Source: Mucilaginibacter kameinonensis
Lineage (GTDB): Bacteria > Bacteroidota > Bacteroidia > Sphingobacteriales > Sphingobacteriaceae
Length of the DNA: 64,000 nucleotides
Assembly (NCBI RefSeq): GCF_003675385.1
Contig: NZ_RCWZ01000004.1
Coordinates: forward strand, 868,001-932,000
Direction: 5' to 3'
The first letter of the stretch is position 1; every line of letters begins with the position of its first letter. Shown here in pieces: positions 1 to 64,000 of this stretch. A program made the translations under genes and the position numbers. The notes under the pieces were generated by a model. It did not search any database, was not told where the DNA came from, and saw only the letters and a program-made list of their open reading frames with translations.

Positions 1-627
1 GAAAGCTGTGTTCTGACCGGCCATTCTATTGGCAATGGTTATTTCCCTGATCTTATCGGGCTTTTGAAAGTTATATTCGGACAATGATTCGGACTGATAA
101 AGGATACCGCGACCATTGGAGTCAAGATCAAGTGTTCGCTGCACCTCCTGCCCTATCAGTGATTTTGGCACGCCCAGCAATTTTTGCACACCTTTAATAT
201 AAACCGCGCATGAAAATGAGGTGGCCTCTTCCATGTAATACTTGCGTTTTTTAATTACCTGCTTAATGATGGTATCCGCGGCATCACGATTTTTCCTGTA
301 AGTTTCCGATACTCGTTCTGTGCTAAACTGTTCATCTGCCATTTGTACGTTATGTTCCTGGGCATTATCGCCTATGGTAACCTCTTCAATTTTTTCGGTA
401 TAACCAACGTAGCGGTAAATCACATTATAAGTACCCGGGTTAAGCTTAAGCTGATAAACACCATTTTCGTTTGCTGTGGTGCCGTAGGTTGAGTTGCGGA
501 TATAAATAGAAACGAAAGGGATAACCTGTCCATTTTTGTCGGTTATCTTCCCTGTTAAAAGGGATTGCTGTGCAGAGGCTGTTATTACGCTGAAAGCAAT
601 GATTAATAGTAGTATATATTTTCTCAT
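1..627 (-). CDS. Carboxypeptidase-like regulatory domain protein, DUF5686 family (3' end outside window)
   Basis: The minus-strand frame opens with ATG at 627 and stays open for 209 codons to the window edge, so the C-terminal part is missing. The N-terminus (MRKYILLLIIAFSVITASAQ) is a Sec signal peptide. About residues 24-95 form a CarboxypepD_reg-like beta-sandwich (LLTGKITDKNGQVIPFVSIY, then TTANENGVYQLKLNPGTY). The region after residue 110 (DTIIKQVIKKRKYYMEE) resembles the start of DUF5686, a Bacteroidota family whose C-terminal part is a predicted outer-membrane barrel. It is probably an envelope protein of unknown role. It is divergent from kbl; the 130-base gap holds the kbl promoter. 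The family call is confident for the N-terminal domain and less so for the truncated remainder. Confidence 0.75.
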   Translation of the reverse strand, partial: MRKYILLLIIAFSVITASAQQSLLTGKITDKNGQVIPFVSIYIRNSTYGTTANENGVYQLKLNPGTYNVIYRYVGYTEKIEEVTIGDNAQEHNVQMADEQFSTERVSETYRKNRDAADTIIKQVIKKRKYYMEEATSFSCAVYIKGVQKLLGVPKSLIGQEVQRTLDLDSNGRGILYQSESLSEYNFQKPDKIREITIANRMAGQNTAF

Positions 628-727
628 ATGTTACTTATGTGTAATGCTTTATGGCTTAAAAATGTTTTATTATGTACTTAATAATTATTTAAGGTTTAAT
701 AAACCCCATCAAGTGCCTGCGAATGCT

Positions 728-735
728 TAATTTTG
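728..735 (+). promoter_or_regulatory. Bacteroidota -7 box for kbl
   Basis: TAATTTTG matches the Bacteroidota housekeeping -7 consensus TAnnTTTG and lies 22 bases before the kbl ATG. No clear TTG -33 element is visible at the usual distance. Confidence 0.5.
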
Positions 736-757
736 TACCCTTTAAAACACGCACACT

Positions 758-1948
758 ATGTACAACACACTACAGCCGGTTTTACAGCAGGAATTAACCG
801 ACATTGAAAATGCCGGGTTATACAAAAAGGAACGGATCATTACTTCGCCCCAGGGTGCCGATATCACCGTACAAAGCGGTGCCGAAGTAATTAATTTTTG
901 CGCTAACAATTACCTTGGCTTATCAGGTAATGCCAAAGTTATTCAGGCTGCCAAAGATGCTATGGACACCCATGGCTATGGCTTGTCGTCTGTACGTTTT
1001 ATATGTGGTACTCAGGACATTCACAAGGAACTTGAGAAAAAGATTGCCGAATTTTTAGGTACCGAAGATACCATTTTGTACGCCGCAGCATTTGATGCCA
1101 ACGGTGGTGTGTTTGAACCTTTATTTAACGACCAGGACGCTATTATCTCTGACGAGTTGAACCACGCCTCGATCATTGACGGTGTGCGCCTGTGCAAAGC
1201 ACAACGCTATCGTTATAAACACGATGATATGGCCGACCTGGAAGACAAGTTAAAAGCTACCCAGGAGCTTCGTCACCGTATTATTGTAACCGATGGTGCT
1301 TTCAGCATGGATGGCACTATTGCTCAACTGGATAAGATTTGTGATCTGGCCGATAAATACAACGCGCTGGTAATGATAGATGAAAGCCATTGCTCTGGTT
1401 TTATGGGCAAAAGCGGTCGCGGAACACATGAGCATCATAATGTAATGGGAAGGATTGATATCATTACCGGTACATTAGGTAAAGCATTGGGTGGCGCGTC
1501 GGGTGGTTTTACCTCTGGCCGCAAAGAGATCATTGATATGCTGCGCCAGCGCTCGCGTCCGTACCTTTTTTCCAATACATTAGCGCCTGCTATTACAGGG
1601 GCTTCAATTGCAGTGCTGGATATGTTGAGCGAAACCACCGAATTACGCGATAAACTGGAAACCAATACGCAATACTTCCGTAAAAAAATGACGGAAGCAG
1701 GCTTTGACATTAAACCTGGCGTGCATCCTATAGTCCCAGTGATGTTGTATGATGCCAAGCTGGCCCAGGAGTTTGCCGCAAAAATGCTTGATGAAGGTAT
1801 TTATGTGATAGGTTTTTACTACCCGGTAGTACCTCAGGGTAAAGCAAGGATCAGGGTACAGATCTCAGCAGCGCATGATATGCACCACCTGGATAAAGCT
1901 ATCGCGGCGTTTACTAAGGTTGGTAAGGAGTTAGGAGTGCTTAAATAG
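758..1948 (+). CDS. kbl: Glycine C-acetyltransferase (2-amino-3-ketobutyrate CoA ligase)
   Basis: A PLP-dependent alpha-oxoamine synthase of 396 aa, the normal length. In threonine catabolism it cleaves 2-amino-3-ketobutyrate with CoA to glycine and acetyl-CoA. Visible fold-type I features are NNYLGL (50-55), the PLP-stacking His136 (DELNHASI), the cofactor-binding DESH (208-211, matching the DDSHA of the E. coli enzyme) and the Schiff-base Lys242 in [10 protein letters not shown]. Related family members (serine palmitoyltransferase, BioF, HemA) share the fold; the N-terminus and the HCSGFMG context favour Kbl. No tdh dehydrogenase is next to it; the next element is a candidate small RNA followed by pheS. 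The ATG sits 22 bases after a -7 box. Confidence 0.93.
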
Positions 1949-1951
1949 TCG

Positions 1952-1959
1952 TATATTTG
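1952..1959 (+). promoter_or_regulatory. -7 box upstream of candidate small RNA / pheS
   Basis: TATATTTG is a perfect TAnnTTTG box just after the kbl stop. A start about 5-7 bases downstream would place the first transcribed base near 1964, at the head of the candidate structured RNA. Confidence 0.55.
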
Positions 1960-1961
1960 CC

Positions 1962-2038
1962 GTCCTGCGTGTAAAGATCAACTCATATATCTCTGAATCC
2001 GGCCAGGAAGCAGCGATGACAACAAAAAGAATTACAAA
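1962..2038 (+). ncRNA. ffs: Candidate structured RNA, possibly small SRP RNA (4.5S)
   Basis: The 100-base gap between kbl and pheS follows a perfect -7 box and contains GGCCAGGAAGCAGCG (2001-2015). This closely resembles the signature of the bacterial SRP RNA apical domain (GGUCAGG...AAGCAGC). A short hairpin can form: UCUCUG (1990-1995) with CAGCGA (2010-2015), then UCC/GGA. An outer helix UGUAA/UUACA (1970-1974 with 2032-2036) is possible but weak. The canonical GGAA tetraloop stem seems shortened or missing, so the SRP assignment is tentative; it could instead be a leader of pheS. The ends are approximate. Confidence 0.45.
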
Positions 2039-2050
2039 CAATACATTATA

Positions 2051-3085
2051 ATGCAAGCTCAGATAGACCAATATACCGCCGAGATCAACGCCTTTTCGCC
2101 AGCCAATGCCGACGAACTGGAAGCGTTCCGTATTAAGTTTTTAGGCACAAAGGGGATCATTAAAGACCTTTTTGAGCAGTTTAAAAGCGTTAGCCCGGAA
2201 GAGAAACGCACCTTTGGTAAGGTACTTAACGAGTTTAAACAACTGGCCGAGGCTAAGTATAACGAACTGAAAGAAAACATTGGCGCAGGTGATCAAAGCA
2301 AAGGCAATGATCTTGACCTTACTTTACCAGGCGATGGCTTCACCGTTGGATCACGCCACCCGCTATCACTGGTTCGTAACGAGATCATTGACATTTTTAA
2401 GCGTTTAGGTTTCGTTGTTGCTGAAGGCCCGGAAATTGAAGACGACTGGCATAACTTCTCGGCACTGAACTTCCCCGATGAGCACCCGGCCCGTGATATG
2501 CAGGATACCTTCTTCATTAAAAAGAATAATGGTAAAGACGATATTGCCCTGCGTACCCACACCTCATCGGTACAGGTACGCATGATGGAAGCAGGTAAAC
2601 CGCCGTTCCGCGCTATTATGCCCGGCAGGGTTTACCGTAACGAGGCTATTTCGGCCCGTGCGCATTGCTTTTTTCACCAGGTTGAAGGTTTATATGTTGA
2701 CGAGAATGTATCTTTCTCAGATCTGAAACAAACCCTTTACCACTTTGTGCAGGAGCTTTACGGCGAAGGTACGAGGGTACGTTTCCGTCCGTCATACTTC
2801 CCATTCACCGAACCATCGGCCGAAATGGACATTTCATGTACCATTTGCGGTGGTGCCGGCTGTAACATGTGTAAGCACAGTGGTTGGGTAGAGATTTTAG
2901 GCTGCGGCATGGTTGATCCTAACGTTTTGGAAAACTGCGGTATCGACAGTAAAAAATACACAGGCTTTGCCTTTGGTATGGGTATGGAACGTATTGCCAA
3001 CCTTAAATATGTGATCCGCGATTTGCGCCTGTTCTCAGAAAACGACGTGCGCTTCCTGAAACAGTTCCAAACTGAAATGTTATGA
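2051..3085 (+). CDS. pheS: Phenylalanine--tRNA ligase alpha subunit
   Basis: Class II aminoacyl-tRNA synthetase subunit of 344 aa that charges tRNA-Phe together with PheT. Residues 1-85 form the helical, coiled-coil tRNA-binding arm; the catalytic core starts near residue 100. Core motifs are HPARDMQDTFF (145-155), RTHTSSVQ (168-175), the motif-2 region RVYRNEAISARAHCFFHQVEG (about 193-213) and GFAFGMGMERIA for motif 3. A CxxC-x4-CxxC insertion (Cys263, 266, 271, 274) before GWVEILGCGMVDPN is characteristic of Bacteroidota PheS and looks like a zinc knuckle. pheT is not adjacent, as is common in this phylum. The stop codon overlaps the start of the next gene by 4 bases, so a lipoprotein and probably a TetR gene are co-transcribed. 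Confidence 0.96.
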   Translation: MQAQIDQYTAEINAFSPANADELEAFRIKFLGTKGIIKDLFEQFKSVSPEEKRTFGKVLNEFKQLAEAKYNELKENIGAGDQSKGNDLDLTLPGDGFTVGSRHPLSLVRNEIIDIFKRLGFVVAEGPEIEDDWHNFSALNFPDEHPARDMQDTFFIKKNNGKDDIALRTHTSSVQVRMMEAGKPPFRAIMPGRVYRNEAISARAHCFFHQVEGLYVDENVSFSDLKQTLYHFVQELYGEGTRVRFRPSYFPFTEPSAEMDISCTICGGAGCNMCKHSGWVEILGCGMVDPNVLENCGIDSKKYTGFAFGMGMERIANLKYVIRDLRLFSENDVRFLKQFQTEML

Positions 3086-3495
3086 GGAAACTCACAATAA
3101 TATTACTGGTAGTTATCAGTTGCTTTTCGTGCGGAAAGGCATCTGATAACGTACCAAGCATACCTGTTAACTTTCAGGCAGCATTAGGCACACCGGCTTT
3201 AAGCCCGCTTAACGTTTCGGGCGGGGCGGTAGCTATTAACGGCTATGGCGTAGCCGGGTTGATCATTTACCGTAAAGTAAATGGTACTTATGCCGCGTAC
3301 GACAGGTGCAGCAGTTACCAGCCCGAAAAAAAATGCGCGGTAACAATTGATAATACAGGCTTTACAGTAACCGATCCCTGCAGCGGTTCAAAGTTTAGCC
3401 TTGAAGACGGCACACCGGTAAAAGCTCCGGCAACAAAAGCATTAAGGTCATATAGGGTAGCCGTTACCCAGTTTGAAATTCAAGTAACTAATTAA
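3082..3495 (+). CDS. Rieske-fold lipoprotein apparently lacking the 2Fe-2S ligands
   Basis: A 137-aa secreted protein with an N-terminal lipoprotein signal; acylation could occur at Cys14 (VISC) or Cys17 (FSC). The C-terminal half follows the Rieske pattern: YDRCSSY...KKC (76-85), then DPCSGSKFSLEDGTPV (98-113), then a PAT...LRSY tail, which parallels the usual CTHxGC...CPCHGSxFxxxxG and PAxxPLxxY. At the ligand positions, both His appear as Ser and the second Cys ligand as Asp, while the two disulfide cysteines (Cys85, Cys100) remain. It therefore probably keeps the fold but not the iron-sulfur cluster. The ATG overlaps the pheS stop by 4 bases, and its own TAA overlaps the next ATG, so translational coupling is likely. 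Function unknown. Confidence 0.65.
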   Translation: MRKLTIILLVVISCFSCGKASDNVPSIPVNFQAALGTPALSPLNVSGGAVAINGYGVAGLIIYRKVNGTYAAYDRCSSYQPEKKCAVTIDNTGFTVTDPCSGSKFSLEDGTPVKAPATKALRSYRVAVTQFEIQVTN

Positions 3496-4076
3496 TGGAA
3501 GCCGATAAAATAAAAGATAGTATTAAGCGGGCAGCACAGGAACTTTTCCGCAAATTCGGGTACCATAAAACCAGTGTTAATGAGATTGCAAAAAAGGCTA
3601 AAATAGCCAAGGCAACTATCTATAAATACTTCGATAGCAAAGAAGCCGTGTTACACGTGCTGCTTATGGACTATATTAAAGCCAGTGTTGACGACCTGGT
3701 ACAGGTCAATTCAAACGATATTGATGAAGAGGCTTATCTCAACAACCTCATCATGAAAACCTGCCGCCTCTCCTACACCGTTTGTAATGAGTTTATCGGC
3801 TGGGATTTCATCCGCGAATCAACCAACTCCCAGGATTTTTTAAAGAACCTATCTAACGAGCTGGAAGAACTGTTGATGGCATCGTTTATCCAGTTGCCCG
3901 GTATCCGCAAACACGAAACTTATCAGCAACGCTTACGCTTTCTGATCAAATGCAGCAAAAGCATCGTGTTCAGTTTCGCTTTTACCTCGGTAAGCGATTC
4001 GGACGTGAGGAAAAATTTTGTTTCTTTTCAGAAAGAGATCCTGCCTTATCTGGTGAAGGCTGCGGTTTCGGTTTAA
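3495..4076 (+). CDS. TetR/AcrR family transcriptional regulator
   Basis: A 193-aa protein with a typical TetR N-terminal helix-turn-helix: AAQELFRKFGYHKTSVNEIA, then KIAKATIYKYFDSKEAVLHVLL (about residues 12-57). The remaining helical domain, the putative ligand pocket, has no recognisable family signature. The start codon overlaps the stop of the upstream Rieske-like gene (TAATG), placing it last in a pheS-lipoprotein-tetR run. Its 3' end overlaps the convergent gene at 4073 by 4 bases. Its target is unknown. The palindromes upstream of creD are candidate operators for some regulator, but nothing ties this protein to them. Confidence 0.9.
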   Translation: MEADKIKDSIKRAAQELFRKFGYHKTSVNEIAKKAKIAKATIYKYFDSKEAVLHVLLMDYIKASVDDLVQVNSNDIDEEAYLNNLIMKTCRLSYTVCNEFIGWDFIRESTNSQDFLKNLSNELEELLMASFIQLPGIRKHETYQQRLRFLIKCSKSIVFSFAFTSVSDSDVRKNFVSFQKEILPYLVKAAVSV

Positions 4077-4513
4077 GCGTTTAATTGGCAGCACATTAAC
4101 AAGGCATTGTGCAACAAATTATGTGCATAACCATCATATGTGTGGAATACATACCTATTGTTTTGTTTATCTGATATTGTCAATTCATCCCATTCTAACT
4201 TATTCTTCTTCGTTATCTGAAATGGATAGGTCTCAATTTCAGATATATCCTGAAAATTGAGGCCGAACACATTTTCCCCTGAGTAACCCACAACACGTTT
4301 TGTGCAAAGCAAAGTCCATTGATTTGAGGGTTTGGTAAAGAAAATCACAGGTATGCCGCTTAAATCTTCATTAAGATTAGATTTTAAATATCTTTTTATT
4401 GATTCAGGAAGCTCATCGAAGAAAAATGTGTAACCATTTGATCTCTTAGGAAATCCATGCTTGACGGCTTTCCATTTAATTCGATTCAACATGTATTCAT
4501 CTGTCTTTTTCAT
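4073..4513 (-). CDS. Hypothetical protein
   Basis: A 146-aa product if translation starts at the ATG at 4513 (MKKTDEYMLNRIKWKAVKHGF). An upstream in-frame ATG at 4603 would add 30 residues, but it lies inside one of the CTTTG palindromes and the extension looks non-protein-like, so the shorter form is preferred. The protein is soluble, aromatic and basic, and has the look of a small beta-rich domain: IPVIFFTKPSNQWTLLCTKRVV, then a C-terminal helix YAHNLLHNALLMCCQL. It has no signal peptide or membrane segment. It is AT-rich compared with its neighbours. I do not recognise the family. Confidence 0.55.
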   Translation of the reverse strand: MKKTDEYMLNRIKWKAVKHGFPKRSNGYTFFFDELPESIKRYLKSNLNEDLSGIPVIFFTKPSNQWTLLCTKRVVGYSGENVFGLNFQDISEIETYPFQITKKNKLEWDELTISDKQNNRYVFHTYDGYAHNLLHNALLMCCQLNA

Positions 4514-4590
4514 TAATGATAAAACTATCAAAAAATAATAATCTGATATTATCAAAGTACTGAACTCACCATACAAAAATTTATCATTTA

Positions 4591-4605
4591 CTTTGAAATA
4601 CAAAG
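4591..4605. promoter_or_regulatory. Operator-like palindrome CTTTG-N5-CAAAG, copy 1
   Basis: CTTTGAAATACAAAG, flanked by A and T and followed by TGCTTTATA. A second near-identical copy starts 69 bases further on. The pair lies between the hypothetical gene at 4073 and creD, and would suit a dimeric repressor. Confidence 0.5.
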
Positions 4606-4659
4606 TGCTTTATACATATTTGTCACGGGCTTAACCAAGCCTATCTTTTTAAACAATAA

Positions 4660-4674
4660 CTTTGAAAAACAAAG
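4660..4674. promoter_or_regulatory. Operator-like palindrome CTTTG-N5-CAAAG, copy 2
   Basis: CTTTGAAAAACAAAG followed by TACTTTATA, ending 20 bases before the creD start codon. Its position next to the start suggests control of creD. Confidence 0.5.
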
Positions 4675-4694
4675 TACTTTATATCTAAACAATC

Positions 4695-6029
4695 ATGATC
4701 GGGGAACAATTTCCAAAACAAACAACAACAGACTGGCTCAAGGAGTCGGCGACTTTTAAATTGATCTTTATCGGGGTATTGGCGCTTTTATTGTTAATCC
4801 CTTCGGCCTTCATCCAAAACCTTGTAACCGAACGCACCAGCAGGCAGGATGAAATGGCCAAAGAGGTATCAGACAGCTGGTCGGCCAGCCAGATCATTAA
4901 AGGCCCGGTGTTAGTTATCCCTTATAAAAAAGGAATAAACATAACTGACACCACTAAGCAGGCACCTGTCGAAAACCTGTACATACTACCCGATAATCTG
5001 CACATCAAGGCGGGCCTTGCAACTCAGGTCCTACACCGGGGTATTTTTGATGTAGCAGTATACAATACCCAGGTAAAAGTGAGTGGTAGTTTTGCCAAAC
5101 TTAATCTTTCATCATTGGGCATCAATACAAATCAGCTTCTTTTAAATAAAGCCAGATTTGAGTTTAGTGTAAGCGATCTGAAAGGTTTAAAAAGCAACCC
5201 GGTTATCAAAACAAATCAACCTATACTTAACACCGAGCCCTCGTTTGAATCTGTATTTGGCAACGGTTTGCAGGCCCCTGTTGATCTTTCATCTGTAAAC
5301 GATAATGAAATTCCTTTTGATTACACGCTTGATTTAAAAGGTAGCGAAGGTTTAAGCTTCCTGCAACTTGGCAAAACTACCGATGTGCAGGTAAATGGCA
5401 ACTGGAGCAGCCCCAGCTTTGACGGAAACCACCTGCCCGACGAGCGTAAAATTGATACCGGCGGTTTCAGCGCCGGCTGGCGAATGATGTATTACAACAG
5501 GCCTTTTCCCCAGCAATGGGCCGGTCCGCAAAAAACATTGGATAACGACAAGAAACTTGCAAACGCTACTTTTGGCGTAAAACTTCGCCTTCCGGTTGAT
5601 CAATACCAGAAAACCATGCGTACCAGCAAGTATGCCATATTCATCATACTGCTCACCTTTATCTCTTTATTTTTAACGGAGATTATCCGCAAGCAGCCGA
5701 TACATATGTTCAATTATATATTGATTGGCGCCGCTATGGTCATTTACTATACCCTGCTGCTATCCTTTTCGGAGCAGGTTGGTTATAACATGGCTTACCT
5801 CACAGCCTCTGTATCAACAATAGCGCTGATATCCGTATTTATTTCCTCCCTGTTAAAAAACAGCAGGGCGGCCTTGCTATTCGCTTTTATTTTGGCCGTG
5901 TTTTACGCGTTCATCTTTGTTATTATCCAGTTAGAAGACCTTGCTTTGATGGTTGGCAGTATCGCCCTGTTTATCATTATAGCAGTGCTGATGTATTTTT
6001 CGCGCAAAATAAACTGGGATAAGAATTAA
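4695..6029 (+). CDS. creD: CreD-like inner membrane protein
   Basis: 444 aa with the CreD architecture. One N-terminal membrane segment (about 25-44, LIFIGVLALLLLIPSAFI) is followed by a large periplasmic domain containing KGPVLVIPY and AGWRMMYYNRPFPQQW. Six C-terminal membrane helices occupy about 312-440. In E. coli CreD is induced by the CreBC two-component system and linked to envelope stress and colicin tolerance; its molecular role is unknown. In Bacteroidota creD often follows a small winged-helix regulator gene. None is present here, but two operator-like palindromes lie directly upstream, so the regulator may be encoded elsewhere. The following A/T-rich palindrome (6113-6142) may terminate the transcript. 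Confidence 0.88.
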   Translation: MIGEQFPKQTTTDWLKESATFKLIFIGVLALLLLIPSAFIQNLVTERTSRQDEMAKEVSDSWSASQIIKGPVLVIPYKKGINITDTTKQAPVENLYILPDNLHIKAGLATQVLHRGIFDVAVYNTQVKVSGSFAKLNLSSLGINTNQLLLNKARFEFSVSDLKGLKSNPVIKTNQPILNTEPSFESVFGNGLQAPVDLSSVNDNEIPFDYTLDLKGSEGLSFLQLGKTTDVQVNGNWSSPSFDGNHLPDERKIDTGGFSAGWRMMYYNRPFPQQWAGPQKTLDNDKKLANATFGVKLRLPVDQYQKTMRTSKYAIFIILLTFISLFLTEIIRKQPIHMFNYILIGAAMVIYYTLLLSFSEQVGYNMAYLTASVSTIALISVFISSLLKNSRAALLFAFILAVFYAFIFVIIQLEDLALMVGSIALFIIIAVLMYFSRKINWDKN

Positions 6030-6112
6030 GCATTGCATAAGCTAACCGGCAGAGGATTCAGTATTCTTTGTCGGTTAATAAATATACCTTATACTATTTT
6101 GGTTTTTAGTTT

Positions 6113-6142
6113 AAAAATTACTATGTTAGCATAGTAATTTTT
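6113..6142. repeat. Perfect A/T-rich palindrome (terminator or operator)
   Basis: AAAAATTACTATG, then TTAG, then CATAGTAATTTTT: a perfect 13-base inverted repeat ending in T residues, 84 bases after the creD stop. It could be a bidirectional terminator. The inner TACTATG...CATAGTA also looks like a repressor site, and a small ORF starts 6 bases after it. Confidence 0.5.
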
Positions 6143-6148
6143 TATTTT

Positions 6149-6259
6149 ATGAGCCGCGAACTAACAGAACTTTCCGACCTGATTGATGAGCAATTTGAAA
6201 TAGAAGATATTGATGTTGACGACAACGTGGTTAATTATCTGCTAAGCCTTTTTGCTTAA
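6149..6259 (+). CDS. Possible 36-aa acidic small protein
   Basis: ATG at 6149 to TAA at 6257-6259 encodes MSRELTELSDLIDEQFEIED followed by a further acidic stretch and LLSLFA. The composition (about 12 Asp/Glu, amphipathic ends) is protein-like, and it sits directly after a perfect palindrome. No family is recognised. It could be a genuine short protein, a gene remnant or chance. Confidence 0.25.
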   Translation: MSRELTELSDLIDEQFEIEDIDVDDNVVNYLLSLFA

Positions 6260-6338
6260 CAATCTTACTTCGACATGTTGACGCCTTTTAAAGGCGACCG
6301 GGTATCTTTTGCGCTTCCCCGGGCGATTCGCTTTTAGA

Positions 6339-6490
6339 ACGAGGCACCTACGGAGCCCCCGATGTTGCGTTTATCCAAGCTATAAACACGGGACTCCGCT
6401 GGAGTCACTCATCTAATGTTTACAACTCCAGCGGAGTTGCGTGTTTATAGTAAAAGCAAGTCGGATTTTCGGGCTCCGTAGGTGCCTCGT
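6339..6490. repeat. Dispersed 150-base imperfect palindrome (family A, copy 1)
   Basis: The outer arms ACGAGGCACCTACGGAGCCC (6339-6358) and its exact reverse complement (6471-6490) enclose inner arms around CTATAAACACG and CGTGTTTATAG with CTCCGCTGGAG/CTCCAGCGGAG. The whole can fold into one long hairpin. A second copy of the same design lies at 30144-30287. The structure resembles REP-like or MITE-like non-autonomous elements; no transposase is present here. Confidence 0.75.
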
Positions 6491-6557
6491 ATATTTCGTT
6501 GAATTTAAAACCGATTAACGGCCTCCCCTCCCATTTTCAGGATTAAATAAATAGGGT

Positions 6558-6565
6558 TAACTTTG
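6558..6565 (+). promoter_or_regulatory. -7 box for rlmD
   Basis: TAACTTTG matches TAnnTTTG and lies 7 bases before the rlmD ATG, implying a very short or nearly absent leader. Confidence 0.5.
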
Positions 6566-6572
6566 CAGCCTG

Positions 6573-7985
6573 ATGAGTAAAGCTAACAAACCAAAGTTTT
6601 TTGAGAACGTACAGATCATTGATATTGCCGAAGAAGGCAAAGGTGTAGGCAAAGCCGATGATTTTGTACTTTTTGTAGATAAGGCCGTACCCGGCGATAT
6701 TGCCGATGTACAAGTGTACCGTAGTAAGAAAAACTTCGGCGAAGGTAAGATCACCGAATTAAAACAAGCTTCTGAATACCGCACCACTGCTTTTTGTGAG
6801 CATTTTGGTACCTGCGGTGGCTGCAAATGGCAGCACATGACCTACGAGGCACAGCTTAAATTCAAACAAAAATCGGTTGTTGATGCATTAAGTCGTTTGG
6901 CTAAGATCAACGTTGAGGGCATTATGCCTATCGTTCCCTCTCCTGCCGACAGGTATTACCGCAATAAACTCGAATTTACCTTCTCCAACAAACGCTGGCT
7001 TTACGATGGCGAAAACAAGGAAGATGGCACGCTGAACATGAACGCTCTGGGTTTCCATATCCCCGGCCGTTTTGATAAAATATTAGATGTAAACCATTGC
7101 TATCTGCAAGCCGAACCATCCAACAGTCTGCGTAACGAGATCCGTGATTTCACCGTTCAGCAAGGTTATACTTATTACGATTTGCGTAATCACAGCGGTA
7201 TGCTCCGTAATTTGGTTGTACGCACCTCATCAACGGGCGAGATCATGGTAATTGTAGTTTTCGCTTATGCCGAGCAAAGTGAGATTGATAAGTTGATGAG
7301 CCACGTTGATGCCCGTTTTCCGGAGATCACCTCATTGCTGTACATCGTAAATCAGAAAAAGAACGATACCATATTTGATCAGGATGTTATAGCCTTTAAA
7401 GGTCCTGAATATATCCACGAAGAAATGAATGGCATCAAGTTCCGCATAGGTCCTAAGTCATTTTATCAAACCAACTCGGTACAGGCACTACGCCTATATG
7501 AAATAACCCGTGATTTTGCAGGTTTCAAAGGCGATGAACTGGTATATGACCTTTACACCGGTGCAGGCACCATTGCTAACTTTGTTGCCGGTCACGTACG
7601 TGAGGTTGTTGGTGTTGAATATGTACCAACTGCCATTGAAGATGCAAAAGTAAACTCGGCCATTAACAATATCACCAATACCAAATTCTACGCGGGCGAT
7701 ATGAAAGATGTGCTGGTAGCCGATTTCGTAGCCGAACATGGCAAGCCAGACGTGATCATCACCGATCCCCCTCGTGCAGGCATGCACCCGGATGTAGTTG
7801 CCCGCCTCATGGAAATTGAAGCGCCTAAAATTGTATACGTAAGCTGTAATGCTGCCACTCAAGCCCGTGATTTGCTGGTATTGAAAGAGAAATACGATAC
7901 GGTTAAAATTCAGCCGGTAGATATGTTTCCGCATACCCAGCACGTGGAGAATGTGGTGTTGCTGGTTTTGAGAGATTGGAGATAA
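6573..7985 (+). CDS. rlmD: 23S rRNA (uracil-C5)-methyltransferase, RlmD/RumA type
   Basis: A 470-aa SAM-dependent methyltransferase of the TrmA/RumA family that methylates a uridine (U1939 in E. coli) of 23S rRNA. Domains in order: an N-terminal TRAM RNA-binding domain (about 8-65), a 4Fe-4S cluster motif CEHFGTCGGC (Cys75, 81, 84, with a fourth Cys in NHCYLQAE), and a Rossmann methyltransferase domain with YDLYTGAGTIANF and DPPRAGMHPDV. The nucleophile is Cys425 in YVSCNAATQ, and the general base Glu lies in HTQHVE. Bacteroidota carry several paralogs of this family, so the exact uridine is inferred. The gene stands alone between two repeat-bearing gaps. Confidence 0.88.
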   Translation: MSKANKPKFFENVQIIDIAEEGKGVGKADDFVLFVDKAVPGDIADVQVYRSKKNFGEGKITELKQASEYRTTAFCEHFGTCGGCKWQHMTYEAQLKFKQKSVVDALSRLAKINVEGIMPIVPSPADRYYRNKLEFTFSNKRWLYDGENKEDGTLNMNALGFHIPGRFDKILDVNHCYLQAEPSNSLRNEIRDFTVQQGYTYYDLRNHSGMLRNLVVRTSSTGEIMVIVVFAYAEQSEIDKLMSHVDARFPEITSLLYIVNQKKNDTIFDQDVIAFKGPEYIHEEMNGIKFRIGPKSFYQTNSVQALRLYEITRDFAGFKGDELVYDLYTGAGTIANFVAGHVREVVGVEYVPTAIEDAKVNSAINNITNTKFYAGDMKDVLVADFVAEHGKPDVIITDPPRAGMHPDVVARLMEIEAPKIVYVSCNAATQARDLLVLKEKYDTVKIQPVDMFPHTQHVENVVLLVLRDWR

Positions 7986-8004
7986 GAGATTAGTTTTTTA
8001 GCAA

Positions 8005-8097
8005 ATGGTTCATGGATCATAGTTCATAGCAAAAAGCCTTGATCAGCGCAATCAACGAAATCAAAAATCATCAACGGTCAAAATCGGTGTAATCCCC
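8005..8097. repeat. Dispersed intergenic repeat (family E, copy 1)
   Basis: The gap after rlmD contains GGTTCATGGATCATAGTTCA, then CGAAATCAAAAATCATCAACGGTCAAA. The reverse complement of the gap at 16427-16550 carries the same blocks (ATCATGGTTCATAGC, CGAAATCAAAAA, ATCAACGGTCAAA) in the same order. A fragment of the motif (ATCAACGGTC) abuts the start codon at 8118. Confidence 0.6.
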
Positions 8098-8117
8098 AAA
8101 AATAAAAATCAACGGTC

Positions 8118-8513
8118 ATGAACCCTGAAGAACTGCTTAACGAAAGTAACGAACGCAATAAACCGGCGGCGGATAGTCCGCTGATAAGTTTGGAGCGCGA
8201 CCTAAAATATTTTAATGAATCAATTAAAGAGGTAGCCGAAGAGATCATCAATGAAGGCCTTTCCTCTTACCCTATTTTTATTGCCCACCAGCATGAACTA
8301 AGCTTAGGCGAATTGATACTTGACCGCCACGACTTAAACTCCGAATGGAGCATTCATGCTTCAACGCTGGAAGAGTTTGTAGAACGTGACGTTATAAAAC
8401 CTGTATTAAAGGAACGTTTTGTCAATAGCTACAAAGATCCGTATCAGTACATGTGCGTATTTGTGGTGGTACCCGAGGGTGCAAACTTTGTGTTTTTCCC
8501 TTACTCGAAATAA
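8118..8513 (+). CDS. Conserved-looking hypothetical protein
   Basis: A 131-aa soluble acidic protein without signal peptide or membrane segments. A polar N-terminus (1-25) is followed by a helical stretch (DLKYFNESIKEVAEEIINEG), a block with IFIAHQHELSLGELILDRHDLN, a second helical part and a hydrophobic strand YMCVFVVVPEGANFVFFPY at the C-terminus. It has the compact look of a conserved Bacteroidota protein, but I do not recognise a named family. The start ATG follows directly on a fragment of a dispersed repeat, and no ribosome-binding site is visible, as usual here. A phosphoribosyltransferase gene follows after 85 bases on the same strand. Confidence 0.7.
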   Translation: MNPEELLNESNERNKPAADSPLISLERDLKYFNESIKEVAEEIINEGLSSYPIFIAHQHELSLGELILDRHDLNSEWSIHASTLEEFVERDVIKPVLKERFVNSYKDPYQYMCVFVVVPEGANFVFFPYSK

Positions 8514-8598
8514 TTATTGAAAGTTAAAAACTGTGGGGTTGCTTGTATGAGCCTTACTTGTATATTTACCACTGTTTAGCCAACGTTACAACAATAAC

Positions 8599-9111
8599 AT
8601 GCCTGATAAAAAGCTTCTCATATTAAATAAGCAACAGATCCAGCAAAAGCTTGATAGGATGGCCTACCAGATACTGGAGGATAATTTTGAAGAGGATGAA
8701 ATACTGATAGCTGGTATCCTGCCCCGCGGTAACCACATTGCCGAACGCCTGAAAACCATACTTGATGGCATTGCACCCTTTAAAAGCCGCATATTGACTA
8801 TCGAACTTGAAAAACAAAGCAGCAGCCTAAGCGCCAGTATTGATTTTGAGGTAGAAGAATGCAGTAATAAAGTAGTGATACTTGTTGATGACGTATTGAA
8901 CAGCGGCAAAACCCTTGCTTATGGCTTTGGCGTATTTTTAGATGTACCGTTAAAAAAACTTCGCACCGCTGTTTTAGTTGACCGTAACCACAAAAGTTTC
9001 CCTATCACTACCGACTTTGCCGGCGTAGCCCTTTCAACCGTTATCAAAGAGCATGTTGATGTAGTGCTTCAAGAGGAAGATGCAGAAGAGGATGCGGTTT
9101 ATTTGAGGTAG
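8599..9111 (+). CDS. Phosphoribosyltransferase family protein (PyrR-like)
   Basis: A 170-aa type I PRTase. The PRPP-binding motif VVILVDDVLNSGKTLAYG is at 92-109, preceded by a typical GILPRGNHIAERL segment (39-52). The fold and length match small PyrR/Hpt-like enzymes. The substrate base cannot be deduced: the C-terminal part (KSFPITTDFAGVALSTVIKEHVDV) recalls PyrR, which in Bacteroidota often has no regulatory role. A PyrR call is therefore possible, with hypoxanthine/xanthine PRTase as the alternative. No pyrimidine genes are nearby. Confidence 0.8.
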   Translation: MPDKKLLILNKQQIQQKLDRMAYQILEDNFEEDEILIAGILPRGNHIAERLKTILDGIAPFKSRILTIELEKQSSSLSASIDFEVEECSNKVVILVDDVLNSGKTLAYGFGVFLDVPLKKLRTAVLVDRNHKSFPITTDFAGVALSTVIKEHVDVVLQEEDAEEDAVYLR

Positions 9112-9142
9112 AATAATTAAATTCGTATAAAACAAATATATC

Positions 9143-9379
9143 ATGTCGGTAGCTGAATTAAATAAAACAAAATCAAACCTTATAGCATGGATTGAGCAGC
9201 TTTCAGACTCAAATATGCTTACTTTTTTAGAAGGCATTAGAAGTTCTAAGTCGGACAAAGATTGGTGGGAGCAATTAACAGATGCTCAAAAGCAGAATAT
9301 AAATGAAGGCGTTAATGATGCAGAAAATGGTCGTGTTATGTCTTCAACAGAATTTTGGACTAAGCTAAAAAATGGCTAA
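9143..9379 (+). CDS. Probable antitoxin of a type II toxin-antitoxin pair
   Basis: A 78-aa acidic protein with an N-terminal helical segment (LNKTKSNLIAWIEQLSDSNMLTFLEGI), then DWWEQLTDAQKQNINEG and ENGRVMSSTEFWTKLKNG. The pattern 'W..L...qk..i..gl.d...Gr....e' recurs in small antitoxins that precede RelE/ParE toxins in Bacteroidota. Its last 8 bases overlap the downstream toxin gene, the usual arrangement for coupled translation. The assignment rests on size, composition and this context rather than on a diagnostic DNA-binding motif. Confidence 0.7.
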   Translation: MSVAELNKTKSNLIAWIEQLSDSNMLTFLEGIRSSKSDKDWWEQLTDAQKQNINEGVNDAENGRVMSSTEFWTKLKNG

Positions 9380-9677
9380 AGACACTTTGCCAACAGTATT
9401 TTTCACAACTCGTGCATTTGCAAACGCTGAAACAATTAAAGCATACCTCCTATATAAATTCACGCAAAAAGAGGTGAATAAATTTTATGAGTTATTAGAA
9501 ATATTTGAGAACATTATTGTAAAGTTCCCTCAACTCTATCCTAAAAGTGCTATTAATAGCAAAGTACACAGAGCGGTTTTAAGTAAACAGCTTTCTGTAT
9601 TTTACACAACTTCCAAAAATAAAATCTCAGTTGTAGCGATATTAGATAATCGGATGAGTGATACTAAATGGCCTTAA
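9372..9677 (+). CDS. RelE/ParE superfamily toxin
   Basis: A 101-aa protein with the RelE/ParE layout: two N-terminal helices (FANAETIKAYLLYKFTQKEVNKFYELLEIFENII), a basic loop KFPQLYPKSAINSKVHRAVLSKQ, and the terminal beta strands LSVFYTTSKNKISVVAILDNR. Family members cleave ribosome-bound mRNA or poison DNA gyrase; which applies is not evident. It follows the antitoxin with an 8-base overlap. Its 3' end overlaps the convergent aroK gene by 14 bases, so transcription through the toxin runs antisense into aroK. Confidence 0.8.
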   Translation: MAKDTLPTVFFTTRAFANAETIKAYLLYKFTQKEVNKFYELLEIFENIIVKFPQLYPKSAINSKVHRAVLSKQLSVFYTTSKNKISVVAILDNRMSDTKWP

Positions 9678-10173
9678 CACCCAACGCTTCTTCCAGCTTC
9701 TCAACCGACATATCTATCCCTTCAACAATATTTGTTGCCTGCAGATAAAAATCCTCACGTTCGGCCAGTTTGCCGGTTATAAATTCAACCAGTTCATCGC
9801 CTTTTTTTCCTTGCAATACCGGGCGAATAGTTTTGCTGTTCTCCAACCTGTCGGCTAAGGTTTTAGGTGATAGTTTAATATACAGCGTTTTGCCGTTAGC
9901 TTTCATCCAGTCCATATTATCAAAAAAGCAGGGCAAGCCTCCCCCTGTTGATACTACTATATTTTCAGGGTAATCGGTTTCTTTCAGTACCTGCGATTCC
10001 AGTTTACGGAAAGCGTCTTCGCCAAAAGATGAAAAATATTCGGCTATACTCATGCCTGCTTTGGCTTCAAGCACATGATCAAGATCAATAAATTCATAGC
10101 CCCATTTGGCGGCCAGTTTGCGGCTCCAGGTTGTTTTGCCACAGCCCATAAAGCCCACAACAAAGTATTTCAT
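9664..10173 (-). CDS. aroK: Shikimate kinase
   Basis: A 169-aa P-loop kinase that phosphorylates shikimate at the 3-hydroxyl in aromatic amino acid synthesis. Visible residues: Walker A GFMGCGKTT (7-15), shikimate-binding Asp32 (DLD), Arg57 (FRKLE), the GGG motif at 77-79 (VVSTGGGLPCF) and the lid segment with TIRPVLQGK. The length is normal. It is the last gene of a minus-strand run (DUF1599, BT_3928 protein, permease, aroK) with gaps of 1-10 bases, so it is probably translated from that transcript. Confidence 0.95.
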   Translation of the reverse strand: MKYFVVGFMGCGKTTWSRKLAAKWGYEFIDLDHVLEAKAGMSIAEYFSSFGEDAFRKLESQVLKETDYPENIVVSTGGGLPCFFDNMDWMKANGKTLYIKLSPKTLADRLENSKTIRPVLQGKKGDELVEFITGKLAEREDFYLQATNIVEGIDMSVEKLEEALGVKAI

Positions 10174-10183
10174 AAAAATTTCT

Positions 10184-11242
10184 TCAGCTTAATTTTACCC
10201 GCGGGTCTATCCAAACATAAATTACATCCACCAGGATACTGATCACTACAAATATAAACGCGATAAACAATATAGAGCCCATCACCACCGGAAAATCCGA
10301 CATTTCCAGCGCATCAACAGTCGCTTTACCTAATCCGTTGTAACCAAAAATGTATTCCACAAAAAACGAACCTGCCAATAACGATGCAAACCAGTTGGCA
10401 ATGGCAGTAATAACCGGGTTCATGGCATTTTTTAGCGCGTGGCGATAAATGATTGTCCGGTTACTTAATCCCTTGGCTTTTGCCGTACGAATATAATCCT
10501 GACCTAAAACATCAAGCATGGCATTACGGGTAAGCTGTACAATAATAGCCAGTGGCCGCAAGCCCAAAGTAATGACTGGCAGTACAAGATTTTTTAACGT
10601 GATCACTTCGCCTTTAAAAGGATCATAGCTATACAAACTACCCGACATGTTGAGATGTGTATAATTGCTCAGCACAAAACCAAATATCCAGGCTATGATG
10701 ATCCCCGCAAAAAAGGACGGAGCCGATATACCTAATGTCGAAAAACTCAGCGCCAGTTTATCAATCCAGGTATCTTTATTTACCGCGCTCGCTACACCTA
10801 AAAACACCCCGATAATGATAGCGAAGATCATGGCAGCCGCGGCAAGCACCAACGTATTGGGGATCACATCCATCAGCAATGAAGCCACATCCTTACGGTT
10901 TTGGTATGAACGCCTCAGGTAAGGCCATTTCAGCGCTAACACTTTGCTTTTGCTTACCGGGAACAGTTTTACATAGCCGTAGCGCTGTTGCTCGTCAGCC
11001 GTATTAAGATGGATCCCTAAAGGCGAAAGATCATTCAGATAATACGCAAACTGCACGGGCACGGGTTTATCCAACCCAAACTCTTTACGTACAGCCTGCA
11101 ATGACTGCACATCGGCACGCTGCCCCTGGGTCATGCGGGCCGGGTCGACAGGCAGGATATTGAACAGAAAAAAAACAACAACCACTACCCCCAGCATTAC
11201 TGCCAGTCCGTATACTAATTTTCGGAGCAGGTAGGGAATCAT
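10184..11242 (-). CDS. DppB/OppB-like ABC transporter permease
   Basis: A 352-aa BPD_transp_1-type permease. The N-terminus (LLRKLVYGLAVMLGVVVVVFFLFNILPVDPAR, about 5-36) is the hallmark first helix of the peptide/nickel permease family. The EAA-type loop is DYIRTAKAKGLSNRTIIYRHALKNAMNPVI (about 245-275), and the helix block SFFVEYIFGYNGLGKATVDAL follows. It would form a heterodimeric channel with a DppC-like partner plus ATPases and a binding protein, none of which is nearby. It lies 1 base downstream of the BT_3928-family gene and 10 bases upstream of aroK, so co-transcription is likely. The substrate is unknown. Confidence 0.85.
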   Translation of the reverse strand: MIPYLLRKLVYGLAVMLGVVVVVFFLFNILPVDPARMTQGQRADVQSLQAVRKEFGLDKPVPVQFAYYLNDLSPLGIHLNTADEQQRYGYVKLFPVSKSKVLALKWPYLRRSYQNRKDVASLLMDVIPNTLVLAAAAMIFAIIIGVFLGVASAVNKDTWIDKLALSFSTLGISAPSFFAGIIIAWIFGFVLSNYTHLNMSGSLYSYDPFKGEVITLKNLVLPVITLGLRPLAIIVQLTRNAMLDVLGQDYIRTAKAKGLSNRTIIYRHALKNAMNPVITAIANWFASLLAGSFFVEYIFGYNGLGKATVDALEMSDFPVVMGSILFIAFIFVVISILVDVIYVWIDPRVKLS

Positions 11243-11243
11243 T

Positions 11244-12410
11244 TTATTGTTTCTGCAGGTACTGTTTTACGATATCCTCATATTTAGGTACCGAATGATA
11301 ATGCCATTTATTAACCACGGTACCATTCTTAATCAGCAAAACACCCGGGTTTGAACGCACCATTGATTTCAGCGGAACACCATCTGCATAAAATACCTCG
11401 CTGATCAGTTTGTGCTCCTTCGCGAAAGCTTTTGCATCAGCAGCCGAGTTTGAAGTAAGCAATATGGTACGGATATTATAATTATCGGTAAGATTGATGG
11501 CCAGCGCGTTTAACCGGTTGATGGCATCTTTATCCGTTTCGCTCAGGTCATAGGCTACTATGAACAGGCTATAGAAGGGGCTCGAAAGTAATTCTTTAGT
11601 ATAATCGTTCCGTTGTGCATCCTGGATAGCCAGGTCACGGATCTTTGGTTCATATCCTTTTTTCACCAGGCGATTTTCCGGATCGCCGATCACTTCCCAG
11701 TTGGCATCTTTCCAGATATTAGATTTAAGGTATTCCTTATCATTCATCACCTTGGTAGCACCTGTTTTTTTGTTTTTGAGGTGATAGGTCAACTCAAATT
11801 CATCAAGCGGGGCACCCGGCGGAATCTTCATTTCATCGGGCAGGTTAGCGCCTATTTTATATGGCAGAAAATCAATAATCGGCGAAAAGTTGTAGGTGTA
11901 CACACCAAACCCTATCGAAACAATTGCAGCACAGATTAACCATTTATCGCCAACTTTTGCGTTAAACAAAGGCGTAATCTGCTTACGTTTAACAAACAAT
12001 ATCAGCACCAAAGCCAACAACACCATATCCTTACTGAACGATTGCCATGGCGTTAACGGAATAGCATCACCAAAACAACCACAGGTTTGCACCACTTTAA
12101 AAAATGCAGAGTAAAAAGTCAAGAAGCCGAAAAAGATGATCAGCAACAACAATCCCCAGGCCACCTTAACGGCACGTGCCCCAATAAGCAGGGCAAAACC
12201 CAGCAGCATTTCAAGCGCGCACAGCACAATAGCCATAGTAAGCGCCAGGCCGTTCAGGAACGTCATATGAAAAACCTCAAAGTATTCTACCAGCTTGTAC
12301 GAAAAACCAAGCGGATCATTAGCCTTGATCAGTCCCGAAAATATAAACAGTAAGCCCACCAATAAGCGGGGAATCCATATAACGGCGCTGTTTGATGATG
12401 TTTTTTTCAT
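11244..12410 (-). CDS. DoxX family membrane protein with thioredoxin-like C-terminus (BT_3928 family)
   Basis: 388 aa. The first 180 residues hold about four to five membrane helices and the DoxX signature (WIPRLLVGLLFIFSGLIKANDPLGFSYKLVEYFEVF; TCGCFGDAIPLTPWQSFSKDM). The C-terminal half (from about 270) resembles a thioredoxin-like domain: YSLFIVAYDLSETDKDAINRL, then IRTILLTSNSAADAKAFAKEH, and a C-terminal GVLLIKNGTVVNKWHYHSVP. No CxxC is seen in that half, so it is probably not redox-active. This matches the widespread Bacteroidota family known by the locus name BT_3928, whose function is undefined. It is second in the run that ends with aroK and is preceded by the DUF1599 gene 5 bases upstream. 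Confidence 0.85.
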   Translation of the reverse strand: MKKTSSNSAVIWIPRLLVGLLFIFSGLIKANDPLGFSYKLVEYFEVFHMTFLNGLALTMAIVLCALEMLLGFALLIGARAVKVAWGLLLLIIFFGFLTFYSAFFKVVQTCGCFGDAIPLTPWQSFSKDMVLLALVLILFVKRKQITPLFNAKVGDKWLICAAIVSIGFGVYTYNFSPIIDFLPYKIGANLPDEMKIPPGAPLDEFELTYHLKNKKTGATKVMNDKEYLKSNIWKDANWEVIGDPENRLVKKGYEPKIRDLAIQDAQRNDYTKELLSSPFYSLFIVAYDLSETDKDAINRLNALAINLTDNYNIRTILLTSNSAADAKAFAKEHKLISEVFYADGVPLKSMVRSNPGVLLIKNGTVVNKWHYHSVPKYEDIVKQYLQKQ

Positions 12411-12415
12411 AAGCC

Positions 12416-12970
12416 TTATTTGCCCAGGTGTACATTAAGCTTGATGAGCGCGAAAACAGCATAATTCAGCATATCCTGGTAATTAGCTTTCACGCCCTCC
12501 GATGCCTCGGTAAGGCCTTTATTATCTTCTATCTGTTTCACACGAAGCAGCTTCATCAGTATCAGATCGGTCAGTGAACTGATACGCATATCGCGCCAGG
12601 CTTCGCCGTAATCATGGTTTTTGGCAAACATTAGCTCTTTAGTCTCGTTTACCTTCGCGTCAAACATTTCGCTTACATGATCCGGGTTAAGTTCAGTCGA
12701 CATTTCAGGGCCGCATTCCAGCTGCATCATGGCAATCACGCAATAGTTAACAATGCCGATGTATTCGCCGGTAATATCATCCCCTACTTTTGATATTTTC
12801 TTTTCTTCGAGGGTGCGAATCCGTTGTGCTTTGATAAAAATCTGATCGGTGATGGATTGCGGACGAAGGATGCGCCAGGCGGTACCGTAATCACGGGTCT
12901 TTTTCATGAAAAGGCCTTTACATATATTAATTACGCCTTCGTATTCTGCTGCTGTGTCTTTATTACTCAA
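12416..12970 (-). CDS. DUF1599 family protein
   Basis: A 184-aa soluble protein built from two related halves. Each half has a helical segment ending in DYG.AWR followed by 'S(I/L)TDxIxxKxxRxxxxE': MKKTRDYGTAWRILRPQSITDQIFIKAQRI (22-51) and MFAKNHDYGEAWRDMRISSLTDLILMKLLR (about 114-144). This duplicated motif defines DUF1599, which occurs across Bacteroidota and has been grouped with nucleotide-modification-associated domains; no activity is proven. It is the first gene of a minus-strand run leading to aroK and is divergent from folP across a 120-base gap. Confidence 0.88.
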   Translation of the reverse strand: MSNKDTAAEYEGVINICKGLFMKKTRDYGTAWRILRPQSITDQIFIKAQRIRTLEEKKISKVGDDITGEYIGIVNYCVIAMMQLECGPEMSTELNPDHVSEMFDAKVNETKELMFAKNHDYGEAWRDMRISSLTDLILMKLLRVKQIEDNKGLTEASEGVKANYQDMLNYAVFALIKLNVHLGK

Positions 12971-13050
12971 AGGATGATGTATTTTATTTGTTGTAACGTT
13001 GTAAAGCTTAAATGTTGGAAGGTTTTGAAGCCTGCGCCTGTAAAGTTAGT

Positions 13051-13074
13051 TAACTTTGCCGTATTATAACTTTG
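13051..13074 (+). promoter_or_regulatory. Two tandem -7 boxes for folP
   Basis: TAACTTTG occurs at 13051-13058 and again at 13067-13074, both matching TAnnTTTG and pointing toward folP. The downstream box gives a leader of roughly 10 bases before the GTG start. Confidence 0.5.
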
Positions 13075-13090
13075 CAACACTTAACTAACC

Positions 13091-13963
13091 GTGACTAAAA
13101 ATACATTTTTCCGTAAAAAAGTTACTATCAATGCCGGCGGCAAACTAATCGATCTGTCATCGCCAAAGGTGATGGGCATCATCAATATCACCCCCGATTC
13201 GTTTTTTGCCGACAGCCGCAAACCCGGTATTGATGAGGCCTTACTTCAGGCGCAAAAAATGCTGAGCGATGGCGCCACATTTTTGGATATCGGAGCATAT
13301 TCATCACGCCCCGGAGCAGTTGATATTTCAGCACAGGAAGAAACGGACAGGCTGTTACCCGTTGTTGAGGCCATTGCCGCCCAATTCCCGGAAGCCATTA
13401 TGTCGATAGATACTTTTCGCGCGGGCGTTGCCGAAGCTGCGATTAAAGAAGGTGCGCATATCATTAACGATATTTCGGGCGGCATGCTTGATAGTGATAT
13501 GTTTACCACCGCTGCCAGCTTAAATGTGCCCTATATCCTGATGCACATGAAAGGCACCCCGCAAACCATGAACCAAATTGCCGATTACGATGATGTATTT
13601 AGCGAGGTATTCGATTATTTTGTATCCAAATGTGGTGAGCTAAAACGGCTTGGCGTTCACGATGTAATCCTTGATCCTGGCTTTGGCTTTGCCAAAAAAG
13701 CAGAGCACAGCTATGCCTTAATGAGCCGTATGAATGAGTTTGATTTACTGGGCTTACCTGTACTTACGGGTATCTCCCGCAAAAGGATGATCTATGGCTT
13801 GTTAAATAATACAGCTGAAGAGGCATTGAATGGCACAACAGCTTTAAATACTATCGCGTTGATGAAAGGAACCAGTATTTTGAGGGTGCATGATGTTAAG
13901 GAAGCTGTAGAAGCGGTAAAGGTTTGGGAGGCGGTTGAGGGACCGCCAGAAGCTGGACAATAA
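13091..13963 (+). CDS. folP: Dihydropteroate synthase
   Basis: A 290-aa TIM-barrel enzyme that joins p-aminobenzoate to 6-hydroxymethyl-7,8-dihydropterin diphosphate in folate synthesis. Motifs: MGIINITPDSFF (28-39, with Asn32), GAYSSRPGA (68-76), the pterin-site SIDTF (about 102-106), INDISGG, and the phosphate-site DPGFGFAKK. The start is GTG at 13091, since no in-frame ATG lies between the promoter boxes and the conserved region. It is convergent with the GH3 gene; a long palindromic repeat between them may serve as a shared terminator. Confidence 0.95.
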   Translation: MTKNTFFRKKVTINAGGKLIDLSSPKVMGIINITPDSFFADSRKPGIDEALLQAQKMLSDGATFLDIGAYSSRPGAVDISAQEETDRLLPVVEAIAAQFPEAIMSIDTFRAGVAEAAIKEGAHIINDISGGMLDSDMFTTAASLNVPYILMHMKGTPQTMNQIADYDDVFSEVFDYFVSKCGELKRLGVHDVILDPGFGFAKKAEHSYALMSRMNEFDLLGLPVLTGISRKRMIYGLLNNTAEEALNGTTALNTIALMKGTSILRVHDVKEAVEAVKVWEAVEGPPEAGQ

Positions 13964-13983
13964 CAACTGACATTTAATAAAAC

Positions 13984-14097
13984 CATGTCATTGCGAGGAG
14001 CGAAACGGAAATGAGCCCGGACGCGACGCGGCAATCGCATGCTATACAGGGCGGATATACTTCCGTGCGATTGCCACGCTACGCTCGCAATGACATG
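13984..14097. repeat. Dispersed palindromic repeat (family B, copy 1)
   Basis: CATGTCATTGCGAG (13984-13997) and its exact reverse complement (14084-14097) enclose GCGGCAATCGCA and TGCGATTGCC arms. Related copies occur at 39991-40086 and 57642-57762. It lies between the convergent 3' ends of folP and the GH3 gene, where a bidirectional terminator would fit. Confidence 0.75.
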
Positions 14098-14152
14098 ATT
14101 TTTATTTATTTCTCCCGCAACTTTTTTATATCTTTCCTGCCTCCAACTACAT

Positions 14153-15673
14153 CTACCCCACCAGCTCCATCATCTTCAAAATAGCGTCAACATACTCCCT
14201 GTCATTAGCCAGGCGAGGCACCTTATGCTGACCGCCCAGCTTTCCTTTTTCCCGCATCCAATTAAAAAAAGTACCATCGGGTGCGCGGCGCACCATTGGC
14301 CGGCGCAAGGCAAGGTCTTTAAAACGTTTGGCATCATAGTCGGAGTTGATACGGCGCAGGGTTTCATCAAGCAGGTCGACAAAACGTTCAAACTCGGCAG
14401 GTTTCTTTTCAAACTCAATGATCCATTCGTGGGCACCGCAATCATCCCCATTAAAATAAACCGGGGCAGCGGTATATTCTCTGATAATGGCACCTGTTTG
14501 CGTACAGGCCTCTTCCAAAGCACGTTCGGCATTATCAATGATCACTTCCTCGCCAAATGCATTAATAAAATGCTTTGTGCGGCCGGTGATCTGGATCCTG
14601 AAAGGCGCAAGCGATGAAAACTTGATGGTATCTCCTATCATGTACCGCCACAGGCCCGCGTTGGTTGATATGATGAGCGCGTAATTTTTATTTAGTTCCA
14701 CCTCATCCAGGGTGAGGGTTTCAGGGTTCTCGTCGTGCAGGTGTTCGAGTGGTAGAAACTCGTAAAAAATACCATAGTCGAGCATGAGCAGCATATCGCC
14801 AGGCTCTTTGGTATCCTGTATCCCGAAGAAACCTTCGGAAGCGTTATAATTTTCGAGGTAATACATTTCCTCGTTTGGGATCAGCTTTTTAAACTGCTCG
14901 CGGTAAGGCGTAAAGTTAACCGCGCCATGAAAGTACATCTCCAGGTTGGGCCATACTTCAAGCAGGTTCTTTTTACCCGCTATCTCCAATATGCGTTTAA
15001 ACAGCACCAGGTTCCAGGTAGGTACGCCGCTGATGCTGGTAACGTTCACATCCTTGGTAGCATGGGCAATCTTTTCAATCTTTTCCTCAAAGTTTTCGAG
15101 TAGGGCTATATCTAAATGCGGCGTACGGTGAAACTCGGCCCACATAGGCAGATTTTTCATGATCACCGCCGAAAGATCACCGAATGAAGTATCCGCGCTC
15201 AGCTGACTGATCTGGTGACTGCCTCCAAGCGTCAAGATCTTCCCCGTAAACATGCGAGGATTGGGCTGGTTATTAAAATAAATGGTAAGCAAGTCCTTAC
15301 CTCCTTTAAAGTGGCATTCTTCAAGCGCCTCCTCACTTACCGGGATAAATTTGCTCCTGTCGCTCGTAGTTCCCGATGATTTGGCAAACCAGCGAATCTC
15401 CGACGGCCACAACACGTTTTTTTCGCCCTTCAGCATCCGCTCAATAAAGGGCTTTAAAGTATCGTAGTTTTGTATAGGGACCCGCTCCTTAAACTGGCTC
15501 AGGTTTTCAATACTTTTATAATGGTATTTTTTACCCCACTCGGTATTTTCGGCAACCGACACCAGTTGCTCAAACCATTCTTCCTGCACTTCATTCGGAT
15601 ATTTCATGAAAAGCTCAATCTGGTGGATCCGCTTTTTCATGAACCAGGTAAATACGGAGTTAAAGAGGGTCAT
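14153..15673 (-). CDS. GH3 auxin-responsive promoter family protein (acyl-adenylate/amide synthetase-like)
   Basis: A 506-aa member of the GH3 family, whose plant members adenylate carboxylic acids and conjugate them to amino acids. Recognisable segments are the ATP-phosphate motif SSGTTSDRSKFIPVS (about 109-123), YFHGAVNFTPYREQF, MYYLENYNASEGFFGIQD and TGRTKHFINAFGEEVIIDNAE. The bacterial substrate is unknown. The downstream neighbour in the direction of transcription is the convergent folP. Upstream, lptB ends 6 bases before its start, so the two genes are likely co-transcribed. Confidence 0.88.
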   Translation of the reverse strand: MTLFNSVFTWFMKKRIHQIELFMKYPNEVQEEWFEQLVSVAENTEWGKKYHYKSIENLSQFKERVPIQNYDTLKPFIERMLKGEKNVLWPSEIRWFAKSSGTTSDRSKFIPVSEEALEECHFKGGKDLLTIYFNNQPNPRMFTGKILTLGGSHQISQLSADTSFGDLSAVIMKNLPMWAEFHRTPHLDIALLENFEEKIEKIAHATKDVNVTSISGVPTWNLVLFKRILEIAGKKNLLEVWPNLEMYFHGAVNFTPYREQFKKLIPNEEMYYLENYNASEGFFGIQDTKEPGDMLLMLDYGIFYEFLPLEHLHDENPETLTLDEVELNKNYALIISTNAGLWRYMIGDTIKFSSLAPFRIQITGRTKHFINAFGEEVIIDNAERALEEACTQTGAIIREYTAAPVYFNGDDCGAHEWIIEFEKKPAEFERFVDLLDETLRRINSDYDAKRFKDLALRRPMVRRAPDGTFFNWMREKGKLGGQHKVPRLANDREYVDAILKMMELVG

Positions 15674-15679
15674 AGGCTG

Positions 15680-16420
15680 TTATTGAGGAAAAACCTTTCT
15701 TTTAAGTACAAAGTTAGCCCCAAGATACACTTTCCTCACCATTTCATTCTCAGCCAATACCTCAGGAAATCCCGACTCTAATATTTTACCTTCAAAAAGC
15801 AGGTACGCGCGGTCGGTAATCGACAATGTTTCCTGCACGTTGTGGTCGGTTATCAAGATACCAATATTACGGGTACGCAATTTAACCACCATCGACTGGA
15901 TCTCTTCTACCGCTATCGGGTCTACCCCGGCAAAAGGTTCATCAAGCAGGATAAAGTTAGGCTCGGCGGCTAAAGCACGGGCAATCTCCGTACGACGACG
16001 TTCACCGCCCGATAGGAGGTCGCCCCTGTTTCTGCGTACTTTATGCAAACTGAACTCGTCTATCAATTCTTCCAGCTTATCTTTTTGCTTATCCTTGGGC
16101 ATGTCGCCCATTTCCAGTACAGCCTTAATATTGTCCTCCACCGAAAGTTTACGGAATACCGAAGCCTCCTGTGCCAGGTAACCTATCCCCTTTTGGGCGC
16201 GACGGTACATCGGATCCTGGGTTATGTCTTGGTTATCCAGGTGGATACTGCCCTCATTAGGCTTTATCAAACCCACTATCATGTAAAAGGAAGTTGTTTT
16301 ACCGGCACCATTAGGCCCAAGCAAACCAACAATTTCACCCTGCGCCACATCAAACGATACATCGTTTACAACGGTACGCTGCTTGTATTTTTTAACTAAA
16401 TTATCTGCTCTTAGTATCAT
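15680..16420 (-). CDS. lptB: LPS export ABC transporter ATP-binding protein
   Basis: A 246-aa ABC ATPase that powers lipopolysaccharide extraction from the inner membrane with LptFG. Walker A GPNGAGKT is at 35-42, the Q-loop at AQEAS (about 83-87), the signature [15 protein letters not shown] at 136-150, Walker [13 protein letters not shown] at 157-168 and the H-loop His in LITDHNV. The sequence is typical of LptB, including [16 protein letters not shown] and [20 protein letters not shown]. The lptF, lptG, lptC and lptA genes are not in the window. It is followed by the GH3 gene after 6 bases and preceded by a repeat-bearing gap after recJ. Confidence 0.95.
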
Positions 16421-16426
16421 TTTTTG

Positions 16427-16550
16427 TCTGAACCATGATTTATGGGATTCATGGATTACCCTGATATTTGACCGTTGATAGCTTTTTGATTTCGCTGATT
16501 CCGTTGATTAAGACTTACGGCTATGAACCATGATCCATCAACTATGAACC
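16427..16550. repeat. Dispersed intergenic repeat (family E, copy 2)
   Basis: Read on the minus strand, this gap repeats the blocks seen at 8005-8097 in the same order: ATCATGGTTCATAGC, CGAAATCAAAAA, then ATCAACGGTCAAA. It lies between recJ and lptB. Confidence 0.6.
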
Positions 16551-16571
16551 TAACTCACCAACCTCTAATCT

Positions 16572-18269
16572 CTAAAACCTAATTCCCTTCACATTTAACT
16601 GTATCGTTCTTCTTTCGCGCCAAACGTTTTCTTCTATCGAATAGCACATTTCAAACGGCACACCAGGTCGCAATTGTTCCAGGTATTGGCCGTGGTTAAA
16701 GGCTATGCAGTCAAACGCTGCCGATCCTTCCTGCATTACGCTCATTTTAATATGCGAGCCGCCTACCAAACCGGCGTTACCACTAACATACACATTTTTA
16801 CTTATGAAAACGGGGGCCATATTTTCAGGCCCGAAAGGCGCAAACTGATTCAAAATCCTGAAAAATTTGGGTTCTATCTGGCTTAAACGTAATTCGGCGT
16901 CAATTTGTATTTGCTGTATCAATTGTTCCGGTTTTATGGTTGAGCTTACCACCTCTTCAAACCTTTCAATAAAGGCTTCGAGGTTTTCTGGCTCCATAGT
17001 TAAACCGGCAGCATATTTGTGCCCGCCAAACTGAATCAACAGGTCTTTACAGCCGCAAAGCGCCTCGTATAGGTCATAGCCTAAAACAGAACGTGCGGAA
17101 CCTGCTACATGACCATTAGAACGGGTAAGCACAATTGTTGGGCGATAATATTTTTCGGTAAGGCGCGATGCTACTATACCGATAACGCCCTTATGCCAGT
17201 CTTCGTTAAACACCACGGTTGATTTACGGGCGATCAGCACCTCATCATTTTCAATCATACCAAGCGCTTCATCAGTAATAGAAAGATCATGCCCCTTCCG
17301 CTCGGTATTGCGCACGTTGATCATCGCGCTTTTCTCCTTAGCGGCATCCTTATCTGTCGCTATCAGGAGTTCAACGGCATGTTTGGCATCGTCTATCCTG
17401 CCGGCTGCATTGATACGCGGACCAAGCAAAAATACTACATCCGATATCGTATAAGGTCCCGTCCTGCCTGCTATCTCCATTAACGCTTTAACGCCAATAC
17501 ATGGGTCGGTATTTATTTTTTGCAGACCGAAATGCGCCAGTACCCGGTTTTCGCCCGTGATGTGTACAATATCACAGGAGATGCTGATCACTACCAGGTC
17601 GAGATAGCAGTTTACTTCCTCAATCAGGATATCATTCTTTTCGGCGTATGCCTGGATCAGTTTAAAGCCTATACCGCAACCGGACAATTCTTTATATGGA
17701 TATTCGCAGTCTTCGCGCTTAGGGTCAAGCACTGCCACCGCGTTAGGAATATATGTTCCCGGCAAGTGATGATCACAAATGATAAAATCGATCCCCTTTT
17801 CATTGGCGTAATCAATTTTATCAATTGATTTAATGCCGCAGTCAAGCGCTATGATCAGAGTAATATTGTGCTCAGCGGCGTAATCAATTCCCTGTGTTGA
17901 GATGCCATACCCTTCCTTGTAACGATCGGGGATATAATAATCAATATTGTTATAAAGCTTTTTGAAAAAACTGTAGGTAAGCGCCACGGCTGTAGTACCA
18001 TCCACGTCATAATCCCCGTAAATCATGATTTTTTCGCCCGCGGCTATGGCCTGCTCAATACGCAGTATCGCCTTTTCCATATCCTTCATCAGGAAGGGGT
18101 CATGCAGGTGCCGGTGATCGGGCCTGAAAAAATAGCGGGCATCTTCAAAGGTGGTAATACCGCGCTGCACAAGCATGGTGCTTAAAACGGTATCGATATT
18201 GAGTTCGGCGGCTAATTTTATTACATCATCATGGTTTGTATTATCCTTTAGCGCCCAACGTTTATTCAT
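16572..18269 (-). CDS. recJ: Single-stranded-DNA-specific exonuclease
   Basis: A 565-aa DHH-family 5'-3' exonuclease of recombination and repair. Metal ligands lie in GDYDVDGTTA (Asp86, 88, 90), DCGIKS and DHH (166-168). The DHHA1 domain has the QFGGHKYAAGLTM motif near residue 415, and the C-terminal OB-type domain ends in RRTIQLNVKGIRF. The length is normal. It is divergent from the MBL-fold gene with overlapping promoter regions; a -7 box (18318-18325) serves recJ, giving a leader of about 40 bases. Confidence 0.94.
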   Translation of the reverse strand: MNKRWALKDNTNHDDVIKLAAELNIDTVLSTMLVQRGITTFEDARYFFRPDHRHLHDPFLMKDMEKAILRIEQAIAAGEKIMIYGDYDVDGTTAVALTYSFFKKLYNNIDYYIPDRYKEGYGISTQGIDYAAEHNITLIIALDCGIKSIDKIDYANEKGIDFIICDHHLPGTYIPNAVAVLDPKREDCEYPYKELSGCGIGFKLIQAYAEKNDILIEEVNCYLDLVVISISCDIVHITGENRVLAHFGLQKINTDPCIGVKALMEIAGRTGPYTISDVVFLLGPRINAAGRIDDAKHAVELLIATDKDAAKEKSAMINVRNTERKGHDLSITDEALGMIENDEVLIARKSTVVFNEDWHKGVIGIVASRLTEKYYRPTIVLTRSNGHVAGSARSVLGYDLYEALCGCKDLLIQFGGHKYAAGLTMEPENLEAFIERFEEVVSSTIKPEQLIQQIQIDAELRLSQIEPKFFRILNQFAPFGPENMAPVFISKNVYVSGNAGLVGGSHIKMSVMQEGSAAFDCIAFNHGQYLEQLRPGVPFEMCYSIEENVWRERRTIQLNVKGIRF

Positions 18270-18276
18270 ATCTTTG
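18269..18276 (+). promoter_or_regulatory. -7 box for the MBL-fold gene
   Basis: TATCTTTG matches TAnnTTTG and overlaps the recJ start codon region. It points toward the gene at 18353, leaving a leader of about 70 bases. Confidence 0.4.
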
Positions 18277-18317
18277 CAGCTTGAAACAGTAAATATACTT
18301 ATGCTCTGTTAAAGAGC

Positions 18318-18325
18318 CAAAGTTA
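18318..18325 (-). promoter_or_regulatory. -7 box for recJ
   Basis: On the minus strand this reads TAACTTTG, a TAnnTTTG match about 50 bases upstream of the recJ ATG. Confidence 0.45.
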
Positions 18326-18352
18326 CATTCAAAATCTGATACTACGTTTACT

Positions 18353-19123
18353 ATGGAATTTTTTGCTTTAGGTGAAGGCTCTTATTCGGTTGATGCAACC
18401 AAGAAATTTATCCCGTTCAACCCGGAAACCGATAACCCCAAAGATCGCCCGGCTTCGTTGTTTATCCACGTTAACCCTTTCCTCATCAAAACAAAAACCG
18501 ATTTGATAGTATTGGATACCGGTCTTGGTTTTAAAGATACCCGCGACGAATTAATGCTGCACCAAAACATCCGCAATGCGGGCTTTGATCCGGATGATGT
18601 TACCCTCGTAATGATGTCGCATCTGCATTATGACCATTCAGGCGGTTTAGTGGTTGAACGTAATGGTAAATTAATCCCAAGCTTTCCGCAAGCCGAGCAC
18701 GTGATCAATAAACAGGAATGGGAGTTTGGTATGAGCGGCAAAGGCTCATCATATCACGTTGAAATATTTGAGGCTTTACAGGCAAGCGCTAAGATCACTT
18801 TTATTGAAGGCAGCGGTGAGTTTAAGCCGGGGATAAGGTATGAGCATTCGGGCGGTCACTGCCCGGCACACCAGGTATTTTGGTTTGATATGGAAGGCGA
18901 AAAAGTGTTTTTTGGAGGCGATGAACTTCCCGAACCCGAACAGTTGCTAAGAAAATTCATAGCTAAATACGATATGGATGGCCGCAAAGCCATGATGCTG
19001 CGCGAAGAATATGGTAAAAAAGCCGCCGCCGAAGGCTGGAAATGCCTGTTTTACCATTCCAAGTCATTTGCCATTGGAACGGTAGAAACAGAAGGTGACC
19101 ATTTTAAAGTTAAACCTTTTTAA
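18353..19123 (+). CDS. MBL-fold metallo-hydrolase
   Basis: A 256-aa cytoplasmic metallo-beta-lactamase-fold protein. The zinc-binding motif HLHYDHSGG is at 90-98, followed by the further ligands in SGGHCPAHQ and FFGGDELPEPEQ and a terminal His in YHSKSFAIG. The overall pattern, with an N-terminal 'FxLGEGSYSVD', resembles the AttM/quorum-quenching lactonase-like and general hydrolase group rather than beta-lactamases, RNase Z or glyoxalase II. The substrate is not deducible. Its 3' end overlaps the convergent response regulator gene by 4 bases. Confidence 0.85.
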   Translation: MEFFALGEGSYSVDATKKFIPFNPETDNPKDRPASLFIHVNPFLIKTKTDLIVLDTGLGFKDTRDELMLHQNIRNAGFDPDDVTLVMMSHLHYDHSGGLVVERNGKLIPSFPQAEHVINKQEWEFGMSGKGSSYHVEIFEALQASAKITFIEGSGEFKPGIRYEHSGGHCPAHQVFWFDMEGEKVFFGGDELPEPEQLLRKFIAKYDMDGRKAMMLREEYGKKAAAEGWKCLFYHSKSFAIGTVETEGDHFKVKPF

Positions 19124-19539
19124 TTTTCGGCAGCTACTTCAAAAAGCTCTTTTATTTTTTCAACATTAAGCGGCTTAGAGATAAAATCCTTCACCAGTGG
19201 GTATGAACGCGCTTTGTTAATATCATTGCTAAAAACCGACGACGAAATAATGTAGATCTTGCTTTTGCCCAGCGGGTCGAGGTTGAGGCGCTTATACTCA
19301 TCCAAAAATTCCCAGCCATTCATGATAGGCATATTAATATCAAGCAAAATATAATCGGGCAGTTTATTGGGGTCTTTACGCTGAATATCTGAGAGTTGCT
19401 CAATAGCATACTTTCCGTTCAGGCAGGCCATAATTTCCGTATTCAGTAAAGCTTTCTTGATCAGTTTTATGGAGATGAAGTTATTTATTTCGTCATCATC
19501 AACCAGTAATACACTAATGGCTTTATTGTTAATGTTCAT
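19120..19539 (-). CDS. Single-domain response regulator (CheY-like)
   Basis: A 139-aa receiver domain with no output domain. The acidic pocket is DDD (13-15 in LLVDDDEIN), the phosphoacceptor is Asp67 in YILLDINMP, a Ser/Thr switch lies in IYIISSSV and the conserved Lys in FISKPL. Such stand-alone regulators pass phosphate or act by protein contact. The N-terminal 'DDDEINNFISIKLIKKA' is typical of Bacteroidota response regulators paired with hybrid kinases. No kinase is nearby. It is convergent with the MBL gene. Confidence 0.92.
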   Translation of the reverse strand: MNINNKAISVLLVDDDEINNFISIKLIKKALLNTEIMACLNGKYAIEQLSDIQRKDPNKLPDYILLDINMPIMNGWEFLDEYKRLNLDPLGKSKIYIISSSVFSNDINKARSYPLVKDFISKPLNVEKIKELFEVAAEN

Positions 19540-19742
19540 ATCTATAATTTAAGCGCTCCCTCTTTATACGAGGCTACAATTTAAAAAGTTATATTCCTTT
19601 TAGTTGTAAATACTAAAAAATAATATCTCTCACAAATCCAGTTAAATAACCCATTCGGGGCCATTTTATTTTATTTTGAAAAATAAATAAAGTCAGCAAA
19701 AAAGGAAATTAAAGGCAAAAACTAACCGTTGAATATTATTTT

Positions 19743-20105
19743 TTAAAAAGTATAATCACGCTCAACCTTACAAATACGTACCGTATAATTTTGATACCAC
19801 TTTTCGCGCCCCTGCTGCTGAGCAAACAGGTGACGGGCATTAGCTTTCCAATTTTTAATCGCTTCTTCCGATTGCCAATAAGACACCGTTATCCCGACAT
19901 TGTTACGGGCCGATTCAACGCCAAGAAAACCTTCCTGCTGCCGAGCCAGCCTCTCCATTTCAACAGCCATATCGCCGTAGCCTTCATCTCCCGGAGTGCG
20001 TACCGAAGTAAATATCACCGCGTAATAAGGCGGTTGAGGAGTTGGAGCGATAAGCTCTTCTGAGTCCTCACTAAAGAGAGTAGCATTTGAATTATCTGAA
20101 CTCAT
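19743..20105 (-). CDS. Antibiotic biosynthesis monooxygenase (ABM) domain protein
   Basis: A 120-aa protein with a dimeric alpha+beta barrel ABM domain: YYAVIFTSVRTPGDEGYGDMAVEMERLARQQEGFLGVESAR, then GITVSYWQSEEAIKNWKANARH and a terminal strand YTVRICKVERDYTF. The W-x-S-E-E-A-I-x-x-W-K element is the family core. Members include quinol monooxygenases and IsdG-like heme oxygenases, and many have no known activity. The first 22 residues are acidic and low-complexity. The gene is separated from gcvP by a strong terminator. Confidence 0.82.
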   Translation of the reverse strand: MSSDNSNATLFSEDSEELIAPTPQPPYYAVIFTSVRTPGDEGYGDMAVEMERLARQQEGFLGVESARNNVGITVSYWQSEEAIKNWKANARHLFAQQQGREKWYQNYTVRICKVERDYTF

Positions 20106-20128
20106 ATTTTAATAATTTACATAAAACA

Positions 20129-20156
20129 AAAACCCCCGCTTTGAGGCGGGGGTTTT
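20129..20156 (-). terminator. Rho-independent terminator after gcvP
   Basis: AAAACCCCCGC, then TTTGAG, then GCGGGGGTTTT: a strong GC stem flanked by A and T runs, 5 bases past the gcvP stop on the minus strand. The flanks are symmetric, so it could act in both directions. Confidence 0.85.
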
Positions 20157-20160
20157 AAAA

Positions 20161-23052
20161 TTATTCTATCACACTTTCTTCAAACTCATACTCTTCTAAC
20201 GGAGGGCATGAGCAGATCAGCGTTCTGTCGCCATAAGTGTCATTAACCCTGCCTACCGAAGGCCAGAATTTATTGGCAGCTACGTAAGGCAGTGGGAATG
20301 CCGCTTTTTGACGGGTATAAGGGTGTTCCCATTCGTTGCCGGTAATTACCGCAACTGTGTGAGGCGCATTTTTTAACGGATTGTTTGTTTTGTCGGCCAG
20401 GCCATCAACTACATCAGCAATTTCATGACGGATAGAGATCATGGCATCGCAGAAACGGTCAAGCTCATGCTTAGGCTCAGATTCGGTTGGCTCAACCATC
20501 ACTGTACCCGCAACCGGGAACGATACAGTTGGCGCGTGGAAACCATAATCCATTAAACGTTTGGCGATATCGGTAACTTCGATACCTGCCGATTTAAATG
20601 AACGGCAGTCCAGAATCATTTCGTGCGCACAACGGCCATTAGCTCCGGAATATAATACCGGGTAGTGTTCCTGCAGCCTCGCTTTAATGTAGTTGGCATT
20701 CAGGATAGCGTAACGGGTTGCATTGGTTAAACCTTCGGCACCCATCATAGCGATGTAAGCATGTGATATAATCAGGATAGAAGCCGAGCCCCATGGCGCT
20801 GCAGATACAGCATGGATTGATTTACCTCTATCGATATCAACCACAGCGTGGCCTGGCAAATAAGGCACCAGGTGTTTTGCAACACCGATTGGGCCCATAC
20901 CCGGACCACCACCACCGTGAGGGATACAGAATGTTTTATGCAGGTTAAGGTGACAAACATCGGCACCAATGTTGGCTGGGCTTGTTAAACCTACCTGTGC
21001 GTTCATGTTAGCACCGTCCATATAAACCTGGCCGCCATTTTCATGAATAATCTCGCAAATTTCAATGATGCTTTCTTCAAACACACCGTGTGTTGATGGA
21101 TAAGTAACCATCAAACATGAAAGCTCGTTTTTGTATTGCTCGGCTTTGGCGCGCATATCGGCAACATCGATGTTGCCATTATCGTCGCATTTAACTACAA
21201 CGATCTTCATACCGGCCATAGCTGCAGAAGCAGGGTTGGTACCGTGGGCAGATGAAGGGATCAAAGCGATGTTACGGTGTGTATCGCCCCTGTCGTTATG
21301 ATAAGCACGGATCACCATTAAACCGGCGTATTCGCCTTGCGCACCGGCGTTTGGCTGCAAGCTCATGGCCGCGAAACCGGTGATCTCGCTTAACCAGTTA
21401 TTGATCTCGTCAAATAGCTGCATATATCCGCCAATCTGATCGGTTGGGGCAAACGGGTGAATTTTGCTGAATTCGGCCCAGGTAACAGGAACCATTTCGG
21501 TAGTAGCATTCAGCTTCATGGTACATGAACCCAAAGCTATCATGGAGTGGCAAAGCGAAAGATCTTTTGCTTCTAATGATTTGATATAACGCAGCATTTC
21601 ATGCTCAGACCTGTGGGTATTGAACAAGCTGTGTGTTAAGTAAGCCGAAGTACGCTGAAGCGCTGTAGGAATAACCGTTTCAAGGCTTGCGTTGGCACCA
21701 TCGAAATCAACATCATTAATGGTTTTACCTTTTACTTTGGCAAAGAACCTCACAATGGTTTTGATATCCTCAACCGAAGTTGTTTCGTCGATAGAGATAG
21801 TAACTATTGAACCTTCGTAGTTAAGGTTCATTTCGTTATTTAAAGCTTCAGAATGAATTGGGCCTGCAAGGTGGGCTACATCAAACTTAACGGTATCAAA
21901 GTATGATTCGTTAAGCTGCTCGTAACCAAGCTGTCCTAAAGTTTTGGCTAATAAAACTGCTAAGCCGTGAATACGTTCGGCAATCAACTTAATACCATCC
22001 GGACCATGATATACGGCGTACATACCGGCCATGATGGCCAATAAAGCCTGAGCGGTACAGATATTTGAAGTAGCTTTATCACGGCGGATGTGCTGCTCGC
22101 GGGTTTGCAAGGCCATACGTAGGGCGTAGTTATTGGCGCTGTCGATAGTAACACCAATGATACGGCCCGGGATAGAGCGCTTGTATTCTTCTTTAGTAGC
22201 GAAGAAAGCGGCATGCGGGCCACCAAAGCCCATTGGTACGCCAAAACGTTGTGATGAGCCAACTACAATGTCGGCGCCCCATTCGCCCGGAGGCGTTAAC
22301 AGGGCAAGGCTCATGATATCGGCAACAACGGTTAGTTTAATTCCTTTTTCGTGACCTTTAGCGGCAAAGTCGGCATAGTTATAAACAGCGCCGTCGCCTG
22401 CAGGGTATTGTACAATGGCGCCAAACATATCGTCGGTTAATTCAACGGTACGGTGGTCGCCTATTCTAAGCTCAATGCCATAAGGCTCTGAGCGGGTTTT
22501 TAAAATATCAATGGTTTGCGGGAACAACTCTTCAGAAACGAAGAATACATTAGCGCTGTTGTTTTTACGCAAGGTGTATTGCATAAACATAGCTTCGGCA
22601 GCGGCAGTACCCTCGTCAAGCAATGAAGCGTTGGCAATTTCCATACCGGTAAGATCAATGATCATGGTTTGGAAATTCAACAAAGCCTGTAAACGGCCCT
22701 GTGCAATTTCTGCCTGGTACGGGGTGTATTGTGTATACCATCCCGGATTTTCAAGAATGTTGCGCTGAATAACGCCCGGTACAATTACATCATAGTAACC
22801 TTTGCCGATAAACGACTTGAAAACTTTGTTTTTTGAAGCAGTTTGCTTTAAAGTGTTCAGGTAATCAAACTCGCTTTTTGCAGCTGGCAAATTAAGCGGT
22901 TGGGTAAGCCTGATCTTTTGCGGTATTGTTTGCCCTATTAATTCATCAAGCGTACTTACGCCGATGGTTTTTAACATTTTGGCCGTGTCGGCCTCGCTTG
23001 GAGCAATGTGCCTCGACTGAAACTGCTCCTGATAGGTTGTATTCAACTTCAT
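20161..23052 (-). CDS. gcvP: Glycine dehydrogenase (decarboxylating), P protein of the glycine cleavage system
   Basis: A 963-aa full-length homodimer-type P protein with fused P1 and P2 halves. It decarboxylates glycine on PLP and passes the methylamine group to the lipoylated H protein. The PLP Lys lies in [17 protein letters not shown] around residue 705-715, and P2 motifs [10 protein letters not shown] and [11 protein letters not shown] are clear. The N-terminus ([21 protein letters not shown]) and C-terminus ([15 protein letters not shown]) are intact. gcvT and gcvH are not adjacent, and no glycine riboswitch is seen upstream. Kbl at the left of the window also produces glycine, but the two genes are not linked. 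Confidence 0.97.
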
Positions 23053-23080
23053 GAATTAATCGTCCCTCTTAAATTTACCG

Positions 23081-23111
23081 CAAAGGTACGGTTTTACAAA
23101 TTGAGTAACAA
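23081..23111 (-). promoter_or_regulatory. gcvP: Promoter of gcvP (TTG-N20-TACCTTTG)
   Basis: On the minus strand a TTG (-33 type) at 23111-23109 is followed after 20 bases by TACCTTTG (23088-23081), close to the ideal Bacteroidota spacing. It is 29 bases upstream of the gcvP ATG and is the best-formed promoter in the window. Confidence 0.65.
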
Positions 23112-23453
23112 TGAGGTAATATGATATTGACAATGCATTTACAGGAAAAAAATGTAATTTGCCTTATGAATACCCAAACATGACGGGCAGGCGAGTTTTA
23201 CTTTTTATCACGATTTTTCTTTTCATTCCCGGCAAAAACCCAAACCAACTTCCGGAAGCCTGTCAAGCATCAGGTAAATATCAGAATTCCCTCCTGCTAC
23301 AGTTGGTAAGTTAACTCAATATTTCACAAAGCAGTAACAACCTGTTTGGTACTGTAGCGTTATTGCCAACAAAACCGTAACTTACTAACGGACAATATCA
23401 ACCAATTTATTGCCAATTAATTATAAACTAACATTCATACCCAAATTGCAACC
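23112..23453. other. Intergenic region between gcvP and the T9SS-substrate gene
   Basis: These 342 bases hold no clear gene. A 44-codon plus-strand frame (ATG 23180 to TAA 23314, MTGRRVLLFITIFLFIPG...) looks like a signal peptide at its start but degrades into non-protein-like sequence. The rest is AT-rich with several AATTTATTG-like words. No structured RNA was recognised. Confidence 0.4.
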
Positions 23454-25808
23454 ATGAAACAAAGGTTGTTGCTGTTTACGTTATTCCTGGTACTGGCCGG
23501 ATCGCGCGCTATGGCTGCTGTATTTATTGTAACCAGTAATGCCGATGCCGGACCGGGTACGTTACGTGAGGCCCTCACCCAGGCAGCCGCCAACGGAACG
23601 GTTCAGCAGGATGTTATTAATTTTAATATCCCGGGCAATCCAACTATAACGCTGTACACGCAGCTTCCGGAAGTTACCTCAAATTTAATTATCGACGGCA
23701 GTACGCAACCCGGGCCCAAATTTGGCCGGAGCGATGCCAGGGTTTACATCATACCTGATGTGAGCTATACCTTTCCGGGCACTAAGGCCGCCGCGTTTCT
23801 CATGACCGAAGTTACCGACGTTAGTATTTATGGCTTATGTGTAAAAGGCTACAGTAGTAAACTCACAAACTTTAACGGCAACCTGCTTTTCACTGCTATA
23901 TCGGCTTATGATTGTACAAATATCACTATAGGCGCACCCGATAAAGGCAACGTTTTTTGCGATAATATTTATGGCGTTTACTGCGGTACAAACTCGTTAA
24001 CCGATTCAAAGAACAACGACAACATAGTTATCCAATCAAACTTTATCGGTTATGACGAGTCGGGAATTAATGTTGTTGAATTGGGCTATGCGCTTGACAT
24101 CACTGCAGATAACTCGTTGATAGGTGGCGCGTCACCAAAAGAACGAAACTATTTGGCTACCGCTATAGCCCTGAACGGGATCGATAATAAGTTTATTAAC
24201 AATTCGCTTTCGCTTGATGTAAACGGACAGGATAACCGTGGTAATTCATCTATTTTGTTACGGTTTCAGGGAAGTAACGCACTGATAACTGACAATGATT
24301 TTTGCGCTACACAGTTTCAATTTGTTTCAGTAAACAGATTCCTGTTTGTACGGAATAAACAAAGCAGTATACAGGGCAATTCAGGCATGTCCTTATTTAA
24401 ATGCAATAATGCTTTTATTGGCGATAATAATGACAGCGATATCAATATTTTCAGAAATGATGGCGGCGCGTTTTATGCCGTGCAATCAACCAATATTACT
24501 ATAGCTAAAAACAGTATCATGTGCAATACTGTACCTTATCTTATTTCGCAAGGCACAGCAATACCTGATATTAACGTACTCATCAGCAATGCCGATGAAT
24601 TTTCAGGAACAGCATCGCCCGGGGCTGCCGTTTACATTTATAATGATAATACAGATTGCGATGTTTGTAACCCGGTTCAATACATAACCACAATTATTGC
24701 CGATGCCAACGGCAAATGGAAGTTTACCGGCGACCTGCACAATAAAAAATTGGTAGCAAACGCTACATTTAACAACAGCTCGTCTGAATATACCCAGCCG
24801 GTTATTTCAACTTTAGCAGCTGATTATATTAAGGTTAATCCCACCTGCTTTAAAAATAACGGCTCAATTACCCTGCAAAATTTAAAGAATGTGATTGGGG
24901 TTGATTGGTATAACGATCAGGATCACCTGGTACAATCCGGAGGCCCTAAACTGGAGGGCGTAGGTATTGGCACCTATTATGCCAAATGCTATAATGGCAA
25001 TTGCTTTGCAAAATCTATCCCGATAACATTAACCAGCTCAAATCCCGGGGTTGATGATTCAGGAATACAGAAAGTTAATGCCTCATGCGATGCCGCAAAC
25101 GGCAGCATCAGCAACTTAAAAATCATAAACACCAATGACGTTGTACCACCATTAAAGTGGACAAACGAAGCAGGCGATGTAATACGTACCACTCTTGACG
25201 TGGATAAACTTCCGGGCGGAACCTATACACTTACCATTGATCCTGACGGATGCGTTGTGCAATATCATGTTACCATTCTCAACCAGGAGCTTATTCTTGA
25301 TCCGCCGGTGGTTAAAAATTTTCAACTATGCGGCCCCGGCGAAACCATTATTCCGGTTAGCAACCCAGTGGCAACATCAACCTACAGGCTTTATGATAAC
25401 GAGACTGATGCTACTCCGCTTGATGAGGAAACCAATGGCAAGTTTAAGGTAAACGTTACCGCTAACAGGAGTTATTACATAAGCCGGTTTAGTAATGCCT
25501 GCGAGAGCACCCGTACTAAGGTTGATGTAAGTGTAGGCCTGTCCAACCTCAATATTGCCAATGTGATTACCCCAAACAATGATGGCGTAAACGATTACTG
25601 GCAAATAGCAGGCATGGAAAATTATCCTTTGGCAACGGTGAAAATATTTAACCGTTACGGGAAAGCCATTTTTGATTCAAAAGGATACAGCCATCCCTTT
25701 AACGGCATGTATAATGGCCAAAAATTACCCTCCGGTAGTTATTACTACATCATTAACCTTAGTGCGGGTTGCGGCCTGCTATCAGGCAACTTAAGCATTA
25801 TCCGCTAA
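23454..25808 (+). CDS. Secreted protein with type-B T9SS sorting domain (gliding-motility-associated C-terminal domain)
   Basis: 784 aa. The signal peptide spans residues 1-21 ([21 protein letters not shown]). The N-terminal half (about 22-380) has right-handed beta-helix character, with repeated N/D-rich strands such as [20 protein letters not shown] and [13 protein letters not shown]. Two to three Ig/SprB-like modules follow (about 450-620; e.g. [15 protein letters not shown] and [14 protein letters not shown]). The C-terminus is a CHU_C/gliding type-B sorting domain: [51 protein letters not shown]. Type-B cargo is exported by the type IX system and stays on the surface or is released. A cell-surface adhesin or carbohydrate-binding role is inferred. 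It is convergent with pdxJ, overlapping by 4 bases. Confidence 0.9.
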
Positions 25809-26521
25809 GCCAGTTGTCTTAAATACATCTGGATGGTATTTTCCAAACCGTAATACAGGGCATCGCTTACCAAGGCATGACCGATACTTACTTCAAGCAG
25901 ACCCGGTATATTTTCGGCAAAGTATTTCAGGTTGTGCAAATCAAGATCATGACCGGCATTTAAGCCCAGGCCTGCTTGCTGAGCGGCTTTCGCAGCTTCA
26001 ACGTAAGGAGCAATAGCCAATTCTTTTCCTTGTGGGAAATGGGTAGCATAACCTTCGGTATACAGTTCTACGCGGTCGGTACCAGTTTTAGCGGCACCTT
26101 CAACCATTGCGGGAATAGGGTCAACAAAAATAGATACACGGATACCGGCTTCTTTAAACACCGCTATCATATCTTTTAAATAATGATAATTGGCGATAGT
26201 ATCCCAGCCGTGGTTTGAAGTGATCTGTCCCAAAACATCGGGCACCAGGGTAACCTGTTCGGGCCTATTGGCCAATACCAGGTCGATAAATTTTTGTTCC
26301 TGGCAATTACCTTCGATATTAAACTCGGTAGTAACAATTTTCTTAAGCTCAAACACATCGTTATAACGGATGTGACGCTCATCGGGACGTGGGTGCACGG
26401 TGATACCCTGCGCACCAAAACGTTCACAATCTTTAGCAACCTGTATCAGGTCGGGGTTATTACCACCGCGCGAATTACGCAAAGTGGCTATTTTATTGAT
26501 ATTGACAGATAGACGGGTCAT
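25805..26521 (-). CDS. pdxJ: Pyridoxine 5'-phosphate synthase
   Basis: A 238-aa TIM-barrel enzyme that condenses 3-amino-2-oxopropyl phosphate with deoxyxylulose 5-phosphate in vitamin B6 synthesis. Characteristic segments are [17 protein letters not shown] (4-20), [14 protein letters not shown] (36-49), [30 protein letters not shown]-type [12 protein letters not shown], and the C-terminal [15 protein letters not shown] with [11 protein letters not shown]. Length and motifs are complete. Several enzymes in this window use PLP (Kbl, GcvP), but no operon link exists. It overlaps the 3' end of the T9SS-cargo gene and is divergent from the deacetylase-like gene. Confidence 0.96.
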
Positions 26522-26632
26522 ATTTCAAAGTTATATATCATTTAGATAAAATGCCCGATATATTTAACTTTAAACCATGAAGCCTAAAACAAATTGCTAT
26601 CCTTACCGGCAAAAACAGGAAAACAAATACTC

Positions 26633-27631
26633 ATGAACAAACACTTTCTTAAAATATTTCTATCATTTTTCTCCCTGATATTTTGTTGTTATGAAGCATC
26701 AGCCCAAACTATCTACCGCAAAATAGAAAACTACAAAGTTTACTACGGCTGGGCGCATAACTATCCTCAAGATTGGATGATCCTTCGCCGTTTTGATAAT
26801 GAAGGGCGCAATTATCTGTTGATGGTAAATCCGCAAACGCTCGAAACCAAAATAAATGAGAGCAGCTTTTACCAGATCAAACCCATGACGATGGAGCAGG
26901 CGCGTGATTTTTTCAAAAGTACGCCCTATCAAAAGGCATTGGCCAAAGCTGAAAAACAATCCATAAATATCCAGGACGCGGGTATTGAAAGCGGCATTCC
27001 CAAACAAACAGGTATCAGCCTCACTGCTGATCTTTGTCCCTCTCACCGTCCGCTGGATAAACGTATTTTCACCGATATTTTTACTGAGTTTAAAAAAGTG
27101 GAGCGCCCGGTTCCTATCGCACTTTCGGTAACCGGTATCTGGATGCGCCAACACCCGCAGGACCTGGCCTGGCTGAAGCAAATGCAGGCGAACCGCGAGA
27201 TCTTCATCACCTGGATCAATCACTCTTTCAATCACCGGGTGAGCCTGAAGGCTCCACTCAAAGAGAACTTTTTATTGGAACCCGGCACTGATATCAGTTA
27301 CGAAGTACTGGAAACAGAACAAGCCATGTTACGGAACGGACTGTTACCATCAGTATTTTTCCGCTTTCCGGGACTGGTGTCTGACCAACAACTGGTTTAC
27401 CAAATCACCAACTTCGGATTGATACCAGTTGGTACCGATGCCTGGCTGGCTAAAGGACAGCAGCCGCAAAACGGCAGCATTGTGCTCATCCATGGCAATG
27501 GCAACGAACCTGTTGGCGTGAACGATTTTATTAAACTGCTGCAATCAAAAACGCGATCTATAGCAGGGAAGCAATGGTTGCTGTATGACCTTCGTGAAAG
27601 TGTAGATGAAGAGTTTAGCGAAGCGCCTTGA
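26633..27631 (+). CDS. Secreted polysaccharide deacetylase-like protein (NodB-homology, altered metal site)
   Basis: 332 aa from ATG 26633, chosen over an upstream TTG because it starts a clear signal peptide (MNKHFLKIFLSFFSLIFCC...ASAQ). The NodB-like domain begins near residue 120. The motif usually read as TFDDGPS is TADLCPS here, so the catalytic Asp is kept while the metal-binding Asp is Leu. The His pair is present (HSFNHR), as is a third motif FFRFPG. The protein may be a de-N-acetylase variant, a metal-altered esterase or a non-catalytic binder. A strong terminator follows. Confidence 0.72.
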   Translation: MNKHFLKIFLSFFSLIFCCYEASAQTIYRKIENYKVYYGWAHNYPQDWMILRRFDNEGRNYLLMVNPQTLETKINESSFYQIKPMTMEQARDFFKSTPYQKALAKAEKQSINIQDAGIESGIPKQTGISLTADLCPSHRPLDKRIFTDIFTEFKKVERPVPIALSVTGIWMRQHPQDLAWLKQMQANREIFITWINHSFNHRVSLKAPLKENFLLEPGTDISYEVLETEQAMLRNGLLPSVFFRFPGLVSDQQLVYQITNFGLIPVGTDAWLAKGQQPQNGSIVLIHGNGNEPVGVNDFIKLLQSKTRSIAGKQWLLYDLRESVDEEFSEAP

Positions 27632-27671
27632 TTTCAGTGGCAGTTGCAGCTTGTAGTTGCAGTACTATGCA

Positions 27672-27708
27672 GCCTTACGAAGTTTTGAAAACTTCGTAAG
27701 GCTTTTTT
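27672..27708 (+). terminator. Rho-independent terminator after the deacetylase-like gene
   Basis: GCCTTACGAAGTTT, then TGAA, then AACTTCGTAAGGC and TTTTTT: a long perfect stem with a T run on the plus strand, about 40 bases past the stop codon. The minus-strand gene at 27715 ends just beyond it. Confidence 0.85.
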
Positions 27709-27714
27709 AACATG

Positions 27715-28311
27715 TTATAAACTTTTATCAAGCGCGTCCAACTGTACCCAAACTTTATGATCGTATGATTGCGGCGATGCTTCAAAATAAACTGCGGTTG
27801 CATCACTGCCGGATTTAGCTTTTTTAACGTGGATACGAAAGTTGAGGATTAGCGGATCCTGCGTCATATAATCAGTCATTGCCGCCTTACCTTCAAAAGT
27901 CTGAGTATCCTTCTCAGCTGTTTTGATATTTCGAAGTTTTACTTTTACGGGTGCAGCAATCGCGGTATCAATTTTTGCTTCTTTGAAATTGGCCTTTAAC
28001 AGGCCTGTATAATAATCGCACATGTATTTTTCAAGTTGTGTTTTGGTAAAAGTGGCCTTCCCGGTAATTATCCATAAAAAAACATAAGTCCAGTAACCTT
28101 CCGATCCCTTTTTTGCCCAGTCAGGTGAAAAGCGAATGTCCTCAGTACCTTTAAAAGGCAAGCTATTTGCAAACTGCGGAGGCAACAAAAAAGTTTCGGT
28201 ATGCCAATTTTCGGGTTTAATTAGCGCATATCCTGGTGCGGCTTGCTGGCCATAGCAAGCGCATTTCAATAAAACGATGAACAAACACGTAAAAAACGTT
28301 TTGAAATGCAT
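27715..28311 (-). CDS. Secreted hypothetical protein
   Basis: 198 aa with a signal peptide (MHFKTFFTCLFIVLLKCACYGQ) whose Cys residues make a lipoprotein possible but not clear. The mature part begins with GYALIKPENWHTETFLLPPQFA and contains GYWTYVFLWIITGKATFTKTQLEKYMCDYYTGL, with further strands at the C-terminus. No catalytic motif is visible. The pattern of a short exported protein with a conserved WTYVFLW stretch suggests a conserved periplasmic family of unknown function. Its upstream region carries the candidate small RNA described at 28385. Confidence 0.7.
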   Translation of the reverse strand: MHFKTFFTCLFIVLLKCACYGQQAAPGYALIKPENWHTETFLLPPQFANSLPFKGTEDIRFSPDWAKKGSEGYWTYVFLWIITGKATFTKTQLEKYMCDYYTGLLKANFKEAKIDTAIAAPVKVKLRNIKTAEKDTQTFEGKAAMTDYMTQDPLILNFRIHVKKAKSGSDATAVYFEASPQSYDHKVWVQLDALDKSL

Positions 28312-28384
28312 AATAGTTTAGATTTATGATCAAAGTTAAGGTAAAGCAACCTCGGTATTTGTTAAAAAGAGTTAAGAGCGCGGG

Positions 28385-28467
28385 TAAAATAAAAGCCCCA
28401 TAGCACTCGCTGCATGGGGCTTTAAACCTAAACCTTATCACAAATCCGGGTGTAGATACCCGTTATT
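28385..28467 (-). ncRNA. Candidate small RNA with two hairpins and an intrinsic terminator
   Basis: Read on the minus strand: a near-consensus -7 box TATATTTA (28481-28474, one mismatch to TAnnTTTG), then a hairpin CGGGT-N6-ACCCG (28462-28447), a single-stranded linker with GATAAGGTTTAGG, then a strong stem AAAGCCCCAT...ATGGGGCTTT (28423-28392) followed by a T-rich run TTTTATTTT. This is the layout of a short independent transcript of about 80 bases. It could alternatively be an attenuator leader for the gene at 28311, whose start lies 75 bases downstream. No known RNA family was assigned. Confidence 0.5.
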
Positions 28468-28660
28468 GAATTGTAAATATAATATGAATTTTGATAATTG
28501 TATCACGTTTGTTACAATTTTTCTCGTTTATATCATATCACATCTATTGTTACGGATTTCTTAGTTTTTTGTTACGATTAGCAAAATATTTGTACTAAAA
28601 GTTGCATAAAAGTATAGGCATGTAAGTCCTTATCCGCTTATGTTACGGTAGAAATAAACC

Positions 28661-28693
28661 AAAAAAGGCACAGTTCTTAAAACCGTGCCTTTT
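28661..28693 (-). terminator. Rho-independent terminator after ahcY
   Basis: On the minus strand GGCAC-G-GTT pairs with AAC-T-GTGCC around a TTAAG loop, followed by TTTTTT, about 40 bases past the ahcY stop. Confidence 0.8.
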
Positions 28694-28732
28694 ATATTTA
28701 AATAGCAAAAACCTTTCAGCTTTCGCCTAAAT

Positions 28733-30049
28733 TTAGTAACGGTAGTACTCAGGTTTAAACGGACCTTCAACAGTTACACCGATGTAATCAGCCTGATCCT
28801 GGTCAAGTACTTCCAGCTCAACACCAATTTTAGCAAGGTGCAGACGGGCTACTTTTTCGTCAAGATGTTTTGGCAGGGTGTAAACTTTGTTTTCGTAAGC
28901 GGCACCGTTTGTCCAAAGCTCTAACTGGGCCAAAGTTTGGTTGGTGAACGAGTTACTCATTACAAAGCTTGGGTGACCGGTAGCGCAACCTAAGTTAACC
29001 AAACGACCTTCGGCTAATACAATAACGTCTTTGCCATCGATGGTATATTTATCAACCTGTGGTTTAATTTCAACTTTAGTATTGCCATAAGCACCGTTTA
29101 ACCAGGCCATGTCAATCTCATTATCAAAGTGACCGATGTTACAAACGATAGCTTTATCTTTCAAGGCACGGAAGTGTTGCTGACGAACGATGTTTTTGTT
29201 ACCAGTAGCAGTAACTACGATATCGGCTTCAGTTATAGCAGTGCTTAGTTTTTTAACCTCAAAACCTTCCATTGCAGCTTGTAAAGCACAAATAGGATCA
29301 ATTTCGGTAACGATAACACGCACGCCAGAGTTACGTAATGAATCTGCCGAACCTTTACCTACGTCGCCATAACCACAAACAACAGCCACTTTACCGGCCA
29401 TCATCACGTCAGTTGCACGACGGATAGCGTCAACCAATGATTCGCGGCAACCGTATTTGTTATCAAATTTTGATTTGGTAACCGAGTCGTTAACGTTAAT
29501 TGCCGGCATTGGCAGGGTACCTGCTTTCATGCGCTCATATAAACGGTGTACACCGGTAGTAGTTTCTTCTGATAAACCTTTGATAGCAGCAACCAGTTCA
29601 GGGTATTTATCCAATACCATGTTGGTTAAATCGCCACCATCGTCAAGGATCATGTTAAGCGGCTGGCGTTCTTCGCCAAAAAATAAAGTTTGTTCAATGC
29701 ACCAGTCAAACTCTTCGGCATTCATACCTTTCCAGGCATACACAGAAATACCGGCAGCAGCGATAGCGGCTGCAGCGTGATCTTGCGTTGAGAATATATT
29801 ACATGACGACCAGGTAACTTCGGCACCAAGTGCAATCAGGGTTTCAATTAAAACAGCGGTTTGGATGGTCATGTGTAAACAACCGGCAATCCTTGCGCCT
29901 TTAAGCGGCTGGCTCGGACCGTACTCTTTACGCAAAGCCATTAAGCCAGGCATCTCAGCCTCAGCCAGTTCAATTTCCTTGCGACCCCACTCTGCCAGCG
30001 ACAGATCTTTTACTTTGTATTTAACGAATGCAGTTTCTACTGATGACAT
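28733..30049 (-). CDS. ahcY: Adenosylhomocysteinase
   Basis: A 438-aa NAD-dependent enzyme that splits S-adenosylhomocysteine to adenosine and homocysteine, removing the inhibitor made by SAM-dependent methyltransferases. Visible elements: substrate-domain [16 protein letters not shown] (about 57-72), the active-site region [23 protein letters not shown], the NAD-binding [10 protein letters not shown] (about 225-234) and C-terminal [21 protein letters not shown]. The tail ends in FKPEYYRY, the usual C-terminus that reaches into the neighbouring subunit's NAD site. No SAH riboswitch is apparent upstream; a simple -7 box is. Confidence 0.97.
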
Positions 30050-30072
30050 ATCGATTTTTATTTTTGAGAGTG

Positions 30073-30080
30073 CAAAGTTA
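30073..30080 (-). promoter_or_regulatory. ahcY: -7 box for ahcY
   Basis: On the minus strand this reads TAACTTTG, a TAnnTTTG match 24 bases upstream of the ahcY ATG. Confidence 0.5.
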
Positions 30081-30143
30081 ACTTATATCCTTGTGAAAAT
30101 GAAATGTTTGGTTTCCCCCTAAAGTATTATCGATTTTGGGGTT

Positions 30144-30287
30144 GCACCTACGGAGCAAAAATCCGATTGAGTACTTTGAACTATAAACATGGTACTCCCA
30201 CGGAGTTTTTAGAAAACCATGCTAACACTCGGTAGGAGTATCGTGTTTGTGGTATTAATATAAACGGCAATTTGGCTCCGTAGGTGC
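30144..30287. repeat. Dispersed 150-base imperfect palindrome (family A, copy 2)
   Basis: GCACCTACGGAGC (30144-30156) and its exact reverse complement (30275-30287) form the outer arms. The inside again has CTATAAACATGGTACTCC and GGAGTATCGTGTTTGTGG arms, matching the design of the copy at 6339-6490. It lies between ahcY and the bactofilin gene. Confidence 0.75.
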
Positions 30288-30312
30288 CTCCTTTCTTCAT
30301 TATCTCATAACC

Positions 30313-30696
30313 CTACGCCTGTAGCTGCTTTTGCACCTCTGCCTGCTGCATGGTAAGGTTGCCATTGTAAACGCCGCCATTTTCTACGGCCAGGTTCTGT
30401 GTTTTGATGTCGCCGGTGATACGGCCGGTAGCTTTTATTTCGAGAGATGAAGTATTGATATCGCCCCTTACCGTACCGTAAACAAATATCTCTTTGGTAC
30501 TTATATTTCCCTTAACCTCGCCCTTTTCGCCAAGTATCAGGCCTTCATCAACGGTTACATCGCCATTAACTACGCCGTCAATGCGCGCAAAAGCCGGGGC
30601 TTTTAAATTACCTTCCAATACACTGCCTTCACTAATGAGGGTTGAGATTGCCTGCAGGTCGAGCGCAACCTTCTCTTTTTTAGAAAAAATAGCCAT
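30313..30696 (-). CDS. Bactofilin (polymer-forming cytoskeletal protein)
   Basis: A 127-aa protein with a bactofilin beta-helix core. Residues about 20-115 form short repeating strands such as SVLEGNLKAPAFARIDGVVNG, GEVKGNISTKEIFVYGTVRGD and GRITGDIKTQNLAVENGGVYNG. The N-terminal tail (MAIFSKKEKV) is short and basic, as in other bactofilins. These proteins polymerise without nucleotide and position cell-wall enzymes. It lies directly downstream (140 bases) of an M23 peptidase gene on the same strand, a pairing known from several bacteria where a bactofilin localises the peptidase to set cell shape. That functional link is inferred here. Confidence 0.92.
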   Translation of the reverse strand: MAIFSKKEKVALDLQAISTLISEGSVLEGNLKAPAFARIDGVVNGDVTVDEGLILGEKGEVKGNISTKEIFVYGTVRGDINTSSLEIKATGRITGDIKTQNLAVENGGVYNGNLTMQQAEVQKQLQA

Positions 30697-30699
30697 GTT

Positions 30700-30836
30700 G
30701 TTTTTAGTCTTAAGTTCTAAGTAGGTAGTCGTAAGTCAATGGTTTCAAATCTTAAGTTCTAAATTTAAAGTAATAAATAACCGGTCGCCGACTTAGGGCT
30801 CACGACTTAAGACTCAGAACTTCAGACTAAAAAAAC
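30700..30836. repeat. Word-like degenerate repeat gap
   Basis: The gap between the M23 and bactofilin genes is made of variants of CTTAAGTTCTAA, GACTTAAGAC and GAACTTCAGACTAA. Similar short-word filler occurs at 44275-44310 and 32330-32380. No gene is seen. Confidence 0.4.
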
Positions 30837-31706
30837 CTATTTATTAAGGGTTAAAAAGTTTACAGGATTAACTGGTTTGCCGTTTTTGCGTACCTCATAA
30901 TGCAGGTGCGTACCGGTTGAATGGCCTGTTGAACCCACCTTGCCAATGTTGTCGCCAACGGTAACCTGCTGACCAACCTTTACTTCAATTTTTGAAAGGT
31001 GACCGTAAAGCGTTTCCAAATCATTGATATGTTTTATACGGATGCAATTACCGTAACCACCGGCCCATCCTGCAAAAACAACTTTGCCGCTGGCAGTACA
31101 TTTTACCTCGTCACCGCGACGGCCCTGAAAATCGATACCCGGATGAAACTCGGCATGTTCCGAATTAAAAGGATCGCTCCGGTAACCAAAAAACGAGGTG
31201 AAAGAACTGATCCTCGGGTAACCCATTGGGGTAAACGCTATGGTGCTGGTTAAATGTTTTAAATAATCGTCATACAGGCTGTACGCCTCGGTATCTGGAA
31301 GGTTAGCCGCCTCATTATTACCGCTGCCCCCGGTTCCTTTAATGGCGAAGCCTTTAAGGCCTCTTCTCTTCAAATATTCGTTTATTGTTTTAAGCTTTAC
31401 TTCGATAGATTGAATATATGACTGCGCAGTAACTTTGGTATTTACTACAGGGCCCTGAGCTACCGGAATAGCACCCTTAAGCTTAGCAATTTGTGCCTGT
31501 AACTGCAGGTTTTGAGCTTCCTGTTCGGCACTTTTATGATGCAGATAAAACACCAGGCCGCCAAGTACTGCTACAACTGCTGCAATACTCCATGCATAGT
31601 GTTTTAACCTGTCAAGATGTTTGGTTTTTATTTGTAAGGATTTGGTTGGTTGCTGGTTTTTGTTGATGATAACAACGGTACTAATATCAGATGTTTTACG
31701 CTTCAT
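30837..31706 (-). CDS. M23 family metallopeptidase (LytM domain), membrane-anchored
   Basis: 289 aa from ATG 31706 (MKRKTSDISTV); the 27-residue upstream extension in the same frame lacks conserved character. A cytoplasmic basic segment (1-36) is followed by one membrane helix (about 38-55, WSIAAVVAVLGGLVFYL), a short coiled coil (SAEQEAQNLQLQAQIAKLKG) and a C-terminal LytM domain. Zinc ligands appear in EFHPGIDFQGRRGDE (His and Asp) and GTHLHYEVRKNGKPVNP (HxH). Such enzymes cleave peptidoglycan cross-bridges in the periplasm. The bactofilin gene follows, suggesting a shape-related pair. The annotation as an endopeptidase is solid; the specificity is not known. Confidence 0.9.
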   Translation of the reverse strand: MKRKTSDISTVVIINKNQQPTKSLQIKTKHLDRLKHYAWSIAAVVAVLGGLVFYLHHKSAEQEAQNLQLQAQIAKLKGAIPVAQGPVVNTKVTAQSYIQSIEVKLKTINEYLKRRGLKGFAIKGTGGSGNNEAANLPDTEAYSLYDDYLKHLTSTIAFTPMGYPRISSFTSFFGYRSDPFNSEHAEFHPGIDFQGRRGDEVKCTASGKVVFAGWAGGYGNCIRIKHINDLETLYGHLSKIEVKVGQQVTVGDNIGKVGSTGHSTGTHLHYEVRKNGKPVNPVNFLTLNK

Positions 31707-31864
31707 CAAGTTTAAATAAATTAGGGAATGCAAGTTATAAATTACCGATAATAAAACAATATTAAATGTTTGTAAACAGGTTATCAATAGAATAGCCTTG
31801 TACGCTAATCGTCAACCAATTGTTATTATTAAGTTTTTATAAACGTAAAACAAGTATCATTTCT

Positions 31865-31872
31865 TATTTTTG
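31865..31872 (+). promoter_or_regulatory. -7 box for the bacilliredoxin gene
   Basis: TATTTTTG matches TAnnTTTG and lies 31 bases before the preferred ATG at 31904. A start here would exclude the upstream in-frame ATG at 31820. Confidence 0.5.
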
Positions 31873-31903
31873 TAATACTGATTTTATTGTAAAGCAAAAA
31901 GAA

Positions 31904-32317
31904 ATGATGTATCCTGAATATTTAGTAGCCCCGATGCGGGAAGACCTTACCAAGGTTGGATTTGAGGAATTGAAAGATGCAGATGCTGTAAAAAACGCTA
32001 TTGAAAGCGAAGGTACAGTATTTGTAATGGTTAATTCGGTATGTGGTTGTGCTGCAGCTAATGCACGCCCTGCTGCTAAAATTGCTGCCGCTAACGGCAA
32101 ACATCCCGATAAACTGGTAACTGTGTTTGCCGGTATGGAAAAAGAAGCTGTTGATACTGCACGTAACTACATGTTGCCTTACCCACCGTCATCACCAGCT
32201 ATGGCGCTGTTTAAAGATGGCAAACTGGTACATATCATCGAGCGTTACCAGATTGAAGGTCGCCCGGCGCAAATGATTGCCGATAACCTGATCGACGCGT
32301 TTGAACAATACTGCTAA
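31904..32317 (+). CDS. BrxA/BrxB family bacilliredoxin
   Basis: A 137-aa thioredoxin-fold protein of the YphP/YqiW family. The redox motif is CGC (47-49, in VNSVCGCAAANARPA), the feature that separates bacilliredoxins from thioredoxins. The start at 31904 (MMYPEYLVAPMREDLT) is preferred because the conserved region begins there and a -7 box lies just upstream. Family members remove bacillithiol from mixed disulfides in Firmicutes. Bacteroidota also make bacillithiol in some lineages, so the role is plausible. A bidirectional terminator follows. Confidence 0.92.
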   Translation: MMYPEYLVAPMREDLTKVGFEELKDADAVKNAIESEGTVFVMVNSVCGCAAANARPAAKIAAANGKHPDKLVTVFAGMEKEAVDTARNYMLPYPPSSPAMALFKDGKLVHIIERYQIEGRPAQMIADNLIDAFEQYC

Positions 32318-32381
32318 TTAAGCTTAGAACTGAGAGAATAGCTAAAAGTTGAAAGCCTAAAGCAGAAAGCTAAAAAACAAA

Positions 32382-32419
32382 AAAAAGAGCTGAGGGAAAA
32401 TCCTTCAGCTCTTTTTTTT
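32382..32419. terminator. Bidirectional rho-independent terminator
   Basis: AAAAAAGAGCTGAGG, then GAAAAT, then CCTTCAGCTCTTTTTTTT: a strong stem with A and T flanks. It separates the bacilliredoxin gene (plus) from the end of the permease array (minus). Confidence 0.85.
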
Positions 32420-32560
32420 GTCTGTCTGAACTCGAATTTATTGGATTAAAGAATTTATAGAATTCTCTGTTCTTCTATTCTGATAATTCATTAATTCTAA
32501 AAATTCAGGTTCAGACAATTCCGAAATCCATCTAACCTCTAATCTCCAATCACTAACCTC

Positions 32561-34954
32561 CTACTCCGTTTTCAAACTTTTTACCGGGTTCATAGATGCC
32601 GCTTTTATACTTTGATAACTTACCGTAAGCAGCGTAATCGCGATGGCGCCTATTGCTGTAAGCCCGAATATCCACCAGGATAGCTCGGCCTGATACTTAT
32701 AATCCTTCAGCCAACCTGCCATAAAGTAGTAAGCTGTTGGTATAGCGAACAATAAAGAGATACTCACCAGTACCACAAACTCCTTCGACATTAATTGCCA
32801 CAGGCTGAATACAGACGCGCCCAGTACCTTGCGTACCCCAATTTCTTTGGTACGCTGTTCGGCCATGAACGATGCCATGCCAAATAAACCCATACAACTG
32901 ATAAAAATAGCCAGCAGGGTGAAAAAACCGGCCAGTTTGCCTATCCGCTCTTCGTTGGTGAATTTACGGGCATATTCCTCGTCGGTAAATTTATATTCAA
33001 ACGGACTTCCAGGGGCATACTGTTTAAAAACCGGCTCTATTTTGGCAATAGCGTCGTGCGCGCTCATTTGTGGATTTAACCGGATATCTACAAGCCCGCC
33101 CGGGTCATTATCCAGCAAAAATATCGACGACTTGACCGGCTCGTACGGCGATGACATCACCATATCCTTTACTACACCTATGATCTTAAATTTTTTGCCC
33201 CAGTCTATTGTTTCACCTACCGCATGCTTAAAATTCATAAAACGGGCGGCAGTTTCATTTACAATCATGCTTGATGAATCGCCCAATCTGTTGCGTTCAA
33301 AATCGCGGCCTTCAACCAACTTCCACTGAGCAACCTTGCCAAACTCCGGACTAAGCGTTATCGTCGCGAAGTCGTCCTGTAAGCCGGCTGGTTTGCCTCG
33401 CCAGTTTAATCCGCTGTTGTTTGAATACACTGCAGTAAGCGGACTACCCGACTCGGCAATTTCAATAATAGCTCCAGATTTAAGCAAATCGTTCCTTACG
33501 GCTTCAAAATGTTTATGAATTTCATCGGTACGCATATCTATCTGTACCAACCCGGTACGTTCATAACCGATGGGCCTGTTTTTGGTGTACTGCACCTGCC
33601 TGAAAACAATGATGGTACCTATGATCAGCGTAACCGATACAGCAAACTGTAGTACCACCAGTATTTTACGTGGCACCGCGGCATAACGCCCTGCCTTAAA
33701 TGTACCCTTAAGTACTTTAACCGGCTGGAATGACGACAGATAGAACGCCGGGTAACTGCCCGCTATTAAGCCGGTAGTGATACTGAAGCCTAATCCAAGT
33801 AGCCAGAAAACAGCACTGCTCCAAAGGATATGCATAGTTTTGTCGGCAACGGTATTGAACCATGATAGCGTAAGCTGAGCAAGCAAAATCGAAATAAGAA
33901 AAGCAAACAGCGCCAATATCACCGACTCGATAAAAAACTGGCTAATGAGCTGGCTCCTTAATGATCCAACCGTTTTACGGATGCCTACTTCTTTTGCCCG
34001 CTTTTCGCTGCGGGCAGTGCTCAGGTTCATGAAGTTAATACAGGCCAGCATCAATACAAATACACCTATGATGCCAAACATCCACACAAATTTGATATCT
34101 CCTCCGGTATTAAAACCATCCTTAAACTCAGAGTGCAGATGCCATTTACTCATTGGGTGCAGGAATACTACCGGTTTAAAGCTGGCCCCTACATCGTCGC
34201 CCTGGGCTTTGATAGCATGCAATTTAAGGTCTTTGATTTCGGCAGAAACTTTAGCGGCGTCAACACCGGGTTTCAGCTGCGCGAATATTTGCCAGGAGTT
34301 ATTACCCCAACGTGTTTCAGCTCGTTTTAACCATGCAGCGGTGGTCATATATAAATCCCAGGGCGCTATAAAACCCAGTTCGCGAAATTCTGAATTATGA
34401 GGCATGTCCTCATAAACGCCGGTTACTTTAACATTCCATACGTTATCAATTTTGATGGTTTTAAGCATCGGATCAGTATCACCAAACAAAGCCTTAGCCA
34501 ATGAAGCAGAAAGTAAAACAGATGATGGATCTTTCAAACCCTCACGTGTGCCTCTCAGCATTTTTAACGTAAGCATATTGGGCGCTTCGGCTTGCATATA
34601 ACTTCCGTCCTTAGTGAGCTTTTTCTCACCATAGGCCATAATGTGTCCGAAATTCCAGGAAGAAAGCACTACGTATTTAAAATCGTGTTTATAATCATCC
34701 CTTAACTTATAACCCAGCGGTATAGGCATAGCCGTTTGAGACCCTGTTACACCATTGAAAGTCTGGTTTTGCCAAACCTGAACTATCCGGTCATAATTAT
34801 CGAAGTTTTTATTGTACGATAATTCATCCCAGATCCAAAGGCCAATAAGCATAGCCACAGCCATCCCCACCGAAAGCCCGGTGATATTAATAAGCGTATG
34901 CGCCTTGTTCTTAACAAGATTCCGCCACGCAACGGTTAAATAATTTTTGAACAT
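32561..34954 (-). CDS. MacB/FtsX-like ABC transporter permease (array member 4)
   Basis: A 797-aa permease with duplicated FtsX units. One N-terminal helix (about 20-42) precedes a periplasmic MacB core-like domain. Three helices follow near 280-400, with the motif NLSTARSEKRAKEVGIRKTVG. After a linker helix (VPRKILVVLQFAVSVTLIIG) comes a second periplasmic region and a C-terminal FtsX unit (SFMAEQRTKEIGVRKVLGAS). It is last in transcription order of a four-paralog run. No ATPase or membrane-fusion gene accompanies it. In MacAB-like systems such permeases act as mechanotransmitters; the Bacteroidota two-FtsX form has no defined role. Confidence 0.9.
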   Translation of the reverse strand: MFKNYLTVAWRNLVKNKAHTLINITGLSVGMAVAMLIGLWIWDELSYNKNFDNYDRIVQVWQNQTFNGVTGSQTAMPIPLGYKLRDDYKHDFKYVVLSSWNFGHIMAYGEKKLTKDGSYMQAEAPNMLTLKMLRGTREGLKDPSSVLLSASLAKALFGDTDPMLKTIKIDNVWNVKVTGVYEDMPHNSEFRELGFIAPWDLYMTTAAWLKRAETRWGNNSWQIFAQLKPGVDAAKVSAEIKDLKLHAIKAQGDDVGASFKPVVFLHPMSKWHLHSEFKDGFNTGGDIKFVWMFGIIGVFVLMLACINFMNLSTARSEKRAKEVGIRKTVGSLRSQLISQFFIESVILALFAFLISILLAQLTLSWFNTVADKTMHILWSSAVFWLLGLGFSITTGLIAGSYPAFYLSSFQPVKVLKGTFKAGRYAAVPRKILVVLQFAVSVTLIIGTIIVFRQVQYTKNRPIGYERTGLVQIDMRTDEIHKHFEAVRNDLLKSGAIIEIAESGSPLTAVYSNNSGLNWRGKPAGLQDDFATITLSPEFGKVAQWKLVEGRDFERNRLGDSSSMIVNETAARFMNFKHAVGETIDWGKKFKIIGVVKDMVMSSPYEPVKSSIFLLDNDPGGLVDIRLNPQMSAHDAIAKIEPVFKQYAPGSPFEYKFTDEEYARKFTNEERIGKLAGFFTLLAIFISCMGLFGMASFMAEQRTKEIGVRKVLGASVFSLWQLMSKEFVVLVSISLLFAIPTAYYFMAGWLKDYKYQAELSWWIFGLTAIGAIAITLLTVSYQSIKAASMNPVKSLKTE

Positions 34955-35075
34955 GATATTATATCATTAGGTCATTTACTGCGCGTCATTAAGTCATTTT
35001 TTTGCTCCATTTTGTTTTGGTTATCGTCATACAAAAATGACTTAATGACGCAAAGCGAATGACTCAATGAAAAGT

Positions 35076-37436
35076 TTATTCTGATCTCAAATTCTTCACC
35101 GGATTAGCCAGTGCCGCTTTTATGGCATGATAACTTACGGTTAGCAATGTGATTACTATAGCACCCACTCCTGATGCCGCGAAGATCCACCAGGTTATGG
35201 CCGACCGATATTCATACCTGTGCAGCCAGTTGTTCATGTAATAATAGGCAACCGGTATAGCAATAAACAACGATATGGTAACCAATACCACAAACTCCGT
35301 CGAGAGCAAGCGCCAAAGGTTGGCTACCGATGCGCCGAGTACCTTGCGCACTCCTATTTCCTTAATACGCTGCTCAGCTACAAACGAGGCCAGGCCAAAC
35401 AAACCAAGGCATGATATAAATATAGCCAGCACCGCGAAAATAGTAGCCAGGTTGCCGATGCGCTGCTCGTCCGAAAACTTGCTCGCATATTCATCGTCAT
35501 TAAATTTAAAATTGAAGGGGCTACCGGGATTATATTTTTTAAACACAGGCTCTATCTTTTTTAATGCTTCCTGCATTGGCATGGTTGGTTTAACCCTCAG
35601 GGTTATAAAGTTAACCCAACCCGGAATCATCATAAATATGGAAGCTACAGGTTTGTTATAGGGCGATTCCATGATCATATCCTTAACAACTCCGGTAACC
35701 AAATGAGGCCTACCTCCCCATTTGATCACCTTGCCTACCGGGTTTTTAATGCCTGTCATTTTTACTGCCGACTCGTTCATAATAAAGCCGCCGGTATCCG
35801 TAGGGAAACTTCTTGAAAAATCACGTCCCTGGATAATTTTCCAGCCTACAGTATTTCCATAATCATAAGTTACAGCAATTGATGCAAAGGTAGGTTCAAA
35901 CTTAGGATCTTTACCCTCCCACTCGAAACCGCCGTTGCGTGCCCATATCTCATTAGTTGTACTGTTAGATTCGGCCATATCTTCAACAGCTCCGGTTTGG
36001 ATCAGGTCGTTGCGCATGGCTTCATAATGCCCATAAATTTCAGGGGTATTCATGTCGATAGTTAACAGTCCCGCGCGCGAATAACCAACAGGCCGGTTTT
36101 TGGCATATTGAATCTGCCTGAAAACAACAATGGTGCCGATGATGAGCATTATTGAAACCGTAAACTGCACCACCACCAATACTTTACGGGGCATTGAAGC
36201 TAAACGGCCAACCTTGAATGTGCCCTTTAACACCTTCACAGGCTCGAATGACGATAGATAAAAAGCCGGATAACTTCCTGCTATGATCCCTGTAAATAAC
36301 GTAAAACTTAAAAGCATCAGCCAAAACCATGCATTACCCCAGGGCAGCGCTATCTGCTTATCGGCGATGTGATTGAATGACGGCAACGCTATCAAAACTA
36401 TTCCGAAGGTAACTACCAATGCCAGGCAGGAAAACATGACAGATTCACTCAGGAACTGATTAATTAGCTGTGAACGTAATGAACCAATAGATTTCCGGAT
36501 ACCCACTTCTTTCGCCCGCTTTTCACTGCGGGCTGTGCTCAGGTTCATAAAATTGATACAAGCCAGCAGCAATACAAACACACCGATAATACCGAACAGC
36601 CAAACCATTTCAATAAGGCCGCCTACGGGTTTCCTATTCTTAAATTCGCTGTATAAATGCCATTTGCTCATGGGATGAACCTGTATAGTTTCATCAAAAG
36701 GCTTAAAATGGGCTTTGGTAACGTTGCGTATTTTGGCCGAAACTTTATCAAAGTCAGCATTATCTGCCAGTTGAACATACAACGAGCAGCCATGGTTATC
36801 CCAGGCAGCGGTTTGTGTACTCCACCAGTTGTCTTTGTTAAAAAAAGGCATCAGGAACCTTGTTTCGTAAAACGAAGTATTACGTGGCAGGTCTTCATAA
36901 ACGCCAATAACTTTAAGGTTTGTTTTATTATCAGCCTTAATGGTTTTGTTAAGCGGATCGGCATCACCAAAAAGCGACTTAGCTACCGACTGCGACATGA
37001 TCATTGACGATGGATCTTTAAAATCGGTATAACTACCCTTAACCATTTTCAGCGCCAGCATTGCCGGCATCCCCTCTTCGGCCCAGCCACCGGTTTGTGT
37101 TATTTTTTTATCACCTACAGCGAGGATATGCGCCCCCGGCCAGAAAAGAGAAATATGTTTAAAATCGCTGCCATAGCGGGTACGCAAATCGGCACTCAAT
37201 GGCACCACGGTTGACCGGAAGGTTATCACATCGTCATTACCCTTCTGGCTCGTCATGATCTGCCCTACACGGTTATAGGTGCTGTGGTACTTATCAAACG
37301 ACAGCTCATCCCAAACCCAGAGACCGATAAGCATAGCCACCGCCATCCCTACCGATAAACCCGCAATGTTAATAAAGGCATGCACCTTGTTTTTAACAAT
37401 ATTGCGGAACGCGATTTTAATGTAATTCTTTAACAT
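35076..37436 (-). CDS. MacB/FtsX-like ABC transporter permease (array member 3)
   Basis: A 786-aa paralog of the other array members and closest to the gene at 32561. The N-termini (MLKNYIKIAFRNIVKNKVHAFINIAGLSVGMAVAML versus MFKNYLTVAWRNLVKNKAHTLINITGLSVGMAVAML) and C-termini are very alike, suggesting recent duplication. FtsX motifs occur twice: NLSTARSEKRAKEVGIRKSIG and FVAEQRIKEIGVRKVLGAS. The last helix block ends SYHAIKAALANPVKNLRSE. The periplasmic domains differ more than the membrane parts. The 121-base gap to the next gene contains GTCATTAAGTCATT-type words. Confidence 0.9.
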   Translation of the reverse strand: MLKNYIKIAFRNIVKNKVHAFINIAGLSVGMAVAMLIGLWVWDELSFDKYHSTYNRVGQIMTSQKGNDDVITFRSTVVPLSADLRTRYGSDFKHISLFWPGAHILAVGDKKITQTGGWAEEGMPAMLALKMVKGSYTDFKDPSSMIMSQSVAKSLFGDADPLNKTIKADNKTNLKVIGVYEDLPRNTSFYETRFLMPFFNKDNWWSTQTAAWDNHGCSLYVQLADNADFDKVSAKIRNVTKAHFKPFDETIQVHPMSKWHLYSEFKNRKPVGGLIEMVWLFGIIGVFVLLLACINFMNLSTARSEKRAKEVGIRKSIGSLRSQLINQFLSESVMFSCLALVVTFGIVLIALPSFNHIADKQIALPWGNAWFWLMLLSFTLFTGIIAGSYPAFYLSSFEPVKVLKGTFKVGRLASMPRKVLVVVQFTVSIMLIIGTIVVFRQIQYAKNRPVGYSRAGLLTIDMNTPEIYGHYEAMRNDLIQTGAVEDMAESNSTTNEIWARNGGFEWEGKDPKFEPTFASIAVTYDYGNTVGWKIIQGRDFSRSFPTDTGGFIMNESAVKMTGIKNPVGKVIKWGGRPHLVTGVVKDMIMESPYNKPVASIFMMIPGWVNFITLRVKPTMPMQEALKKIEPVFKKYNPGSPFNFKFNDDEYASKFSDEQRIGNLATIFAVLAIFISCLGLFGLASFVAEQRIKEIGVRKVLGASVANLWRLLSTEFVVLVTISLFIAIPVAYYYMNNWLHRYEYRSAITWWIFAASGVGAIVITLLTVSYHAIKAALANPVKNLRSE

Positions 37437-37525
37437 GACATTTCATTCATTAGGTCATTGAGTCATTATTTCATTTTGCCCGCTCAATGACTCAATGACG
37501 CGAAGCAAATGACGGAGTGACTAAA

Positions 37526-39955
37526 CTACTCCGCTTTTAAACTCTTCACCGGGTTCATCCTTGCTGCCCTGATGGCTTGTGAGCTTACCGTGATAAGGGC
37601 TATTACCAACGCCAGTATACCGGCCAGGGCAAACATCCACCAGCTAATATTCACACGGTACTCAAAGGCCTGCAGCCATTTGCTCATACCCCACCAGGCA
37701 ATTGGAGTGGCTATTACAAGTGCTATCAGTACCAGCTTTACAAAATCTTTTGATAACAGCTGTACAATACCGGTTACGCTGGCTCCAAGTACTTTGCGTA
37801 CGCCAATCTCTTTGCTGCGCTGCTCGGCGCTGAATGCTGCCAGGCCAAACAAACCAAGGCAGGAAATCACGATAGCCATCAGCGTAAAGGAGTTGATGAT
37901 TTGCGACAGGGTAACTTCACTTTCATATTGCTTTTGTACTTCGGCATCTAAAAACGAATATTCAAATGGCGCATCGGCAATGTCTTTTCGCCACAGGCCT
38001 TCCATTTTGTCAAGCATCGATTTATAGTTTTTGCTACTGGTTGATACTACCATTACATTGAATTGCCGCGGATCGTTCCGGTAAACCAACATAAATGGCT
38101 TTACTTCCATATGCAGGGAGTTGTAATTAAAATCTTTCATTACACCGGCCACCTCAACAAAGGTTACCGGATCCGGTGCATATTGGGTATAAAGTCGGGT
38201 GCCCGGAGCAGCGTCGGGTTTTATTCCTAATCGTTTGCATAAAGTTTCATTGATAAGTACGCGGGTAGTATCGCCTATACGGAAATCCCTGCCGGCAATT
38301 ATTTTAATGCCGTTTGCTTTGGCAAAAAATTCATCGGTAACAATATTTTGGGCGTCGGTAGCAGTAGCCATGTTGCCCCCTGCGGTATAAACTCCATGGT
38401 CGTGAGGTACAAACTGGCTCAGGTAATTATCGGCATTGCTTACGGTCTTTACCCCAGCCAGCTGCCTTAAATCGTTTGCAAAATTTTTCATTTTGCCCTG
38501 GGTGGTTTCGGTATAAAAATTAAAGATCAGCTTCTGGTTCTGGTCGAAGCCAAGATCTTTATTCTTCACGAAGTTAAGTTGGCTATATATCACAATAATG
38601 CCGGTTATGAGTACTATCGACAATACAAACTGGAATACCACCAATGATTTACGAATGCCTGCTGCCGAAATATGATTGGTAAAATTCCCCTTGATAACTT
38701 TAATGGCTTTAAATGCAGACAGGTAAAAAGCCGGGTAGCTGCCCGCCACAAAGCCGGTAACCACTACCATACATACCAGCATTATCCAAAGCTTGTAATT
38801 GCTAAAAAATGATAAGTGAATATCGGTATGGGTTACCTGATTTAAGAACGGAAGCAGTACTATCAGCAATGGCAGGGCTATAGCCACGCCAATGAGTGTG
38901 AGCATAAATGATTCGCCCAAAAATTGTTTCATCAAATCGCCCTGGCCGGCACCTATTACCTTACGCACGCCAACTTCCTTAGCCCGTTTTGATGCACGCG
39001 CGGTTGAAAGGTTCATGAAGTTAATACAGGCTACCACCTGAATTAACACGGCTACCAATATCATGATATACAGAAATGCCGGATCAAGCGTTTTGGTAAG
39101 CTCATGCTCGTGGCCGGGCGTTGTATGAATGGTGGTTACCGGCTGCAGGTGCAATACCTTTTTCATGCCGATGGCTTTCAGTTGCTCGGCACCGTATTTA
39201 TTTAAAAAGTCGGGGAGCTTTTTTTCAAGCGCGGCAGCATTGGCATCCGGACGAAGTTTTACATAAGCGTATAAAAAGTTATTGCCCGCCCAGGCAGTAT
39301 TTTGTCTTACATACTGGCCTAAGCCACCACTGTTCATAGCTAAAAACATACTCACCTTAATGTGCGACTGGCCTGCACTCTCATCTACCACCCCGGTAAC
39401 CTTAAAATCATGCTTACCAAATGAGTTGTCAATAGAGATCATTTTCCCTACCGCGTTTTCAGCGCCGAAAAGTTTATCGGCAACAGGTTTCTGCAGTACA
39501 ATGGTATAAGGTTCTGACAATACTTTATTAGCATTACCGCTAACAAAATGAAAGTTAAATACATCAAAAAAGGTAGAATCAACATAAGCTGCGTTCTGCT
39601 GATAAAATGATTTTTCCTTGTAGCGCAACAGGTGTTGTTTAGCGCCAAAGCCTTCGGTAGTTACCAGGCGGGTATATTGCAATACCTCGCCAAAATCGTT
39701 CTTCATAGCCGGAGTAATCGGCGGCGAACTGGTGGCGCTATTATGTTTGTCACCGGTTAGTTCCAACGCGGTGGTGACGCGATAAATATCTTTAACATCC
39801 TTATGTTGTTTATCGTAACTGTACTGATCCTGCACATACAGCAAAATGTAAAGGCAGCAAAGCGTACCAGTAGCCAAACCCACTATGTTAATTAAACTAA
39901 AGGTTTTGTTTTTTAACAAAAACCGCCATGCTGTTTTTAAATAACTTTTTATCAT
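37526..39955 (-). CDS. MacB/FtsX-like ABC transporter permease (array member 2)
   Basis: An 809-aa paralog, more distant from members 3 and 4. It begins MIKSYLKTAWRFLLKNKTFSLINIVGLATGTLCCLYILLYV, with a periplasmic segment to about residue 280. The first FtsX unit carries NLSTARASKRAKEVGVRKVIGAGQGDLMKQF and the second FSAEQRSKEIGVRKVLGASVTGIVQLLSKDF. The ending RAARMNPVKSLKAE is shared by the whole array. It is separated from member 3 by 89 bases and from member 1 by 158 bases, the latter gap holding a copy of the TGTCATTGCGAG palindrome. Confidence 0.9.
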   Translation of the reverse strand: MIKSYLKTAWRFLLKNKTFSLINIVGLATGTLCCLYILLYVQDQYSYDKQHKDVKDIYRVTTALELTGDKHNSATSSPPITPAMKNDFGEVLQYTRLVTTEGFGAKQHLLRYKEKSFYQQNAAYVDSTFFDVFNFHFVSGNANKVLSEPYTIVLQKPVADKLFGAENAVGKMISIDNSFGKHDFKVTGVVDESAGQSHIKVSMFLAMNSGGLGQYVRQNTAWAGNNFLYAYVKLRPDANAAALEKKLPDFLNKYGAEQLKAIGMKKVLHLQPVTTIHTTPGHEHELTKTLDPAFLYIMILVAVLIQVVACINFMNLSTARASKRAKEVGVRKVIGAGQGDLMKQFLGESFMLTLIGVAIALPLLIVLLPFLNQVTHTDIHLSFFSNYKLWIMLVCMVVVTGFVAGSYPAFYLSAFKAIKVIKGNFTNHISAAGIRKSLVVFQFVLSIVLITGIIVIYSQLNFVKNKDLGFDQNQKLIFNFYTETTQGKMKNFANDLRQLAGVKTVSNADNYLSQFVPHDHGVYTAGGNMATATDAQNIVTDEFFAKANGIKIIAGRDFRIGDTTRVLINETLCKRLGIKPDAAPGTRLYTQYAPDPVTFVEVAGVMKDFNYNSLHMEVKPFMLVYRNDPRQFNVMVVSTSSKNYKSMLDKMEGLWRKDIADAPFEYSFLDAEVQKQYESEVTLSQIINSFTLMAIVISCLGLFGLAAFSAEQRSKEIGVRKVLGASVTGIVQLLSKDFVKLVLIALVIATPIAWWGMSKWLQAFEYRVNISWWMFALAGILALVIALITVSSQAIRAARMNPVKSLKAE

Positions 39956-39990
39956 TTTACTTGGTGTATTCGTTCAATGGTTCATTCAAA

Positions 39991-40086
39991 TATGTCATTG
40001 CGAGCGAAGCGTGGCAATCGCACGGAAGCAGGGCCGCTCTGTATATCATGCGATTGCTTCGTCGTTCCCCCTCGCAATTACATGTA
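39991..40086. repeat. Dispersed palindromic repeat (family B, copy 2)
   Basis: TATGTCATTGCGAG at the left and CTCGCAATTACATG at the right enclose GCAATCGCA and TGCGATTGC arms, as in the copies at 13984 and 57642. It lies between array members 1 and 2, where it could attenuate transcription. Confidence 0.7.
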
Positions 40087-40113
40087 TTATCATTTCTTAA
40101 TTCCGAAATCCAA

Positions 40114-42897
40114 TCACTCCGTTTTCAAACTCTTTACCGGGTTCATTAACGCGGCTTTTATGCTTTGGTAACTTACCGTGGCCAGCGCTATCATGATAGC
40201 CGCTACGCCTGCAAGGGCAAACATCCACCACTTCAGCTCTACCCGATAGGTAAAATCCTGTAGCCATTGTGTCATGGCGTAATAGGCTATCGGCGTTGCT
40301 ATTAAAATGGCGATGAATACCAGTTTCACAAAATTCATGGATAGCATGGTGGTGATGTTTCCTATAGTAGCGCCCAGCACTTTACGGATACCTATTTCCT
40401 TGCTGCGTTGCTCGGCCATAAAGGCGGCTAAAGCAAACAAGCCAAGACAGGCTATGATGATAGCCAATACCGCAAAGCTGGTAAAGATGCGCCCCATACG
40501 CTGTACATCGGCATACATGCTGGCAAAACGCTCGTCCATAAAAGTATAGCGGATTGGTTGGTTAGGAGCAAACTGCTTCCAGGTAGTTGTGATCTGCGCG
40601 AGGGCGTTCTTTACATCTCCTGCTTTTATTTTTACAGACACTATTGATTCGCTGGCTTCCAGGTGGAGTACCATCGGCTCTATGCCATCGCGCATCGATT
40701 CAAAATTAAAATCCTGAACCACACCAATAATAGTTCTGCCAGCCCCGTAATTGACAATCTTTTTACCTATCGGATTTTTGAGCCCCAGTTTGCTCGCCAT
40801 GGTTTGGTTAATGATCACCGCCTGCGAATCAGTTTTCATATCAGGGTTAAAGTCACGGCCTGCCACCAGTTTAATACCTAATGTTTTCAGGTAATCATGG
40901 TCAACATCCCAAAACTGGCCGCCAACGCCGGCTTCCGTTTTTTGCTTGCCATCATTAAAAAACTGGTTGCCATTACGCTTGGTACCTGATACCGGCAAGA
41001 AATCACTGATAGAAGCGCTTTTAACTGTAGGAAGTTTTACCAGCTCATTCTTAAACGCTTTCACCTGGTTATCAAGCGTGTTTGTACCCTGAATCATTAC
41101 AACCTGATCTTTCTCAAAACCCACCTTTTTATTCAGAATAAACTGCATCTGGTTGTAAATAACTACGGTGCTTATGATAAGGATAATTGATGTTGTAAAC
41201 TGAAAAACTACCAACACGTTTCTGAGGCCCGAGCTTTTGCTGCCGGTGCTTAGTTTGCCTTTCAGCACATCAGCCGGTTTAAAGCCCGACAGGTAAAACG
41301 CGGGATAAATACCGGCTATAATGCCGATAAGGAAAGCCGAAGCCAATACCACAGGTACCAGCCACCATTGTGCCCATGGCATATGCAGCGATTTGGATGC
41401 CAGAATATTAAAGTAAGGCAACATAACCCAGGCCAATATCAAGCCTAAAACAAAAGAGAAAAAGCTATATAGTAATGACTCGGTAAGGAACTGCCTGATC
41501 AAGCCGCTCCGTTGCGAACCAACAACCTTACGCAAACCTACCTCCTTGGCCCTGTTGGCCGATTTGGCGGTTGAAAGGTTAATAAAATTGATACAGGCAA
41601 TCACCAAAATAAAGCCTGCTACCGCGCCAAACAACCAGATAAACCTCATATCCCCGTGCGACATGCCATCATGGATATCGTAAGAACGCAGGTTGATATC
41701 CTGGATATTTTGCAGCTTCATGCTAAAAATATCCATTACCCGGCTCGCCCGCTTATCCCCATTTTTGGTCATGTTGGGCACATAGTAGTTTTTAAGAATA
41801 TTGGTGCTTACCTTTTTTTCAAACTGAGCTATGTTAGTACCGGGTTTCAAGGCCATATAAATATGGTAATTGTTAGCATCCCAGGTGGCTTGCTCACCAT
41901 TCCAGAATTCAACCCCGGCAAGAGTCAACAAAAACTTAAACTCGTGCAGATGCGAGTTATGCGGCATATCCTGCATTACTGCCGATATTTTAAAAGGCTT
42001 GGTTTTGTTATTATTTAGGTAGATCACTTTGCCTATCGGGTTTTGACCGGGAAAGTATTTATCGGCCTTGCTTTTCGAGATCACTATGCTCAAAGGCTCT
42101 GTCAGGGCATGTTTAGGGTCGCCGTAAACCATGGGCACATTCAAAATATCAATCAAGCCCTGGTCGGCATAGGCAAAACCTTCCTCATGGGTGTTATCGG
42201 CCTGATCCGCTCGCTTCAGTTCATTGCTGCCAGCACCCCAGAAAAGCGAATTAGGCATCAGGCGGCCCGATTTTTCCACCTCTGGAAAATCCTGCTTAAT
42301 CACTTTCCCCATAACCGAAGGCCAGTCGACACCTTTTTCGTGCGAACCGCCATCGTGATAGTCGCCAATTAAACGATAAATATTATTGGCATTAGGATAA
42401 CTTTTGTCAAAGCTTAGCTCGTCACGAATGTACAGGGCTATTAAAAGACAGGCTGCAATACTAAACGCGAAACCACCAATTTTAATAGCGGTATACATCT
42501 TTTGCTTACGCAACTGCCTAAAAGCTACTTTCAGATAATTTTTGATCATGGCTGTACGGTTAAAAAACGGACTATATGATTTTAATTCCCTATCGCTGTT
42601 ATAATTAGGCTGTTTGTGCACTGACTTCTTAACCGTGGATGACTCTCCAACTGCAGGTTGGGGCGAAGCACCAACCTCAATGTCTTTGATCTTGGCCTGG
42701 ATCCTGCCAAATAAGGCTGAGCTGGTATTTTCAGGCTTTTCTTCTCCTTCATCCCACCATTTAGACATCAACTTTAACTGACTATGCAGTTCGGGATTTT
42801 CGGCCAATAAAGCGTTCAGCTCGCGCAAGTCCTCATCCGAAGCTTCGCCGGCCAACTTCTTTGAAGCCAGGTTCCAAACGTGGTCATCTAAGTTCAT
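40114..42897 (-). CDS. Anti-sigma (FecR N-terminal-like) domain fused to MacB/FtsX-like permease (array member 1)
   Basis: A 927-aa protein. Residues 1-116 are an extra cytoplasmic segment: HVWNLASKKLAGEASDEDLRELNALLAENPELH (6-38) followed by MSKWWDEGEEKPENTSSALFGRIQAKI. This is close to the N-terminal helical module of FecR-type anti-sigma factors of Bacteroidota. From Met117 (MIKNYLKVAFRQLRKQKMYTAIKIGGF) it is a complete two-FtsX permease like its neighbours, with NLSTAKSANRAKEVGLRKVVG and FMAEQRSKEIGIRKVLGAT. An internal ATG at 42549 could yield the permease alone. It is first in transcription order. A fused regulator-permease could sense envelope state and signal to an ECF sigma factor; that is inference. 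Confidence 0.88.
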   Translation of the reverse strand: MNLDDHVWNLASKKLAGEASDEDLRELNALLAENPELHSQLKLMSKWWDEGEEKPENTSSALFGRIQAKIKDIEVGASPQPAVGESSTVKKSVHKQPNYNSDRELKSYSPFFNRTAMIKNYLKVAFRQLRKQKMYTAIKIGGFAFSIAACLLIALYIRDELSFDKSYPNANNIYRLIGDYHDGGSHEKGVDWPSVMGKVIKQDFPEVEKSGRLMPNSLFWGAGSNELKRADQADNTHEEGFAYADQGLIDILNVPMVYGDPKHALTEPLSIVISKSKADKYFPGQNPIGKVIYLNNNKTKPFKISAVMQDMPHNSHLHEFKFLLTLAGVEFWNGEQATWDANNYHIYMALKPGTNIAQFEKKVSTNILKNYYVPNMTKNGDKRASRVMDIFSMKLQNIQDINLRSYDIHDGMSHGDMRFIWLFGAVAGFILVIACINFINLSTAKSANRAKEVGLRKVVGSQRSGLIRQFLTESLLYSFFSFVLGLILAWVMLPYFNILASKSLHMPWAQWWLVPVVLASAFLIGIIAGIYPAFYLSGFKPADVLKGKLSTGSKSSGLRNVLVVFQFTTSIILIISTVVIYNQMQFILNKKVGFEKDQVVMIQGTNTLDNQVKAFKNELVKLPTVKSASISDFLPVSGTKRNGNQFFNDGKQKTEAGVGGQFWDVDHDYLKTLGIKLVAGRDFNPDMKTDSQAVIINQTMASKLGLKNPIGKKIVNYGAGRTIIGVVQDFNFESMRDGIEPMVLHLEASESIVSVKIKAGDVKNALAQITTTWKQFAPNQPIRYTFMDERFASMYADVQRMGRIFTSFAVLAIIIACLGLFALAAFMAEQRSKEIGIRKVLGATIGNITTMLSMNFVKLVFIAILIATPIAYYAMTQWLQDFTYRVELKWWMFALAGVAAIMIALATVSYQSIKAALMNPVKSLKTE

Positions 42898-42951
42898 ATC
42901 CCAAACAGGTTATCAGTTTATCAAAAGGCAGTACACAACTACAGTTACTAA

Positions 42952-42965
42952 ATAAAACATGTGCC
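42952..42965 (-). promoter_or_regulatory. Possible sigma-54 promoter (-24 box) for the permease array
   Basis: On the minus strand TGGCACATGTTTTAT has a perfect TGGCAC -24 element. The -12 position reads TTAT instead of TTGC, so the match is partial. It lies about 55-70 bases upstream of the first permease start and about 60 bases downstream of a perfect palindrome, a spacing suited to an enhancer-binding activator. Confidence 0.35.
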
Positions 42966-43018
42966 ATTTATACAACTTATTAACTATCAGATATTTAAAC
43001 AAAAACAAATAGTATTAC

Positions 43019-43034
43019 TGTACGAAAGCGTACA
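43019..43034. promoter_or_regulatory. Palindrome TGTACG-N4-CGTACA, possible activator site
   Basis: TGTACGAAAGCGTACA is a perfect 6+6 inverted repeat about 125 bases upstream of the permease array start and 200 bases upstream of the sterol desaturase gene. The position fits an upstream activating site for the sigma-54-like box at 42952. The short stem could also be chance. Confidence 0.4.
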
Positions 43035-43185
43035 TGCTGCGTCCGCTTTTATAACAAACTGCATAGTTACCCGAGTTACGGGCTGTTAAAAAGCTTAAAG
43101 CATTACGCTCATTTACAACACACTTAAAGAGACGTTATTTTCTAAAAAAAGTAACATGTACCTACATACATACAAATAAAATTTA

Positions 43186-43193
43186 TAGATTTG
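43186..43193 (+). promoter_or_regulatory. -7 box for the sterol desaturase family gene
   Basis: TAGATTTG matches TAnnTTTG, 35 bases before the ATG at 43229. Confidence 0.45.
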
Positions 43194-43228
43194 GAAAAAC
43201 CTTTTACCGGTTAACCTAATTTTTCAAA

Positions 43229-44275
43229 ATGGATTTTTTAAAAGCGATATACGATCATATTACAGGATTTTTTGGCTTAGGCGGATTATACGACATCGTC
43301 AAATCTGGCGATTACGGCAAACTGCTCACCTATGATGGCATCACAGCCTTATTGGGGCCCATGCTGCCTGTACTCCTGGTATTCGAGATCATCAGGGGCG
43401 CTTTTTATAAAAAATTCAAAGTGATCCATTATAAGATCTCGTTTTGGACATATGTGCTTAATGCTTTTATTGGCAGCGTACTATCCATAGCTATGGTGGG
43501 TTTCTGTATCGGCTTTTTTTCAAGGTTTGCGATATTTAAAACCACATTTACCTGGTACTGGTTCATTTACGGTTATATCGTATGGGAGTTCGCGCATTTC
43601 TGGTACCATTATCTTGCGCATAAAGTAAGGATCTTATGGTGCCTGCACTCAACCCACCATGCACCAGAAAGCATGAACCTTTCGGTTACCTTCGCGCACT
43701 TTTTCCTTGAAGCACCTTATGCCGATCTCATCCGCACCAGCATTTGCATTTTACTTGGGGTAAACCCGCCCATGCTGTTTGTGATCATGTTTATAGATGG
43801 TTTCTGGGGATCAATGATCCATATCGGCGAAAACCTTATTCAAGACGGTCGCCTTGGCTTTTTGAATAACATTGTTCTTACACCTTCGCACCACAGGGTA
43901 CACCATGCGCGCAACCCATTATATATGGATACCAATTTTTGCAACCTGCTGCCTATATGGGACAAAATATTTGGTACTTTCCAAAATGAAGACCGCAAAA
44001 TCCCTATTGAATATGGCATCAGCAGGCCTATGATTAAAAACAGCTTTTTAGATGCTTACTTTGGCGAGATCATAGCCCTGGCTAAAGATGTGCGCAAGGC
44101 CCCGGGTATCAAAAACAAATTCCTGTACATCATCATGCCTCCCGGCTGGAGCCATACCGGCGATCATAAAATGACAACCGTAGTTAAAAAGGCCTACTTT
44201 GAATCGCTTGAGCCAAAAGATCATCAACAGGAAAAGAAAACTGTAGAGCAGGGTAAAAAAGAAGAAGTGGTATAA
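43229..44275 (+). CDS. Sterol desaturase / fatty acid hydroxylase superfamily protein
   Basis: A 348-aa integral membrane di-iron enzyme. The histidine boxes of the superfamily are present: HFWYHYLAHK (about 129-138), HSTHHAPE (about 147-154) and SHHRVHHARN (about 226-235). Hydrophobic helices flank them (e.g. LTYDGITALLGPMLPVLLVFEII; FWTYVLNAFIGSVLSIAMVGFCIG). The C-terminal 35 residues are highly charged (KKTVEQGKKEEVV). Members hydroxylate or desaturate sterols, carotenoids or sphingolipid fatty acids; the substrate here is unknown. Bacteroidota make sphingolipids, so an acyl-chain role is possible. It is divergent from the permease array across a 331-base gap. Confidence 0.9.
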   Translation: MDFLKAIYDHITGFFGLGGLYDIVKSGDYGKLLTYDGITALLGPMLPVLLVFEIIRGAFYKKFKVIHYKISFWTYVLNAFIGSVLSIAMVGFCIGFFSRFAIFKTTFTWYWFIYGYIVWEFAHFWYHYLAHKVRILWCLHSTHHAPESMNLSVTFAHFFLEAPYADLIRTSICILLGVNPPMLFVIMFIDGFWGSMIHIGENLIQDGRLGFLNNIVLTPSHHRVHHARNPLYMDTNFCNLLPIWDKIFGTFQNEDRKIPIEYGISRPMIKNSFLDAYFGEIIALAKDVRKAPGIKNKFLYIIMPPGWSHTGDHKMTTVVKKAYFESLEPKDHQQEKKTVEQGKKEEVV

Positions 44276-44326
44276 AAGCTGAAAGCAGAATGCTTAAAGC
44301 CTAAAGCCAACACATTCAGTATTAAT

Positions 44327-44881
44327 TTACAGCAACTTTTTTATCACCGGCCAAACGTTATCGGCTATAATCTTATAGCCTTCGGCATTGGGGTGAAGCC
44401 TGTCGGGCAGGTTAAGGTGAGCAATACCGGCAACACCCTGTAAATAAAACGGGACAAAAGCCGTGTTATTTGCTTCTGAGAGTTTTCGGAAAATGGCTTT
44501 AAACTGTGCCGCAAATGTACCTGGAATAAAGGCGGGGATCTCCATACCCATTAAAGCTATCTTATCGTGAGGATGCCTTTGTTTAACCCTGTCAATTATG
44601 GTTTGCAGGTTATGCGCTGTAGTTTGGGGCGGGATTCCCCTTATGATATCATTAATACCCAGTTCCAACACAAATACAGCTATAGGCCGGTTAATCCAGT
44701 AGTCAAGTCTGTACAGGCCACCCGAAGTGGTATCACCGCTGAGCCCGCCGTTAATTGTATGATAGGCCAAACCCGCGGCATCAATTCTTTGCTGGATCAG
44801 TGCAGGTAATGATTCCTTTTTTACATCGTTAAGGCCATAGCCCGCCGTAAGGCTATCGCCAAAAAATAATATATTATGCAT
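44327..44881 (-). CDS. SGNH/GDSL hydrolase, TesA-like arylesterase
   Basis: 184 aa from ATG 44881 (MHNILFFGDSLTAGYG). The in-frame ATG at 44938 would overlap the upstream gene by 44 bases and adds no conserved residues. SGNH blocks: GDSLTAGYG (nucleophile Ser10), NGGLSGDTTSGGL (oxyanion Gly), ELGINDIIRG (Asn) and DRLHPNAEGY (Asp and His). The order and spacing match TesA/arylesterase-type lipid hydrolases. There is no signal peptide in the preferred form, so cytoplasmic action is likely. It follows a small YtxH-like gene with a 13-base gap. Confidence 0.88.
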   Translation of the reverse strand: MHNILFFGDSLTAGYGLNDVKKESLPALIQQRIDAAGLAYHTINGGLSGDTTSGGLYRLDYWINRPIAVFVLELGINDIIRGIPPQTTAHNLQTIIDRVKQRHPHDKIALMGMEIPAFIPGTFAAQFKAIFRKLSEANNTAFVPFYLQGVAGIAHLNLPDRLHPNAEGYKIIADNVWPVIKKLL

Positions 44882-44894
44882 AAGCAAGGGTAAG

Positions 44895-45104
44895 TTAACG
44901 CCTGCTGTTATCCCTGAAATTTTGAGTGCGTACGGCAATTTGCTCTAAAGTAAGCTCACCGTATTTTTTAGCGCGATCTGCCCATTCAGGGGCATTGTCA
45001 ACCAGGTTATCGATGATCGATTTACCGTCCGGTCCTTTTTTGGTTACGTAATTTATGCCGTAAGCAACTGCAGCACCTATAGCAAGAGTTTTGATAAAGC
45101 CCAT
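44895..45104 (-). CDS. Small YtxH-like hypothetical protein
   Basis: A 69-aa protein with a hydrophobic glycine/alanine N-terminus (MGFIKTLAIGAAVAYGINYVTKK) and a polar helical remainder (DGKSIIDNLVDNAPEWADRAKKYGELTLEQIAVR). The layout resembles YtxH-type stress-related small proteins with a membrane-associated N-terminus. No catalytic residues. It is likely co-transcribed with the downstream SGNH hydrolase. Confidence 0.65.
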   Translation of the reverse strand: MGFIKTLAIGAAVAYGINYVTKKGPDGKSIIDNLVDNAPEWADRAKKYGELTLEQIAVRTQNFRDNSRR

Positions 45105-45171
45105 TTTAATTTTCTTTTCTGATATATGACAATGATAATGCCAGTTTGTTACCCGGTTTACTAAAAGCTTC

Positions 45172-45179
45172 TATATTTG
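45172..45179 (+). promoter_or_regulatory. -7 box for the YdcF family gene
   Basis: TATATTTG is a perfect TAnnTTTG box 27 bases before the ATG at 45206, supporting that start over an upstream in-frame TTG at 45146. Confidence 0.5.
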
Positions 45180-45205
45180 AAGTACTTAAACACAATAGCC
45201 ACAAT

Positions 45206-45955
45206 ATGTTTTTTATATTTTCAAAAGTGCTTTCATTTATAATGAACCTGCTTTTATGGGTATTTGCATTTTTACTGATAGCCCTTTTTTCAAAGAACGT
45301 AAAACGTAAACGGAAATTTTTGCTTATCGGTATTATTGCACTTTATATTTTCTCCAACCCGCTGGTAATTAACTTTGTAAGCTGGTGCTGGGATATCAGG
45401 GAAATAAATGTACCGGCAGACAAAAAATATACTTGTGCTATTGTGCTGGGCGGTTTCAGCTCGGATGATGGCAACGGCGGAGGCTTTTTTAACGCTGCTG
45501 CTGATAGGTTTATCCAGGGTGTACGGTTACAAAAAACCGGCCAGGTTAGCCATATTTTGGTAACAGGAGGAAACGGTCTTTTGATGCCTTCGGCATTCAG
45601 GGAGGGCGATTGGACAAGGGAGCAACTTAGGGAAATGCAGGTACCCGACAGTTGTATACTTAGCGAATCCAAATCGCGTAACACCATCGAGAATGCTGCA
45701 TTTTCAAAAGTAGTACTGCAACAGCACAAACTTAAAGGCCCCTATTTGTTGGTTACCTCGGCGTTTCACATGCGCCGCTCTATGATGATATTTAAAAAGC
45801 AAGGGGTTGATGTTATCGCGTACCCATGCAATTTTTCCAGCCGGAGATTTGCCGTATCATTCGATGACTTCCTGCCCAATGCCGGCGCCCTGGCCGGTTG
45901 GGGAACGTACATAAAAGAAGCCATCGGCTACGTGGTAACCCGCTATTTTAAATGA
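45206..45955 (+). CDS. YdcF family (DUF218) membrane protein
   Basis: 249 aa from ATG 45206 (MFFIFSKVLSFIMNLLLWVF). Two membrane helices occupy the first 65 residues (FIMNLLLWVFAFLLIALF; FLLIGIIALYIFSNPLVI). The DUF218 domain follows, with AIVLGGFSSDDGNGG, ILVTGGNG, ILSESKSRNTIENA and VTSAFHMRRSMMIFKKQG. This matches the ElyC/SanA/YdcF group linked to envelope integrity and cell-wall lipid carrier use in E. coli. The role here is inferred by family only. The C-terminus ends against the convergent small gene at 45956. Confidence 0.9.
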   Translation: MFFIFSKVLSFIMNLLLWVFAFLLIALFSKNVKRKRKFLLIGIIALYIFSNPLVINFVSWCWDIREINVPADKKYTCAIVLGGFSSDDGNGGGFFNAAADRFIQGVRLQKTGQVSHILVTGGNGLLMPSAFREGDWTREQLREMQVPDSCILSESKSRNTIENAAFSKVVLQQHKLKGPYLLVTSAFHMRRSMMIFKKQGVDVIAYPCNFSSRRFAVSFDDFLPNAGALAGWGTYIKEAIGYVVTRYFK

Positions 45956-46180
45956 TCAGCCATGCTTTAGCTGACTGGGTACAATTATTTTAGCATCGCG
46001 CTTATTATGCTTATTCCAGTTGGCAATATCAACCAAACCCGGCGGAGTTTGATAATGATCCGGATTGGCACCGCATCTCACTATAAATTTACCCTTGGCC
46101 TGTGCAATTACAGGTCTGCTGCCGCAAATGATGCAAGGCTCGCAAAAAATTGATACCTGAATTTTAATTGGTTTGCTCAT
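45956..46180 (-). CDS. Small zinc-ribbon-like protein (Lar-like pattern)
   Basis: A 74-aa protein containing CEPCIICGSRPVI (about 13-25) and VRCGANPDHYQTP (about 34-46), followed by ANWNKHNK. The order CxxCG...C...WN resembles the zinc-binding fold of Lar restriction-alleviation proteins (CPFCG...C...WNxR). No restriction genes are nearby, so function cannot be inferred from context. The Cys set suggests metal binding. Confidence 0.55.
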   Translation of the reverse strand: MSKPIKIQVSIFCEPCIICGSRPVIAQAKGKFIVRCGANPDHYQTPPGLVDIANWNKHNKRDAKIIVPSQLKHG

Positions 46181-46249
46181 AATTTAAAACTAAGGTGCCA
46201 CCAATCGGCCGAAAATTCAATACCAAGTAGTTGGTATTTTTAGTAGCAA

Positions 46250-47254
46250 CTACCGTTTGGCCTTTTTTAAAGGCTGATGCATCATCAGTTGTTCAATATC
46301 TTTTGCAACAGCTCCCGGTTCCATGGCAAACTGAAGATATAAAAACCGTTCGCCGGGTATTACCACGTCGGTACCATCATCCTTTATCTCCATATTAAGC
46401 TTTCGGTACGTAAAATAGGGCTTAGGCCCTCTGATGGCAGTTAACACAGCTGTTTCGTCCCAACTGTTACGGCCTATTGTATTTTTATCCCTGTCCAGCG
46501 CAATCTGAAAGGCATCCTTTATCGGGCTATTTTGTATCGAATAATTATGGGTGAGCTTAATTCCTGTCAGGATCTTTTCGCCTATTTCAAAACCGCTTAG
46601 GGTTATCGGCGTAGGCCAGTTTTTAAATACCTCCTGCGCCGAAGCTGCATCTACATTTACATTATACTCGCTAAATGTTTTACCATCAGCACCTATGCCG
46701 GTAGCCATAGATACCAGGTTTTTCACTTTCTGTTTTACCAGCTGCACTCCCGTTAACTTGCTGTATTTATCAGCTCCTGAACGAAGCAGATCGGCCAGGT
46801 TGGTAAAAAAACCTACCGAAATAATGGTTACACTGCCATCGGCCTGGCTTGCCAGTATTTTGCGATAAAGCGACACCGCCTCAACTGCCTGGCTGTTTGA
46901 TTTAATTTTATGCGGATATCCGGCTATGATAGCTTGTGCCCATCGTTGCGCGCAGTCTTTATTGGGTTTATCTTTTTTTACAATCCCTATCGGGATATCG
47001 GGCCTGCCAAAATAAGTATTGATCACGCTGATGGTTGGCGCGGTGGTTTCAAAAGCATTGCATGATATCGTTGCTAAGATTTTTGCCTCCCCTTTATCGG
47101 CAAAGGCATGCAGCAATGCCATCGCCCCTACATCGTCATAATCGCCGGCAATATCAGTATCAAAAATAACAGGGATCGGATTGTGTTTTTGCGCTTTGGA
47201 AAAGCTCAACGTAAAAAATAATAGCAAGGTGAGGGATGCTGATCTAAGGTTCAT
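46250..47254 (-). CDS. Secreted nucleoside hydrolase family protein
   Basis: 334 aa with a signal peptide (MNLRSASLTLLLFFTLSFSKAQ). The ribohydrolase core begins IPVIFDTDIAGDYDDVGAMALLHAFAD, carrying the DxDxxxDxxD calcium-binding motif of inosine/uridine-preferring hydrolases, and has VTIISVGFFTNLADLLRS and WDETAVLTAIRG near the C-terminus (Asp ligand). It probably releases bases from nucleosides in the periplasm; substrates other than ribonucleosides are possible. It stands alone, with a 237-base gap to its left neighbour. Confidence 0.88.
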   Translation of the reverse strand: MNLRSASLTLLLFFTLSFSKAQKHNPIPVIFDTDIAGDYDDVGAMALLHAFADKGEAKILATISCNAFETTAPTISVINTYFGRPDIPIGIVKKDKPNKDCAQRWAQAIIAGYPHKIKSNSQAVEAVSLYRKILASQADGSVTIISVGFFTNLADLLRSGADKYSKLTGVQLVKQKVKNLVSMATGIGADGKTFSEYNVNVDAASAQEVFKNWPTPITLSGFEIGEKILTGIKLTHNYSIQNSPIKDAFQIALDRDKNTIGRNSWDETAVLTAIRGPKPYFTYRKLNMEIKDDGTDVVIPGERFLYLQFAMEPGAVAKDIEQLMMHQPLKKAKR

Positions 47255-47470
47255 TTTTTACAATAAAATTTTTAGGCAGATACTATTAATAATTGGTTAT
47301 TAACAAGTTACGATACTATAAATCTAAGAAATTAATTCGCATTTATTAAAATGATTATTCTAATCAATTAATATTAAATGCGCGGTAAAAAGAAAAATAT
47401 AGATCCCGCCCCGAATTATTTAAAGAGCCATGTTATGCATTTGCAGTTATGGATTGTGTTCTTTAGCTAA

Positions 47471-47493
47471 GTCCCTCGTCGGGGTGCTTTTTT
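47471..47493 (+). terminator. Possible plus-strand terminator without an obvious gene
   Basis: GTCCC, then TCGTC, then GGGGT (two wobble pairs), then GCTTTTTT. The T run follows on the plus strand, yet no plus-strand gene precedes it; the preceding 200 bases are AT-rich. Confidence 0.35.
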
Positions 47494-47791
47494 AATCTCT
47501 TATCATCATATTAAATTGATTTTCGATTGTAGTTTTTTTTGTATCTAAAATTTGTCTTAAATGCTGCATGTTAACTATAGCCGCAGAAAGTTCATTAACC
47601 CCGACGCTATCTATAAGAAATTGTACGTGACCTTGAATAAGGAGTATTGAAAACTTGACATTTTTAGTCATCCCAAATGAAAACTTCAAATTATATTTCG
47701 ACGTGGAGTCTTGATAGCAAAACTTTTCATAAAATTTGTTCTTATTGAGGTTGGTTAAAATCGGTTGTATTTCCTGTTGCGAGTAGTGCAT
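47492..47791 (-). CDS. Hypothetical protein
   Basis: A 99-aa protein: MHYSQQEIQPILTNLNKNKF, then strands FCYQDSTSKYNLKFSFG and NVKFSILLIQGHVQFLIDS, then a helix ELSAAIVNMQHLRQILDTKKT. The alternating beta and helical pattern looks like a small folded domain, but no family is recognised and there is no signal peptide. The gene is AT-rich. No operon partner. Confidence 0.5.
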   Translation of the reverse strand: MHYSQQEIQPILTNLNKNKFYEKFCYQDSTSKYNLKFSFGMTKNVKFSILLIQGHVQFLIDSVGVNELSAAIVNMQHLRQILDTKKTTIENQFNMMIRD

Positions 47792-48005
47792 GGAGATAGA
47801 TTTTAAACAAGGTAGGAATATTTTTGCGCAAAATAAGCTTTGTGAACTTTCTTTTTAGGATAGGATATTATATCTTAAGGCAGTTAATTAAATTCAAATT
47901 CAACTTCAGGAATTCCTAAAAGGCTGCGATGGCTTTTTAAAGGTTAATTATCACATTATTTGACTACTTTGGCAGGTATTAATTTATAACGAACTCGCTA
48001 AACAA

Positions 48006-48743
48006 ATGACTTATTGCCTGGGAATTAAAGTTAAAGAGGGATTGCTGGCCATTGCCGACACCCGCATAACTTCGGGGACCGATACTACTGTAAAAAAGAA
48101 GATCACTATAGAACAAAAAGATCACTTCTCGCTGTTTATCATGACAAGTGGTTTGCGCTCGGTACGCGATAAGGCCGTGATCTATTTTAATGAACTCCTG
48201 GAAACAGCCGAGTTCAACAAAATGTACAAAGCCGTAAATGCCTTTGGCGAACAGGTGAAACGCGCTGCCCAGGAAGATAAGGAATCGCTTGATGCCTCTG
48301 GACTGCGATTTGACCTGAATACCATCATAGGCGGGCAATTACGCGATGACGATGAGCACAAGCTGTTTTTGCTTTATCCCGAAGGGAATTGGGTAGAGTT
48401 GGGACAAGGTGCGCCTTATGTGGTTATCGGCAATTCTGGCCATGGCAAGGCTATCCTTAACCGGATCCTTGATGAAGATTCGAGCCTGAAACTGGCTTTG
48501 AAAACAGGCTTCCTTTCGTTCGATTCGACAAGGGTGAGTTCAAACAATGTGGATTTCCCTATAGATGTGGCTGTCTATAAAAAAGACAGCTTCAATATTG
48601 TTGAGCAGCGCTATAACAAGCAAGACCTGGAACACATCTCGACCCAATGGGCCGAAGAGCTGAAGCTTGCCCTCGACCATATATCGGAAGACTGGATGGA
48701 CGCGACATTTAACAAATTAGAAAAAATAAAAACAGAAAGCTGA
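48006..48743 (+). CDS. Anbu-type proteasome-like protease
   Basis: A 245-aa Ntn-hydrolase of the Anbu (ancestral beta subunit) group. After Met removal, the nucleophile would be Thr1 (MTYCLGIKVKEGLLAIADTR), with Asp17 and a Lys cluster at 29-31 in the positions used by proteasome subunits. Further strands (FSLFIMTSGLRSVRDKAVIYF; PYVVIGNSGHGKAIL) follow the fold. In other bacteria Anbu lies in an operon with a transglutaminase, an alpha-E protein and a circularly permuted ATP-grasp protein, suggested to make and process a peptide. Here only the transglutaminase follows, 4 bases downstream. Confidence 0.9.
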   Translation: MTYCLGIKVKEGLLAIADTRITSGTDTTVKKKITIEQKDHFSLFIMTSGLRSVRDKAVIYFNELLETAEFNKMYKAVNAFGEQVKRAAQEDKESLDASGLRFDLNTIIGGQLRDDDEHKLFLLYPEGNWVELGQGAPYVVIGNSGHGKAILNRILDEDSSLKLALKTGFLSFDSTRVSSNNVDFPIDVAVYKKDSFNIVEQRYNKQDLEHISTQWAEELKLALDHISEDWMDATFNKLEKIKTES

Positions 48744-48747
48744 TAAC

Positions 48748-49596
48748 ATGAAATTCGATGTGTTTTCCCAAATGGAATATGTGGTGCGGTCGCCCGGCAC
48801 ATTGATTTTAAACATACATGCATTACGCAGCCCTAATCAAACCATACTAAGCGAAGAATTTAGCTTAGAGCCTTACATTAAGTTTGAAGAACTGCAAACC
48901 TTGCAGGGCGAAAACCGTTTGGTTCGCTTTGATGTGAGTGCAGATACACCCGATATTAAAGTCACTTACAAGGCAGTAGTTGATAATTGCTATGAAGTAA
49001 CCGATTTTAGCGAGCTACAGGAAACCCACGTTTCGGAACTGCCTTCGCCGGTGCTGCCATATCTTAACCCGAGTAGATATTGCCAGTCGGACAAGTTATA
49101 TCGCCTTGCGCATAACATGTTTGGGCATATAACCAACCCTTTTGAACAGGTAGTTGAATTAACCAACTGGATCCATAAAAACGTGCAGTATTTAAGTGGT
49201 TCAACTAATTCACAAACATCAGCTTTCGATACAGTGACCGAGCAGGCTGGTGTTTGCCGGGACTTCGCGCATTTAGGTATAGCCCTTTGCCGCGCTTTGA
49301 CTATTCCGGCAAGATATTTTACAGGTTATGCCTATCATCTCAAACCTGCTGACTTTCATGCCTGCTTTGAGGCATATCTTGGCGGCAAATGGATCTTGTT
49401 TGACGCTACACGGCTGGTGCCATTAAACGGCCTGGTCAAAATAGCCACCGGTCATGATGCCGCAGACTCGGCCATAGCCAACATTTTTGGCGACGTTACC
49501 TTTACAACCATGCAGGTAAGCTGCGAACTGGCCGAAGACGGCTTTGAGCCATTTTATTACGTTGATGGTGAGTTTAAAGGATTGTCGTATTTGTAA
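48748..49596 (+). CDS. Transglutaminase-like protein of the Anbu operon
   Basis: A 282-aa protein with an N-terminal beta domain (1-105) and a C-terminal transglutaminase-like core. The catalytic triad is Cys170 (QAGVCRDFAHL), His204 (DFHACFEAY) and Asp219 (WILFDATRL). The N-terminal domain is the bacterial transglutaminase N-like type. The gene starts 4 bases after the Anbu stop, so the two are translated from one mRNA. The cysteine chemistry could be proteolytic or cross-linking. The gene is followed by 385 bases with only repeats. Confidence 0.9.
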   Translation: MKFDVFSQMEYVVRSPGTLILNIHALRSPNQTILSEEFSLEPYIKFEELQTLQGENRLVRFDVSADTPDIKVTYKAVVDNCYEVTDFSELQETHVSELPSPVLPYLNPSRYCQSDKLYRLAHNMFGHITNPFEQVVELTNWIHKNVQYLSGSTNSQTSAFDTVTEQAGVCRDFAHLGIALCRALTIPARYFTGYAYHLKPADFHACFEAYLGGKWILFDATRLVPLNGLVKIATGHDAADSAIANIFGDVTFTTMQVSCELAEDGFEPFYYVDGEFKGLSYL

Positions 49597-49626
49597 AAGG
49601 AAAGCACTGTAAACCGTCTATCTATT

Positions 49627-49713
49627 TGTCATCCTGAGCGACAGCGAAGGATCTTCTTCAGTAGACAAAGTCGCTGTACAGAGCGAAGAAGATGCTTCGT
49701 ACCTCAGCATGGC
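49627..49713. repeat. Imperfect palindromic repeat (family C)
   Basis: TGTCATCCTGAG at the left and CTCAGCATGGCA at the right are near-complementary (10 of 12). Inner arms GAAGGATCTTCTTC and GAAGAAGATGCTTC also pair. It is the first of two adjacent palindromes downstream of the transglutaminase gene. Confidence 0.6.
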
Positions 49714-49737
49714 AAAACTAAAAAGAGGGTGTCGAAA

Positions 49738-49895
49738 ATGTCATTTCGATAGAGCAGCGGTTAGATTGATATGCAGGGGCGAAAGAGAAGTCTTATACGC
49801 CTTGCATAAACGCTAAACATACTTTAAAGCAGGATGTATAAGATTTCTCCTCACGGCTACCACACATTCCTCTGTCTGTTCGTCAGAAATGACAT
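49738..49895. repeat. Long imperfect palindromic repeat (family C-like)
   Basis: ATGTCATTTC (49738-49747) and its exact reverse complement (49886-49895) bound inner arms GAGAAGTCTTATACGC and GTATAAGATTTCTC. With the preceding palindrome it fills the 385-base gap between the convergent transglutaminase and TMEM220-like genes. No gene is seen in this gap. Confidence 0.6.
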
Positions 49896-49981
49896 CGCTT
49901 ATTTATTTAAGATTTGATTTAAAAATAACCTATGCAGTAGTTTTTCGAAGATGTTGAAGAAGGCTATCTAACAATCCTTTT

Positions 49982-50386
49982 TTACTTCTTCCCTTTTTTC
50001 TTAACCAATACTTTTTTGCGCTCTTTCACCGCATACACCCAATTGGCCCCCAGTACCGCTATACAGATCACTAATCCAAAAAACTCACGTACTTCTTCAA
50101 CCCATGGCTTTTCGGCTTTCATGGTTTCAACAAGGCTTTCGGCGTGGTGATTTTCAAACCAGTCTATGAGGCCATTATTGTCAAATATTTTATAAATAGC
50201 ATAGCCTGTAAAAACGGCGATGCCTACCGCATATCCTATTGGATAAAATTCCTTCTTAGCTGCAAGGTAGCAGAACCAGGCGCAATACAAATAAATAGGC
50301 ATCCAAAGGTATGGGTCGGGATCATTATACTGTAAACCCGCGAAAATGATAAAAAGTACAACCCATACAATGTTGAAGATTTTCAT
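49982..50386 (-). CDS. TMEM220-like small membrane protein
   Basis: A 134-aa protein with three to four membrane helices: IVWVVLFIIFAGLQ, PYLWMPIYLYCAWFCYLAA, YPIGYAVGIAVFTGYAIY and FFGLVICIAVLGANWVYAV. The N-terminal QYNDPDPYLWMPIYLY signature matches the transmembrane protein 220 family shared with animals. It ends in a Lys-rich tail. Function is unknown. Confidence 0.8.
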   Translation of the reverse strand: MKIFNIVWVVLFIIFAGLQYNDPDPYLWMPIYLYCAWFCYLAAKKEFYPIGYAVGIAVFTGYAIYKIFDNNGLIDWFENHHAESLVETMKAEKPWVEEVREFFGLVICIAVLGANWVYAVKERKKVLVKKKGKK

Positions 50387-50624
50387 AAGTAAAAAGCAAT
50401 TGCAATAATTTATACTGGTTTCGGCGCCTAATATGCAGGTTAAGCAAGGCTAAATATAGGAAAATATGTTTCGGTTTTTATAGGCAAAAAACAATTGAAA
50501 ATTTTCAATTCTAATGTTAAGCCTCCGCCTGCTTAACATTAATTAAACATTGTTCAAACATTTTTTCAGATATCGCACTTCATCCTTTATAGCTTTCTGC
50601 AGCCCATCCTTATATAGCTAAAAT

Positions 50625-52070
50625 ATGAGCTCAACAAATACCTATTTTAATAAACAACGACTCCGAAAATTTATAACTGCAGCCTCCGCTCTTTTGATCT
50701 TGATATTTATTTGCGCAAAGAGCGCCCATGCCCAGGTTAATATATTTGATGTACGTAAGATACAAGATACCACCACCCGCTTTTCGGATCCGGTAAAAAA
50801 GAAACGCTTTGGCCGGGCTGTTCTTGAGCTTGGCATTGCCGAACTTACGCCGTGGACATATGACCGCTATATTGCCAAAGCCGATTATGCCCGCATTTCC
50901 TGGAAAACGGCAGGACACAATTTAAATCCCACAAGCTGGACATGGGATAACGATCCTTTTCAAACCAACCAATTTGGCCATCCCTATCATGGAAGCATGT
51001 TTTACAGCGCTTTTCGTACCAATGGTTACAGCTTCTGGCAATCAGTTCCGGCTACTATGGCCGGCAGTTACCTGTGGGAAACTTTTGCTGAAAACCAGGC
51101 TCCTGCCCCTAATGATTTTATCAATACCAGTTTTGGAGGCATCGTATTGGGTGAGATGACCTATCGCCTTTCAAACAAGATCATTAATAATCATCGCCGG
51201 GGTTTTAAACGACAGGCGAGCGAGGTACTTGGTTTCCTGGTGAACCCCATGAACGGGCTCAACCGCATTATTGACGGTAAATGGGGAAAGGTTGTTGGTA
51301 TGGCTGATAAATCACATGATGACTCATCAAAAGTAAGCGCCGAATTTGACCTGGGCGCACGTAGGTTTAACAGCAAAAACCAGGGATTGTTAACTCACGG
51401 ACGCTTTGGCTGGTTTGGCAGGGCTAAGCTGCTTTACGGTTCGCCGAATGAAAACCTGCATACCCCATTCAGCAATATCTCTATCACCGCCGAATTTGGT
51501 AAGGATGACAGCAGCGCGGTTAATGTGGTCAGCGTTTATGGTTCCCTTGCTGGATGGGATATGTCCATGTCGGATAAGGTAGAAAACCTGATCATCATAT
51601 CGGCCAATTATGATTATATACGTAACGCGGCCTTTTTTTACGGGGGACAAAGCGTAAAGGCCAATTTAATATCGGAGTTTAAATTATTGAATGGCTTTAA
51701 AGTGAACACTGCCGTGGGTGCAGGTTTTATTCTGTTAGGGGCCGCGCCTGACCCTTATTTGTACCGGGGACGGAATTATGATTACGGCTCCGGGTTCGCC
51801 GTAAATGGGAGTGCGGGGTTCAGCATCAGCGATAAATTTTATTACAGTATCAATTATCGTGGCGGGTGGTTGTTAACAATTAACGGAAACAAATCACATT
51901 ACTTTTTACATACTTTAACCAGTGAACTTAATTTCCGGGTATATAAAGATCTGTCCATAGGTGCGGAGCCAGGGTATTTCAGGCTGGAAGGAAACTACAA
52001 AAATCATCCCGACGTAGATAAAACGTATCCGTATTTGCGGGTTTCAACGCGGTACAGGGTTAACCTTTAA
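50625..52070 (+). CDS. DUF3943 outer-membrane protein
   Basis: 481 aa with a signal peptide (about 1-36, ending KSAHAQ). The N-terminal mature part has the DUF3943 hallmark: PFQTNQFGHPYHGSMFYSAFRTNGYSFWQSVPATMAGSYLWE (about 112-153). The C-terminal half has alternating aromatic beta strands (FFYGGQSVKANLISEF; FYYSINYRGGWLLTI; TYPYLRVSTRYRVNL), and the terminal aromatic-rich strand suggests an outer-membrane barrel. Function unknown. Its 3' end faces the SAM riboswitch transcript, which would run antisense into it. Confidence 0.85.
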   Translation: MSSTNTYFNKQRLRKFITAASALLILIFICAKSAHAQVNIFDVRKIQDTTTRFSDPVKKKRFGRAVLELGIAELTPWTYDRYIAKADYARISWKTAGHNLNPTSWTWDNDPFQTNQFGHPYHGSMFYSAFRTNGYSFWQSVPATMAGSYLWETFAENQAPAPNDFINTSFGGIVLGEMTYRLSNKIINNHRRGFKRQASEVLGFLVNPMNGLNRIIDGKWGKVVGMADKSHDDSSKVSAEFDLGARRFNSKNQGLLTHGRFGWFGRAKLLYGSPNENLHTPFSNISITAEFGKDDSSAVNVVSVYGSLAGWDMSMSDKVENLIIISANYDYIRNAAFFYGGQSVKANLISEFKLLNGFKVNTAVGAGFILLGAAPDPYLYRGRNYDYGSGFAVNGSAGFSISDKFYYSINYRGGWLLTINGNKSHYFLHTLTSELNFRVYKDLSIGAEPGYFRLEGNYKNHPDVDKTYPYLRVSTRYRVNL

Positions 52071-52101
52071 GTTATAAACAGGAAATGGTTGGAGAAATTT
52101 G

Positions 52102-52172
52102 ATGTCGCGGGCAGATTCGAACTGCCGTTTAGGGTATTGCGGACCCCCACCTATCCTCTCGGTCACGCGACT
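52102..52172 (-). tRNA. tRNA-Cys-like element (GCA), divergent
   Basis: Read on the minus strand, 71 bases fold as a cloverleaf. The acceptor AGTCGCG/CGCGACA has six pairs and an A1-A72 mismatch. The D arm is ACC/GGT with AG...GG in the loop, the anticodon arm is GGGGT-CCGCAAT-ACCCT, the variable loop has 4 bases, and the T arm is GGCAG-TTCGAAT-CTGCC. The anticodon reads GCA and base 73 is U, both identity features of tRNA-Cys. Deviations from a normal tRNA are C33 instead of U33, the A1-A72 mismatch and a weak D stem; no CCA is encoded, which is common in this phylum. It may be a decaying or specialised tRNA, and it lies 52 bases downstream of the SAM riboswitch. Confidence 0.6.
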
Positions 52173-52223
52173 TGAAAACTATAGAAAAAAATCACTTAAT
52201 CAGATCGGTTGTGGGGTGTAGAT

Positions 52224-52341
52224 ATAATTATCTCTCTCCCGTTTTGCACAGGAGCAGGAATTAGCACCTTTTACATTATGCGGATGTACAGGTTGCTAAG
52301 ACGTCTTTGGGCCTTTCCCTCAGTCTTTCTTGATAAGTTAT
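52224..52341 (-). promoter_or_regulatory. SAM-I (S-box) riboswitch aptamer
   Basis: On the minus strand the SAM-I core is complete: CTTATCAAGA, GAGGGA, GGCCC, GCAACC and GGTGCTAATTCC in order. P1 pairs ATAA-C-TTATC (52341-52332) with GATAATTAT (52232-52224). P2 pairs AAGAC with GTCTT around the kink-turn and pseudoknot elements, and P3 has GTACAT/ATGTA. SAM binding would normally switch off methionine or SAM genes. Here the next 150 bases have no ORF, only a tRNA-Cys-like element, and transcription would then run antisense to the DUF3943 gene. No clear intrinsic terminator is seen right after P1; a T7 run lies at 52184-52192. Confidence 0.95.
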
Positions 52342-52370
52342 AAAAGAACGCTTTGTCGTTGTTGACAGTG

Positions 52371-52378
52371 CAAATGTA
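52371..52378 (-). promoter_or_regulatory. -7 box of the SAM riboswitch transcript
   Basis: On the minus strand this reads TACATTTG, a TAnnTTTG match about 30 bases upstream of P1. The promoter therefore appears intact, although a -33 TTG is not evident. Confidence 0.5.
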
Positions 52379-52542
52379 ATAATTAATTATATAAATCCTA
52401 TAGTTTTAGTAGTTTAATTTTATTTCTCTTTGTTTTATATTGATTTTGAGGGAGATAAATTTAGGATGGGAGTAGTTGTGATGTCTTTTTCTTGATACAG
52501 GATAGCCATTAGACCATAAAAAGGAAGAACGCGGGCCGTGCG

Positions 52543-52660
52543 ATTCCCTCCTTGGGAGGGTGTAGGGAGGGGTTCAGCGAGATGCCGGTCATTGCAAAGA
52601 CGTGTAAGCCCGTCCCTGCCAATACGCAACCCTAACGCAACCCTCCCCGGGGGAGGGAAT
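52543..52660. repeat. G/C-rich imperfect palindrome (family D)
   Basis: ATTCCCTCCTTGGGAGGG at the left and CCCTCCCCGGGGGAGGGAAT at the right can pair, with further AGGGAGGGGTT and AACCCTCCCC complementarity. It lies in the gap between the riboswitch and the SDR gene and resembles dispersed palindromes in related genomes. Confidence 0.6.
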
Positions 52661-52800
52661 TTCCGATATCTTCACTTTGTTTTTTTGGTACTCCCCCACT
52701 AAAAAACTTAAACGGTCACCATTTAATCTGAAGTAGTCACCATAATTTTATTAGCTAACCATTGCACCTTTGTATTGTTAAAACATTAAAACACACCATA

Positions 52801-53562
52801 ATGAAAACAAACAAAATAGCATTAATAACCGGCGGTAGCCGCGGCCTGGGCAAAAACGCAGCAAAACACATCGCCCAAAAAGGCATTGACGTTATAGTTA
52901 CCTATCGCACCAAAAAAGAAGAAGCAGAAGCTGTTGTTGCCGAAATAGAATCAATAGGGCAAAAAGCCGCCGCTTTGCAGCTTGATACGGGCATTGTATC
53001 AACCTTTGATGCTTTCATTACAACACTAAAGGCAACCCTGAACGAAAAATGGGGACGTGATACTTTCGACTTCCTGATCAATAACGCGGGTATTGACGCG
53101 GCCTCACCATTTGCACAAACCACCGAAGAGGATTTTGACAACCTGTTTAACGTGCATTTTAAAGGCGTTTACTTTTTAACCCAGAAAAGCCTGCCTGTAA
53201 TTGCCGATGGTGGTCGGATCATCAATTTTTCGACCGGGTTGGCCCGCTTCTCAACTCCCGGATATGCCGCCTATGCTTCCATGAAGGGCGCTATTGAAGT
53301 ATTTACCAAATATCTTGCAAAAGAACTGGGCGGTCGTGGTATAGCCGCAAACGTTGTAGCCCCGGGTATTATCCAGACCGATTTTACCAAAGCAGCATTT
53401 GATTCACACCCCGGTTTGGAAGAAATGATGTCGAAATCAACAGCTTTGGGAAGGGTTGGCCAACCGGATGACATCGGAGGCATAGTAGCTTTCCTTTGTA
53501 CAGAAGATGCCCGCTGGATCAACGCGCAGCGTATTGAAGCTTCGGGCGGGATGTTTCTTTAA
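52801..53562 (+). CDS. SDR family oxidoreductase
   Basis: A 253-aa short-chain dehydrogenase starting MKTNKIALITGGSRGLGKNAAKH; the ATG at 52801 is preferred over an upstream non-ATG start. The cofactor motif TGGSRGLG is at 9-16, the NNAG motif lies in FLINNAGID, the catalytic Ser in INFSTGLARF and the YxxxK in YAAYASMKGA. The residues after the second strand (TYRTKKEE) favour NADPH. Substrate unknown. The gene is isolated, downstream of a palindromic repeat. Confidence 0.92.
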   Translation: MKTNKIALITGGSRGLGKNAAKHIAQKGIDVIVTYRTKKEEAEAVVAEIESIGQKAAALQLDTGIVSTFDAFITTLKATLNEKWGRDTFDFLINNAGIDAASPFAQTTEEDFDNLFNVHFKGVYFLTQKSLPVIADGGRIINFSTGLARFSTPGYAAYASMKGAIEVFTKYLAKELGGRGIAANVVAPGIIQTDFTKAAFDSHPGLEEMMSKSTALGRVGQPDDIGGIVAFLCTEDARWINAQRIEASGGMFL

Positions 53563-53572
53563 TTGGTGAATG

Positions 53573-53757
53573 GTTGATTGGGTTTATTAGGTGAGTGGTT
53601 GACTGGGTTGATTAAGTGAGTAGTTACAGGCGGGATGCTTGTTTGTGAGCTTTCAACATAATCAACTACTCACTTAATCAACCCATTCTCCAATTCCCCT
53701 AATCAACTATCCACTCAATCAACCATTCACCTAATCAACCATCAATCCAAATCACTA
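53573..53757. repeat. Word-like inverted repeat gap
   Basis: The gap between the SDR and DUF72 genes alternates short words: GGTTGATTGGGTTTATTAGG, GGTTGACTGGGTTGATTAAG on the left, and AATCAACTACTCACTTAATC, CAACCATTCACCTAATCAAC on the right. The two halves are roughly reverse complements. Units and spacers are irregular, so it is not a CRISPR array. Confidence 0.5.
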
Positions 53758-53779
53758 TCTTTCCCACAAAAAAGAGCAA

Positions 53780-54715
53780 ATGGAATTTGGTAGAGTAACA
53801 GATGAGGAATTAGCAAGGGTTGATTTTACCCTGCCGGCAGATCCGCAGATAACTGCTGAAACGCTTGCCGCCGCCAAAAACGATGTGCCTCTGCAGGTAC
53901 ACGTTGGCTGTGCTAAATGGGGACGTAAAGAATGGATCGGCAAAATCTATCCGCCAAAAACCAAAGACGCTAATTTTTTAGATGAATACGTTAAGCACTT
54001 TGATTGCATAGAGCTTAACGCTACCTTTTACCAGGTTTACGGCCCCGACACTATTGCTAAATGGAAAACCAAGGCAGATAGTAATCCCGGTTTTAAATTT
54101 TGCCCTAAATTTTCGCAAAGCATCAGCCACATTCGCCGTTTAAAAAACGCCGATGATATTACCACTACCTACTATGAAGGTATTTTAGCCTTCGGCGAAA
54201 AGCTTGGTCCGCTGTTTTTGCAGTTGAGCGATAACTATACGCCCAAAAGCTTCCTCGAGCTAAAAGCCTACCTGGAACAATTGCCAAAAGATATCCCGGT
54301 ATTTGTAGAACTGCGCCACAAAGATTGGTTTGCCGTTACCGAAAACCGCGACAGGGTATTTAACCTCTTCCGCGAACTCAATATTGGTTCAATTATAACT
54401 GATGCCAGCGGCAGACGCGATGTAGTGCACATGGCTTTGCCCACACCGCATGCCTTTATCCGCTTTGTAGGTAACAGCCTCCACCCTACCGATTACGCCC
54501 GGGTTGACGAGTGGGTTGAACGGATTAAAAACTGGAAAGATCAGGGCCTTAAATCGGTATGGTTTTTTATGCACCAGCACGATGAGCGCTACTCGCCCGA
54601 ACTGGCCGATTACGTGGTTGAAGAATTAAACAAAGCGCTGGGCACGCAGTTAATGCGCCCAACGTTTATCCAACGCGACGATAAGCCAACCGCACAAACC
54701 TCGCTCTTATTGTAA
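53780..54715 (+). CDS. DUF72 family protein
   Basis: A 311-aa TIM-barrel protein of the DUF72 (YecE-like) family. Signatures: VHVGCAKWGRKEWIGKIYPPKT (about 36-57), FDCIELNATFYQVYGPDTIAKWK (about 73-95), FKFCPKFSQSISHIRRL, PLFLQLSDNYTPK, FVELRHKDWF and the C-terminal VWFFMHQHDERYSPEL. Function is not established; ligand or metal binding by the barrel is possible. Its 3' end overlaps the convergent gene at 54707 by 9 bases. Confidence 0.9.
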   Translation: MEFGRVTDEELARVDFTLPADPQITAETLAAAKNDVPLQVHVGCAKWGRKEWIGKIYPPKTKDANFLDEYVKHFDCIELNATFYQVYGPDTIAKWKTKADSNPGFKFCPKFSQSISHIRRLKNADDITTTYYEGILAFGEKLGPLFLQLSDNYTPKSFLELKAYLEQLPKDIPVFVELRHKDWFAVTENRDRVFNLFRELNIGSIITDASGRRDVVHMALPTPHAFIRFVGNSLHPTDYARVDEWVERIKNWKDQGLKSVWFFMHQHDERYSPELADYVVEELNKALGTQLMRPTFIQRDDKPTAQTSLLL

Positions 54716-55210
54716 TGGCTCGGTAGTAGCAGGCGGAATTTTTAAGGCCGGGTTAAAGTTTGGGATCAGTTGCTTCACCTTATCGGCGGTAGAGTTATTC
54801 ATATCCAGGAACGACCAGTTTTTACCACCATCGCCACTAACTGCCAGCAGGTTACTGTGCATAGCTACCCTGCCTTTAGGGCTTGACATAACGATGGTTT
54901 CCGGCAGCAGGCAATGAGTTTCGGTACCGGCCTTGTAAAATTTGCCGGGGTCGCCTACGGTAATACTTTCAAAGTTTATACCAGCGGCTTTCATCTGCTG
55001 CATGGCTGCGCCCATCATAGCTGTCATTTTTTCTTTACCACCGGCCATTTGCACCGCTTTAGGATAAGTGTAATTAACGATGCCTTTGTAATCGCCTTTG
55101 GTCATGCTTTGGGCCATTAAGGTAGCCTGTTGTTTTACCACAGCCGGATTTTGCGCGTGTAAAGCCAGTGGCGACAATATGATGATCAGGAGCCTGAATA
55201 CTTTTTTCAT
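54707..55210 (-). CDS. Secreted hypothetical protein
   Basis: 167 aa with a signal peptide (MKKVFRLLIIILSPLALHAQ). The mature part is a helical lead (NPAVVKQQATLMAQSMTKGDYKGIVNYTYPKAVQ) and a beta part (THCLLPETIVMSSPKGRVAMHSNLLAVSGDGGKNWSFLDMN) with a Pro-rich tail. It resembles small SnoaL/NTF2-like or DUF-type exported proteins, but no family can be fixed. It starts 9 bases downstream of the phosphodiesterase gene and is probably co-transcribed. Confidence 0.7.
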   Translation of the reverse strand: MKKVFRLLIIILSPLALHAQNPAVVKQQATLMAQSMTKGDYKGIVNYTYPKAVQMAGGKEKMTAMMGAAMQQMKAAGINFESITVGDPGKFYKAGTETHCLLPETIVMSSPKGRVAMHSNLLAVSGDGGKNWSFLDMNNSTADKVKQLIPNFNPALKIPPATTEPLQ

Positions 55211-55219
55211 AGGATGTTT

Positions 55220-56485
55220 CTATTTTTTAATGAGGATCTCATCGGCAAGTTGATCGGTACCGTCAACCTTACCATTGTATTTAAGCCCCAATATCCGATT
55301 TACTAAATTAAAAACATCAACATTTTTAAAAGAAGGTACTTGTTTACCTGTTTTAAAGGCCGGCCCCCAAGCCAGGAAGGTAGCGTGCATATCTTTTACA
55401 GCGTAGGAATCATAACCATGCCAGCCGATATTTATTTTTTTATTGTTCCATAAATTAAAAATCAGGGGATAATGCGGAATCAGCAAAATATCGCCTATGC
55501 GGCTATGCCAATCATCGGCAGCGCTGTAGTGCATATTAGTCGGCATATTGGCTTTCAGATATACATCGTAATCCTTCGCTTCAGCTTTAAGGCGATCATA
55601 AGTTGGCTGGATAGCCGCTTTGTCTTTAGCATACAATTCAACTAATATACCATCGCCAGAGATCCTGAATTTAGCCGTATCGATTGCAGCAGGAATGCCC
55701 AGGGTATGTTCGCGGTCAATTTTGGTCATGCCGTGGTCTGATACAAAAATAAAATTAACATCAAGCCCTGCAGTTTTTACAGCCTTGTTCAGCTCATTAA
55801 CTGCCGAATCAACAAAATGTACCTCATGTTCGGTTTCTGGAGCATCGGGCCCAAAGGTATGCCCGGCATGGTCAACCTGTGGAAAGTAAAAGGTAATAAG
55901 GTGCGGGCGCTTATCTTCAGGCAGCTTCAGCCAGTTTACCACAGCGCTGATCCGGTCATGAATAGCTATCTTATCATTGTAAACATAATAGTAAGTAGGG
56001 TTAATGCCCTGTATAGCAGCCTCCGAAGCTACCCAGTAAAAACTTGCCGAAACCATTTTTTGCTGCTCGGCCAAAACCCAAAGTGGCGAGCCAAAATACC
56101 AGCTGCTGTCCTTTACCTTTTGTTTATTACCCATAGAATAGCTATCGTTACGTGCCCGATCATAAAAGGAGTTATTAACCAAACCCGAGTGCGATGGATA
56201 TAACCCGCTCACTAAAGCATAATGATTAGGGAAAGTTACCGAGGGATATGAAGGGATCATAGATTCGGCCCGCACGCCTTTAGCACTTAAATCAAGTAAA
56301 TGCTGGGCGTTATACTTTTTAGCATAATCATACCTGAAGCCATCTGCCGAAATCAGGATAACATAAGGCTTTTTCTGTTGAGCAATGCTGTTTTTACGGT
56401 TAGGGATGATTTTTTGAGCGGTATCCTGCGCGAAAGCGGTGCTAACCAGTAATAGGAAAACTAAAAGAATACTGTACTTTTTCAT
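55220..56485 (-). CDS. Ectonucleotide pyrophosphatase/phosphodiesterase (alkaline phosphatase superfamily)
   Basis: 421 aa from ATG 56485, which begins the signal peptide (MKKYSILLVFLLLVSTAFAQ); an in-frame upstream ATG at 56515 adds ten residues without signal character. NPP-type active site: Asp47 (LISADGFRYD), nucleophile Thr84 (PSYPSVTFPNHYALVSG), then HAGHTFGP, VSDHGMTK and a C-terminal WHGYD. These bind two zinc ions. It probably hydrolyses phosphodiesters such as nucleotides in the periplasm. A small secreted protein gene follows. Confidence 0.9.
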   Translation of the reverse strand: MKKYSILLVFLLLVSTAFAQDTAQKIIPNRKNSIAQQKKPYVILISADGFRYDYAKKYNAQHLLDLSAKGVRAESMIPSYPSVTFPNHYALVSGLYPSHSGLVNNSFYDRARNDSYSMGNKQKVKDSSWYFGSPLWVLAEQQKMVSASFYWVASEAAIQGINPTYYYVYNDKIAIHDRISAVVNWLKLPEDKRPHLITFYFPQVDHAGHTFGPDAPETEHEVHFVDSAVNELNKAVKTAGLDVNFIFVSDHGMTKIDREHTLGIPAAIDTAKFRISGDGILVELYAKDKAAIQPTYDRLKAEAKDYDVYLKANMPTNMHYSAADDWHSRIGDILLIPHYPLIFNLWNNKKINIGWHGYDSYAVKDMHATFLAWGPAFKTGKQVPSFKNVDVFNLVNRILGLKYNGKVDGTDQLADEILIKK

Positions 56486-56644
56486 GCTGAAACAATGATG
56501 CGCGAATTTATACATACTGGGTTACCTGAATAAAAACAACCGGTAAACTTTGGCTGTTTTTAGCATTATCTAATCAAATTTTTACATCTTGCTATAAAAG
56601 CAGCAACGTAGCTATAAATTACTTTCCTCTTAATTTAATTGCGA

Positions 56645-57613
56645 ATGAAAATCTTTATAGCGCTTTTATTATCTGTTACCCTTAGCTGGTCTGTATCGGC
56701 CCAAACACCGGTTGCCCAAAACGGTAAGCTAAAGGTTGAGGATGGCAAACTTGTAAACGAACATGGTGTTGCCCCACAATTACGGGGAATTAGCTTTTCA
56801 TGGTCGCTTTGGCAGGGGCGTAAATATTTTAATCCGGGCGTAGTAAGCTGGTTAGCCGACGATTTTAAAGCATCCATTATCCGGGCCGCAATGGGTGTGC
56901 AGCCCGATGGCGGCTATCTGCAACAACCTGAAGAGCAAAAAGACCTGATTGTAAGTGTAGTTGACCAAGCGATAAGGAGCGGTATTTATGTGCTGATAGA
57001 CTGGCACGATCATAACTCAAACATGCATGTGAGCGAGTCGAAAGATTTTTTCAGGCAGATGGCTAAGAAATATGCCGGTATACCTAACGTGATCTACGAA
57101 ATCTGGAACGAACCTGAAAAAACCGACTGGAAAACGGTTAAGGATTATGCGCTGCAGATCATCCCCATTATCCGCAAATATGATAAAGACAATGTAATAG
57201 TAGTGGGCAGTCCGCACTGGGACCAGGATGTAGATATTGCCGCTGCCGATCCGATAAAGGGCTACAGTAATATAGCCTATTCTTTCCACTTTTATGCCAG
57301 CGACCCGTATCATCAGGATGCTTTACGGGCAAAAGCTGACAAGGCTATCGCCATGAAACTACCGTTGATTGTTACCGAATGGGGCGTTGGCGAAGCCAGC
57401 GGCGACGGTGAATTTAATCTGCAAAAAACAAAAACCTGGCTTAAATGGACCGAAGACAATAAACTAAGCTGGACTAACTGGAATATCACCGATAAACACG
57501 AAACCACCGCCCTGCTGCAAAACAATGCCCCCATACAAGGTGGCTGGACAGAAGCCAACCTAACCCCGGCAGGCATCTTTATCAGGAATGTATTAAGGGA
57601 ATTAAATAAGTAG
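56645..57613 (+). CDS. Glycoside hydrolase family 5 endoglucanase-like enzyme
   Basis: 322 aa from ATG 56645, with a signal peptide ending VSAQ; a TTG two codons upstream is less likely. TIM-barrel GH5 features: GISFSWSLWQG, YVLIDWHDHNSN (about 115-126), acid/base Glu156 in YEIWNEPEKTDW, HFYAS and nucleophile Glu245 in IVTEWGVGEASG. The N-terminal 20 mature residues (VAQNGKLKVEDGKLVNEHG) are typical of GH5_2-like cellulases. Substrates are likely beta-1,4-glucans. No PUL genes (SusCD) are near. It is convergent with the esterase-SGNH gene, with a family B palindrome between. Confidence 0.9.
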   Translation: MKIFIALLLSVTLSWSVSAQTPVAQNGKLKVEDGKLVNEHGVAPQLRGISFSWSLWQGRKYFNPGVVSWLADDFKASIIRAAMGVQPDGGYLQQPEEQKDLIVSVVDQAIRSGIYVLIDWHDHNSNMHVSESKDFFRQMAKKYAGIPNVIYEIWNEPEKTDWKTVKDYALQIIPIIRKYDKDNVIVVGSPHWDQDVDIAAADPIKGYSNIAYSFHFYASDPYHQDALRAKADKAIAMKLPLIVTEWGVGEASGDGEFNLQKTKTWLKWTEDNKLSWTNWNITDKHETTALLQNNAPIQGGWTEANLTPAGIFIRNVLRELNK

Positions 57614-57641
57614 GAAGTACAAGTTTGAATATCTAATAACT

Positions 57642-57762
57642 CATGTCATTGCGAGGAGCGGCATGGGCAAAAGTGCTTGGACGCGACGCGGCAATCTCGT
57701 AGCCAATGCATATTCGATATGCTCAGCTACGAGATTGCTTCGTCGTTCCTCCTCTCAATGAC
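57642..57762. repeat. Dispersed palindromic repeat (family B, copy 3)
   Basis: CATGTCATTGCGAGGAGCG on the left and CGTCGTTCCTCCTCTCAATGAC on the right, with inner arms GGCAATCTCGTAGC and GCTACGAGATTGC. It lies between convergent gene ends, like copy 1, where it may act as terminator for both. Confidence 0.7.
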
Positions 57763-57803
57763 CTTTTTTCCTAACGGTTATTTAGATTGATGTAATTGCA
57801 GAT

Positions 57804-59384
57804 TTACTTCTTTTTCAACGCCTCTGCTATCCCTTTCTCCACCAACGATCCCATTATCCGGTACCCCTCTAAAGTAGGGTGTACACCATCGGCGGCAAGA
57901 TTTTTTGGCAGGCCTTTGCGCTCGTCGGCCATGGCGCTGTGGTAATCTACATAAACCATTTTCTGGGCATCGGCAAAGGTTTTAAGCATGGTATTAAGCT
58001 GGATAACTTTTGGGGCAGGCTCCATACCCGGACGCCATGGGAAAGCATAAGCAGGCAATACTGAACATATTACCACTTTAATATTGGCAGCTTTAGCCAG
58101 CAAGGCCATAGATTGAATATTGCCAAATATATCTTCGATAGCTATAGGCCCGTTGTTTTGGGCTATATCATTAACGCCTGCCAGGATCACTACCGCGCCG
58201 GGTTTCAGATCAATTACATCCTCACGGAAACGTACCAACATTTGAGTAGTGGTTTGCCCGCTGATGCCACGGTTATAATAAGGTTTGCCACTCCAAAAGG
58301 TCGAATCCCTGTTGAGCCAGAAATCGGTAATGGAATCGCCCATATAAACTACACTTTTAGGGTTTAGGGCCGATGCTTTTAATTTATCGTTATCGGCCTT
58401 GTAACGGCCCATATTTGCCCAGTCTTTATGAAAGGCGTCTTCCCATTGTTTATGGTAGGCCTCCCACTGTTCGTTCCTTTCTTTTACCGATTTTATTTTA
58501 GGGTCAACCGGTTTCAGTAAGCCGTTTAGCTCCAGCCAATCGTTAAAACGCTCTATCCAGTTGTCGGTAGGCAGGTTTTGTTTACGCATGCCAAAACCGT
58601 GACCGCCTTTTTGGTACATGTGCAATTCGGCACTATGTTTTGATGCCTGCCATTTGCTGTACAGCTCAACACTGTGTGGCGCAAGACCAAGTTGATCGTC
58701 GGTAGCAGCGGCAATAAACATCGGCGGCGCGTCATCAGGAATCTTTGAAAGCAATTCGGGCGGCACGTAGGCATAAATAGGCGCATCAAAATCAGGTTTA
58801 TTGGCGGCTGTATAATTAAATGCGGCAGCGCCTGCCAGCGTCCCCCCTGCCGAAAAGCCCATGATCCCGATGCGTTGCGGCGAAACATGATATTCGGCAG
58901 CATGTTCCCGCACATAGGCCAGCGCCGTACGCGCGTCTGCTACGGCCAGAGGGATAATTGGTGCTACCTGTTTCGGGAAATCTTTCTGACTCATTTTGCT
59001 CATCAGCTCTTTTACCGGATCGTTGGTTAAACTATGTGCCAGCCGGTATTTCAATACAAAACATGCTACGCCCTGTTTGTTGAGCCATTTGGCAACATCA
59101 TACCCTTCGCTATTGATAGAAAGGGTATGAAAACCGCCGCCCGGACAAATAACCACAGCGGTACCGTTGGCAATAGTTGAATCGGGCAGGAAAACGCTTA
59201 ACGATGGATGGGTAACATTGTAAACTACCTTGGTGTTAAAGGCGTTATTATCGCTTTCGGCTTCGTTCCAGTTCCAGTTTTCGGAACCGGGAGCAGCACC
59301 GGGATACAACGGAATAACTTTTTGCTGGGCTTGCGCACCAAGACACGCTAACAGGAGTAAGGAGCCTATCAGTTTTAAATTCAT
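57804..59384 (-). CDS. Secreted alpha/beta-hydrolase and SGNH-hydrolase fusion
   Basis: 526 aa, signal peptide MNLKLIGSLLLLACLGAQAQ. The first module (about 20-290) is a BD-FAE-like alpha/beta hydrolase: oxyanion HGGG-like CPGGGFHTLS, nucleophile GFSAGGTLAGA, then ATDDQL and a C-terminal KGGHGFG. The second (about 340-526) is an SGNH hydrolase: VVYMGDSITDFW, NRGISGQTT, LAGVNDIA and DGVHPTLEGY. The two esterase types are joined by a linker with KSVKERNEQWEAYHKQWED. The pair would suit de-acetylation of complex polysaccharides, in line with the adjacent GH5 enzyme. Confidence 0.88.
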   Translation of the reverse strand: MNLKLIGSLLLLACLGAQAQQKVIPLYPGAAPGSENWNWNEAESDNNAFNTKVVYNVTHPSLSVFLPDSTIANGTAVVICPGGGFHTLSINSEGYDVAKWLNKQGVACFVLKYRLAHSLTNDPVKELMSKMSQKDFPKQVAPIIPLAVADARTALAYVREHAAEYHVSPQRIGIMGFSAGGTLAGAAAFNYTAANKPDFDAPIYAYVPPELLSKIPDDAPPMFIAAATDDQLGLAPHSVELYSKWQASKHSAELHMYQKGGHGFGMRKQNLPTDNWIERFNDWLELNGLLKPVDPKIKSVKERNEQWEAYHKQWEDAFHKDWANMGRYKADNDKLKASALNPKSVVYMGDSITDFWLNRDSTFWSGKPYYNRGISGQTTTQMLVRFREDVIDLKPGAVVILAGVNDIAQNNGPIAIEDIFGNIQSMALLAKAANIKVVICSVLPAYAFPWRPGMEPAPKVIQLNTMLKTFADAQKMVYVDYHSAMADERKGLPKNLAADGVHPTLEGYRIMGSLVEKGIAEALKKK

Positions 59385-59570
59385 GGGAGGTTTAATTCAG
59401 GTTAATGTTGATGTACAAAAATAACAGCATAAAGCTAATAATCAAGATGCCGAAACGTTTTAGCAAAGATAAATTCCTAATTAGTCACCGTATCTGTAAC
59501 CTCGCTGTAAAATATCTGTTATAAGGTTTAGTGACAGATATTTTCGCTATCTTAAACATTCCTGATTTAT

Positions 59571-60038
59571 ATGACTGCGGCGTTTATCCATATCAAAAAT
59601 CTGCTCCGGATTTTTCCGTTGCTCATTTTGCTTGGAGCATGCGCCAAACAAAAAAAGATCTTTCAAAGCGATTGCAATATCTCCAAAGATTACAAGAAGG
59701 TTTCTTTCACCGAGTTGATCAATCATATCGAAAAATACGACAAGCAATACGTTGAGGTGAGTGGCAAATACAAAGAAGGAAATGAGCAGTCGGCGCTTTT
59801 TAATGATAGCCTTTTTTCAAGCCACAAATTGGAGAATGCTTTATGGATTGATTTCAGCCAGGACTGCCCGCTTTATCTTCCCGGTACACATATCGGTTTA
59901 TTTACCTATAATGATGGGCAGTTTACCCAAATGAATAAATGTAAGGTAACCATTCGTGGCGTGGTTGACGCAAGCGACAAAGGCCATTTAAAACAATATA
60001 AGGGAACTATTGACAGGGTAAGCTTTATTGAGTTATAA
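59571..60038 (+). CDS. Lipoprotein of unknown function
   Basis: A 155-aa protein with a lipobox LLGAC (Cys24) after a hydrophobic segment. The mature part contains VSFTELINHIEKYDKQYVEVSGKYKEG and NALWIDFSQDCPLY, ending VTIRGVVDASDKGHLKQYKGTIDRVSFIEL. The alternating strands resemble an OB-like fold of a type seen in small Bacteroidota lipoproteins. No function recognised. Confidence 0.7.
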   Translation: MTAAFIHIKNLLRIFPLLILLGACAKQKKIFQSDCNISKDYKKVSFTELINHIEKYDKQYVEVSGKYKEGNEQSALFNDSLFSSHKLENALWIDFSQDCPLYLPGTHIGLFTYNDGQFTQMNKCKVTIRGVVDASDKGHLKQYKGTIDRVSFIEL

Positions 60039-60173
60039 GCCCTGACAGGTATTCAGGCACGCAATATTGATTAAGCCGGTAAAGATCTCAACGAATCATT
60101 AACAAAGGCCGAAGCATCTATATAGATAGATGAACTACAGCATAAAACCGGTCACGGGCTGAATAACTAATTT

Positions 60174-60596
60174 TTAAAACGACAGCGGCAACATATTGAT
60201 CTTCGCAAAAGTTTTGAGCATCAAAACGGTAGCATGATTGTTGTCGCCAATAAAATTTGAGTTTGATGGATTTAAATAGCCCTCTATTAATTCCAATACG
60301 TCCGCATTTACTGAAGCAAAAGCCATTGACCAGTTGGAGAAAATCCTTTCTTCAACACTTCCGGATACCATTAAAATAATGTTACGATGACGAGAGTCGA
60401 GTGTGATAGCGTTATAGATAACGTAAAGATTTTCTTTTTCACCCTCAAGGGCTTGAATAAAAGTACCTTCACTATAAAGGAGCATACCTGTCACATTATG
60501 TTCGGCATTTTTTATCCGTGCTGCTTGTAACAGATCCAATAGTTCTGCATCGCTCATGAATTTTTTTGCCGTGCTTACATAAACAAGATATTCCAT
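60174..60596 (-). CDS. BLUF-domain blue-light sensor, photoactive residue set complete
   Basis: A 140-aa FAD-binding BLUF protein. The key residues by alignment to PixD/AppA are present: Tyr6 (LVYVSTA), Asn30 (RIKNAEHNVTG), Gln48 (GTFIQALEG), Trp89 and Met91 (NWSMAF). The Tyr-Gln pair undergoes the light-driven hydrogen-bond switch that shifts FAD absorption. It has a short C-terminal tail (NFIGDNNHATVLMLKTFAK) and no output domain, so it must act through a partner. A second BLUF gene with a changed residue lies immediately upstream on the same strand. Confidence 0.9.
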   Translation of the reverse strand: MEYLVYVSTAKKFMSDAELLDLLQAARIKNAEHNVTGMLLYSEGTFIQALEGEKENLYVIYNAITLDSRHRNIILMVSGSVEERIFSNWSMAFASVNADVLELIEGYLNPSNSNFIGDNNHATVLMLKTFAKINMLPLSF

Positions 60597-60694
60597 GAAA
60601 TTAGGGTCAATATTACCTCCTCAATATACGAAGAGTTAATACAAAAAAAGCACAAAAAATGTTAATGTATCAACCCAGTTTCTAACCTAAATAA

Positions 60695-61135
60695 CTAATT
60701 GAACAGCGTAAAAACGGGTGTTGCAAGCCTGTTACTTTCTGCAAAGGTTTTCACCATATTTACAGTGGGGTGATTATTAACATCAGCTGCAAAACTCATC
60801 TTTGCCGGGTTTAAGTAACCTTCAACCACTTCAAGCACATCCGCGTTAACCGATGCGAAAGACATCGACCATTTTGAAAAAATCCGTTCGTTAAGTATTC
60901 CGCTGATCATCACAATGATGTTACGATGCCTGAAATCGGCCTGGATGGCATTATAAACCCTGTGCAGATCTTCCTTTTCACCTTCAAGAACCTGCAAAAA
61001 GGTTCCTTCGCCATAAAGAAGCATTCCGGTAATGTTGTTTTCGGAGTTTTTTGACCTGGCCGATTGCAGCAGGTCCAATAGTTCGGCATCGCTCATTAGC
61101 TTTTTAGCGGTGCTAATAAATACAAGATATTCCAT
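60695..61135 (-). CDS. BLUF-domain paralog with Phe in place of the photoactive Tyr
   Basis: A 146-aa close paralog of the gene at 60174; most of the first 110 residues match. At the position of the photochemically essential Tyr it has Phe6 (LVFISTA), while Asn30, Gln48 (GTFLQVLEG), Trp89 and Met91 (KWSMSF) are kept. Published BLUF Tyr-to-Phe mutants lose the normal photocycle, so this protein probably binds FAD but does not signal in the usual way. It may partner with, or regulate, the other BLUF protein. The 98-base gap suggests co-transcription. Confidence 0.88.
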   Translation of the reverse strand: MEYLVFISTAKKLMSDAELLDLLQSARSKNSENNITGMLLYGEGTFLQVLEGEKEDLHRVYNAIQADFRHRNIIVMISGILNERIFSKWSMSFASVNADVLEVVEGYLNPAKMSFAADVNNHPTVNMVKTFAESNRLATPVFTLFN

Positions 61136-61207
61136 ATAGAAATAAAATTAGGGGCTATTTTATTTTCATAACTACGAAGAAAAAGAGGCGGTGGTTTTAT
61201 GTCGATG

Positions 61208-61969
61208 TTAAAAAGTCAATTTTAACCCGTCATAAGCCAGTTCGATACCCGCAGGTAGTTCTTTAGAAACATCGGCATGTTTGCCCAGCCTGTGGCTGAT
61301 GTGCGTAAAATAGGTGGTTTCCGCGCCAATATCATTGGCAAAAGCAATGGCTTCGCTAAGTGTAAAATGCGAGATATGAGTTTCCTTTTGCAGGGCATTT
61401 ATCACCAGCGTTTTGGTACCCCTTATTTTTTCCTTCTCAGCGTCCGGAATTGTTTTGGCATCGGTGAGATACGTAAAATCTTTGATCCTGAAACCTTTGA
61501 TGGGAAGCTTATAATGAAACACCTCGATGGGGATAAGCTCAACATTACCTATCCTAAACGGATCAAGCGCGATAGTATGCATTTTTACCTGCGGAATACC
61601 AGGATAACCTGTGCCATCAAAAATGTAAGGAAATTCACGCGTCAAAGCTTTTTGAACCCGTTCATCCGCATAAATATCAATAGGTGCGTTTTGCTTGTAG
61701 TTAAACGCCCGGATATCATCCATGCCGGCAACGTGGTCTTTATGCTCGTGGGTAAAAACTATAGCGTCCAGATGCTGTACATTGGCGCGAAGCATTTGGT
61801 ATCTGAAATCGGGACCCGAATCGATAGAAATGACCTTATCTTCGGCCTCAATTAAAATAGAGCTGCGCAGGCGCTTATCATGCTTATCTGCCGAGAGGCA
61901 TACCTCACAATTACACGCTATAACAGGTACGCCCTGCGATGTTCCGGTTCCTAAAAATGTTATGGTCAC
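61208..61969 (-). CDS. PhnP-like MBL-fold metallo-hydrolase
   Basis: 253 aa with the zinc motif HEHKDH (74-79, FTHEHKDHVAGMDD) and the PhnP-like Cys motif CNCEVCLS (19-26). Further ligands appear in LIPIEVFHY and TYFTHISHRLGKH. PhnP is a cyclic-phosphate phosphodiesterase; more generally the family cleaves phosphoesters. Its ATG overlaps the stop of the upstream 93-aa gene (ATGA), so the two are translationally coupled. Confidence 0.88.
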   Translation of the reverse strand: MTITFLGTGTSQGVPVIACNCEVCLSADKHDKRLRSSILIEAEDKVISIDSGPDFRYQMLRANVQHLDAIVFTHEHKDHVAGMDDIRAFNYKQNAPIDIYADERVQKALTREFPYIFDGTGYPGIPQVKMHTIALDPFRIGNVELIPIEVFHYKLPIKGFRIKDFTYLTDAKTIPDAEKEKIRGTKTLVINALQKETHISHFTLSEAIAFANDIGAETTYFTHISHRLGKHADVSKELPAGIELAYDGLKLTF

Positions 61970-62247
61970 AGCTGCAGTTTTGTTTGTTTAATTTCCTGCA
62001 AAAATGCAATCTGTTTATCATCAAGCAGCTTGTAGTCAACCTCAAGTTCGCGTAACAGTTCTGTTAAAGCAAGGATCTTACTTTCCAGGTTAGAGAAACG
62101 GTTCACTACGATCATTTTACTGCTGAGCAGCAAACATGCCCCGGTTTTAAAGTTGCCTTTTTCATAGCGTACCTTGTAACCTGCCGTTTTTAACAGCATT
62201 TCCAGTTTCTCGAGCGTATGGTTTGTTGCGGGAAGCATTAATTTCAA
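61966..62247 (-). CDS. Small conserved hypothetical protein
   Basis: A 93-aa soluble, basic protein: an N-terminal helix (TNHTLEKLEMLLKTAGYKVRYEKGNF), a strand-rich middle (GACLLLSSKMIVVNRFS) and a C-terminal helix (ESKILALTELLRELEVDYKLLDDKQIAFLQEIKQ). It looks like a compact conserved domain. Its stop overlaps the PhnP-like MBL start by 4 bases, implying a joint role. No named family is recognised. Confidence 0.65.
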   Translation of the reverse strand: MKLMLPATNHTLEKLEMLLKTAGYKVRYEKGNFKTGACLLLSSKMIVVNRFSNLESKILALTELLRELEVDYKLLDDKQIAFLQEIKQTKLQL

Positions 62248-62355
62248 AAGTAGTAAAAACAGGGGTATTTAAAGTACCCAAATTGGCATTTGCATGTCAC
62301 ATTTGCTAATTAAATTTCTATTTTTATTTACCTTTTATATCCTAAAACTATCCAG

Positions 62356-63417
62356 ATGAAGAACTTACTGCTCACCACAGCCGGTATTGTTTTTAGTATT
62401 GCCGTTTACGCCCAGCAAACAAAAACCTATGCCGAAAAGCTTGGCTGGCCCAAAGGCGCCCGTGTAATTATTTTGCATGTTGATGATGCAGGCATGTCGC
62501 ATGAATCAAATAAGGGCGTTGAAAAAGCCATTGGTGAAGGTGTAGCTACATCAACCAGTGTGATGATGCCCTGCCCCTGGGTGCCCGATTTTAAACATTA
62601 TATGGATCAACACCCCGGCATAGATGCCGGCCTGCATTTAACCCTAACTTCCGAATGGCAAAATTGCCGCTGGGGACCACTTTCCGGTAAAGCCGCGGTG
62701 CCCGGACTGGTGGATAAAGAGGGGGCTTTCTGGCCGGGAGTTGCCGCCGTATATTTCCGTGCTACCGCAGATGAAATTGATAAGGAAATACGTGCCCAGC
62801 TTGACCGCGCCTTAACCATGGGCTTTACGCCAACACATCTCGACTCGCACATGGGAACATTGTTTGCCAAGCCTGCTTTTCTTGAAAAATACATAAACCT
62901 GGGCATCGAAAAAAAGATACCGATAATGCTGCCCGGCGGCGAAGATCTTTTTTACCGGGCCGAAGCTAAAAACGCTACCATTGCCCAGCTTAAAAAAGAT
63001 GGTAAATACACCGAGGGCATGACCATTCCTGAACCGGCAGAGCTGGCTAAAGTACGTGAGCTTGGCGAACTGGCCTGGAAAGGCGGTCTCCCCGTATTAG
63101 ACGATCTTGATAATTCAAGCTACGACTGGGTTATGCCCGATATTGATAAGGCTACCGACAAAGAGCTACAAAAATGGTACACCGACCATTATATTGAAAA
63201 CTTCGACCGTTTTTCGCCGGGCTTAACCATGGTGTTGATGCATTGCACCAATCCATCACCCGAATTTAAAAACATCTGCAACGAAGGCCAGAAACGAAAA
63301 GGCGACCTGCTGGCCATGACCGATCCGCGGTTGAAAGCTTACCTGAAACAAAAAGGGTTTATTTTAACTACTTGGAAAGAGGTAATGGAACGGCGGGTTA
63401 AGGTGGGAAATGAGTAA
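62356..63417 (+). CDS. Secreted ChbG/YdjC-like polysaccharide deacetylase
   Basis: 353 aa with a signal peptide ending VYAQ. The YdjC-like metal site is LHVDDAGMSHESN (Asp43, Asp44) and GLHLTLTSEW (His94), followed by THLDSHMGTLF further on, the pattern of ChbG-type enzymes that deacetylate chitooligosaccharides. A ChbG role is possible; substrates other than chitobiose are equally likely. The next gene starts 10 bases downstream. Confidence 0.85.
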   Translation: MKNLLLTTAGIVFSIAVYAQQTKTYAEKLGWPKGARVIILHVDDAGMSHESNKGVEKAIGEGVATSTSVMMPCPWVPDFKHYMDQHPGIDAGLHLTLTSEWQNCRWGPLSGKAAVPGLVDKEGAFWPGVAAVYFRATADEIDKEIRAQLDRALTMGFTPTHLDSHMGTLFAKPAFLEKYINLGIEKKIPIMLPGGEDLFYRAEAKNATIAQLKKDGKYTEGMTIPEPAELAKVRELGELAWKGGLPVLDDLDNSSYDWVMPDIDKATDKELQKWYTDHYIENFDRFSPGLTMVLMHCTNPSPEFKNICNEGQKRKGDLLAMTDPRLKAYLKQKGFILTTWKEVMERRVKVGNE

Positions 63418-63426
63418 GTTTGTTTT

Positions 63427-63888
63427 ATGAGTGATGATAAATACGTTAAAGTACTATTCAGGGTTTATAGCGATATATTAGAAGAGATTACTGTAGAAAC
63501 CATGTGGACTAAAGTAATTGACGAGGTTCAAGGACTCTACGAGTTAAATAACATTCCTTTTTATCTACCCATTATAGCATCAGGCGATATCATATTTGCT
63601 GAGTTTGATGAAGATGAAAAAATGCTCACTTACCGTGAAACCCGGGAGTATTCGGGCAATTCAACTATCCACGTAATTTTGATGGATGATACCGCAGGGC
63701 TCAAAAACATTGGTAAAACATTTGAAGAACTGGGATGTAACTGGGAAGGGATGGGCAATAAATATTTTGCCATAGACGTCCCTGTTTCGGTCAATTACGT
63801 TTTAGTCAAAGCCCGCTTAGAAGAATTAAAACAGCAGGATATTATAGGTTATGCTGAATCATGTTTATCAGAAGAGCATCAATATTAA
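63427..63888 (+). CDS. DUF4265 family protein
   Basis: A 153-aa soluble acidic protein. The DUF4265 core is visible: KVLFRVYSDILEEITVETMWTKVI, then YELNNIPFYLPIIASGDIIFAEFDEDEKMLTYRETREYSGNSTIHV, and a C-terminal KYFAIDVPVSVNYVLVKARL. The family appears in diverse bacteria with no proven function. It starts 10 bases after the ChbG-like gene, so co-transcription is likely but functional linkage is not shown. Confidence 0.8.
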   Translation: MSDDKYVKVLFRVYSDILEEITVETMWTKVIDEVQGLYELNNIPFYLPIIASGDIIFAEFDEDEKMLTYRETREYSGNSTIHVILMDDTAGLKNIGKTFEELGCNWEGMGNKYFAIDVPVSVNYVLVKARLEELKQQDIIGYAESCLSEEHQY

Positions 63889-63900
63889 CTATCTGAAATT

Positions 63901-63916
63901 ACTCAATACACTGAGT
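63901..63916. promoter_or_regulatory. Operator-like palindrome, copy 1 (ACTCA...TGAGT)
   Basis: ACTCAATACACTGAGT carries the inverted arms ACTCA and TGAGT. A stronger second copy starts 22 bases later, about two helical turns. Confidence 0.4.
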
Positions 63917-63918
63917 TA

Positions 63919-63942
63919 TTTTACTCAATGTATTGAGTAAAA
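63919..63942. promoter_or_regulatory. Operator-like or terminator palindrome, copy 2
   Basis: TTTTACTCAAT, then GT, then ATTGAGTAAAA: an 11-base perfect inverted repeat, sharing ACTCAAT and ATTGAGT with copy 1. It could terminate the DUF4265 transcript or bind a regulator of a gene beyond the right edge. Confidence 0.5.
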
Positions 63943-64000
63943 TAATAACCCAACTATAATCAATTGATTTATAGCTTATTTTTAATCTACTCCACATCAC

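Follow-up and report, generated by a model that had tools for sequence, protein, structure and literature searches.

The window, a 64,000-nucleotide stretch of the genome of the soil bacterium Mucilaginibacter kameinonensis, carries on its minus strand two adjacent genes encoding BLUF-domain proteins that are 70% identical to each other; the genome, of 7.33 Mb, has no further BLUF match. The upstream copy (the Phe6 copy) has phenylalanine at position 6, where the photoactive tyrosine of the first strand is expected; the downstream copy (the Tyr6 copy) retains the tyrosine. The features of the locus are as follows.

61208 to 61969, minus strand: MBL-fold hydrolase gene (Lactamase_B_2, PhnP-like), a conserved neighbor of the BLUF genes, assigned by Pfam, sub-threshold NCBIfam scores and synteny.
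61136 to 61207, minus strand: stretch before the Phe6 gene, with CGTA and CCCTAATNT blocks identical to those before the Tyr6 gene, by alignment.
61135 to 60695, minus strand: Phe6 BLUF gene, the upstream copy, 146 amino acids (MEYLVF...), defined by its open reading frame, PF04940, residues and orthologs in four further species.
61118 to 61120, minus strand: TTT (Phe), the sixth codon of the upstream gene, where the photoactive Tyr codon is expected; read from the sequence, TTT in all five orthologs.
60698 to 60721, minus strand: C-terminal end of the Phe6 protein, TPVFTLFN; P140, T143, L144, F145 and N146 are invariant in all five orthologs.
60597 to 60694, minus strand: intergenic stretch before the Tyr6 gene, with the CGTA and CCCTAATNT blocks, by alignment.
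60596 to 60174, minus strand: Tyr6 BLUF gene, the downstream copy, 140 amino acids (MEYLVY...), defined by its open reading frame, PF04940 and residues.
60579 to 60581, minus strand: TAT, the sixth codon of the downstream gene, encoding the photoactive Tyr; read from the sequence.

Against a Pfam BLUF (PF04940) cut-off of 25 bits, the Phe6 copy scores 98.5 (E-value 2.4e-28) and the Tyr6 copy 97.3 (5.7e-28), and on this measure both are BLUF-domain proteins by descent. Positions 6, 30, 48, 89 and 91 read F/N/Q/W/M for the Phe6 protein and Y/N/Q/W/M for the Tyr6 protein, Asn30, Gln48, Trp89 and Met91 being present in both. An earlier note on this DNA had described a tandem of close BLUF paralogs, the downstream one with the full residue set and the upstream one with Phe6 and the rest intact; coordinates, family scores and identity bear out the first part of that description, and the second holds residue by residue. 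Judged by these residues, the Tyr copy alone can be classed as a BLUF photoreceptor by mechanism: it has the strand-1 tyrosine here and in the three other genomes with such a tandem, and the upstream gene has phenylalanine in all five of its orthologs. An AlphaFold model of the Phe6 protein, built from a seven-row alignment, is of low confidence (pLDDT 55.7). Both genes also narrowly exceed the cut-off of 25 for the Pfam family TEX47 (testis-expressed protein 47), with 25.9 for the Tyr6 gene (60174-60596) and 26.8 for the Phe6 gene (60695-61135).

Slr1694 (SyPixD) and Tll0078, both found among the PDB sequence matches, are short BLUFs which, like the window proteins, consist of a BLUF domain without an effector domain and keep the Asn, Gln, Trp and Met. 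The upstream copy differs from them in having Phe for the photoactive Tyr, and in its longer C-terminal end. BlsA is a further short BLUF photoreceptor.

BLUF matches occur in at least 88 of 149 Mucilaginibacter genomes. Among the matches listed, which leave the weakest outside the count, position 6 is Tyr in 138 of 145 and Phe in 7 of 145; the genus alignment comprises 150 open frames, five of which have no letter at this position and were excluded. Outside the genus, all 69 BLUF rows have Tyr (65 loci, high-scoring or hand-picked matches, all from the phylum of the window). Five of the seven Phe6 proteins are encoded by orthologs of the upstream gene, found among the matches listed in M. kameinonensis itself (G000), M. 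endophyticus RS1 (G015), M. gossypiicola Gh-48 (G026), G052 and Mucilaginibacter sp. SMC90 (G090), and all five use the codon TTT. The earlier note had proposed checking whether Phe6 is conserved in orthologs; since it is, in five of five, the contrary outcome, orthologs that all carry Tyr, did not occur, and a sequencing error or strain oddity is rejected on the shared TTT. The Phe6 copy is real, kept in five species and rare in our sample. A contig scan with patterns from the Phe copies returned three loci (L083-L085), all within these five species and counted once, and none of 18 pattern stretches in viral contigs was confirmed as a relative. A literature search covering a minority of subscription papers listed no natural Tyr-less BLUF.

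The other two Phe6 proteins of the genus, at L143 (357-803, genome G011) and L162 (366-830, genome G050), also exceed the Pfam cut-off. The first departs from the conserved pattern at positions 23, 89 (Trp lost) and 93; the second has lost Asn30 and Met91 and departs at 41 and 70 as well. A tree of 144 of the 150 genus rows (short ones dropped) requires three Tyr/Phe changes in total and places these two proteins elsewhere. We therefore rejected them as signs of a widespread Phe6 type, given their separate origins and the loss of further core residues.

Gene order was compared in 20 other chosen genomes, mostly those nearest in sequence (23 loci, three of which are duplicate records). As in the window, BLUF genes adjoin the MBL-fold hydrolase gene and a gene for a 93-amino-acid protein in 16 of the 20, and most of these 16 also have YdjC-type, 155-amino-acid and GDSL genes nearby, within the stretch fetched; at L013, L051, L014 and L030, representing four of the 20 genomes, this order is absent. 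Twelve of the 16 have a single Tyr BLUF, three have Phe6 followed by Tyr6, and SMC90 has Phe6 alone, so that the adjacent pair is found in four species (that of the window, G015, G026 and G052). All NCBIfam scores of the window hydrolase (61208-61969) lie under their curated cut-offs, and its steady adjacency to BLUF genes is no more than a lead and does not count as evidence for a common pathway.

The history of the pair was reconstructed from a tree computed with column 6 removed. The five Phe copies form a clade (support 100/99) with a long stem branch (0.29), and the nine Phe and Tyr copies group together (99/96); their nearest outsiders, from G009 and G038, are single-copy Tyr BLUFs, the eleven again being joined at 99/96. 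The nine-copy group nests among single-copy Tyr BLUFs that share its gene order. A clade of the four Tyr copies alone is not resolved by this tree, and the sister placement of G090 and G026 has a support of only 84/69. These relationships are best explained if, in an ancestor of the five species, an older Tyr BLUF gene beside the PhnP-like hydrolase gene underwent a single tandem duplication. In the simplest reading, Tyr6 of the upstream copy then changed to Phe, and G090 later lost its Tyr copy. Because the CGTA and CCCTAATNT blocks are common to both upstream stretches, each copy could have a promoter of its own; the genes may have been duplicated together with a promoter and may each be transcribed separately.

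Mucilaginibacter sp. SMC90 is the exception among the five, the Phe and Tyr copies co-occurring in the other four. Its Phe copy is its sole BLUF: the gene lies on one contig of 8.1 Mb, whose title describes it as a complete chromosome (genome completeness 100, contamination 10), and a protein search of the genome found no second one. From the Phe6 stop codon onward, its DNA aligns with that of G015 starting 8 bases past the Tyr6 stop (79% over 397 bases), as would be expected from deletion of the Tyr gene. The first 47 bases of this stretch also match G026 DNA between the Phe6 and Tyr6 genes, so more than one junction point is possible for the deletion. In the SMC90 protein (L036:2435-2920), His70 is replaced by Tyr, at a position that is His in 95.6% of 136 genus Tyr BLUFs. 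A rough three-point estimate of dN/dS on its branch (0.056/0.316) is slightly higher than that for G026 (0.036/0.337) and far below neutrality; together with the His70Tyr change, this could mark the start of decay in SMC90.

By the Nei-Gojobori method, dN/dS ranges from 0.042 to 0.141 over ten Phe-Phe pairs and from 0.013 to 0.078 over six Tyr-Tyr pairs, a pattern of substitution by which the Phe copies are under purifying selection, perhaps a little less constrained than the Tyr copies. Reversion to tyrosine would take one base (TTT to TAT) and is absent in all five, at synonymous distances of up to about 1.1. In the 136 genus Tyr BLUFs, 20 columns reach a conservation of at least 90%, and from these the Phe clade departs only at position 6 and, in SMC90 alone, at His70; N30, Q48, D67, R69, W89 and M91 are unchanged in all five. 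Over whole proteins, the five Phe copies have 13 fixed differences from the Tyr copies of the four tandems and from twelve single-copy proteins that share the gene order (positions 6, 7, 25, 60, 65, 66, 92, 113, 140, 143, 144, 145 and 146). None of these is a relocated Tyr or a new electron donor (Tyr, Trp or Cys), which leaves Trp89 as the remaining candidate donor. All five Phe copies are 146 amino acids long and end in PxxTLFN, six residues beyond the end of the Tyr6 copies, which are 140 amino acids long in all four cases and end in LSF; the twelve single-copy proteins have 137-141 amino acids.

The consequences of removing the BLUF tyrosine are known from laboratory mutants, in which, as in the Phe6 copy, Tyr is replaced by Phe and Trp is left as electron donor (AppA Y21F, SyPixD Y8F, OaPAC Y6F and bPAC Y7F; passages of PMC10799861 and PMC9486806). 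Sections of PMC10799861 describe AppA Y21F as ‘not photoactivatable’, report electron transfer from Trp to the excited flavin in AppA Y21F, SyPixD Y8F and OaPAC Y6F, followed in the latter two by a neutral flavin-tryptophan radical pair, and state that BLUF photochemistry differs among species. According to parts of PMC9486806, Tyr to Phe replacement yields a photoinactive protein in every case; OaPAC Y6F is photoinactive, yet light takes its flavin to the reduced form, bPAC Y7F forms a neutral semiquinone, and SyPixD Y8F undergoes a single transfer step only. An excerpt of PMC4682037 reports, second-hand, on a BLUF adenylate cyclase lacking the Tyr, whose activity was altered by the semiquinone with inverted polarity and reduced range. 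The earlier note's premise, that such a change abolishes the usual BLUF switching, agrees with the mutants as described in these parts of PMC10799861 and PMC9486806. In contrast to laboratory constructs, the Phe6 copy is natural, common to five species and under purifying selection.

Taken with its conservation, the loss of the tyrosine suggests that the Phe6 copy probably senses something other than light, or light by another route. The reading that we favor, with a probability of roughly 0.42, is that it works through the redox state or photoreduction of its flavin. The Phe6 protein would still bind flavin, the normal Tyr-Gln hydrogen-bond switch being impossible, and Trp89 would be the remaining aromatic donor beside the flavin, which light or a cellular reductant would reduce with no red shift. 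The flavin redox state would then act on a partner, perhaps one touching the longer C-terminal end, and the Tyr6 copy would stay an ordinary short BLUF light sensor. The retention of Trp89, Gln48 and Asn30 points most specifically to a flavin protein that would undergo photoreduction and not switching. Since AppA Y21F and OaPAC Y6F are photoinactive in the published accounts, as far as the sections cited go, photoreduction may be a laboratory side reaction only. It is possible, though doubtful, that the Phe6 copy is a natural Tyr-less BLUF that senses both light and redox state by flavin photoreduction from Trp89, and hence a BLUF counterpart of the cysteine-less LOV-like proteins, such as BAT-LOV, which have lost their photoactive residue in nature and respond to flavin reduction (part of PMC4682037). 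BAT-LOV is, however, a LOV and not a BLUF protein, and flavin binding and reduction were measured there (same excerpt), whereas the Phe6 copy is known from sequence.

A close rival to this flavin-redox reading, itself rather unlikely, is that the Phe6 protein is a constitutive regulator acting by protein-protein contacts without flavin signalling, its pocket being kept for folding. The absence of the photoactive residue, the length of the stem leading to the Phe copies and the invariant longer C-terminal end would all suit such a protein. Against it stand the six pocket and core residues that are unchanged throughout the clade, an argument of little power with five close orthologs; for the same reason, at 90% mean column identity, conservation of the pocket does little to prove that flavin is bound.

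The earlier note had proposed a light-active sensor paired with a dark-locked reference or heterodimer partner, and a Phe6 protein that forms mixed oligomers with the Tyr6 protein, or competes with it for a target, seems to us equally unlikely. The adjacency of the genes and their joint retention in four species favor it, the common upstream blocks would suit similar expression, and the Tyr-to-Phe mutants lack a normal photocycle (portions of PMC10799861 and PMC9486806). The conserved Phe/Tyr pair is the part of the proposal that stands, and the part that requires a partner is weakened by SMC90, where the Phe copy is retained and the search found no further BLUF. The fixed changes peculiar to the Phe copies and their longer end point to a separate function, and ‘dark-locked’ is not what the literature predicts: passages of PMC9486806 and PMC4682037 indicate that Tyr-less BLUFs can photoreduce flavin and are not simply locked in the dark state.

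Decay of a degenerating duplicate is very improbable. The unrelated Phe6 proteins at L143 and L162 have lost other core residues too, and SMC90 has its His70Tyr change, but the substitution pattern of the Phe copies (dN/dS 0.04-0.14, intact frames in five of five, synonymous distances up to about 1.1) contradicts it and led us to reject pseudogene status, and the copy missing from SMC90 is the Tyr copy, not the Phe copy. That a different tyrosine or Trp89 yields a true red-shifted signalling state is hardly credible, for although Trp89 is kept and BLUF photochemistry is species-dependent (sections of PMC10799861), there is no tyrosine among the fixed residues of the clade, and Phe replacement was photoinactive in every case covered by the cited part of PMC9486806.

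A lineage with a fixed, selected Phe amounts to a natural experiment on whether signalling by BLUF proteins is possible in the absence of the Tyr switch, and the Tyr paralog and the single-copy Tyr relatives serve as built-in controls.

Further tandem BLUF pairs, with Tyr6 in both copies, occur in at least eight genomes of the genus (G024, G135, G148, G122, G141, G140, G032 and G040; loci L037, L038, L030 and L039-L043). A further core residue is missing from one copy in G024 (Met91 to Ser) and from one in G135 (Asn30 to Tyr), and G040 has its second copy broken across two frames.
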